Source: Pseudomonas sp. GM78 (lineage in GTDB: Bacteria; Pseudomonadota; Gammaproteobacteria; Pseudomonadales; Pseudomonadaceae). Taken from it: DNA of 35,280 bases. The notes beneath the pieces are model-generated. The model saw nothing but the letters and a program-made list of their open reading frames with translations. It ran no database searches and was not told where the DNA came from. This document shows, piece after piece, positions 1-35,280 of the stretch; position 1 is the first letter of the stretch, and every line of letters begins with the position of its first letter. The stretch lies in contig NZ_AKJF01000126.1 of the NCBI RefSeq assembly GCF_000282475.1, forward strand, positions 1-35,280, read 5' to 3'. Made by a program: the position numbers and the translations under genes.

Positions 1-390
<390 letters not shown>

Positions 391-609
391 TCAAAAAAAG
401 GGCCGAAACACCGTAGGAATGGGCCTTTTGTGCATTTTGATACAGTAAAAATAAGCTGTGGTTACACGCCTGGTTAACCTGACTTTCGAATCAGAAACAC
501 AGATCGGCACTCGAGTGCAACCGTGCGTAGCGTTTCGGGTGCTGTCGCGGGCTGTTTAGGCTAGAATGCACGGCCTCAAAGCACACCCCTTCCCGAGGCT
601 GTCCCGAAG

Positions 610-3600
610 ATGTTGATCCTGCGCGGCGCTCCTGCCCTTTCTGCCTTTCGCCACAGCAAGCTCCTTGAGCAACTGAGCCAGAAGGTCCCGGCTGTCAGTG
701 GCCTGTATGCTGAATTCGCTCACTTCGCCGAAGTTACCGGCGTCCTGACCGGCGACGAACAGCAGGTGCTTGCGCGCCTTCTGAAGTACGGTCCAAGCGT
801 TCCTGTCCAGGAGCCTACCGGTCGTCTGTTCCTGGTGCTGCCGCGTTTCGGCACCATCTCGCCCTGGTCGAGCAAGGCGAGCGACATCGCTCGCAACTGC
901 GGCCTGACCAAGATCCAGCGCCTGGAGCGCGGCATTGCATTCTATGTTGCCGGCCAGTTCAGCGACGCTGACGCCCAGCTGATCGCCGATGCACTGCACG
1001 ACCGCATGACCCAGATCGTCCTGGGCAACCTCGAACAGGCCGCCGGCCTGTTCAGCCACGCCGAGCCAAAACCCCTGACCGCGATCGACGTGTTGGGTGG
1101 CGGCCGCGCCGCGCTGGAAAAAGCCAATACCGAGCTGGGCCTGGCCCTGGCCGAAGACGAGATCGACTACCTGGTCAACGCCTTCGTTGGCTTGAAGCGC
1201 AACCCGCACGACATCGAACTGATGATGTTCGCCCAGGCGAACTCCGAGCACTGCCGCCACAAGATCTTCAACGCCAGCTGGGACATCGACGGCGAGAGCC
1301 AGGAAAAAAGCCTGTTCGGCATGATCAAGAACACCTACGTGATGCACAGCGAAGGCGTTCTGTCTGCCTACAAGGACAACGCTTCGGTGATCGTCGGCTC
1401 CGTGGCCGGGCGTTTCTTCCCGGACCCTGAGACCCGCCAGTACGGCGCGGTGCAGGAGCCGGTGCACATCCTGATGAAGGTTGAGACCCACAACCACCCG
1501 ACCGCGATTGCCCCGTTCCCGGGCGCATCCACCGGTTCCGGTGGCGAGATCCGCGACGAAGGCGCGACCGGTCGTGGTGCCAAGCCAAAAGCCGGCCTGA
1601 CCGGTTTCACCGTGTCCAACCTGCAGATCCCGGGCTTCGAACAGCCGTGGGAAGTGCCGTACGGCAAGCCCGAGCGCATCGTTACCGCGCTGGACATCAT
1701 GATCGAAGGCCCGCTGGGCGGTGCTGCGTTCAACAACGAATTCGGTCGTCCGGCCCTGACCGGCTACTTCCGTACCTTCGAGCAATCGATCACCACCCCG
1801 CACGGTGACGAAGTTCGCGGTTACCACAAGCCGATCATGCTGGCTGGCGGCATGGGCAACATCCGTGAAGAACACGTCAAGAAAGGCGAGATCCTGGTCG
1901 GCTCCAAGCTGATCGTGCTCGGCGGCCCGGCGATGCTGATCGGCCTGGGCGGCGGCGCCGCTTCCTCCATGGCCACCGGCACCAGCTCGGCAGACCTGGA
2001 TTTCGCCTCCGTTCAGCGGGAAAACCCTGAAATGGAGCGTCGCTGCCAGGAAGTCATCGACCGTTGCTGGCAGCTGGGCGACAAGAACCCGATCAGCTTC
2101 ATCCACGACGTGGGTGCCGGTGGCCTGTCCAACGCCTTCCCGGAACTGGTCAACGACGGCGACCGCGGTGGCCGTTTCGAACTGCGCAACATTCCAAACG
2201 ACGAGCCGGGCATGGCCCCGCACGAAATCTGGAGTAACGAATCCCAGGAACGCTACGTGCTGGCAGTCGGCCCGGCCGACTTCGAACGCTTCAAGGCGAT
2301 CTGCGAACGCGAGCGTTGCCCGTTTGCCGTCGTCGGCGAAGCCACCGCCGAGCCGCAGCTGACCGTCACCGACAGCCACTTCGGCAACAGCCCGGTGGAC
2401 ATGCCGCTCGAAGTGCTGCTGGGCAAAGCCCCGCGCATGCACCGTTCGGTAGTACGTGAAAACGAGCTGGGCGACGATTTCGATCCGTCGACCCTGGACA
2501 TCGCCAACTGCGTCGAGCGCGTCCTGCATCACCCGGCCGTGGCCAGCAAGAGCTTCCTGATCACCATCGGCGACCGCACCATCACCGGCCTCGTGGCCCG
2601 TGACCAGATGGTCGGTCCGTGGCAAGTTCCGGTGGCCGACGTTGCCGTCACCGCCACCAGCTTCGACGTCTACACCGGTGAAGCCATGGCCATGGGCGAG
2701 CGTACTCCGCTGGCGCTGCTGGACGCTCCGGCGTCGGGCCGCATGGCCATCGGTGAAACCCTGACCAACATCGCCGCTTCGCGCATCGGCAAGATCTCCG
2801 ACATCAAGCTGTCGGCGAACTGGATGTCCGCCGCCGGTCACCCGGGTGAAGACGCGCGTCTGTACGACACCGTGAAAGCGGTCGGCATGGAACTGTGCCC
2901 TGAGCTGGGCATTACCATTCCGGTGGGCAAGGACTCGATGTCCATGGCCACGCGCTGGAACGATGAAGGCGTGGACAAGGCCGTAACCTCGCCAATGTCC
3001 CTGATCGTGACCGGTTTCGCGCCAGTGACTGACATCCGTCAGACCCTGACCCCGCAACTGCGTATGGACAAGGGCACCACCGACCTGATCCTGATCGACT
3101 TGGGCCGTGGCCAGAACCGCATGGGCGCCTCGATCCTGGCACAGGTTCACGGCAAGCTCGGCAAGCAGGCTCCGGACGTCGACGACGCCGAAGACCTGAA
3201 AGCTTTCTTCGCGGTGATCCAGGGCCTCAACGCCGACGGCCACCTGCTGGCCTACCACGACCGTTCCGACGGTGGTCTGTTGACCAGCGTGGTGGAAATG
3301 GCCTTCGCCGGTCATTGCGGCCTGAGCCTGAACCTCGACGGTCTGGCGGAAACGTCCGCTGACATCGCCGCGATCCTGTTCAACGAAGAACTGGGCGCGG
3401 TGATCCAGGTTCGTCAGGATGCTACCCCGGACATACTCGCGCAGTTCAGCGCTGCCGGCCTGGGCGAGTGCGTGTCGGTGATCGGTCAGCCGATCAACAA
3501 CGGCCAGATCGACATCACCTTCAACGGTGACACCGTGTTCGAAGGCCAGCGTCGTCTGCTGCAGCGCCAGTGGGCCGAGACCAGCTACCAGATCCAGCGT

Positions 3601-4506
3601 CTGCGTGACAACGCCGACTGCGCCGATCAGGAATTCGACGTGCTGCTGGAAGAAGACAACCCGGGCCTGAGCGTCAAACTCAGCTACGACGTCAACCAGG
3701 ACATCGCCGCGCCTTACATCAAGAAAGGCATCCGCCCACAGGTTGCCGTGCTGCGTGAGCAGGGCGTCAACGGTCAGGTGGAAATGGCGGCCGCGTTCGA
3801 CCGCGCCGGCTTCAACGCGATCGACGTACACATGAGCGACATCCTGGCCGGTCGCGTCGACCTGAACGAGTTCAAGGGCCTGGTCGCTTGCGGCGGCTTC
3901 TCCTACGGTGACGTGCTGGGTGCCGGTGAAGGCTGGGCCAAGTCGGCGCTGTTCAACAGCCGGGCCCGCGATGCGTTCCAGGGTTTCTTCGAACGTAACG
4001 ACAGCTTCACCCTCGGCGTGTGCAACGGTTGCCAGATGATGTCCAACCTGCACGAGCTGATCCCGGGCAGCGAGTTCTGGCCGCACTTCGTGCGTAACCG
4101 TTCCGAGCAGTTCGAGGCCCGTGTGGCCATGGTGCAGATCCAGGAGTCGAACTCGATCTTCCTGCAAGGCATGGCCGGTTCGCGCATGCCGATCGCCATC
4201 GCCCACGGTGAAGGCCATGCCGAGTTCGCCAGCGAAGAGGCACTGCTGGAAGCCGATCTGTCCGGTTGTGTGGCGATGCGTTTTGTCGACAACCACGGCA
4301 AGGTCACCGAAAGCTACCCGGCCAACCCGAACGGCTCGCCGCGCGGGATCACCGGTTTGACCAGCCGCGACGGTCGCGTGACCATCATGATGCCGCACCC
4401 GGAGCGTGTGTTCCGCGCTGTGCAGAACTCGTGGCGCTCGGAAGACTGGAACGAAGACGCACCTTGGATGCGTATGTTCCGTAACGCTCGCGTTTGGGTG
4501 AACTAA
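610..4506 (+). CDS. purL: Phosphoribosylformylglycinamidine synthase (FGAM synthase)
   Basis: Large single-chain PurL catalyses the ATP- and glutamine-dependent conversion of FGAR to FGAM, the fourth step of de novo purine synthesis, in the cytosol. The 1298 residues match the enterobacterial enzyme (about 1295). Visible in order are the N-terminal domain; the conserved [14 protein letters not shown] segment with His294 and His296; the glycine-rich [19 protein letters not shown]; two AIRS-synthetase-like halves; and a C-terminal class I glutamine amidotransferase domain. In that last domain GVCNGCQMM carries the nucleophile Cys1138, and PHPERV gives His1263 and Glu1265. All are shifted by three from E. 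coli Cys1135/His1260/Glu1262. The ATG at 610 is preceded only by a weak CGAAG ribosome site, but the [14 protein letters not shown] start is typical of the family. The long minus-strand open frame opposite is a codon-bias shadow. Confidence 0.98.
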
Positions 4507-4511
4507 GAGCC

Positions 4512-4823
4512 GTGTACAAGCTCAGCTTTTTTGTTCCCGACAGTCATGTCGATGGGGTCAAGAGTGCCGTTTTCGCTGCTGGTGGCGGACGGATCGGCGC
4601 TTACGACCACTGTTCATGGCAAGTGCTGGGACTTGGTCAGTTTCGCCCACTGGACGGCAGTCAGCCGTTCATTGGCGAGGCCGGGCAGGTCGAGCAGGTC
4701 GAAGAATGGAAGGTTGAGCTGGTGGTGGCCGATGAGTTGATCCGCTCGGTGGTGGCGGCTCTGAAACAGAGTCACCCCTATGAGACACCGGCTTATGAGG
4801 TGTGGCGACTGGAGGATTTCTGA
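4512..4823 (+). CDS. NIF3-like (YqfO-type) small protein
   Basis: A 103-aa protein matching the small NIF3/YqfO-C-like proteins of gammaproteobacteria, a ferredoxin-like CutA-related fold of unknown biochemical role. Typical features are the start YKLSFFVPDSH, the glycine-rich AAGGGRIGAYDHCSWQ, GQFRPLDGSQPFIG in the middle, and HPYETPAYEVW near the C-terminus. I chose the GTG at 4512 because an AAGAG ribosome site sits just upstream and family members begin at (M/V)YKL. An ATG at 4494 would overlap purL and add six unrelated residues. It follows purL by 5 nt and is probably cotranscribed with it; the pair ends at a strong terminator. The function is not known, and metal or nucleotide binding is only a possibility. 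Confidence 0.88.
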   Translation: MYKLSFFVPDSHVDGVKSAVFAAGGGRIGAYDHCSWQVLGLGQFRPLDGSQPFIGEAGQVEQVEEWKVELVVADELIRSVVAALKQSHPYETPAYEVWRLEDF

Positions 4824-4842
4824 TCCTTTGATTGCCGCCCTG

Positions 4843-4874
4843 AAAAACCCGCTGATTCGTCAGCGGGTTTTTTT
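4843..4874 (+). terminator. Intrinsic terminator after purL and the NIF3-like gene
   Basis: An 8-bp perfect stem CCCGCTGA/TCAGCGGG closed by a TTCG tetraloop is followed by seven T and preceded by five A. It lies 20 nt after the stop codon and can work on the plus strand, possibly on both. Confidence 0.93.
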
Positions 4875-4896
4875 ATGGTCTTCATTTCTCGAACCG

Positions 4897-4929
4897 AAAA
4901 AAAACCCGGCATGAAAGCCGGGTTTTTTT
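4897..4929. terminator. Bidirectional terminator between the NIF3-like gene and sodB
   Basis: Stem CCCGGC/GCCGGG with loop ATGAAA, eight A before it and seven T after it, so it is symmetrical. It ends sodB on the minus strand, 15 nt after its stop, and is a second barrier for readthrough from purL. Confidence 0.9.
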
Positions 4930-4943
4930 CAGGAGCGTCGAGC

Positions 4944-5540
4944 TTAAGCGGTGAAGGTTTTGCCTTCGAACTGCTCAGCCACGAATTTCCAGTTAACCAG
5001 GTTCCAGAACGCTTCAACGTACTTCGGACGCAGGTTGCGGTAGTCGATGTAGTAAGCGTGTTCCCAGACGTCGCAGGTCAGCAGCGGGGTGTCGCCGTTG
5101 GTCAGCGGGTTGCCGGCGCCGATGGTGCTGGCCAGGGCCAGGGAACCGTCAGCCTTTTTCACCAGCCAGCCCCAACCGGAACCGAAAGTGCCGATGGAAG
5201 TCTTGCTGAACTCTTCCTTGAACTTGTCGAACGAACCAAAGGCTGCGTTGATGGCTTCAGCCAGCGCGCCGGTTGGTTGACCGCCAGCGTTTGGCGCCAG
5301 GCAGTTCCAGTAGAAAGTGTGGTTCCACACTTGAGCGGCGTTGTTGAAGATGCCGCCCGAGGAAGTCTTGACGATTTCTTCCAGGGTCTTGCCTTCGAAC
5401 TCGGTGCCAGGCACCAGGTTGTTCAGGTTCACGACATAGGTGTTGTGGTGCTTGTCGTGGTGAAATTCCAGGGTTTCCTTGGAAATGTGCGGCTGCAGGG
5501 CATCGTGTGCGTACGGCAGCGGCGGCAATTCGAAAGCCAT
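4944..5540 (-). CDS. sodB: Iron superoxide dismutase SodB
   Basis: This cytosolic enzyme dismutates superoxide to oxygen and hydrogen peroxide. The 198 residues begin [20 protein letters not shown], the classic SodB start. The four metal ligands are all present: His27 (FHHDKHH), His74 (WNHTFYW), and Asp157 and His161 ([13 protein letters not shown]). Gln70 in AAQVWNH, in the N-terminal half, is the signature of iron rather than manganese enzymes. The ATG at 5540 has a good AGGAG site. It is monocistronic, bounded by the terminator at 4897-4929. A -10-like TATGAT occurs on the minus strand near 5648-5643. No clear Fur box is visible. Confidence 0.97.
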
Positions 5541-5717
5541 TATGATTCTCCTAATCAGGTCAGTTGCGGTGAGCGCAAGGCCGATCACGGGCGGCCAGAC
5601 AAGCGCCGGGGAGTTTGTACTCTTTGCGGCGCATCGGATCGGATCATAGCACCGGGGGTGCGGCATAACCACGCAACATCTGTGTGGAATAGAGGTTCCA
5701 GAGCCTTTTGGAATAAA

Positions 5718-6320
5718 TCAGCCAGCGCTGATCAGCTGTAATGCTACGGCGAACATCATCACCGCCACCAACAGGTCAAGAATCCGCCAGGTGCTCGGCC
5801 GGGCCAGCCACGGCGCCAACCATGCCGCGCCGAGCGCCAGGGTGAAAAACCACAACAATGATGCACTCGCTGCGCCCACCACATAAGCGCCGGGCTCTGT
5901 CTGTTGGGCGCCGAGGGAGCCGATCAGCAAAACAGTGTCCAGATAGACATGCGGATTAAGCAGCGTCACCGCCAGCGCACTGAGCATCACCGCGCGCAGC
6001 GAACGAACGGTCTGGCTTTCACCCTGTTGCAGGCTCTGTCTGGAGCAGGCCCGACGCAACGCCTGGCTGCCATACCACACCAGAAACGCCGCGCCGCCCC
6101 AACGGGCGATGGCCAACAGGGTCGGGTTCTGTGCCAGCACTGTCGCCAGGCCAAATACGCCGGCGGCCACCAGCAAGGCATCGCAGGCCACGCAGAGCGC
6201 CGCCACCGGCAGGTGATGTTCACGGCGCAGGCTTTGCGCCAGCACAAACGCATTCTGCGTGCCGATCGCCATGATCAGTCCGAACGCCACCAGCAGGCCG
6301 TTAATATAGCTTTGCCACAT
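5718..6320 (-). CDS. argO: LysE/ArgO-family amino-acid exporter
   Basis: A 200-aa inner-membrane protein of the LysE superfamily with about six hydrophobic segments. The N-terminus carries GLLVAFGLIMAIGTQNAFVLAQSL, where GxQNAFVL is the ArgO/LysE hallmark, and the middle has AVTLLNPHVYLDTVLL, the conserved NPH motif. Known members export arginine or lysine. The gene starts 6 nt after the stop of an ACT-domain gene, so the two form an operon. Divergent from it is an ArgP/LysG-type LysR regulator, the standard control partner of this exporter. Substrate (arginine against lysine) is inferred from family, not shown by sequence. Confidence 0.88.
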   Translation of the reverse strand: MWQSYINGLLVAFGLIMAIGTQNAFVLAQSLRREHHLPVAALCVACDALLVAAGVFGLATVLAQNPTLLAIARWGGAAFLVWYGSQALRRACSRQSLQQGESQTVRSLRAVMLSALAVTLLNPHVYLDTVLLIGSLGAQQTEPGAYVVGAASASLLWFFTLALGAAWLAPWLARPSTWRILDLLVAVMMFAVALQLISAG

Positions 6321-6326
6321 TATTCT

Positions 6327-6728
6327 TTACTCCGCGTTGGCAGCCAGGTCGCGCAGCACTTGCATTGCGCGTTCGGCGTCGGCTTGGCCGACAAACAAAT
6401 GGTCGTGGTAGTAACCGGCGATCACATTGCAGCTGATGCCGGCCTGGCCCAGGGCCGTGGCGAACGCGGCGGTCAGGCCGACGGCTTCGAGGGCCGAATG
6501 CACATTCAGGGTGATCCACGCGGCGACATAGTCGAAGCTCAAGCCCGCCTGCTCGGCGCGGGAGCGTTCGACAATCACGGTCAGGCCTTCCTGCTCGCGA
6601 AAGCTGCCGACGATTTCCAGGCCCGCGGGCAATTGGCCGTCGGCCAGGGTGCAGAACACGTATTCGCCGGCATTGAGTTGCGGGCTCATGCTGCGCAGCA
6701 GCGTTGCCAATGAAGTTTCGCCAGCCAT
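6327..6728 (-). CDS. ACT-domain protein
   Basis: A 133-aa cytosolic protein resembling the COG3602 ACT-domain family (DUF2241). The N-terminal half (MAGETSLATLLRSMSPQL, then GEYVFCTL) is followed by an ACT-like half with WITLNVHSALEAVGLTAAF and GISCNVIAGYYHDHLFV. ACT domains usually bind amino acids. The ATG at 6728 was chosen because MAGET is the conserved start; the upstream extension has no family character. It is the first gene of an operon with the argO-like exporter, so it may sense the exporter's substrate. The 95-bp gap to the divergent argP-like gene must hold both promoters. Confidence 0.8.
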   Translation of the reverse strand: MAGETSLATLLRSMSPQLNAGEYVFCTLADGQLPAGLEIVGSFREQEGLTVIVERSRAEQAGLSFDYVAAWITLNVHSALEAVGLTAAFATALGQAGISCNVIAGYYHDHLFVGQADAERAMQVLRDLAANAE

Positions 6729-6823
6729 GGGGGGATCCTTGTGCAAGAGTTCGTGCTGGCCATTCTCCGGTAGGAACCTGTATAAGAAAAACCAATATTG
6801 CTGATCGCTCATTAGGAAAACTG

Positions 6824-7717
6824 ATGTTCGACTATAAATTGCTTTCTGCCCTGGCCGCGGTGGTCGAGCAGGCCGGTTTCGAACGGGCAGCCCAGGTCTT
6901 GGGTTTGTCACAATCGGCCATTTCCCAGCGCATCAAATTGCTCGAGGCGCGGGTTGGCCAACCGGTGTTGGTGCGCGGTACGCGGCCGTCTCCGACCGAG
7001 CTCGGCCGGCGTCTGCTCAACCACGTGCAGCAGGTGCGCCTGCTTGAACGGGATTTGCAGACGCTGGTACCGGCGCTGGACGAAGAGGGCCTGCCGGAGC
7101 GCCTGCGGATCGCCCTGAATGCCGACAGCCTGGCGACCTGGTGGGCCCAGGCCGTGGGGGAATTTTGCGCGCAACACCACCTGTTGATGGATCTGGTGGT
7201 CGAGGACCAGACCGTCGGCCTCAAGCGCATGCGCGCGGGCGAAGTCGCGGCGTGCCTGTGTGCCAGCGAGCGCCCGGTAGCCGGTGCGCGCAGCGTATTG
7301 CTCGGGGCGATGCGCTACCGTGCGCTGGCCAGCCCGGCCTTCATCGCCCGGCACTTTCCTCAAGGCGTGCGCGCCGATCAGTTGGCCCGGACCCCGGCGC
7401 TGGTGTTCGGCCCGGACGACTTCCTGCAGCATCGCTACCTGGCGTCCCTTGGCGTCGATGGCGGTTTCGAGCACCACCTGTGCCCATCGTCCGAAGGCTT
7501 TATCCGCCTCACCGAAGCCGGACTTGGCTGGGGCCTGGTGCCGGAACTGCAGGTGCGCGAACAGCTGGAACGCGGCATTTTGCGGGAGCTTTTGCCAGAT
7601 AAACCGATCGACGTGCCGCTGTACTGGCATCATTGGCGCAATGGCGGTCAGTTGCTGGGGTTGCTGACCGAGCAATTGGTGCAGGCGTCCAGGCAATGGT
7701 TGGTGCCGTTGGACTGA
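6824..7717 (+). CDS. argP: ArgP/LysG-type LysR transcriptional regulator
   Basis: A 297-aa LysR-family regulator, the same length as E. coli ArgP (IciA). The winged HTH is at residues about 3-60 (FDYKLLSALAAVVEQAGFERAAQVLGLSQSAISQRIKLLE), and the C-terminal effector domain includes PALVFGPDDFLQHRYL and a closing PLYWHHW, both typical of ArgP. The family senses lysine or arginine and activates the divergent exporter. The ATG at 6824 is supported by an upstream AGGAAA and by the usual MFDYKLL start; upstream in-frame codons extend into the promoter region. The divergent argO operon is its likely target. Confidence 0.88.
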   Translation: MFDYKLLSALAAVVEQAGFERAAQVLGLSQSAISQRIKLLEARVGQPVLVRGTRPSPTELGRRLLNHVQQVRLLERDLQTLVPALDEEGLPERLRIALNADSLATWWAQAVGEFCAQHHLLMDLVVEDQTVGLKRMRAGEVAACLCASERPVAGARSVLLGAMRYRALASPAFIARHFPQGVRADQLARTPALVFGPDDFLQHRYLASLGVDGGFEHHLCPSSEGFIRLTEAGLGWGLVPELQVREQLERGILRELLPDKPIDVPLYWHHWRNGGQLLGLLTEQLVQASRQWLVPLD

Positions 7718-7773
7718 CAGGCAGCGTCAAGACCTCACGCAATACGCAAAAAACGAAATATTCGGAGCACTAC

Positions 7774-8766
7774 ATGAAGATTCTGGTCACCGGCGCAAGC
7801 GGCTTCATTGGCGGGCGCTTTGCGCGTTTCGCCCTGGAGCAGGGCCTGGACGTACGGGTCAACGGTCGCCGGGCCGAAAGTGTCGAGCATCTGGTGCGCC
7901 GTGGCGCCGAGTTCATCCAGGGCGACTTGATCGACCCGCTGCTGGCACGCGACCTGTGTTCCGGGGTCGAGGCCGTGGTGCATTGCGCCGGTGCCGTTGG
8001 CCTGTGGGGGCGTTATCAGGACTTTCACCAAGGCAACGTCCAGGTAACCGAGAATGTGGTTGAAGCCTGCCTGAAACAGCGGGTGCGACGCCTGGTGCAT
8101 CTGTCGTCGCCATCGATCTATTTCGATGGCCGCGATCACTTGGGGCTGACCGAAGAACAGGTGCCCAAACGCTTCAAGCACCCGTACGCCGCGACCAAGT
8201 ACCTGGCCGAGCAAAAAGTCTTCGGCGCCCAGGAATTTGGCCTCGAAACCCTGGCGCTGCGCCCGCGTTTCGTGACCGGGGCGGGTGACATGAGCATCTT
8301 CCCGCGCTTGCTCAACATGCAGCGCAAGGGGCGCCTGGCGATCATCGGCAACGGTTTGAACAAGGTCGACTTCACCAGTGTGCACAACCTCAATGAAGCG
8401 TTGCTCAGCAGTTTGCTGGCCAGCGGTTCAGCCTTGGGCAAGGTGTACAACATCAGCAACGGAGCGCCGATCCCGCTGTGGGACGTGGTCAATTACGTCA
8501 TGCGCAAAATGGAAGTCCCGCAAGTGACGCGCTACCGTTCCTATGGCCTGGGCTATACCGTCGCGGCGCTCAATGAGGGGTTTTGCAAGGTGTGGCCGGG
8601 ACGTCCCGAGCCCACCCTGTCGCGACTGGGTATGCAGGTCATGAAGAAAAATTTCACCCTGGATATCAGTCGCGCCCGGCATTATCTGGACTACGACCCC
8701 AAGGTCAGTGTCTGGACGGCGCTCGATGAGTTCTGCGCCTGGTGGAAGGCGCAGGACATTCGCTGA
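7774..8766 (+). CDS. NAD-dependent epimerase/dehydratase (extended SDR)
   Basis: A 330-aa extended short-chain dehydrogenase. The nucleotide-binding GASGFIG is at residues 7-13, and the catalytic Tyr138 and Lys142 lie in HPYAATKYLAEQK, with SSPSIYF (111-117) supplying the serine region. The C-terminal half (FTSVHNLNEALL, GKVYNISNGAPIPLWDVV) resembles the 3-beta-hydroxysteroid dehydrogenase/isomerase-like and OleD-like branch rather than sugar-nucleotide epimerases. The ATG at 7774 has GGAG 6 nt upstream. It follows the argP-like gene by 56 nt. The substrate is unknown and the neighbours give no clue. Confidence 0.85.
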   Translation: MKILVTGASGFIGGRFARFALEQGLDVRVNGRRAESVEHLVRRGAEFIQGDLIDPLLARDLCSGVEAVVHCAGAVGLWGRYQDFHQGNVQVTENVVEACLKQRVRRLVHLSSPSIYFDGRDHLGLTEEQVPKRFKHPYAATKYLAEQKVFGAQEFGLETLALRPRFVTGAGDMSIFPRLLNMQRKGRLAIIGNGLNKVDFTSVHNLNEALLSSLLASGSALGKVYNISNGAPIPLWDVVNYVMRKMEVPQVTRYRSYGLGYTVAALNEGFCKVWPGRPEPTLSRLGMQVMKKNFTLDISRARHYLDYDPKVSVWTALDEFCAWWKAQDIR

Positions 8767-8825
8767 AACCGGCTTCACTGAACCGCGGTTCGGGTTCAGA
8801 GTCAATGATTGCGGCCATGGGGGGT

Positions 8826-8831
8826 TATACT
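8826..8831 (+). promoter_or_regulatory. -10-like box of the coiled-coil gene
   Basis: TATACT lies 43 nt upstream of the ATG at 8875, a strong match to the sigma-70 -10 element. No good -35 lies at 16-18 nt, so the promoter is only suggested. Confidence 0.4.
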
Positions 8832-8874
8832 GCGCCGCATCAAGCCATCACCGCGTTTCACAAAGGTTGACTCA

Positions 8875-9747
8875 ATGTCCATGCGTAACGATGCCAACGA
8901 TGACTTCGACGATGTACCGAGCCTGCGTGCAGACATCCTCGATGACGATGATTTCCCGAAGAGCACTCGCACCACCGTGCATTCGCGCACGCCGCCCGTG
9001 GTCAAGGTCAAGGCAGCGAGCACCGGCCCGTTGTGGGCACTGGTCGGCGCCTTGTTCTTTGCCTTCGCGGGCCTTGCCTGGTGGAGCTTTCAGCAGATTT
9101 CGCTGATGGAGCAACAGCTGGTGGCAACCCAGGAAAGCTTTGCGCGAATCAGTGAAGAAGCGGCGGGGCGCCTGCAGGATATTTCCGGCAAGGTGGTCGC
9201 CAGCCAGACCAACGTCAGCACCGACAGCGAAGCGCTGAAGCTGCAAATCCGCCAGCTGCAAAGCCAGTTGCAGGACCAGGGCAAGCAACAGCAGGGCGTT
9301 GCCGGCCAGGCCTCGGACCTGGACAAGCGTCTGGCGCAGATGACCGCGCAAACCAGTGAGCTGGACAAGCGCCTGGCCCAGATAGCCGCCCAGGACACCG
9401 AGCAGCAGAAGGCCAATGCGCAGGTACAGGAGCAGGTCAAAGCCTTGGGCACTGAACTGACCACACTGAAAAATACCCCGGCGGACACCGAAAAATTCGA
9501 CGCGCAGCTTAAAAGCCTGGGCGCTGACATCACGGCGCTGAAGAAACAGGGCAATCCGAACGCCGCCATCGACCGCCTGGAACAGGACATCGTGGTCCTC
9601 AAGAGCCAGCAGGACAACCGTCCCGGCGCCCCTCAAGGCGCAAGCACCGCTGAGTTCGATGCCTTCCGCAGCCAGGTCACCCGGACCATCAACAGCCTGC
9701 AAGCGCAGATCCAGAACCTGCAACAGCAGCTGCGCACTCGCCAATAG
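8875..9747 (+). CDS. Membrane-anchored coiled-coil protein of unknown function
   Basis: A 290-aa protein with an acidic N-terminal cytoplasmic tail (residues 1-50, rich in Asp: DANDDFDDVPSLRADILDDD). One membrane segment follows (GPLWALVGALFFAFAGLAWW, about 51-70), then a long glutamine- and alanine-rich coiled coil to the C-terminus. Two near-identical adjacent 14-residue units, SDLDKRLAQMTAQT and SELDKRLAQIAAQD, mark an internal duplication near residues 146-175. Homologues in Pseudomonas are often labelled ATPase, but no Walker motif is present. The topology suggests an inner-membrane protein with a periplasmic coiled coil. The ATG at 8875 fits a weak AAAGG site. Function unknown. Confidence 0.78.
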   Translation: MSMRNDANDDFDDVPSLRADILDDDDFPKSTRTTVHSRTPPVVKVKAASTGPLWALVGALFFAFAGLAWWSFQQISLMEQQLVATQESFARISEEAAGRLQDISGKVVASQTNVSTDSEALKLQIRQLQSQLQDQGKQQQGVAGQASDLDKRLAQMTAQTSELDKRLAQIAAQDTEQQKANAQVQEQVKALGTELTTLKNTPADTEKFDAQLKSLGADITALKKQGNPNAAIDRLEQDIVVLKSQQDNRPGAPQGASTAEFDAFRSQVTRTINSLQAQIQNLQQQLRTRQ

Positions 9748-9755
9748 GCCCTGCC

Positions 9756-9779
9756 TCATTCCCGGTTCGCCGGGAATGA
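9756..9779 (+). terminator. Hairpin downstream of the coiled-coil gene
   Basis: A perfect 10-bp stem TCATTCCCGG/CCGGGAATGA with a TTCG tetraloop starts 8 nt after the stop codon. It lacks a following T-run, so it may be a weak terminator or an mRNA 3' end stabiliser. Confidence 0.6.
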
Positions 9780-9870
9780 TCCCCTGGTGCAGCTCGATTC
9801 GCTGAATGTCCCTGTATGCGTCATTGCCGTCTACGCTCCTTCAAACATCTAAAGGAACGAGGGATGCGCC

Positions 9871-10719
9871 ATGGGAGTTGTGCACAAGTTGGCCTGGCTG
9901 TGCGGCATGTTGCTGATGTGCCTGGGCCAGGTTCAGGCTGCCGGAACCGAAAAGGCTGACAGCCAGGCCGCCATCGCCTTGCTGGAAAAAGCCCTCGCCT
10001 ACTACCACGACAATGGCGACAAGGCCTTCGCCGCCTTCAGCCGCCAGGGCGAGTTTGTCGACCAGGACCGCTATGTCTTCGTGGTCGATACCAAGGGCGT
10101 GATGCTCGCCAGCGGCGGGCCCTCGGCGGCGCTGATTGGCCGGGATGTGTCGGATGTGCTCGGGCCTGATCTGCAGAAGGCCTTCAAGGATGCGCTGAAA
10201 GTGCCCGAGGGTAATGGCATCCAGCAGGCGGAGTACCGTTGGCAAAACTGGTCCGATGGCAAGGTCGAGCGCAAGCATGTCTACTATCAGCGTGTCGGTC
10301 AGCGCATCCTCGCGGTCGGCTACTACCTGCCACGGGCTTCGGCGGAACAGGCCATGGCCTTGCTGAACAAGGCGGCGACCGACCTGGCCAAGGACGAGAA
10401 GGGCACCCTGAAAGCGATCAACTCTCTCAAGGGCGGCTACCTGCAGGATGACCTGTATGTATTCGTCGTCGACCTCGATACCCGGCGCTACGTCGCCCAT
10501 GGCACCAACCTGCGCTTGATCAACACCGATTTCAGCAAGGTCAATGATCCGGATGGCAAGCCGGTAGGGGAGCCGATGCTGGCGCTGATCGCGCAACAGG
10601 TGTACGGCGAGTATGAATACCGCTGGAAAAACCCGGTGACCGGGAAGGTCGAGAACAAGCATGCCTACCTGAAAAAGGTCGGGCATTTCCTGGTGGCTGT
10701 GGGGTATTACAGCCCTTGA
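9871..10719 (+). CDS. Secreted protein with two Cache-like sensory repeats
   Basis: A 282-aa protein with a signal peptide (LAWLCGMLLMCLGQVQA, cleavage near residue 24) and no further membrane segment, so it is probably free in the periplasm. The mature part is an internal duplication of a single-Cache-like module. Repeat 1 (about 35-155) contains RYVFVVDTKGVMLASG and VGQRILAVGYYLPR. Repeat 2 (about 165-282) contains LYVFVVDLDTRRYVAHG and VGHFLVAVGYYSP. Cache modules normally bind small ligands in sensor kinases or chemoreceptors, but this protein has no output domain. The ATG at 9871 has a GAGGG site 7 nt upstream; an ATG at 9864 is out of frame. It stands alone between a hairpin and a REP element. 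Confidence 0.82.
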   Translation: MGVVHKLAWLCGMLLMCLGQVQAAGTEKADSQAAIALLEKALAYYHDNGDKAFAAFSRQGEFVDQDRYVFVVDTKGVMLASGGPSAALIGRDVSDVLGPDLQKAFKDALKVPEGNGIQQAEYRWQNWSDGKVERKHVYYQRVGQRILAVGYYLPRASAEQAMALLNKAATDLAKDEKGTLKAINSLKGGYLQDDLYVFVVDLDTRRYVAHGTNLRLINTDFSKVNDPDGKPVGEPMLALIAQQVYGEYEYRWKNPVTGKVENKHAYLKKVGHFLVAVGYYSP

Positions 10720-10747
10720 TGGCGGTAGGGACCGTGATGGTCTGTCT

Positions 10748-10849
10748 GTAGGAGCTAGGCTTGCCCGCGAACCAGACGCCGCGGTGTGTCTGTAAGACCG
10801 CGTTATCGTTCTTCGCGGGCAAGTCGGATCGCCGCCCGCTCGCTCCTAC
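10748..10849. repeat. REP doublet (REPIN-like), diverged
   Basis: Outer arms GTAGGAGC (10748-10755) and GCTCCTAC (10842-10849), with inner arms CTTGCCCGCGAA (10760-10771) and TTCGCGGGCAAG (10812-10823), form an inverted REP pair. Extra bases inside the right arm show decay or a composite origin. It lies between the convergent Cache and MFS genes and overlaps the MFS stop codon. Confidence 0.8.
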
Positions 10850-12363
10850 AGAACCTTGTCTTCCCGTCCGCGCAACAGCATATTCGGCATGGCAATCGCC
10901 GCTGCCAGCCCCAGCAGCGACACCGCCGCACTCACCATCAGCAAATGCCTGAACGTCAGCAACAGTTCCGCGCGCAAGGCATCCTGCGCGTCCCCCGGCG
11001 CGGCGTTCAGGCCGTCCAGCAAGACGTTACCCGAGTGACCTTCGGCCATCAGCGAAGAGCCGGCCAGATGGGCGAAGCTCGAATCCTGCAACAACGCCAG
11101 CAACAGCGCCGACATCAACGCCACGCCCACCGCACCGCCCAACGAGCGGAACAGGTTGGTGGTGCTGGTGGCAACGCCGATGTCGCGCTGTTGCACCGAG
11201 TTCTGCGTGCCGACCAGGGAGGTCGGAAACTGCATGCCCGAGGCGATCCCGCAGAGCAACATGAACAGGCTGCTGAGCAAAAAGGCCTGGGGCGGGCTGA
11301 ACGCCATGCCGAGAATCGACAGCGGCATGAGCAGCGCGCCACCCAGAATCATCGGCTTGTAGCGCCCGGTCACCGAGGTACGGCGCCCGGCGAAATACGC
11401 ACCGATCGGCAAGCCCATGGCCAGGGGCAGCAGGTGCAGGGCGGCGCTGTCCGCACCGGCACCGGTGACACTCTGGAAGCGCAGGGGCATCAGCACGATC
11501 AACGAAATGGCCTGGAAGCTGGTGAAGAAAATCGTGCACCAGCACAGGATTGCATTGCGGTTGGCGAACAGGTGCATCGGTAGCAAGGGCTCCGACGTGC
11601 GTCGTTCATGCAGCACGAACAGGCCCAGCACTGCTGCCGCACAAGCCAGCAACCCCAGTACCTCGGCACTGCGCCAGGAATGGCCCTGACCGAACTGGGT
11701 GATGCCCAGCAACAAGGCCGTCAGCCCGATGATCATCAACAGGGTACCGAGGTAATCGATCACCGGCTTGCGTTGCGGAACCGGCAAGCCCACCAGCGTG
11801 CGATGGGCCACCAGCCACGCCCCCAGGCCCAGCGGCAGGTTGATCAGGAAGACCCAGCGCCAGGACAGGTATTCGGTCATGTACCCGCCCAGCACCGGGC
11901 CGGCGACGCTGGCCACCGCATACATGCTGCTGAAGTAGCCCTGGTAACGGCCGCGCTCGCGGGGCGGCACGATGTCGCCGATGATCGCCTGACTGACCGA
12001 GATCATGCCACCGGCACCGATCCCCTGGAGAATTCGCGCCAGCACCAGCTGCTCCATGCTCTGGGCCATGCCGCAGAACAGCGACGCCAGGGTGAACAGG
12101 CCCATGCCGAACAGCATCAATTTGCGCCGGCCATACAAGTCGCCCAATTTGCCGTAGATCGGCACCGCCACCGTCATTGCCACCATGTAGCCGGAAATCA
12201 CCCAGGCCAGCAGGCTGACGTCCTTGAACTGCGCGGAAATGGCCGGCATCGACACGGCAACAATGGTCTGGTCCAGGGCACCGAGGAAAATCGCCAGCAT
12301 CAGCGCGATCAGCACGCTGCGGATGGCCGGTTTGGGCAATTCAGGCTGGTGGAGATTGGTCAC
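10846..12363 (-). CDS. DHA2-family MFS multidrug exporter (14-TM)
   Basis: An inner-membrane drug:proton antiporter of the DHA2 (EmrB/QacA-like) family, about 505 aa with about 14 hydrophobic segments. Motif A-like GKLGDLYGRRKLMLFG follows TM2, and GALDQTIVAVSMPAI in TM1 is the DHA2 motif D1 region. ILQGIGAGGM and VAGPVLGGYMTEYLSWRWVFLINLP (motif C and following) are also clear. I placed the start at the GTG at 12363 (VTNLHQPELPKP), which has CAGG upstream; an in-frame TTG at 12402 gives a longer frame with no ribosome site. The TAG stop is contributed by the REP element downstream. It is divergent from a PobR-like AraC regulator, the obvious candidate controller. Substrate unknown. Confidence 0.87.
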   Translation of the reverse strand: MTNLHQPELPKPAIRSVLIALMLAIFLGALDQTIVAVSMPAISAQFKDVSLLAWVISGYMVAMTVAVPIYGKLGDLYGRRKLMLFGMGLFTLASLFCGMAQSMEQLVLARILQGIGAGGMISVSQAIIGDIVPPRERGRYQGYFSSMYAVASVAGPVLGGYMTEYLSWRWVFLINLPLGLGAWLVAHRTLVGLPVPQRKPVIDYLGTLLMIIGLTALLLGITQFGQGHSWRSAEVLGLLACAAAVLGLFVLHERRTSEPLLPMHLFANRNAILCWCTIFFTSFQAISLIVLMPLRFQSVTGAGADSAALHLLPLAMGLPIGAYFAGRRTSVTGRYKPMILGGALLMPLSILGMAFSPPQAFLLSSLFMLLCGIASGMQFPTSLVGTQNSVQQRDIGVATSTTNLFRSLGGAVGVALMSALLLALLQDSSFAHLAGSSLMAEGHSGNVLLDGLNAAPGDAQDALRAELLLTFRHLLMVSAAVSLLGLAAAIAMPNMLLRGREDKVL

Positions 12364-12736
12364 GGGGTAAACCTGCGGCAGTGGTGGACCCGCCAGAGGC
12401 AAGGCGAGCGGATGTTTGCCAGTTTAAGTCGGTAGGAAGCTATTCGATAGCCTCATATGGAAGGTCTGGCAAATCGTTTGCAAACCTTCGACCTGACGAG
12501 CGGCCATCAGGTCGCGGGTGACTTCCATCCGACCTTAAATCATCACCGTTTTGCCATCCGTCAGCGCGTGCAGATCGCACGCGGCCGGGGGCGGTGAATG
12601 ACTTTTATGGATCGAATGCTTGCATTTTTCCCTTGCGGGTCGGTCAATTGAGGGTGAAAACTGAGCGGATAGCTGTACATTCTGCCAATCGGTGCGATTA
12701 TCGCCCGTCGTCCATTCCGAAACCTGGATTGAAGTG
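12364..12736. promoter_or_regulatory. Divergent intergenic region with nested dyads
   Basis: This 373-nt gap holds the promoters of the MFS gene (minus) and the AraC gene (plus). It contains a 10-bp palindrome GTTTGCAAAC (12476-12485) inside a larger imperfect hairpin from AAGGTCTGGCAAA (12461) to TTTGCAAACCTT (12488). An 8-bp inverted repeat CGACCTGA-N10-TCAGGTCG spans 12489-12514. An imperfect long inverted repeat starts TTTAAGTCGGTAGGAAG (12423) and ends CTTCCATCCGACCTTAAA (12539). These are candidate regulator sites. I see no convincing small gene here. Confidence 0.5.
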
Positions 12737-13633
12737 ATGAACAAGCCTGACCTGCCTTCGATTCCGGTGTTCAAGCTCTACGGTGAAAGCCTGGATTGGC
12801 CGACCCCGGACTTGCTGCACTGTGAAACCATTTCCAACCGCAGTCGCGAACATCAATGGGAAATCAAACCCCACCGCCACGCCGATTTATGTCAGTTGCT
12901 CTTCGTTTTCAAAGGTCAGGCAGAGCTTGAAATCGAAGGCAAACGTACGCAACTGACCGAGCCGGCGATCCAGATCCTGCCGCCGCTGTCAGTGCATGGC
13001 TTCCGGTTCAGCGAAGATGTCGAGGGGTTCGTGGTCACGCTCGCGGCACCGCTGATCGCTCATCTTCAGGCGCAACTGGGGCATTCGGTGAATGCCCTGG
13101 CCCAGGCCGAGAGCTACCCGGCGGGCCTGGACGCCGAGTACCTCAATAGTCTGTTCAGCGCGTTGCAGAACGAATACACCGGCCATCAACCGGCGCGGGA
13201 AATGCTCATGCATTCGCTGGTCAGCGTGATCATGGTGTGGGTCAGCCGCCAGGTGATCCAGCGCCGCTCAGTCGGTCAACGACCGCAGCGGGCGCGGGAA
13301 TACCTCAATGGCTACATCCAGTTGGTGGAAGAAACCTATCGCCAGCACGTCAAGGTTGAAGACCTGGCCCATCGGCTGGGGATTTCGGTCTCCCATCTCA
13401 ATGGCACCTGCCGTGAGCTGGCGGGGCAACCGGCGTTGCAGATCATGCACGAACGGCAGTTGCTGGAAGCCAAGCGCCTGCTGACCTATACCAGCATGAC
13501 CATCTATGAAATGTCCGATGTGTTGGGGTTCTCTGATCCGACCAACTTCACGCGCCTGTTTCGGCGCCGCGTGGGCATCTCGCCAAAGGCGTTCCGCGAC
13601 CGCTTGAAGGCCGATCAGGACAACGAGGCCTGA
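12737..13633 (+). CDS. AraC-family regulator, PobR-like
   Basis: A 298-aa regulator with an N-terminal cupin-type sensing domain (PHRHADLCQLLFVFKGQAELEIEG, about residues 45-75) and a C-terminal double HTH (about 200-290). HTH 1 is VEDLAHRLGISVSHLNGTCREL and HTH 2 is MTIYEMSDVLGFSDPTNFTRLF. The opening LPSIPVFKLYGESLDWPTPDLLHCE resembles PobR, the p-hydroxybenzoate-responsive activator of fluorescent pseudomonads. No pobA lies nearby, so the ligand could differ. The start ATG at 12737 matches the family start; the ribosome site GAAG is weak. Divergent from the MFS exporter, which suggests aromatic-compound-responsive efflux control. This is inference. Confidence 0.82.
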   Translation: MNKPDLPSIPVFKLYGESLDWPTPDLLHCETISNRSREHQWEIKPHRHADLCQLLFVFKGQAELEIEGKRTQLTEPAIQILPPLSVHGFRFSEDVEGFVVTLAAPLIAHLQAQLGHSVNALAQAESYPAGLDAEYLNSLFSALQNEYTGHQPAREMLMHSLVSVIMVWVSRQVIQRRSVGQRPQRAREYLNGYIQLVEETYRQHVKVEDLAHRLGISVSHLNGTCRELAGQPALQIMHERQLLEAKRLLTYTSMTIYEMSDVLGFSDPTNFTRLFRRRVGISPKAFRDRLKADQDNEA

Positions 13634-13641
13634 CCCGTTCG

Positions 13642-13818
13642 TTACCGCAGGGCGTTAAGGGTCGCGTTGTGCGGAATGCAGCGCTCGAAATTGCAGCTGG
13701 CTGATTCCCGGGGCAGGTTGCGCAGCTGCTCGACGCGCCAGGCGGCAGCGCCATACAGCCCGAGCGTGACCGCGCAGGTGATGAAGATGGCGAGGTACCT
13801 TCTTGTTTTGATGTTCAT
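13642..13818 (-). CDS. Small single-pass membrane protein, 58 aa
   Basis: An unrecognised 58-aa protein. It has a basic N-terminus (MNIKTRRY), one membrane segment (LAIFITCAVTLGLYGAAAW, about residues 9-27), and a short polar tail with two cysteines (ASCNFERCIP). I chose the ATG at 13818 because GAGG lies 8 nt upstream; a longer frame upstream has no ribosome site. It is transcribed in the same direction as the LysR gene, 62 nt downstream of it, and converges on the AraC gene with 8 nt between stops. The tail would be periplasmic if the positive-inside rule holds. Function unknown. Confidence 0.62.
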   Translation of the reverse strand: MNIKTRRYLAIFITCAVTLGLYGAAAWRVEQLRNLPRESASCNFERCIPHNATLNALR

Positions 13819-13880
13819 GGCGTAGACCTCTGAACGAATACCCTTCGGTACTACCTTGAGCATAGAACAAGATCAGATCT

Positions 13881-14786
13881 TCAAAGGCCAAGATCCCACG
13901 CCGGTTCTTCGGGAAACCTCACCACCAGAAAATCCAGCAGGCAACGCAGCGCCGATGGCATGTGTTTGCGTGAGGCGTACACCGCGTACACGTTCATCTG
14001 CCGTGGCTCGGCCTGGGGCAGCAGGCGCACCAGCTCACCGCTGTGGATATGCACACCCGCCTGATAAGTCGGCAACATTGCTACGCCGGCGCCGGCCAGG
14101 GTGGCGCGCAGCAGTGTGCTGGCTTCGTTGGCGCTGATGTTGCCTTGCACGGGCACCGCAACCTGTTCGCCATCCTGCTCAAAATGCCACAGGCTTTTGC
14201 CGAAGTAGGAGTGAGTCAGGCAATTGTGCTGGCTCAGGTCCTCGATTCGTTGGAGCATCGGGTGCTCGCGCAGGTAAGCGGGGGAGGCGCAGATCACTGA
14301 ACGGCAGACGGTCAGTCGCCGGGCGATCAGGTTCGGGTCCAGGTCATTGCTGGTGCGAATGGCCAGGTCGATGCGCTCATCCACCAGGTTCACCGTGCGA
14401 TCAAGCATCTGCATGTCGACGCTAACGGCCGGGTAGCGCTTGACGAATGCCGCCATGGCATCGGCCAGTTGCGCCTGGCCGAACGAGGTGCTGACGCTGA
14501 TTCGCAGCAGGCCGCGGGGTGCATCGTCCGGCACGCTGACGGCCGCTTGCATGTCCGTGGACAGGTCGAGCATCTGCCGACAGCGGGGCAGCATTTCGCT
14601 GCCGGTGGTGGTCAGGCTCAATTTGCGCGTGGTGCGGTGCATCAGGCGTGCGCCGACCCAGTTTTCCAGCTCCGCCAGATAGCGCGAAACCACCGGCCGT
14701 GACAGCTCCAGGTGATCGGCGGCGGCCGACTGGCTGCCGAGATCGACCACTGTGACGAACACCCGCATAGCGTGTAGACGATCCAT
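13881..14786 (-). CDS. LysR-family regulator
   Basis: A 301-aa LysR regulator with the HTH at residues about 3-62 (LHAMRVFVTVVDLGSQSAAADHLELSRPVVSRYLAELE) and a LysR substrate-binding domain from about residue 90 (RGLLRISVSTSFGQAQLADAM). It belongs to the CrgA/DmlR-like branch, with LMHRTTRKLSLTTTG after the HTH. It is divergent from the metallo-beta-lactamase-fold gene, with 118 nt between starts, and probably controls it. The ATG at 14786 is the natural family start (MDRLHAMRVF). The inducer is unknown. Confidence 0.88.
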   Translation of the reverse strand: MDRLHAMRVFVTVVDLGSQSAAADHLELSRPVVSRYLAELENWVGARLMHRTTRKLSLTTTGSEMLPRCRQMLDLSTDMQAAVSVPDDAPRGLLRISVSTSFGQAQLADAMAAFVKRYPAVSVDMQMLDRTVNLVDERIDLAIRTSNDLDPNLIARRLTVCRSVICASPAYLREHPMLQRIEDLSQHNCLTHSYFGKSLWHFEQDGEQVAVPVQGNISANEASTLLRATLAGAGVAMLPTYQAGVHIHSGELVRLLPQAEPRQMNVYAVYASRKHMPSALRCLLDFLVVRFPEEPAWDLGL

Positions 14787-14817
14787 GATTTGCCCGATTT
14801 CAGAAACAAACTATGTT

Positions 14818-14826
14818 CGATCATCG
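14818..14826. promoter_or_regulatory. Candidate LysR operator
   Basis: CGATCATCG is a 9-nt dyad within TTCGATCATCGCA, which fits the T-N11-A pattern of LysR binding sites. It lies 32 nt upstream of the LysR start and 79 nt upstream of the divergent gene. The match is short, so this is only suggestive. Confidence 0.3.
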
Positions 14827-14904
14827 CATTTTTTGTACTGAAGCAGGCAACTAAGCTCTGTTCCCATATCGGCCAAGCCTGGCCCGCGAACAACGGAGCA
14901 ACTG

Positions 14905-15783
14905 ATGATCGGTTTCACCACACTCAAACGCATTTTGCTTGCGACCACCGCCCTCGGTTTCGCCGCCCACGCCGCCGCGTCGACATTGACGCTGGATGTC
15001 TACAACCCCGGCGATAAAGCGATATTCCCGGTGACTTCGGTACTGGTCAGCGGCGAAAAAGAGGCGATCCTGGTGGACGCCCAATTCGGTAAGTCCCAGG
15101 CCGCGCAAGTGGTGGAAAAAATCCGCGCCAGCGGCAAGCAACTGACCACCATCTACATCAGCCATGGCGACCCGGATTACTACTTCGGCCTCGATACCCT
15201 GACGGCGGCATTCCCCAAGGCCAAAGTGCTCGCTTCACAGCCGACCGTCGATCACATCAAGCACACCGTCGACGGCAAGCTGGCGTTCTGGGGACCGAAG
15301 CTTGGGGCTGACGCACCCGCCAAAACCATCGTGCCGGATGTGCTCAAGGGCGACAGCCTGATGCTCGAAGGGCAGAAGTTGCAGGTGGTCGGTTTGCAGG
15401 GCAAACAACCGGATCGCAGCTTCGTGTGGATTCCATCGATCAAGGCTGTGGTCGGTGGCGTGGTCGTGGCAGAAAACATCCACGTGTGGATGGCCGACAC
15501 CCAGACCCCGCAGTCCCATGCCGATTGGTTGGCTACGCTGCATTCGATCGAAACCCTGAAGCCGAACACCGTCGTGCCGGGTCATTACTTGGGCGAGAGC
15601 GCCCGTTCCCTGGCCGCCGTGCAGTTCACCGCCGATTACATCAAGGCCTTCGACGAAGAAACCGCCAAGGCCAAGGATTCGGCGGCACTGATCGCGGCCA
15701 TGAAAAAACGCTTCCCGGCACTGGGTGAGGAAAGCTCGTTGGAGCTGAGCGCCAAGGTCGCCAAGGGCGAGATGAAGTGGTAA
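14905..15783 (+). CDS. Periplasmic metallo-beta-lactamase-fold protein with an altered metal motif
   Basis: A 292-aa protein with a signal peptide (residues about 1-25, ending AAHAAA) and an MBL fold: NPGDKAIFPVTSVLVSGEKEAILVDAQFG is the usual first strand pair. The canonical HxHxDH motif is replaced by HGDPDYYFG (His87, Asp89, Asp91, Tyr92), so two of the histidines are missing. The next position, VVPGHYLG (His227), is kept. This variant recurs in MBL-fold proteins annotated only as hydrolases, so the protein may bind one metal or none; the activity is unknown. The ATG at 14905 has GGAG 6 nt upstream. It is divergent from a LysR gene and upstream of an NAD(P)-binding gene. Confidence 0.82.
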   Translation: MIGFTTLKRILLATTALGFAAHAAASTLTLDVYNPGDKAIFPVTSVLVSGEKEAILVDAQFGKSQAAQVVEKIRASGKQLTTIYISHGDPDYYFGLDTLTAAFPKAKVLASQPTVDHIKHTVDGKLAFWGPKLGADAPAKTIVPDVLKGDSLMLEGQKLQVVGLQGKQPDRSFVWIPSIKAVVGGVVVAENIHVWMADTQTPQSHADWLATLHSIETLKPNTVVPGHYLGESARSLAAVQFTADYIKAFDEETAKAKDSAALIAAMKKRFPALGEESSLELSAKVAKGEMKW

Positions 15784-15799
15784 CCCGCAGTTCCTGATT

Positions 15800-15830
15800 G
15801 ATCGTTCCCACGCAGAGCGTGGGAACGATC
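15800..15830. repeat. Perfect 14-bp hairpin, Pseudomonas GTTCCCACGC repeat
   Basis: GATCGTTCCCACGC, loop AGA, then its exact complement. The motif GTTCCCACGC-GCGTGGGAAC is a recurrent intergenic repeat in fluorescent pseudomonads. It starts 16 nt after the MBL stop and ends 30 nt before the next gene, and could act as a terminator or mRNA stabiliser. Confidence 0.75.
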
Positions 15831-15860
15831 ATGACTGACCCAATACAACTGGAGAACGCT

Positions 15861-16475
15861 ATGAGCAAAATCGCAATCATCGGTGCCACCGGTCGTGCCG
15901 GTAGCCAACTGCTGGAAGAAGCCCTGCGTCGCGGTCACAGCGTTACCGCCATTGCCCGTGACACCTCACGGATCGGCGTGCGTGAGGGTGTGGAGAGCAA
16001 GGCTGTCGATGCACTGGATGCCGCCGCGTTGCAGGCGGCAATCGCCGGGCATGACGTGGTGATCAGCGCGGCGCATTTCGCGACGCTGTCTGCCAGTGCC
16101 GTCATCGGGCCGGTGAAGCAGGCCGGGGTCAAACGCCTGCTGGTGGTGGGCGGTGCCGGTTCCCTGTTGTTGCCGGACGGTACCCGGGTGATCGATAGCG
16201 CAGGCTTCCCGGCGGAGTACAAGGCAGAGGCGGGCGCGGGTGCCGAGTTCCTGGAAAACCTGCGTCAGGAAAAGGATCTGGACTGGACCTTCTTGTCGCC
16301 GTCCGCGGAGTTTGTCGAAGGTGAGCGTACCGGGACTTTCCGGGTCGGCAAGGATGATTTGTTGGTGAGCAGCGAGGGGCGTAGCTGGATCACGTTCGCC
16401 GATTATGCGATTGCGATGCTCGATGAGGTGGAGGCGCCAAAGCACTCGCGGCAGCGATTTACCGTCGGGTATTGA
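15861..16475 (+). CDS. NAD(P)H-binding protein (atypical SDR, COG2910-like)
   Basis: A 204-aa Rossmann-fold protein with the dinucleotide motif GATGRAGS at residues 8-15 (MSKIAIIGATGRAGSQLLEEAL). The conserved VKRLLVVGGAGSL follows, and it ends with SWITFADYAIAMLDEVE. It resembles the NAD(P)H-binding (NmrA-like, YwnB-like) family rather than catalytic SDRs: no YxxxK pair is evident. The start ATG at 15861 has TGGAG 6 nt upstream. It may share a transcript with the MBL-fold gene, but a strong hairpin separates them. Role unknown; redox sensing is one possibility. Confidence 0.83.
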   Translation: MSKIAIIGATGRAGSQLLEEALRRGHSVTAIARDTSRIGVREGVESKAVDALDAAALQAAIAGHDVVISAAHFATLSASAVIGPVKQAGVKRLLVVGGAGSLLLPDGTRVIDSAGFPAEYKAEAGAGAEFLENLRQEKDLDWTFLSPSAEFVEGERTGTFRVGKDDLLVSSEGRSWITFADYAIAMLDEVEAPKHSRQRFTVGY

Positions 16476-16490
16476 GTACATAGATCACTT

Positions 16491-16578
16491 GTGGGAGCGA
16501 GCCTGCTCGCGAAGACGGACTTACATTCAATGGCGATGTCGACTGTCAGGCCGCTTTCGCGAGCAGGCTCGCTCCCAC
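16491..16578. repeat. REP doublet (GAGCGAGCCTGCTCGCGA type)
   Basis: Perfect 22-nt inverted arms at 16491-16512 and 16557-16578, enclosing 44 nt. It sits between convergent genes (NAD(P)-binding protein and LysR). Confidence 0.92.
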
Positions 16579-16603
16579 AGGGTTAAGCATCAAGCCAGCG
16601 GAG

Positions 16604-17485
16604 TCAGCGCGCCTGCGCCTGCTCCACCAACCACCCCATCAACTCGCGCAACTTCGCCGAAGGCGCGGGCTTCTCCGGGAAAACCAGGTAATACGCCAAT
16701 CCGGTTTTTACCTTCAATTCAAAGGGCATGACCAGCCTCCCGGCACTCAAGTCATCGCCGATCAACGACCAGTCACCGATCGCCACGCCCGTACCCTGGG
16801 ACGCCATCGACATGGCCAGGTCCAGCGTTTCGAAATGCTGGCCCTTGCTCACATTGCTCAGGCGAATATCCGCAGTGGCCAGCCAGGCCTTCCAGTCTCG
16901 TTCATCCCGGGTCGGGTGCAGGAGCATGTGCTGCTCCAGATCTTCTGGCGACTGGAGCGGCACCGAACCTTCGAGCAACGGCTTGGAACACACCGGCGTC
17001 AGTTGTTCATCGAAGAGTTTTTGCGACACCAGCAAGCCGTCCGGCGGTGCGCCATACATCACTGCCGCATCGAACTGCTCGCGATGAAAATCCACGCCGT
17101 GCTTGACCGTGGTGGTCAGCTCCACCGGCACGTCCGGGCGCTCCCTTTGCCATTGCAACAGGCGTGGCAGCAACCAGCGCATCACGCAGGTCGGCGCCTT
17201 GAGTTGCAAGGTTTCGCGCTTCTCGCCGATCTGCTCCACCGCCTCGTCGATCAGGCCGAAAATCTGCTGGACCCGTGGCAGCCATTCCCGCCCTTCGGCT
17301 GTCAGGTCCAGGCCTCGGGCCTGACGGATGAACAATTCATAACCCAGGAAATCTTCCAGCCCGGCGATCTGCCGACTCACCGCGCCCTGGGTGATAAACA
17401 GCTGTTCGGCAGCACGGGTGAAATTGCAGCACTGCGCGGTAATCAGGAATGTGTGGAGCGCCGGCAGGGGAGGCAGTCGTTTCAT
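16604..17485 (-). CDS. GcvA-type LysR regulator
   Basis: A 293-aa LysR regulator of the GcvA branch. It opens MKRLPPLPALHTFLITAQCCNFTRAAEQLFITQGAVSRQI (HTH at residues about 6-65), with the effector domain from about 92 (LQLKAPTCVMRWLLPRL). GcvA-like regulators typically carry the RWLLPRL segment. It is divergent from the decarboxylase operon, with 159 nt between starts, and is its likely local regulator. Nothing in the sequence identifies the effector; an amino-acid-derived compound is inferred from the neighbours. Confidence 0.88.
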   Translation of the reverse strand: MKRLPPLPALHTFLITAQCCNFTRAAEQLFITQGAVSRQIAGLEDFLGYELFIRQARGLDLTAEGREWLPRVQQIFGLIDEAVEQIGEKRETLQLKAPTCVMRWLLPRLLQWQRERPDVPVELTTTVKHGVDFHREQFDAAVMYGAPPDGLLVSQKLFDEQLTPVCSKPLLEGSVPLQSPEDLEQHMLLHPTRDERDWKAWLATADIRLSNVSKGQHFETLDLAMSMASQGTGVAIGDWSLIGDDLSAGRLVMPFELKVKTGLAYYLVFPEKPAPSAKLRELMGWLVEQAQAR

Positions 17486-17644
17486 TGGGATCCAAGGTAT
17501 GACGTGAGGACATGGCTAGTATGACTTTTTATCCATTGTTGCGGCTATGTGTCGCCCGTTCCAATGAGGCCATCCCTGGACCTGCGAATCCATCATAAAC
17601 ACTGCGCAGGCCCGGCGTCTCAAACGAACAAGAAGGGCAATGAC

Positions 17645-19282
17645 ATGGCGACGTGCGGCGAAGTATTGGTCAAGTTACTCGAAGGTTACGGAGTCGAGCA
17701 GGTATTCGGCATTCCCGGGGTTCACACCGTGGAGCTGTATCGCGGGCTGGCCCGTTCGAGCATCAACCACGTCACCCCGCGTCACGAGCAGGGCGCCGGC
17801 TTCATGGCTGACGGCTATGCCCGCACCAGCGGCAAGCCGGGTGTGTGCTTCATCATCACCGGCCCTGGCATGACCAACATCACCACCGCGATGGGCCAGG
17901 CGTATGCCGATTCGATCCCGATGCTGGTGATCTCCAGCGTACAGACCCGGAACCAGCTGGGCGGCGGTCGCGGCAAGCTCCACGAACTGCCGAACCAGAG
18001 TGCACTGGTCGGTGGCGTGGCGGCGTTCTCCCATACCCTGATGTCGGCGTCTGAATTGCCGGGCGTTTTGGCCCGCGCCTTCGCGCTGTTCCAGGCCGGT
18101 CGTCCGCGTCCGGTGCACATCGAAATTCCATTGGACGTACTGGTTGAAGAAGCCGACGACCTGCTCGCCAGTGTCCCGGTAAACATCGACCGCGCCGGTG
18201 CCGCACCGTCCGCCGTGAGCCGCATGACCGAGCTGCTGGCCGGGGCCAAGCGTCCGTTGATCCTCGCCGGTGGTGGCGCCATCGATGCCGCCGCCGAGCT
18301 GACCGAGTTGGCCGAACTGCTGGACGCGCCCGTCGCGCTGACCATCAATGCCAAGGGCATACTGCACTCCGCTCATCCGCTGCTGATCGGTTCGACCCAG
18401 AGCCTGGTCGCCACGCGCGCATTGGTCGCCGAGGCCGACGTGGTGCTGGCCATCGGTACCGAGCTGGCCGAGACCGACTACGACGTCACCTTCGCCGGTG
18501 GTTTCGAGATTCCTGGCAAGCTGCTGCGCGTCGACATCGATCCGGACCAGACCGTACGCAACTACCCGCCACACGTAGCCCTGGTAGCCGACTCGCGCAA
18601 TGCCGCCCAGGCCTTGCTCAGCGCGCTGTCGCACAAGCCGCTGGCCGAGCGCCGTAACGATTGGGGCCAGGTGCGCGCCGCCCGTTTGCGCGAAGAACTG
18701 GCCGCTACCTGGGATGCGCCGACCCTGGCCCAGACCCGTTTCCTGGAAACCGTTCTGCACGAACTGCCGAACGCGGTATTCGTCGGCGATTCGACCCAAC
18801 CGGTGTATACCGGCAACCTGACCTTCAACCCGGAACGCCCGCGTCGCTGGTTCAACTCCTCCACAGGCTACGGCACCCTCGGCTACGCCTTGCCGGCGGC
18901 GATCGGCGCCTGGTTGGGCGGCACCGTCGAAGGCGGCGCCCGCCCGCCAGTGGTGTGCCTGATCGGCGACGGTGGCCTGCAGTTCACCCTGCCGGAACTG
19001 GCCAGCGCCGTTGAAGCGCGCACCCCGGTGATCGTGCTGCTGTGGAATAACCAGGGTTACGAAGAGATCAAGAAGTACATGGTCAACCGTGCCATCGAGC
19101 CGGTGGGCGTGGACATCTACACCCCGGACTTCATCGGTGTGGCCAAGGCTTTGGGTTGCGCTGCCGAGGCGGTCAACGGTGTTGAACAACTGCGTACGGC
19201 ATTGCGTGTGGCCACCGATCGCCAGGGTCCGACCCTGATTGAAATCGATCAGACCGAGTGGACGAAGGCGGTGTCGAAATGA
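17645..19282 (+). CDS. Thiamine-diphosphate 2-keto acid decarboxylase, AruI-like (5-guanidino-2-oxopentanoate decarboxylase)
   Basis: A 545-aa three-domain ThDP enzyme. The N-terminal PYR domain carries the catalytic glutamate Glu48 in PRHEQGAGFMADGYAR. A central FAD-type fold follows, and the C-terminal PP domain binds the cofactor through GDG (441-443) and NN (468-469), a GDG-X24-NN motif. It resembles acetolactate synthase large subunits, but no small subunit is present. The FGIPGVHTVELYRGL opening and the coupled aldehyde dehydrogenase fit AruI, which decarboxylates 2-ketoarginine to 4-guanidinobutyraldehyde in the arginine transaminase pathway. I chose the ATG at 17645 (AGGG site, MATCGEVLVKLLE). 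It overlaps the next gene by 4 nt. No transaminase (AruH) is in the window, so other 2-oxo acids remain possible. Confidence 0.8.
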   Translation: MATCGEVLVKLLEGYGVEQVFGIPGVHTVELYRGLARSSINHVTPRHEQGAGFMADGYARTSGKPGVCFIITGPGMTNITTAMGQAYADSIPMLVISSVQTRNQLGGGRGKLHELPNQSALVGGVAAFSHTLMSASELPGVLARAFALFQAGRPRPVHIEIPLDVLVEEADDLLASVPVNIDRAGAAPSAVSRMTELLAGAKRPLILAGGGAIDAAAELTELAELLDAPVALTINAKGILHSAHPLLIGSTQSLVATRALVAEADVVLAIGTELAETDYDVTFAGGFEIPGKLLRVDIDPDQTVRNYPPHVALVADSRNAAQALLSALSHKPLAERRNDWGQVRAARLREELAATWDAPTLAQTRFLETVLHELPNAVFVGDSTQPVYTGNLTFNPERPRRWFNSSTGYGTLGYALPAAIGAWLGGTVEGGARPPVVCLIGDGGLQFTLPELASAVEARTPVIVLLWNNQGYEEIKKYMVNRAIEPVGVDIYTPDFIGVAKALGCAAEAVNGVEQLRTALRVATDRQGPTLIEIDQTEWTKAVSK

Positions 19283-20739
19283 GCTTTTCTGCGATTTTTC
19301 CGACGACTCTGGACGGCCTTTTCATCGAGGGTAAATGGTCGGCGGGCGACGAACATCTGCGCGTGATCAACCCGGCCACCGAAGCGCTGTTGACCACGGT
19401 CAACGGCGGTGACGAACGCGCCGTCGACCTGGCCGTGGGCGCGGCAACCAAGGCTTTCGGCGCCTGGTCGCAAACCAGCGGCGCCGAGCGCGGTGCGATC
19501 CTGCGCAAGATTGCCCAGGGCGTGCAGGCCGGTCGCGAGCGCCTGATGCACTTGCAGTCGAGCAACAACGGCAAACCATTGTTCGAAGCGGCCATCGACG
19601 TCGATGACGTGATCGCCACGTTCGAGTACTACGCCAGTCTGGCCGAAGGCCTGGACGCGAAACAGGACAGCCCGGTTGAACTGCCGACCGACGATTTCAG
19701 TGCGCGCCTGCGTCGTGAGCCTTGCGGTGTGGTCGGCCTGATCGTGCCGTGGAACTTCCCGATGGTCACCACCGCGTGGAAGCTCGCCCCGGCCCTGGCC
19801 GCCGGTTGCTGCGTGGTGCTCAAGCCCTCGGAAGTGACGCCGCTGCCGGAACTGGAACTGGCGACGATCATTGCCCAGGCCGGCTTGCCGGCCGGTGTGT
19901 TCAACCTGGTGTGCGGCACCGGCCTGGCCGTTGGTGCACCGCTGTCGGCGGACCCGCGTATCGCCAAGGTGTCGTTCACCGGCAGCAACGCGGTGGGCGT
20001 GCAGGTCATGCAACGGGCTGCGGAAACCGTCAAGGGCGTGAGCCTGGAACTGGGCGGCAAATCCTCCTTGCTGGTGCTGGCCGATGCCGACCTCGACCTG
20101 GCGGTGGAAGTGGCCTGCGGTGGCGGTTTCTTCAACGCCGGCCAGATGTGCTCCGCCACCAGCCGCGTGCTGGTCGCCGATGAGCTGGCCGATGAATTCC
20201 TCAGCCGGGTGAAGGCCCGCGCCGAAGCCATTCGCGTGGCCGACCCGTTCGACCCGAACGTGGAGATGGGCGCGCTGGTCAATCAGGCGCAATACCAACG
20301 CGTGCTCGGCCACATCGATCGCGGCTTGAGCGCTGGCGCCAAACTGGTTTGCGGCGGCAATCGCCCGGCAGACCTGCCGCGCGGATATTTTTTGCAGCCG
20401 ACCGTCTTCACCGACGTGCCCCTCGACAGTGCGCTGTGGTGCGAAGAGATTTTCGGCCCGGTGATTTGCGTACGCCGTTTTGCCACCGAAGCCGAAGCGA
20501 TTGCCTTGGCCAACGACAGCCAGTTCGGCCTGGTCGCCAGCGTCGTTACGCGTAACGCCGAAACGGCGGACCGCGTCGCCAACGCTTTGCAGGCGGGGCT
20601 TGTATGGATCAATGCGCCGCAAGTGATCTTCCCGCAGACCGCTTGGGGTGGCTACAAGCAGAGCAGCATCGGCCGCGAATTGGGGCCGTGGGGCTTGCAG
20701 GCTTTCCAGGAAATCAAGCACGTGATTCGCGCCGTCTGA
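19279..20739 (+). CDS. Aldehyde dehydrogenase (NAD-dependent, ALDH superfamily)
   Basis: A 486-aa aldehyde dehydrogenase with all core residues: Asn159 (VPWNFP), Lys182 (LKPSEVTPLP), the nucleotide loop FTGSNAVG (233-240), Glu257 (LELGGKSS), and nucleophile Cys291 (NAGQMCSATSR). It most resembles betaine- and amino-aldehyde dehydrogenases. Its ATG overlaps the decarboxylase stop in ATGA (19279-19282), so translation is coupled. The natural reading is that it oxidises the aldehyde made by the decarboxylase, 4-guanidinobutyraldehyde if that enzyme is AruI-like. A 10-bp hairpin (20758-20782) follows 19 nt after the stop. Confidence 0.92.
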   Translation: MSFSAIFPTTLDGLFIEGKWSAGDEHLRVINPATEALLTTVNGGDERAVDLAVGAATKAFGAWSQTSGAERGAILRKIAQGVQAGRERLMHLQSSNNGKPLFEAAIDVDDVIATFEYYASLAEGLDAKQDSPVELPTDDFSARLRREPCGVVGLIVPWNFPMVTTAWKLAPALAAGCCVVLKPSEVTPLPELELATIIAQAGLPAGVFNLVCGTGLAVGAPLSADPRIAKVSFTGSNAVGVQVMQRAAETVKGVSLELGGKSSLLVLADADLDLAVEVACGGGFFNAGQMCSATSRVLVADELADEFLSRVKARAEAIRVADPFDPNVEMGALVNQAQYQRVLGHIDRGLSAGAKLVCGGNRPADLPRGYFLQPTVFTDVPLDSALWCEEIFGPVICVRRFATEAEAIALANDSQFGLVASVVTRNAETADRVANALQAGLVWINAPQVIFPQTAWGGYKQSSIGRELGPWGLQAFQEIKHVIRAV

Positions 20740-20757
20740 AGGCCCGAAAAAGGTCCG

Positions 20758-20782
20758 CGCATGCCTCCTGGTGAGGCATGCG
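20758..20782 (+). terminator. Hairpin after the aldehyde dehydrogenase gene
   Basis: Perfect 10-bp stem CGCATGCCTC/GAGGCATGCG with loop CTGGT. It is not followed by a proper T-run, so it is a weak terminator at best. The 217-nt gap to the binding-protein gene leaves room for a separate promoter. Confidence 0.55.
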
Positions 20783-20956
20783 TTGGCGTCATGGCTTCAA
20801 TGAATTTTTATCGATAGTCAGGTGTTTTACACGACCTCAGGATGAACCCGCTGGCTCAGTAAAGCCCCCGAAAATACGAGGGGTAACGCGGGTCCAGCCG
20901 CGCGGATGCAACAGTTTCGACCTGCCTTATACCTACAAAAACAAAGGGAGTCCGTA

Positions 20957-22060
20957 ATGGGCGAGCATGATCTGAACAGACGTCAATTCATCAAGACCGT
21001 GGGCGTAGCCTCGGTTGCCGCGGCGGCCATGAGCCTGCCGTTCGTCAAGGCCAATGCCAGCGACACGCGCTTTCAAGGCAAGACCCTGCGCCTGCTGACC
21101 TGGTCCGACGACACCGGCCTGGCTGCACTGCGCAACATCGCCGCGACCTTCGAAGACAAGTACGGCTGCAAGGTCATCGCCGACCGCACCGGCAGTACTT
21201 CGGAAATGGTCGCCAAACTCAAGGCCGGCGGTGATCGTCCGCAATACGACATCATCACCCTGGCCGGCGTCGGCGCCGAAGGCCTGGCCGCCGCCAACCT
21301 GCTGGAAAAACCCGACCTCAACCGCATTCCCAACCTGGTCGACGTACCGGAAAAATACCGCACCGGCGCCAATGGCCACGGCATCGGTTACCTGCTCTGG
21401 TGCAACAGCCTGGTCTACAGCACGCGCACCATCAAGGAAGCGCCGAACAGCTACGCCGCCCTGTGGGACGCCGACCTGTCGCCGAACATCTTCCTGCCGC
21501 CGCCGAACTGGACCGAGGCCATGGACCTGATCATCATCGCCGCCAAACTGGCCGGTGGTGATGAGCACAACATTGAGCCTGGCTTCAAGAAACTCGCCGA
21601 GCTCAAGGATCGTGTGGTGACCCTGGGCGAGAACCCTAACCAGATTGCCGAGCTGTTCCGCACCGGCTCCCTGGACATGGGCGGCCTGTACGCCCCGGCG
21701 TTTTTCCCGAAACAGATTCGCGATCCGAACTACGGCCTGGGTGCCACCTTCGGCATGAAGGAAGGTTTCTACACCGACCTGATGCTCTCGGTGATGCCGA
21801 AGAATCGCCCCGGCGATACCGACCTGACCTACGCCTTCATCAACCACTCCCTGGACCCGCTGGTGCAGGGCAAGATGGCTGAAGATATCTACAACGGCCC
21901 GGTCAACGCCAAGGCGATTATCTCCGCCGAAGCGCGCAAGAGCCCGTTCATCCTCACGCCTGAGCAGATTGCCGAGAAGGCGATCATGCACGACAACGCC
22001 TTCCTGGCCACCGTGCATGACCAATGGATTCGTCGTTACACGGAAATCTTTTCTTCCTGA
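20957..22060 (+). CDS. ABC transporter substrate-binding protein (polyamine-type, Tat-exported)
   Basis: A 367-aa periplasmic binding protein of the PotD/PotF family (KTLRLLTWSDDTGLAALRNIAATFEDKYGCKV, then a lobe with GGLYAPAFFPKQ). The N-terminus is a twin-arginine signal: NRRQFIKTVG, a hydrophobic stretch VASVAAAAMSLPF, and ANASD near the cleavage site. It should therefore be folded in the cytoplasm before export. The ATG at 20957 has an AAAGGGAG site. It leads the import cluster; a REP element separates it from the permeases. The ligand is not deducible from sequence; polyamine or guanidino compounds are inferred from family and neighbours. Confidence 0.9.
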   Translation: MGEHDLNRRQFIKTVGVASVAAAAMSLPFVKANASDTRFQGKTLRLLTWSDDTGLAALRNIAATFEDKYGCKVIADRTGSTSEMVAKLKAGGDRPQYDIITLAGVGAEGLAAANLLEKPDLNRIPNLVDVPEKYRTGANGHGIGYLLWCNSLVYSTRTIKEAPNSYAALWDADLSPNIFLPPPNWTEAMDLIIIAAKLAGGDEHNIEPGFKKLAELKDRVVTLGENPNQIAELFRTGSLDMGGLYAPAFFPKQIRDPNYGLGATFGMKEGFYTDLMLSVMPKNRPGDTDLTYAFINHSLDPLVQGKMAEDIYNGPVNAKAIISAEARKSPFILTPEQIAEKAIMHDNAFLATVHDQWIRRYTEIFSS

Positions 22061-22097
22061 TCGTGTGACGAACACAAGTTTTTAGAACACCGCAAAA

Positions 22098-22192
22098 CCC
22101 TGTGGGAGCGGGCTTGCCCGCGATGACGGCCGTCCTGTCAACAATGATGGGACTGACAGACCGCTATCGCTGGCAAGCCAGCTCCCACAGGG
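22098..22192. repeat. Chimeric REP doublet inside the ABC transporter cluster
   Basis: Outer arms CCCTGTGGGAGC (22098-22109) and GCTCCCACAGGG (22181-22192) are perfect. The inner parts belong to different REP subtypes: GGGCTTGCCCGCGAT on the left, ATCGCTGGCAAGCCAG on the right. It lies between the binding-protein gene and the first permease gene. Confidence 0.88.
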
Positions 22193-22253
22193 ACCGAATG
22201 CGGTTTCAGGATTTGTGTTCGCCAGCAGCTTTCCATTGACGAGACCCTTTGCT

Positions 22254-23162
22254 ATGGAACACCAACCTTTGACCCATTCGGTCAGCGTCGCTGAGCCGCG
22301 CCCGAATCGGGGTGTTTCGCCGACGGCCCGTGCCTGGTTTTTCCTCACGCCGTCGATGCTGTTTCTGGGCGTGCTGATTGCCGCCAGTCTGCTGGTGCTG
22401 CGCATGAGCGTGGGCACCAAGGGCGCGGAATGGTCCGGGTTCAGCCTGGCCAGCTACGCCCAATTGCTCGAGCCCTACTACCTCAAATCGCTGATGCTGA
22501 CCCTGCGCCTGGCGCTGATCAGCGCGGTGATCGCGGTGATACTGGCGATCCCGGTGGCCTACACCATGTCACGCCTGACTTCGCCGTTCGTGCGGCGGAT
22601 CTTCCTCGCCGCGGTGCTGTTGCCGTTGCTGGTCAACCTGCTGCTGCAAAGCTACGGCTGGCTGGTGATTCTCGGTCCTGGCGGCATGCTCAACCAGGCA
22701 CTGATGGGCCTGGGCCTGATCAAGCGCCCGATCATGCTGCTGTACAACCAGAACGGCGTACTGATGGGGCTGGTGCAAACCGCCTTCCCACTGGCCGTGT
22801 TGCCAATTGCCAGCGCCATGCGCGGCGTCGCCCGCAGCTACGAAGAAGCCGCCGCCACCCTGGGCGCCAGTCGCCTGCAGGTGTTCCGCCAGGTGGTGCT
22901 GCCGATGAGCCTACCGGGGATCATCACCGGTGCGACGCTGGTCTTTGCCTACAACGCCAGCAGCTTCGTGGTGCCGCTGCTGCTCGGTGGTCGTCGCGTA
23001 CCGATGCTGGCGGTGATGGTGCACGACCAGATCGCCCCGCTGATGAACTGGCCCGCCGCATCCGCGGCCGGTGTGGTGCTGATCGTCACGACCCTCGCGA
23101 TCATGACCCTGTCCGAATACATCACTGGCCGTCGTCGGCGCATGCTGGAGGCTTCGCAATGA
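22254..23162 (+). CDS. ABC transporter permease 1 (PotB/PotH-like)
   Basis: A 302-aa inner-membrane permease with about six transmembrane segments. It carries the EAA loop EEAAATLGASRLQVFRQVVLP, which contacts the ATPase. After the N-terminal tail (MEHQPLTHSVSVAEP) the first segment begins near residue 27. The ATG at 22254 follows GAGACCC, a modest ribosome site; longer frames upstream run into the REP element. It overlaps the second permease by 4 nt (ATGA). It is part of the polyamine-type importer. Confidence 0.9.
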   Translation: MEHQPLTHSVSVAEPRPNRGVSPTARAWFFLTPSMLFLGVLIAASLLVLRMSVGTKGAEWSGFSLASYAQLLEPYYLKSLMLTLRLALISAVIAVILAIPVAYTMSRLTSPFVRRIFLAAVLLPLLVNLLLQSYGWLVILGPGGMLNQALMGLGLIKRPIMLLYNQNGVLMGLVQTAFPLAVLPIASAMRGVARSYEEAAATLGASRLQVFRQVVLPMSLPGIITGATLVFAYNASSFVVPLLLGGRRVPMLAVMVHDQIAPLMNWPAASAAGVVLIVTTLAIMTLSEYITGRRRRMLEASQ

Positions 23163-24007
23163 GTACCCTGATCAAGAAGCGCCAGTCGTTGTTGCCAGGT
23201 GATACCGGCAAGTTCGCCGGCATCCTCTCGGGCTTCATCCTGCTGCTGGCGGTGTTGCCGATCCTGACCATGATCGTCATGTCCTTCAGCGGCGCGTCGA
23301 ACCTCGACTTCCCGCCGAGCAGCTATAGCCTGCAATGGTACAAGGCCGCCTGGCACACCTTCGTGTCGCCGGATGCCAGCGATGTGCTGAGCCTGGGCAA
23401 GGCCATGTCCACCAGCCTGATGGTGGCGTGCCTGACCATGGTCTTCGCCACGCTTATCGCGGTGCCGGCGGCCTATGCGCTGACCCGTTGCGAGTTCCGT
23501 GGCAAGGCCGTGGCACTGCAACTGATGTCGTTGCCCCTGGTGTTCCCGATGGTGGTGCTGGGCCTGGCGTTGCTGCTGGTGTTCGACAGCCTGCCGTTCC
23601 AGATGACCACCTCGCGGCTGGTGATAGCCCACGTGATCCTGGCGTTGCCGTTCGTGGTGAAGAACTGCACGGCGGCCATGCTCTCGATCGGCAGCGAAGT
23701 CGAGGAGGCCGCGCAAATGCTCGGTGCTTCGCCGCTGCGGGCGATTGTCGACGTGGTGGTGCCGTTGATGAAGTCGGGGATCCTGGCGGGCATGCTGCTG
23801 GCGTTCATCGTATCGTTCAACGAATTCACCGTGACCTATTTCCTCTACACCATCGATGTGATGACCGTGCCGATCTGGATGTACAGCCGCACCGTGTCTT
23901 CGCTCGACCCAACCGTATTTTCGTTTGCCGTGCTGATCGTGCTGATCGACTTCGTCCTGATCTGGGCGCTGGAGAAGCTGGTTGGTGAAGGTGGCGTTTC
24001 GTTCTGA
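23159..24007 (+). CDS. ABC transporter permease 2 (PotC/PotI-like)
   Basis: A 282-aa partner permease with six predicted transmembrane segments and the EAA loop VEEAAQMLGASPLRAIVDVVVP. It starts at the ATG of the ATGA overlap with permease 1 (MSTLIKKRQSLLPGD). The open frame continues far upstream in the wrong frame over permease 1 and should not be used. PotC-like permeases typically start with a short basic tail and a first segment such as AGILSGFILLLAVLPILTM, as here. The ATPase follows after 16 nt. Confidence 0.91.
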   Translation: MSTLIKKRQSLLPGDTGKFAGILSGFILLLAVLPILTMIVMSFSGASNLDFPPSSYSLQWYKAAWHTFVSPDASDVLSLGKAMSTSLMVACLTMVFATLIAVPAAYALTRCEFRGKAVALQLMSLPLVFPMVVLGLALLLVFDSLPFQMTTSRLVIAHVILALPFVVKNCTAAMLSIGSEVEEAAQMLGASPLRAIVDVVVPLMKSGILAGMLLAFIVSFNEFTVTYFLYTIDVMTVPIWMYSRTVSSLDPTVFSFAVLIVLIDFVLIWALEKLVGEGGVSF

Positions 24008-24023
24008 TTTCTTGAGGTGCTTT

Positions 24024-25079
24024 ATGTCTGGTCTGATTCTGGAAAACGTCGAGAAACACTACGGCTCGGCCTGCGCGGTAAAAGATGTGAACCTGCATTT
24101 GCCCGAGGGCAAGCTGGTGTGTTTCCTCGGGCCCTCGGGCTGCGGTAAAACCACCTTGCTGCGGATGATCGCCGGGCTGGAAACCCTGACCGGTGGCGAG
24201 ATTCGCCTGGACGGCGAGGACATCGGCCAAACGCCTGCGCACCTGCGCAATTTCGGCATGGTGTTCCAGTCCCTGGCGCTGTTCCCGCACATGACCGTGG
24301 GCGAGAACATCGCTTATCCACTGAAACTGCGCGGGGTCAGCAAGGCGGATCAGCAGGCGCGGGTGGTGGAGTTGCTGGAATTGATCCAGCTGCAACCGAT
24401 GATCGATCGGCCGGTGGCGAAACTCTCCGGCGGCCAGCGTCAGCGCGTGGCGATTGCCCGGGCGATTGCCAATCACCCGAAAATCCTGTTGCTCGACGAA
24501 CCGCTGTCGGCGCTGGACGCCAAACTGCGTGAGTCGATGCAGGTGGAAATCCGTCAGCTGCAACAGCGCCTGAACATCACCACCATCATGGTGACTCACG
24601 ACCAACGCGAGGCCATGACCATGGCCGATATCGTCGTGGTGCTGGGCGAGCACCGGGTGCAGCAGGTGGGTACGCCCATCGAGATCTACCGTCACCCGGC
24701 CAACGAATTTGTTGCGGACTTCATCGGCTCGGGCAACATCTTCCCGGCCACGGCGCTGGGCAACGGCAAGGTCAGCTTGCCGGGCGGCGATGCGCTGCAA
24801 GTACCGATCTGCAGCAGCATTGTGGTCGGTGAAAAAGTGAAGATGCTGATTCGCCCGGAAGACCTGCAACTGTCGGCACCGCAAGCCACGGCGGGTAACC
24901 GTTTGCTGGGCAAGGTGACGTTCGTGCGCGATATCGGCGCGACCATCGAGACCACGGTCGAGTGTTCCGGGGTGTCGTTTACGGCATTGAGCACGCCGTG
25001 TCAGGGGATTGGCTTGAGCGTTGGGCATCCGGTGTCGGTGACGTTACCGGTGGAGGCTTGCCGCGTACTTGGCGCCTGA
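24024..25079 (+). CDS. ABC transporter ATP-binding protein (PotA/PotG-like)
   Basis: A 351-aa ATPase of the polyamine/iron/2-aminoethylphosphonate family. It has Walker A GPSGCGKTT (36-44, Lys42), Q-loop Gln82, the signature LSGGQRQR (134-141), Walker B ILLLDEP (154-160, Glu159), and the switch His192 (THDQREAMTM). The C-terminal third (from about 240) is a TOBE domain typical of these importers. The ATG at 24024 has TTGAGG upstream and starts MSGLILENVEKHYG. It is the last gene of the cluster and is followed by a strong 32-bp inverted repeat. Confidence 0.93.
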   Translation: MSGLILENVEKHYGSACAVKDVNLHLPEGKLVCFLGPSGCGKTTLLRMIAGLETLTGGEIRLDGEDIGQTPAHLRNFGMVFQSLALFPHMTVGENIAYPLKLRGVSKADQQARVVELLELIQLQPMIDRPVAKLSGGQRQRVAIARAIANHPKILLLDEPLSALDAKLRESMQVEIRQLQQRLNITTIMVTHDQREAMTMADIVVVLGEHRVQQVGTPIEIYRHPANEFVADFIGSGNIFPATALGNGKVSLPGGDALQVPICSSIVVGEKVKMLIRPEDLQLSAPQATAGNRLLGKVTFVRDIGATIETTVECSGVSFTALSTPCQGIGLSVGHPVSVTLPVEACRVLGA

Positions 25080-25102
25080 TCCGGATTTGATGTTGGCTTT
25101 GC

Positions 25103-25188
25103 TGGCCTCATCGCTGGCAAGCCAGCTCCCACAGTGATGTTTGGCGTTCACAAACCCTGTGGGAGCTGGCTTGCCAGCGATGAGGCCA
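25103..25188. repeat. REP doublet with 32-bp perfect arms
   Basis: Arms at 25103-25134 and 25157-25188 are exact inverted repeats of the GGGAGCTGGCTTGCCAGCGA type, enclosing 22 nt. It lies between the convergent ABC operon and AraC gene and may stop transcription from both sides. Confidence 0.93.
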
Positions 25189-25211
25189 TCAGCCACACAC
25201 TAAAACTTGGA

Positions 25212-26153
25212 TCAAACCGACAACCGCAACCGCGCCAGATCCCGCAATGGCGGCGCCCCGAACAACCGGCTGTACTCCCGGCTGAATTGCGAAGGGCTTT
25301 CATAACCCACCCGATACCCCGCCGCCGAAGCCTCCAGCCCTTCGGCCAACATCAGGCGCCGCGCCTCCTGCAGGCGCAGCTGCTTCTGATACTGCAACGG
25401 ACTCATCGCCGTCATCGCCTTGAAGCGGTGATGCAGGGTCGACACACTCAGGTTCACTTCCTTTGCCAGATCGTCGATGCGCAGCGGTTGCTCGAAATTA
25501 CCATTGAGCCACTTGATCGCCTGGCTGATGCGATGACTCTGGCTGTTGGCAATGGCGATTTCATACAGCCGGTGCCCCTGCTTGCTGCGTAGCAACCGGT
25601 AGAGAATTTCCCGGCGCACCAGCGGTGCGAGCATGGCGATGTCTTTCGGTGTGTCGAGCAACCTTGCAAGGCGCAGCACGGCGTCGAGCATTGCGCTGTC
25701 GAGTTGTTCGACATACAAGCCGCGCCCGGTCGGCCGGGTGGGCAAGCCGAGGGGGCCGGCGTCGGCGATCAGCGCAGTGATTTCCGCCGGGTCGATGTCC
25801 AGCCGCACCGCGAGGATCGGTTCTTCGACCGAAACATTCACCACCCGCCCACTGAGCGGCATCGAAACCGAGACCACCAGGTAATTCAGCGGGTCGTAAT
25901 TGAAGTACTCGTCGGCCAGGCGAACTTCCTTGCGACCCTGGGCCATGATGCACAACGCCGGTTGTGCAAGCACCGGGGCGAAATCGTGGTTCTGGCTGTG
26001 GCGCGACATGAACAGCGAGCCCACAGCGGTGGCATAAGTGCCATCTTCGGCGGTGTTGCGACGGATGATCGCCGCCAGTTCCGCGCGCTGCTTTTCCATG
26101 TCGGCGTCCAGCGGGGCTTGCGGCGGCTGTGAAAAGTGATCGAGAGACGACAT
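25212..26153 (-). CDS. AraC-family regulator (AraC_N type)
   Basis: A 313-aa regulator with an N-terminal AraC_N-like domain (QPALCIMAQGRKEVRLADEYFNYDPLNYLVVSVSMP, residues about 67-105) and a C-terminal double HTH (about 215-305). The first HTH is IDDLAKEVNLSVSTLHHRFKAM; the second contains SAAGYRVGYESPSQFSREYSRLFG. I chose the ATG at 26153 (MSSLDHFSQ), which has GAGG about 9 nt upstream; an ATG three codons earlier lies too close to that site. It stands alone. Targets are unknown; proteins of this type often control neighbouring oxidoreductases. Confidence 0.88.
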   Translation of the reverse strand: MSSLDHFSQPPQAPLDADMEKQRAELAAIIRRNTAEDGTYATAVGSLFMSRHSQNHDFAPVLAQPALCIMAQGRKEVRLADEYFNYDPLNYLVVSVSMPLSGRVVNVSVEEPILAVRLDIDPAEITALIADAGPLGLPTRPTGRGLYVEQLDSAMLDAVLRLARLLDTPKDIAMLAPLVRREILYRLLRSKQGHRLYEIAIANSQSHRISQAIKWLNGNFEQPLRIDDLAKEVNLSVSTLHHRFKAMTAMSPLQYQKQLRLQEARRLMLAEGLEASAAGYRVGYESPSQFSREYSRLFGAPPLRDLARLRLSV

Positions 26154-26582
26154 GCAAGGCATCCTCGGCAAGGCATGGGTGATGGGGCAGAGCATATGTT
26201 TGTGCAAGCAACAGCGGTAGACACATCCTGCCTGATGCTTGCCTGATTCTGCACGAGTAGCTCCAATGCCAGCGTTTGGTCAGCGTGCAGAAAGCCAGTG
26301 CGAGACGCAGACAAACCCGTGTAGGAGCTGCCGAAGGCTGCGATCTTTTGATTTTGTTTTAAAGATCAAAAGATCGCAGCCTTCGGCAGCTCCTACACAA
26401 AACTCGTATCCCGGCACCCAGGCAGTGTTTTACACATTGTTACAGGCAGCCCCCTCACGCTCGCAGGATTGTGCAACACGCCAGCAGGAATCGACTAACG
26501 ACAGGCGCTTGCCGGCCTTTAATCTTGGATCCTGTCGCAGCCCGTCCCCTGGCTGCCACGCGACTCCCCGGGAGGGTTGAAC
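26154..26582. other. Intergenic region with a long palindrome
   Basis: This 429-nt gap separates divergent AraC (minus) and ABM (plus) genes. It contains the repeat at 26319-26398 and a pair of TTACA motifs exactly 10 bp apart at 26430 and 26440. I see no supportable gene in it. Confidence 0.5.
26319..26398. repeat. Palindromic intergenic repeat, 34-bp arms
   Basis: Exact inverted arms at 26319-26352 and 26365-26398 with a 12-nt T-rich loop. The arm reads GTAGGAGCTGCCGAAGGCTG and then CGATCTTTTGAT. A second copy of the same family runs off the right end of the window (35226 onward). Confidence 0.92.
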
Positions 26583-26936
26583 ATGTCAAAGCAGATCCCC
26601 GTCAGTCATATGGCCTTTGTCCGGGCACGCCCCGGGCGCTCTCAAGAGCTGGGTGTGCGCCTGAGCGCGCTGATCGAGCCGTCCCGCGCAGCGCCAGGCT
26701 GCCTGAGCTTTGCCTTGCAACACTCGCAGTGCGATCCGCAGTTGTGGCTGGTGTCCGGTTTCTGGGCCAGCCAGCAGGCCATGACCGCGTACTTCAGTAC
26801 GCCGGCCATGGAGGTTTTTGCCGAACTGGTGCAGGAGCTGGTGGTTGACAGCCTGGATTTTCACACCTTCAAGGAGGTGTCGGCGGCACAGGCGTTGCGT
26901 CAGTCCGGGTCGGCGGTACACAAACTGGCCGGTTGA
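26583..26936 (+). CDS. ABM-domain protein, putative quinol monooxygenase
   Basis: A 117-aa protein of the antibiotic-biosynthesis-monooxygenase (ABM, YgiN-like) fold. HMAFVRARPGRSQELGVRLSALIEPSRAAPGCLSF is the first beta-alpha unit, LWLVSGFWASQQAMTAYFSTPAMEVF the second. ABM proteins are usually dimeric, cofactor-free quinol or polyketide oxygenases, but many have no known substrate. The ATG at 26583 has a strong GGGAGGG site 6 nt away; a TTG at 26577 is too close to it. The next gene follows after 41 nt and may be cotranscribed. Confidence 0.82.
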   Translation: MSKQIPVSHMAFVRARPGRSQELGVRLSALIEPSRAAPGCLSFALQHSQCDPQLWLVSGFWASQQAMTAYFSTPAMEVFAELVQELVVDSLDFHTFKEVSAAQALRQSGSAVHKLAG

Positions 26937-26977
26937 GGGTTTAATGGCAGCATTCTCAACCAGCCAGGATGCGCGAC

Positions 26978-27208
26978 ATGGCACGCAAAGCCTTTGAACA
27001 CTTCGAAGCCGTTTCAGCCGTAGTACCGGGCGAGGGTGGTTACCATGCCGCAATCGCCGTCAAAGCGTTGGGTGGTTCCGGCGCCCCGCGTTTTCACAAA
27101 GTACTGGAAGGCCAGACCTTCAAGACCGCTCACGACGCCGATCTGGCGGCCGCCAAAGAACTGACCCGTCTCAAGGACGTCAAAGAAGACGCCGACCTGC
27201 TCTGGTAA
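26978..27208 (+). CDS. Conserved small protein, 76 aa
   Basis: An unrecognised 76-aa soluble protein, MARKAFEHFEAVSAVVPGEGGYHAAIAVKALGGSG and then PRFHKVLEGQTFKTAHDADLAAAKELTRLKDV. The pattern suggests a compact beta-beta-alpha fold, with a helix formed by the DADLAAAKEL segment. The ATG at 26978 has AGGA 8 nt upstream; an ATG at 26969 overlaps that site. It is 41 nt downstream of the ABM gene. Its stop codon directly abuts the stop codon of the convergent flavin reductase gene. Function unknown. Confidence 0.72.
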   Translation: MARKAFEHFEAVSAVVPGEGGYHAAIAVKALGGSGAPRFHKVLEGQTFKTAHDADLAAAKELTRLKDVKEDADLLW

Positions 27209-27838
27209 TTACTTCACCGTCCCCGGGCGATACATCTTGAACAACGCCTCAGGCCCCAGCTGGAAATAATCCGCTGGCCCGCCGCCGCGCAGGATCGGTT
27301 CTGCCGCGGCGGTGTCGTACACTCCATCCTTCAACAGCCACTTGGCGATATGCACGGCGACCACTTCGCCGAGAATCAGCCAGCTCGGCACCACATGTCC
27401 GTCCGCCCGCTGCAGCTGAATGATCTGGGTGACCTTGCATTCGAAGGACACCGGGCTTTCGGCGACCCGTGGCACCGCGATGACTTTCGAGGCGACGGTT
27501 GTCAGTCCGGCCAATTCGAACTCATTGACCTGCGGACCGACAGCGGCGCAGCTCTGGTTCATCTGCTCGGCCAATGGCCGGGTGGCCAGGTTCCAGGCGA
27601 ATTCGCCGGTCTGTTCGATGTTGTTCAGGCTGTCTTTGCGCCCGACGCTGGAAAAACCAATGATCGGCGGAATGTAGTTGAAGGCGTTGAAAAAGCTGTA
27701 GGGCGCCAGGTTCAAGTGGCCTTCGGCATCCTGTGAAGAAATCCAGCCAATGGGACGCGGACCGACGATCGCGTTGAACGGATCGTGGGGCAGGCCGTGG
27801 CCGTTGGCGGGTTCGTAGTAGTGGATGTCGTCGGGCAT
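27209..27838 (-). CDS. Flavin reductase family protein (FMN-binding split barrel)
   Basis: A 209-aa protein of the DIM6/NTAB flavin-reductase-like family. The key segment is IVGPRPIGWISSQDAEGHLNLAPYSFFNAFNYIPPIIGFSS (residues about 25-65), the FMN-binding core, followed by KDSLNNIEQTGEFAWNLAT. These proteins bind FMN and are either reductase partners of monooxygenases or stand-alone. I used the ATG at 27838 (MPDDIHYYEP, GGAAG site); the longer frame adds 13 unrelated residues. It converges on the 76-aa gene with no bases between the two stop codons. Confidence 0.86.
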   Translation of the reverse strand: MPDDIHYYEPANGHGLPHDPFNAIVGPRPIGWISSQDAEGHLNLAPYSFFNAFNYIPPIIGFSSVGRKDSLNNIEQTGEFAWNLATRPLAEQMNQSCAAVGPQVNEFELAGLTTVASKVIAVPRVAESPVSFECKVTQIIQLQRADGHVVPSWLILGEVVAVHIAKWLLKDGVYDTAAAEPILRGGGPADYFQLGPEALFKMYRPGTVK

Positions 27839-27923
27839 GGCCAGTCTTCCTGAAGGCTTGAATCGGAGGAGCGCCATAGTGCAAGGGCAGGCCGCTGATT
27901 TCCAGTCGGATGAACTACCTGTA

Positions 27924-28005
27924 GGAGCGAGCCTGCTCGCGATTGCAATCTGTCAGTCAGCATCAATGGTGAATGTCAATCCGCTATCGCGAGCAGGCTC
28001 GCTCC
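27924..28005. repeat. REP doublet (GAGCGAGCCTGCTCGCGAT type)
   Basis: Perfect 20-nt arms at 27924-27943 and 27986-28005. It belongs to the same subtype as the element at 16491-16578 and lies upstream of the flavin reductase gene. Confidence 0.92.
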
Positions 28006-28053
28006 CACAGGTTCTGTGGTTAAACCCGACATTTGTGTGCCCCAGAAATGACT

Positions 28054-28077
28054 AAGCCCGGCCGAAAGCCGGGCTTT
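28054..28077. terminator. Hairpin after the DGYDRTG repeat gene
   Basis: Stem AAGCCCGGC/GCCGGGCTT with loop CGAAA. It lies 18 nt beyond the stop of the minus-strand repeat-protein gene. The T-run on either strand is short, so termination is probable but not certain. Confidence 0.65.
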
Positions 28078-28094
28078 GGTGCCGCTGTTGCGGG

Positions 28095-28310
28095 TTAGCT
28101 GACGGAAGCACCGCCAGTACGATCGTAGCCATCTTCTGCGACGGTGGCGCCACCGGTGCGGTCATAACCATCTGCGGCGACGGTGGCGGAACCGGTACGG
28201 TCATAACCGTCTGCTGCAACAGCGGAGCCGGTACGGTCGTAACCGTCGGCGGCGAAGGTGTTGGCGGCCAGTACGGACAGGGCGATGGCGAGGAACAGTT
28301 TGGTTTTCAT
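28095..28310 (-). CDS. Small secreted protein of four DGYDRTG repeats
   Basis: A 71-aa protein with a clean signal peptide (MKTKLFLAIALSVLAANTFA, residues 1-20). The mature part is almost wholly four tandem repeats with the invariant core DGYDRTG at 22-28, 34-40, 47-53 and 60-66, spaced 12, 13 and 13 residues and joined by Ser/Gly-Ala-Val linkers. Codons for the core differ between repeats although the residues do not. I chose the ATG at 28310, 8 nt from GGAG; an ATG two codons upstream is only 2 nt from it. It stands alone, with an AT-rich upstream region of about 190 nt. Similar short repeat proteins occur in pseudomonads with no function known to me. A role in binding, adhesion or metal capture is speculative. 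Confidence 0.78.
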   Translation of the reverse strand: MKTKLFLAIALSVLAANTFAADGYDRTGSAVAADGYDRTGSATVAADGYDRTGGATVAEDGYDRTGGASVS

Positions 28311-28546
28311 CTTCATTTCTCCAGGTTCTTTGGCATTTGTCTCTTGGGCATGGGTTTCATGCTACGCCAATTAAACTGATTAAAAAGCGCAAAATAATGC
28401 TAAAAACAATCCATTAAGTAGATATTAACGCTGTCACATGTTTTCGCTTTCAAGGTTTGAACAAGCGCGTCATAGCTAGTCGATTGGGCAGGTTCAGAAT
28501 GGGGGGCGAGCATTAACGCGTGATTAATCCCGTCCAACGCAAACAA

Positions 28547-28579
28547 AAAAGGGGCAGATCCCGACGATCTGCCCCTTTT
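28547..28579 (-). terminator. Terminator of the MHS permease gene
   Basis: A perfect 14-bp stem (AAAAGGGGCAGATC and its complement) with loop CCGAC. It lies 18 nt after the permease stop; on the minus strand it ends in a T-run. Strong intrinsic terminator. Confidence 0.93.
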
Positions 28580-28597
28580 GCTGTAACGCGCCTGGAC

Positions 28598-29917
28598 TTA
28601 GTCCGTGACGATCCGCGAATGCTTGCGGGTGTCCTTCATGGTGACATACACCAGCAACGACACGGCGATGCACGCGGTGACATACCAGTAGTAACCGGTT
28701 TCCATACCGATGCTCTTGAACCACAGCGCGATGTATTCAGCGGTGCCGCCGAAGATCGACACGGTCAGGGCATACGGCAGGCCCACGCCCAGGGCGCGGA
28801 TTTCGGTCGGGAACAGTTCGGCTTTGACTACCGCGTTGATCGAGGTGTAGCCGCTGACGATGATCAGTGCCGCCATGATCAGGAAGAACGCGCCCCACCA
28901 GGTCGTGATGGTGTGCAGGGTGGTGAGGATCGGTACGGTGAAAATCGTGCCCAGCACGCCAAAGGCGATCAGGATCGGGCGTCGACCGATCTTGTCCGAC
29001 AGGCCACCGATGATCGGTTGCAGGCACATGAACAGGAACAGGGTGGCGGCAGAGATGGTGGTGGAGTCGGAAATGCTCATGCCGACGGTGTTCACCAGGT
29101 ATTTCTGCATGTAGGTGGTGTAGGTGTAGAACGCCAGGGTACCGCCCATGGTCAGGCCGACCACGGTCATCAGTTCCTTCGGATGGCGCATCAAGGTGCG
29201 CATCGCGCTTTCCTTGGCCTTTTCCTTCTTGGTGAACGACTCGGTTTCTTCCATGCCACGACGCAGGTATAGCGCGACCACGGCACACAGCGCGCCGATG
29301 GCGAACGGGATGCGCCAGCCCCAGGCGTACAGCTCTTCGGTGGTCAGTACGTTTTGCAGGATGATCAGTACGGCCAGGGCGATGAGTTGGCCGGAGATCA
29401 GGGTCACGTACTGGAAGCTGGAGTAGAAACCGCGACGTTCCTTGGTCGCCATCTCGCTGAGGTAAGTGGCGGAGGTGCCGTATTCGCCACCGACCGACAG
29501 GCCTTGCAGCAAGCGGGCGAACACCAGCAGGATCGGCGCACCGATACCGATGATTTCATAGCCCGGGCTCAGGGCGATCAGCAGCGAGCCGAAGCACATC
29601 AGGTAGACAGAGGCCATCAAGGCCTTCTTGCGTCCGACTTTGTCGGCGTACAGGCCCATCAGCCACCCGCCGATAGGGCGCATCAGGAAGCCCACGGCGA
29701 AGATCGCAGCGGTGTTCAGCAGTTGTGCGGTGGTGTCGCCTTTGGGGAAGAAGGTCTTGGCGAAATAGAGAGAGAAAGCGGCGTAGACATACCAGTCATA
29801 CCACTCGACCATGTTGCCGACAGAACCGCTGAAGATCGATTTGATGCGGCTGGAGGTGGTTCGTTCTTTTGTCGGCGCGGCAACCGACCCACGGGGCAGG
29901 GTATTGGAGTTATCCAT
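28598..29917 (-). CDS. MHS-family MFS permease, alpha-ketoglutarate/dicarboxylate type (KgtP-like)
   Basis: A 439-aa inner-membrane symporter with 12 predicted segments. Family features are SGSVGNMVEWYDWYVYAAFS (30-49) in TM1, the loop 2-3 motif GGWLMGLYADKVGRKKAL (83-100), LQGLSVGGEYGTSATYLSE, and the second half-repeat motif GGLSDKIGRRPI. The metabolite:H+ symporter (MHS) branch includes KgtP, which imports 2-oxoglutarate. The ATG at 29917 has AGGATCC nearby. Upstream lie a sigma-54 promoter (29981-29997) and paired repeats, followed by a sigma-54 response regulator and kinase. In P. aeruginosa the related MifSR system controls 2-oxoglutarate uptake through such a permease, so I infer 2-oxoglutarate or a C4-dicarboxylate as substrate. 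Confidence 0.9.
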   Translation of the reverse strand: MDNSNTLPRGSVAAPTKERTTSSRIKSIFSGSVGNMVEWYDWYVYAAFSLYFAKTFFPKGDTTAQLLNTAAIFAVGFLMRPIGGWLMGLYADKVGRKKALMASVYLMCFGSLLIALSPGYEIIGIGAPILLVFARLLQGLSVGGEYGTSATYLSEMATKERRGFYSSFQYVTLISGQLIALAVLIILQNVLTTEELYAWGWRIPFAIGALCAVVALYLRRGMEETESFTKKEKAKESAMRTLMRHPKELMTVVGLTMGGTLAFYTYTTYMQKYLVNTVGMSISDSTTISAATLFLFMCLQPIIGGLSDKIGRRPILIAFGVLGTIFTVPILTTLHTITTWWGAFFLIMAALIIVSGYTSINAVVKAELFPTEIRALGVGLPYALTVSIFGGTAEYIALWFKSIGMETGYYWYVTACIAVSLLVYVTMKDTRKHSRIVTD

Positions 29918-29980
29918 TGAAGGATCCTTCGTCTAATTATTTTTTGTGGAGCGCGAATAAACGCAGCCTGCGGGGGCTAT

Positions 29981-29997
29981 AGCAGGAGCTGTGCCAA
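29981..29997 (-). promoter_or_regulatory. Sigma-54 (RpoN) promoter of the permease gene
   Basis: On the minus strand, TTGGCACAGCTCCTGCT has the invariant GG and GC separated by exactly ten bases (GG at 29995-29994, GC at 29983-29982), against the consensus TTGGCACGNNNNTTGCT. The expected start lies near 29970, giving a leader of about 53 nt before the ATG at 29917. Confidence 0.88.
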
Positions 29998-30038
29998 GAG
30001 GGAGAGGGCCGGTTTAGAGGGGGTGGAGCGATTTTATA

Positions 30039-30086
30039 GGCGGAAATCCGCTCACAATTGGATGAGTGCGGGCGGAAAATTGCTCA
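30039..30086. promoter_or_regulatory. Candidate tandem activator sites for the permease promoter
   Basis: Two 16-nt direct repeats, GGCGGAAATCCGCTCA (30039-30054) and GGCGGAAAATTGCTCA (30071-30086), agree at 13 of 16 positions and are 32 nt apart, three helical turns. The first contains the dyad GCGGA-AA-TCCGC. They lie about 70-115 nt upstream of the predicted start, the usual place for sigma-54 activator binding. Confidence 0.62.
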
Positions 30087-30114
30087 TGGGCTCAATGGTG
30101 ATGTTGCTTCGGCT

Positions 30115-30216
30115 GGCCCCTTCGCGGGCAAGCCCGCTCCCACAGGGACCGAGTTGAGCAAAGATTTTGTGTACGAAGCTGACCACTGTGGGAGCGGGCT
30201 TGCCCGCGAAGGGGCC
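30115..30216. repeat. REP doublet with 31-bp perfect arms
   Basis: Arms 30115-30145 and 30186-30216 of the GGGAGCGGGCTTGCCCGCGA type enclose 40 nt. It separates the permease regulatory region from the response-regulator stop codon, 10 nt away. Confidence 0.92.
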
Positions 30217-30226
30217 CGCACAGACG

Positions 30227-31552
30227 CTACAAAAACATCTCTCGGTTCAACCCATGCCGCTGCATCTTTTCATTGAACGTGCGGCGCGGCAGTTGCAGTT
30301 CTTCGAGCACCGCTTTCACATCACCCTTGTGTCGGGTCAACGCAGCGCGCAGGCACTGCGCCTCAAAGGCTTCCTGCTGCGCTGCCAGTGACTGACCCGG
30401 CTCGATGCCCGCCGGTACAGGCTCGCCAAGGCCCAACACCTGGCGCTCGGCCACGTTGGCCAGTTCGCGCACATTGCCGGGCCAGTCGTGGCTCAACAGA
30501 TGGCTCAACTGCGGCCCGCTCAACGGTGCAAAGGTGCGCCCCAGGCGCTCGGCGGCACTCTGGGCGAAGGCCTCGTACAACAACGGAATGTCTTCGCGAC
30601 GGTCGCGCAACGGTGGCAGGCGCAATTCGGCGACGTTCAAACGGTAAGCCAGGTCTTCGCGAAAACGTCCGGCCCGTGCCTCGTCGAGCAGGTCCGGCTT
30701 GGTCGCGGCGATGATGCGCAGATCTACACGAATACTCTGGTTCGAGCCCAGGCGCTCAAGCTTCTGCTCCTGCAACACCCGCAGCAATTTCACCTGCTGC
30801 GCCAGGGGCATGCTTTCGATTTCATCGAGAAACAGCGTGCCGCCATCGGCATATTCGAGCTTGCCGATGCGCTTGCCCTGGGCGCCGGTGAACGCGCCGC
30901 TTTCGTGGCCGAACAGCTCGGCCTCGAACAGCTGTTCGGGGATGGCCGCGCAGTTCAAGGCGACGAAGGGTTTATCGGCGCGTGGGCCGAAGTCGTGCAG
31001 GCAGCGGGCAACCAATTCCTTGCCGCTACCCGTTTCACCGCGGATCAAAACGTTGACCGGCAACGCCGCCAGGTCCAGAACCTGTCGACGTAGCGTTTGC
31101 AAGCCCCGGGATACCCCCAGCAGCCTCGCGTCGAGTTTGGCGCGGTTGTCGGCCTGCTCGTGCAAGGCGCGGTTTTCCAGCACCAACCGGCGCTTGTCCA
31201 GCGCGCGGCGAAGGCTGCCAAGCAGGGTCTGCGGGCTGAAGGGTTTTTCAAGGAAGTCGTAGGCGCCATCGCGCATCGCATCGACGGCCATCGGCACGTC
31301 GCCATGGCCGGTCAGCAGGATCACCGGCAAGTCGGCATCGCGGCGCTGGACTTCGGCCAGCAGTTCCAGCCCGGACATGCCGGGCATGCGCACGTCGCTG
31401 AGGATCACGCCGGGGTAATGCGCGGGCAGTTGCGCCAGGCATTCATCGGCGCGGCTGAACAGTTGCACCTGGAAACCCGACAGGCTCAGCCATTGTTCGA
31501 CGGCGCTGCGGATGCTGCTTTCGTCGTCGACCACCATCACTGAATTGAGCAT
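30227..31552 (-). CDS. Sigma-54-dependent response regulator (DctD/MifR type)
   Basis: A 441-aa NtrC-family activator. The receiver domain (1-120) has phospho-acceptor Asp53 (LSDVRMPGMSG), acidic Asp9/Asp10 and Lys103. The AAA+ domain (about 145-375) has Walker A GETGSGKE (172-179), the sigma-54 contact loop GAFTGA (219-224), and Walker B TLFLDE (239-244). A Fis-type HTH ends the protein (GDVKAVLEELQLPRRTFNEKMQRHG). It starts at the ATG at 31552, inside the kinase gene, so the two are coupled by a 16-nt overlap. Its likely target is the adjacent permease promoter, which carries the matching sigma-54 site. Assignment to MifR rather than DctD rests on that neighbour. Confidence 0.9.
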   Translation of the reverse strand: MLNSVMVVDDESSIRSAVEQWLSLSGFQVQLFSRADECLAQLPAHYPGVILSDVRMPGMSGLELLAEVQRRDADLPVILLTGHGDVPMAVDAMRDGAYDFLEKPFSPQTLLGSLRRALDKRRLVLENRALHEQADNRAKLDARLLGVSRGLQTLRRQVLDLAALPVNVLIRGETGSGKELVARCLHDFGPRADKPFVALNCAAIPEQLFEAELFGHESGAFTGAQGKRIGKLEYADGGTLFLDEIESMPLAQQVKLLRVLQEQKLERLGSNQSIRVDLRIIAATKPDLLDEARAGRFREDLAYRLNVAELRLPPLRDRREDIPLLYEAFAQSAAERLGRTFAPLSGPQLSHLLSHDWPGNVRELANVAERQVLGLGEPVPAGIEPGQSLAAQQEAFEAQCLRAALTRHKGDVKAVLEELQLPRRTFNEKMQRHGLNREMFL

Positions 31553-33312
31553 GTGCCAGGGGCCTCCGTATCGATAGGCAAGGTGAGTGTGAACACCGCG
31601 CCGTTGTCGTGATTGTCGGCGCTCAGGCGTCCGCCCGATTCGTGAACGATGGCAAAGGATACGGCCAGACCGATGCCCAGGCCATCGCCCACCGGTTTGG
31701 TGGTGAAAAAGGGATCGAAGACCTTCGACAGGTTTTCTTCGGCGATGCCACCACCGTTGTCGATGACGCTCAATCGCCACAGCTGTTCGTCGGCTTCGAG
31801 GCGGATTTCCAGGCGTTTGCAGGGTTTATCCTGCATCGCATCCAGGGCGTTGCGCAGCAGATTGATCAGCACCTGTTCCAGACGAATCGCATCGCCGCGT
31901 ACCCACGCCGGGCGCGTCAGGTGCAACACGGTGCTGACCTGTTCGTCGCGCAGGCGAGTGTCGAGCAGCTCAAGGGATTGGTCCACCACCGCCGCCAGGT
32001 CCAGGCGTTCACGCAGGCCGCTGGGGCTTTTGCGGGCGAAGGTTTTCAGGTGGCCGGTGAGGGCGGCCATGCGCGTCAGCATGTCATCCACCGGTTTGAG
32101 TGCCTTGTAGGCGTCGTCGACCCGGCCGTGTTCGAGCAGCAGGCGCAAGGTTGCCAGCTGCATGCGCTGGGCGGTCAGCGGTTGATTGATTTCATGGGCC
32201 AGCGCCGCCGACATCTGGCCCAGGGCCGCGAGTTTGGCCGATTGCACCAGGCCGTCCTGGGCGGTGCGCAGGTCGCGGGTGCGTTCTTCCACCAGCTGTT
32301 CGAGTTCTTCGCGACTGCGCTGGCGCATTTTCGCCAGGCGCCAGCGCTGGTTGAGGAACAGCAGCAGGAACACCAGCGTCAGCCATAGGCCGGCCGCGGC
32401 GAGGGCGGCGTTGCGACTGTCTTCGAACGCCACTTGTGGACGACGCAGCAGGTGCAGCGTCCAGCCCTCGGCGGTCAGCGGCAGGGACTCCCACAGGTAA
32501 TCCGTTTTGCCGTCCGGCCCGTCGACCCGCGCCAGTTCACTGTTGTCGTCGAAGCGGCGCAGCGATTGATAGTCGAGCAGCGTCAGCGGCTGCTTGTCGT
32601 ATTGGCGGGTGGCCTTGAGCTCGGCCTGATCGCTGTCGCTCAGCGGTTTCAATTGGCGATAGCGCCAGCCCGGCTGATTGGCGATGAAGATGATGCCACG
32701 GGCATCGCTGACCAGCAGCGTGTCGCTGCCCTGGCGCCATTCGCGTTCCAGCTCGGGAAACTCGAGCTTTACCACCATGGCGCCGAGAAACTGCCCGTCG
32801 TCGTTGGTCACAGCGCTGGACAGGAAGTAACCCGGTATCCCGCTGGTCACCCCCACGGCATAAAAACGCCCGGTGCCCTGGGTGCGGGTCTGGTTGAAGT
32901 AGGGGCGAAAACCATAGTTATGGCCGACGTAACTGCTGGGCAAACGCCAGTTGCTCGCCGCCACGGCCAGGCCAGTACGATCGAGCAGTTCCAGGGTCGA
33001 GGACTCGGCGGCGCCGTTGATCTTTTCCAGCTTGCGGTTAAGCACCTCCTGTTGTTCGGGGCTAACCGGGCCCTTGAGTGCATCACGCAATTGAGGGTCC
33101 AGAGCCAGCACCGAGGGCAGGGCGCGGTAGCGTTCGATCAGGGTATGCAGCGACGTGGCGTACAGCGCCAATTGCTGATTGGCACGGGCCGCGTCTTCAA
33201 CCAGGGATTGGCGTACGGTGTGGCGCATGGCCAGGGTGGCAGCAATGGCGGCACCGGCGATGATCAGCACGGTGTACAGCGCCAGGCGCAGGGATCGGGA
33301 AGTCGGCAGCAT
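31537..33312 (-). CDS. Sensor histidine kinase (DctB/MifS type)
   Basis: A 591-aa membrane kinase: TM1 ([19 protein letters not shown], about 10-28), a large periplasmic double-Cache-like sensor region (about 32-300, with [33 protein letters not shown], as in DctB), and TM2 ([20 protein letters not shown], about 302-321). A coiled linker follows, then the H-box LAHEINQPL with His373, N-box [10 protein letters not shown], and G-boxes DNGGGI and [10 protein letters not shown]. DctB-type kinases sense C4-dicarboxylates, MifS-type 2-oxoglutarate. I used the ATG at 33312 ([15 protein letters not shown]); the ribosome site is poor and longer frames exist upstream. It overlaps the regulator by 16 nt. 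Confidence 0.88.
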
Positions 33313-33445
33313 GCAGTGGACAACAGGTGAAAATGAGGGGGAGCACCATACCATGTGGACGGCAGTCATCTCTCGCCCGAACCCATGCGCTGGCGCGGGT
33401 TTTACCGTGATGGTCGATTGCAGGCGTTTCAGCTTGTTACCAGCC

Positions 33446-33485
33446 AAAAAAAACCGGCCTGTCGTTGCCGACCGGCCGGTTTTTT
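33446..33485. terminator. Bidirectional terminator after the fumarase gene
   Basis: Eight A, then CCGGCC-T-GTCG, loop TTGC, and CGAC-C-GGCCGG, then six T; one internal mismatch. It lies 19 nt past the fumarase stop on the minus strand. Confidence 0.9.
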
Positions 33486-33504
33486 CAGGAGGGTTCAGTG
33501 CAGT

Positions 33505-35028
33505 TTATTGCACTTCTACCGCCAGGCTTTCACTGATCTTTTGCTGCCAGATGGCAGGACCGGTGATGTGTACCGACTCGCCCTTGCTGTCGACTGCAAC
33601 AGTCACAGGCATGTCTTTCACGTCGAACTCGTAGATGGCTTCCATCCCCAGTTCAGCGAACGCCACTACGCGGGACTTCTTGATCGCTTGCGCCACCAGG
33701 TAAGCCGCGCCGCCCACTGCCATCAGGTAAACGGCCTTGTGGTCCTTGATCGCGTCGATCGCGGTCGGGCCACGCTCGGATTTGCCGATCATGCCCAGCA
33801 GGCCGGTTTGCTCGAGGATCTGACGGGTGAACTTGTCCATCCGCGTTGCGGTAGTAGGACCGGCAGGGCCAACCACTTCTTCGCGCACCGGATCGACCGG
33901 GCCGACGTAATAGATGAAGCGACCTTTCAGGTCCACCGGCAGGGTTTCACCCTTGTTCAGCATCTCGACCATGCGCTTGTGCGCGGCGTCGCGACCGGTG
34001 AGCATCTTGCCGTTGAGCAGCACGGTTTCGCCCGGCTTCCAGCTCTGCACTTCTTCCGGGGTCAGGGTGTCGAGGTTGACGCGACGGGCCGACGGGCCGG
34101 CTTCCCAGACGATTTCCGGGTAGGCGTCCAGCGGTGGCGCCTCCAGGGAGGCCGGGCCGGAACCGTCAAGCACGAAGTGCGCGTGACGGGTGGCGGCGCA
34201 GTTCGGGATCATGCACACCGGCAGGGACGCGGCGTGGGTCGGGTAATCCATGATCTTCACGTCGAGCACGGTGGTCAGGCCACCGAGGCCCTGGGCGCCG
34301 ATGCCCAGTTGGTTGACCTTCTCGAACAGCTCCAGGCGCATTTCTTCGATGCGGTTCTGCGGGCCGCGGGCTTTGAGCTCATGAATGTCGATGGATTCCA
34401 TCAACACTTCCTTGGCCATCACCGCGGCTTTCTCGGCGGTGCCGCCGATGCCGATACCGAGCATGCCCGGTGGGCACCAGCCGGCGCCCATGGTCGGAAC
34501 GGTCTTCAGAACCCAGTCGACGATCGAGTCGGACGGGTTGAGCATGGCCATTTTCGACTTGTTCTCGGAACCACCGCCCTTGGCCGCCACGTCCACTTCC
34601 ACGGTGTTACCCGGAACGATGGAGTAGTGGATAACGGCCGGGGTGTTGTCCTTGGTGTTTTTACGAGCGCCCGCCGGGTCGGCGAGGATCGAGGCACGCA
34701 GGACGTTTTCCGGCAGGTTGTAAGCCCGGCGCACGCCTTCGTTGATCATGTCGTCCAGGCCCATGGTGGCGCCATCCCAACGTACGTCCATGCCTACACG
34801 CACGAACACGGTGACGATGCCGGTGTCCTGGCAGATCGGGCGGTGGCCGGTGGCGCACATCCGTGAGTTGATCAGGATTTGCGCCATCGAATCGCGGGCC
34901 GCTGGCGATTCTTCGCGCAGGTAGGCCTCGTGCATCGCCTGGATGAAATCCACGGGGTGGTAGTAGGAAATGAACTGCAGGGCGTCGGCAACGCTCTGAA
35001 TCAGGTCGTCTTGCTTGATCACGGTCAT
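33505..35028 (-). CDS. Class I fumarate hydratase ([4Fe-4S], FumA/FumB-like)
   Basis: This 507-aa iron-sulphur fumarase interconverts fumarate and malate in the TCA cycle. The N-terminal domain has GHRPICQDTGIVTVF (Cys66), GAGWCPPGMLGIGIGG (Cys185) and IPNCAATRHAHF (Cys277), the likely three cluster ligands of class I enzymes. The C-terminal domain has GRDAAHKRM and VGPAGPTTATRMDKF. The ATG at 35028 has GAGGAG 8 nt upstream. The cluster is oxygen- and iron-sensitive, so pseudomonads usually also have a class II FumC elsewhere. It lies next to the dicarboxylate-type two-component system but has its own terminator and leader. Confidence 0.95.
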   Translation of the reverse strand: MTVIKQDDLIQSVADALQFISYYHPVDFIQAMHEAYLREESPAARDSMAQILINSRMCATGHRPICQDTGIVTVFVRVGMDVRWDGATMGLDDMINEGVRRAYNLPENVLRASILADPAGARKNTKDNTPAVIHYSIVPGNTVEVDVAAKGGGSENKSKMAMLNPSDSIVDWVLKTVPTMGAGWCPPGMLGIGIGGTAEKAAVMAKEVLMESIDIHELKARGPQNRIEEMRLELFEKVNQLGIGAQGLGGLTTVLDVKIMDYPTHAASLPVCMIPNCAATRHAHFVLDGSGPASLEAPPLDAYPEIVWEAGPSARRVNLDTLTPEEVQSWKPGETVLLNGKMLTGRDAAHKRMVEMLNKGETLPVDLKGRFIYYVGPVDPVREEVVGPAGPTTATRMDKFTRQILEQTGLLGMIGKSERGPTAIDAIKDHKAVYLMAVGGAAYLVAQAIKKSRVVAFAELGMEAIYEFDVKDMPVTVAVDSKGESVHITGPAIWQQKISESLAVEVQ

Positions 35029-35063
35029 GAGTCGCGCTCCTCTAAAAGACGGGAACATTCAAT

Positions 35064-35107
35064 AAGGTGCTTGCAGCTTGGGTGCATCGGTCGGTTGCAA
35101 GCACCTT
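35064..35107 (-). promoter_or_regulatory. Hairpin in the fumarase leader
   Basis: Exact 12-nt inverted arms AAGGTGCTTGCA (35064-35075) and TGCAAGCACCTT (35096-35107) with a 20-nt loop lie upstream of the fumarase start. They fall inside the leader if the -10 at 35158-35153 is used. Confidence 0.55.
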
Positions 35108-35152
35108 TCAAGGCACGCCGGGCATGCTGGCGCGACGCTAAAAAGGCGCGGC

Positions 35153-35158
35153 AGTATA
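35153..35158 (-). promoter_or_regulatory. -10-like box upstream of fumarase
   Basis: TATACT on the minus strand, about 125 nt before the start codon. The -35 region is not clear, so the promoter is tentative. Confidence 0.4.
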
Positions 35159-35225
35159 GCGCGCCTCGCAAGCGGGCACACCCGCCGGCGGTCAAACCTT
35201 GGTCTGATTGTCGTACCTGGTCTGC

Positions 35226-35280
35226 GTAGGAGCTGCCGCAGGCTGCGATCTTTTGATTTTGTTTTTAAGATCAAAAGATC
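35226..35280. repeat. Second copy of the palindromic repeat, cut by the window end
   Basis: The left arm GTAGGAGCTGCCGCAGGCTG continuing CGATCTTTTGAT, the T-rich loop and the first bases of the right arm match the element at 26319-26398 except for one arm base and one loop base. Confidence 0.88.

Follow-up and report, generated by a model that had tools for sequence, protein, structure and literature searches.

Several described systems couple a two-component sensor to a dicarboxylate transporter through a sigma-54 promoter. In Pseudomonas aeruginosa on alpha-ketoglutarate, expression of PA5530 drops when mifS or mifR is lost, growth requires RpoN, and growth of both kinds of mutant is rescued when PA5530 is driven from another promoter (PMC4482717). 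The same paper shows GATCGGCGGATTTCC at the PA5530 promoter, a motif to which it ascribes no function, and its passages on that promoter give neither a 20-bp dyad nor a pairing at fixed spacing. In Rhizobium, the DctB-DctD system of dctA combines two upstream sites, sigma-54 and a dicarboxylate transporter, and the DctD site is quoted as TGTGCGgaaatCCGCACA (PMC11077940). KguS-KguR of uropathogenic Escherichia coli is likewise an alpha-ketoglutarate two-component system that acts directly on a transport gene cluster (PMC3694859), its target c5038 also being sigma-54 dependent (PMC5318444); the site proposed for it, TGTGCG-N8-CGCACA, is unlike the one described below. MifR, PA5511 and PA5530 do not occur in the main text of PMC13086498. 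For the activator class studied here, just a partial motif without a function was found in open-licence literature. A MifR motif may be present in the DAP-seq data reported for P. aeruginosa response regulators (Trouillon 2021).

The window analyzed here, a 35,280-nt stretch of a Pseudomonas sp. GM78 contig, carries a locus that resembles MifSR/PA5530 in its kinase, its NtrC/DctD-type activator and a KgtP-type permease gene with a sigma-54 promoter (Table 1), and the MifSR precedent invoked for it in a first-pass annotation holds in print (PMC4482717). The same annotation placed a GAFTGA activator and its kinase next to the permease; GAFTGA is indeed present in the translation, the kinase gene lies next door, and all three genes are on the minus strand. 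In PAO1, the transporter is PA5530 and mifRS are PA5511/PA5512, whereas in the window activator and permease are adjacent. The permease scores above the cut-off of NCBIfam NF007710/PRK10406, where the entry text says MFS family transporter only. We take PRK10406 to be KgtP, and the permease is a probable 2-oxoglutarate importer. The dCache_1 match of the kinase falls under Pfam's cut-off.

Table 1. Coordinates of the permease locus in the window
Feature	Position	Strand	Remarks
KgtP-type MFS permease, target gene	28598..29917	-	Pfam Sugar_tr and MFS_1
A-rich leader element AAAAATAA	29937..29944	-	Sequence; fits the Crc/Hfq-type motif AANAANAA
Sigma-54 -24/-12 promoter TTGGCACAGCTCCTGCT	29981..29997	-	GG-N10-GC (minus strand 29997-29981); predicted start ~29970
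Proximal 20-bp dyad GTGAGCGGATTTCCGCCTAT	30036..30055	-	Centre -75.5
Distal 20-bp dyad ATGAGCAATTTTCCGCCCGC	30068..30087	-	Centre -107.5; one half degenerate
34-nt inverted repeat, arm 1	30112..30145	.	Sequence; between activator gene and enhancer
34-nt inverted repeat, arm 2	30186..30219	.	Sequence
NtrC/DctD-type response regulator	30227..31552	-	Receiver, AAA+ with GAFTGA, Fis-type HTH; C-terminal helix PRRTFNEKMQRHGL
Sensor histidine kinase, presumed partner of the activator	31537..33315	-	HisKA and HATPase_c

The near-consensus -24/-12 element reported upstream of the permease was recovered and agrees with TTGGCACNNNNNTTGCW at 11 of 12 scored positions; the start was predicted by setting the C of GC at -12. 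An element of this kind, scoring 9 to 11 of 12, is present in 73/73 permease promoters. In 61 of the 73 permease leaders, a Crc/Hfq-type motif lies no more than 50 nt from the start codon, against a mean of 1.8 and a maximum of 8 in 200 mononucleotide shuffles. The 34-nt inverted repeat, presumably REP-like, was weighed as the actual signal and set aside as lying outside the circuit. Circuit membership was likewise rejected for a fumarase gene upstream of the kinase, which lies within the 6-kb flank in 15 of 80 named loci, namely those kept by the activator search.

The intergenic region of 309 bp contains, as its sole direct-repeat family of at least 14 nt found, GGCGGAAATCCGCTCA (30039-30054) and GGCGGAAAATTGCTCA (30071-30086). 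The first-pass annotation had described two 16-nt repeats, 13/16 identical and three helical turns apart, and both the identity and the spacing (32 bp, start to start) are confirmed. Its choice of unit was a misreading: the proposed 16-nt motif GGCGGAAANYYGCTCA cuts through a 20-bp dyad, and the actual repeat unit is this dyad, with the consensus ATNRGCGGAWWTCCGCYNAT, used twice, rather than an asymmetric 16-mer. Scored with a matrix, the distal dyad reaches 16.1 bits versus 27.2 bits for the proximal one, and the complete core GCGGA-N2-TCCGC is present in the window's proximal copy only. Without mismatch, GGCGGAAANYYGCTCA occurs in its own genome as these two copies only; the genome scan suggested for it returned 95 matches at up to two mismatches compared with 43 for the reversed control, which makes it a poor search string. 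The single-dyad string AGCGGANNTCCGCT was rejected as well, its 306 matches per strand at up to two mismatches being below the 409 of the reversed control. The assertion that the motif is not a described site was too strong, as the core is that of the rhizobial DctD site TGTGCGgaaatCCGCACA (PMC11077940) and 14 of the 20 bp are in print, in GATCGGCGGATTTCC (PMC4482717).

Conservation of the repeats, on which the proposal had been staked, is borne out across relatives. In 40 of 44 intergenic regions (the window and 43 named relatives), two sites with no more than four mismatches each lie 31-34 bp apart, and in 37 such a pair has no more than five mismatches in total, a level reached in 0 of 4400 dinucleotide shuffles. 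The pair is kept in 65 of 73 permease promoters, at 32 bp in 52 and 33 bp in 13, scored with a matrix that was trained on these same promoters; two of the 73 duplicate promoters of the named set, so that 63 of 71 distinct promoters have the pair. The linker between the dyads is not conserved, GC..GC is invariant in each dyad, and the position of the proximal centre relative to the promoter varies between about -76 and -214. A strong pair is absent from eight of the 73, namely six g9 loci and two g4 loci. Each of the two g4 loci has a single dyad, and the six g9 loci combine one strong dyad with a candidate at 31 bp that has 7-8 mismatches of 18 and may be no site at all.

Of the 80 named loci, 43 have the permease downstream of the activator, no more than 1.1 kb away and on the same strand; the P. 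folii contig stops right after the activator and is uninformative on activator-permease separation. Six of the seven g9 genomes have a 71-73% activator ortholog away from the permease, which is more than 250 kb distant or on another contig, and a strong dyad still stands upstream of the permease. In two g9 genomes, the ortholog adjoins genes that we took by eye for the PA5516-5518 neighborhood. The PA5530 motif GATCGGCGGATTTCC, as printed, agrees at 14 of 15 letters with the g9 loci L126 and L127, where the match covers the strong dyad's left-hand 14 bp.

Across 79 genomes of the family, a permease ortholog is present in 33, all of which have the activator ortholog; the activator occurs without the permease in 17 genomes and the permease without the activator in none. 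A profile of the pair, searched with strict filters, gave a match at E < 0.001 in 43 of the 50 genomes that have the activator ortholog and in 0 of the 29 that lack it. These counts are genomes rather than independent events; 22 of the 43 had their own pair in the training set, and three (G008, G049 and G060) have the match next to a paralog activator. Outside the training set, the figures are 21/28 with the activator (18/28 at a transporter) versus 0/29 without. The best match among the activator-less genomes, E 0.00138, is on a par with those of G015, G063 and G076, in which the activator is present. At E <= 0.1, the profile matches upstream of 30 of the 33 permease orthologs; it finds nothing upstream of those of G003, G020 and G056, nor in the genomes of Modicisalibacter (L062) and Mangrovitalea (L066), although a matrix pair is present in L062. 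Within its own genome, the window promoter, itself one of the 63 training rows, scores E 3.2e-6 and the next best 0.095. A matrix scan of 20 own-genome loci found a 32-bp pair at one, the window; of these loci, 14 (out of 15 in all) surround an exact match to GCGGAWWTCCGC and two are paralog regions, the other four being the DctA-like region, two stretches that overlap at a 56% permease paralog and one at a 50% paralog.

The conserved pair, its co-occurrence with the activator and the single strong site pair found in the genome together indicate that the paired dyads are very probably the DNA site of this MifSR-type system. We therefore favor, at a probability of roughly 0.87, a circuit in which the adjacent activator acts from the two dyads on the sigma-54 promoter of the permease; to this extent, sequence comparison supports the self-contained circuit proposed at the outset. 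On sensing an external substrate, most probably 2-oxoglutarate, the membrane kinase would phosphorylate the activator, dimers of which would bind the two dyads, 32 bp apart on the same face of the DNA. An AAA+ ring may then assemble on the pair and, by looping, contact sigma-54 RNA polymerase at -24/-12 to drive permease transcription.

The closest competitor is another activator of the DctD family. Under this explanation, which we regard as unlikely, the dyads are mainly bound by, for example, the DctD that controls dctA, and the permease would be part of a wider C4/C5-dicarboxylate regulon with the adjacent activator as only one of several inputs. Paired dyads that contain the core GCGGA-N2-TCCGC and precede a sigma-54 promoter are a DctD-class feature, and the core GCGGAAATCCGC is identical to that of the rhizobial DctD site as quoted in PMC11077940, the sigma-54 activator paper among the matches listed for the core strings in open-licence literature. 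The full quoted sequence was not found in the dyads, and the outer half-site is TGTGCGG in Rhizobium versus TNRGCGG here; the target is an MFS permease rather than the SDF transporter DctA. The genome does have a DctA-like gene, named by eye, on another contig, preceded by GGCGGATATCCGCC and GGCGGAAATCCGCC 42 bp apart and then a 10/12 sigma-54 element, but both this spacing and the outer bases differ from the 32 bp and ATN..NAT of the pair. In g9 and g12 genomes, profile matches lie directly downstream of a DctD-like paralog; the site nevertheless tracks the activator ortholog, being absent at E < 0.001 from every activator-less genome even though 17 of those 29 carry a 51-57% relative of the activator. 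The C-terminal helix also separates the proteins: PRRT[LF]N[EQ]KM is common to the window regulator and the nine related regulators listed, whereas two own-genome paralogs have PRKTLHDKL and AKTTLFDKV. Because DctD-type paralogs use the same core, cross-binding is possible.

We consider it very improbable that the repeats are something other than regulatory protein sites, whether relics of common ancestry, repeated elements, or a hairpin or terminator in the RNA transcribed from the activator gene. The REP-like repeat does share this stretch between the genes, and a transcript reading through might fold each dyad into a short hairpin, but neither dyad is directly followed by a T run, the dyads and their spacing are conserved while the linker is not, the pair shifts in position relative to the promoter between loci, and it is also found before unrelated transporter genes.

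In genomes without KgtP, a count that sorts genomes by the presence of KgtP, the pair precedes a TAXI-type TRAP gene (15/16) or another MFS gene; an earlier grouping of TAXI genomes (17/18 vs 0/10) was dropped because it sorted them by the site itself. The TAXI gene of G017 has one dyad and no profile match, and in genus g4 TAXI carries the pair and KgtP the single dyad. Roden et al. (2023), as quoted in PMC11574862, reported an alpha-ketoglutarate-specific TAXI system in Proteus mirabilis; PMC11574862 terms TAXI-TRAP transporters poorly understood. We lean toward a picture in which the 2-oxoglutarate sensor-regulator and the two-dyad enhancer are constant in Pseudomonadaceae and the importer is exchanged (KgtP in certain genera, a TAXI-type TRAP in others and a second MFS type in a third set); since the operator stays while the importers change, the TAXI systems behind it are predicted to import 2-oxoglutarate.

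New here are the operator in its refined form and the swap of the transporters under its control; the circuit itself is ordinary. A vague motif thereby becomes a defined operator for a class of sigma-54 activators. Two related activators that share a core in one cell, that of the window and DctD, offer a natural test of target separation, and the enhancer in front of TAXI-TRAP genes suggests a route to assigning their substrates.

The activator gene and the KgtP-type permease gene are separated by an intergenic region of 309 bp, in which direct repeats of at least 14 nt form one family only: two 16-mers, 13/16 identical, starting at 30039 and 30071. These positions and the 32-bp spacing agree with the first-pass annotation. 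However, cross-species alignment revealed that the repeat unit is a 20-bp dyad, ATNRGCGGAWWTCCGCYNAT; the previously proposed motif, GGCGGAAANYYGCTCA, is a real repeat but cuts through this dyad and is not the motif unit. Among 63 aligned pairs, the invariant columns of the dyad are GC and GC in both copies, and the linker is unconserved. The 34-nt inverted repeat in the same region, which we take to be a REP pair, may insulate the activator gene from the permease gene. The class I fumarase gene upstream of the kinase lies outside the conserved circuit, as it is present within the 6-kb flanks of 15/80 named loci, among the matches listed.

Features of the activator-permease locus and of the DctA-like promoter in the same genome
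Feature	Position	Strand	Remarks
Class I fumarase gene	33505-35025		upstream of kinase
Sensor kinase	31537-33315	minus	first in gene order
NtrC/DctD-type response regulator with GAFTGA	30227-31552	minus	3' of kinase
34-nt inverted repeat, REP-like	arms 30112-30145 and 30186-30219		97% complementary; between activator stop codon and enhancer
Distal dyad	30068-30087		
Proximal dyad	30036-30055		
Sigma-54 element	29997-29981	minus	TTGGCACAGCTCCTGCT
Crc/Hfq-like element	29937-29944		AANAANAA type; just upstream of permease start
KgtP-type MFS permease	28598-29917	minus	last in gene order, beyond intergenic region
DctA-like gene upstream region	L168:1760-1910, contig C15		dyads GGCGGATATCCGCC and GGCGGAAATCCGCC; sigma-54 element GTGGCACGGGCTTTGCG

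The activator search returned at least 596 candidates, from which 80 named loci were kept; among the matches listed, 43 of the 80 have the permease following the activator at a distance of no more than 1.1 kb. A pair 31-34 bp apart with at most 4 mismatches per site to the core was present in 40 of 44 intergenic regions (the window plus these 43), and at most 5 mismatches in total were found in 37 of the 44 versus 0 of 4400 dinucleotide shuffles. With 29 further permease loci taken from family genomes, two of them duplicates of named promoters, the set grew to 73 promoters. The repeats and the -24/-12 element are both conserved across species, in keeping with the circuit first proposed: a strong pair was found in 65/73 promoters (52 with a spacing of 32 bp and 13 with 33 bp) using a position matrix trained on those same promoters, and all 73 carry a GG-N10-GC element with a score of 9 to 11 out of 12. 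Because of this training, the 65/73 is less independent than the comparison with shuffles and the TAXI result described below. In 45 promoters the centre of the proximal site falls at -76 to -78, in 11 at about -88 and in 9 at -132 to -214; such fixed spacing combined with a drifting distance to the promoter is the behaviour expected of an enhancer.

The presence of the site accompanies that of the regulator. Among 79 family genomes, an activator ortholog (at least 63% identity; other relatives at most 58%) is present in 50 and a permease ortholog (at least 64%) in 33, all within those 50 (Fisher p 5e-10; co-occurrence p values are indicative only, as genomes are not independent events). The best match to a sequence-only profile of the whole pair had E < 0.001 in 43/50 activator genomes versus 0/29 others (p 3e-15), 22 of the 43 having contributed pairs to the training; in untrained genomes only, the counts were 21/28 and 0/29 (p 6e-10), or 18/28 (p 4e-8) without G008, G049 and G060, whose best match adjoins a DctD-like paralog. 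The top match among the 29 activator-less genomes, at E 0.00138, was near the threshold. At E <= 0.1, the profile matched upstream of 30 of the 33 permease orthologs and found nothing there in G003, G020 and G056. The genome scan suggested by the first-pass annotation, run with this profile on the window's own genome, placed the window promoter, itself one of the 63 training rows, far ahead (3.2e-6 versus 0.095 for the next-best place).

The site remains with the permease even when the activator gene is distant. In six of seven genomes of genus g9, the two genes are more than 250 kb apart or on separate contigs, and a single strong dyad is kept upstream of the permease; the partner candidate 31 bp away is poor (7-8 mismatches of 18). 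In P. tremae, the profile picks out a pair preceding a KgtP gene (88% identity) that sits just outside the retrieved locus, some 6 kb 3' of the activator; the match in P. folii also leads to a KgtP gene, where a contig end leaves no activator-permease distance.

The permease ortholog is missing from 17 of the 50 activator genomes, and 16 of the 17 have a gene for a TRAP receptor of the TAXI family (membership of TIGR02122/PF16868 confirmed for the query and for some of its relatives), preceded by the pair in 15 (matrix; profile at E <= 0.1). Nine genomes hold both KgtP and TAXI: the pair precedes TAXI in two, both of genus g4 and with a single dyad at KgtP, and is absent there in seven. None of the three genomes with TAXI and no activator ortholog has the pair before TAXI. 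The contrast is thus 15/16 activator genomes without KgtP versus 2/12 in the other TAXI genomes (p 5e-5). In six g15 genomes, TAXI is on another contig or more than 200 kb from the activator, with the pair still upstream. Three named Stutzerimonas genomes, one of them probably G031 with the same places, agree in having the pair before TAXI. In G033, G044 and G056, and more weakly in G017, the pair precedes another MFS gene adjoining the activator, and in L057, a MAG of alphaproteobacterial origin, dctA is preceded by one strong dyad, a weak partner and a 12/12 promoter. A functional exchange of transporters is plausible, since a TAXI specific for alpha-ketoglutarate has been reported in Proteus mirabilis (Roden et al. 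2023, cited in the excerpt of PMC11574862). We infer that the TAXI systems preceded by the pair would import 2-oxoglutarate.

The recognition helix of the window regulator reads PRRTFNEKM; seven of nine related regulators have PRRTLNEKM and two PRRTLNQKM, and the two nearest paralogs in the same genome have PRKTLHDKL and AKTTLFDKV. The rhizobial DctD site, TGTGCGgaaatCCGCACA, given in the excerpt of PMC11077940 as occurring in two copies before dctA, has a core identical to that of the Pseudomonas dyad. The same core occurs twice upstream of a DctA-like gene (named by eye) in the genome of the window, with a 10/12 sigma-54 element and a different spacing of 42 bp. This common core places the permease site, as judged from sequence, in the DctD class. 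Its outer bases and spacing are distinctive, but the motif is not unrelated to known sites. A congeneric genome (L270) carries both of these dyads, again with a sigma-54 element. In g9 and g12 genomes (L258, L259, L260 and L261), the stretch immediately 3' of a DctD-like paralog contains two imperfect similar dyads (by eye) and a sigma-54 element; this promoter is probably the paralog's own target. Genus g4 has extra profile matches at L267 (G020, contig C5), where two similar dyads (by eye) precede TTGGCACAAGCATTGCG, and at L268 (G003, contig C32).

The MifSR precedent invoked at the outset is borne out by the excerpted text of PMC4482717: in P. aeruginosa, growth on alpha-ketoglutarate requires MifS-MifR and RpoN, PA5530 expression drops without mifS or mifR, and PA5530 under another promoter rescues growth. 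The same excerpt notes a Crc signature and prints GATCGGCGGATTTCC within the PA5530 promoter, with the role of this sequence given as unknown; both are consistent with the leader motif and dyad described here. The Crc/Hfq-like leader motif is found in 61/73 permease genes versus a shuffled mean of 1.8, which makes catabolite control of the permease a probable second layer, likewise conserved. The sigma-54 circuit proposed in the first-pass annotation was substantially right, its motif is now defined, and its kind was already known; the specialist interest lies in a constant enhancer behind which importers have been exchanged.
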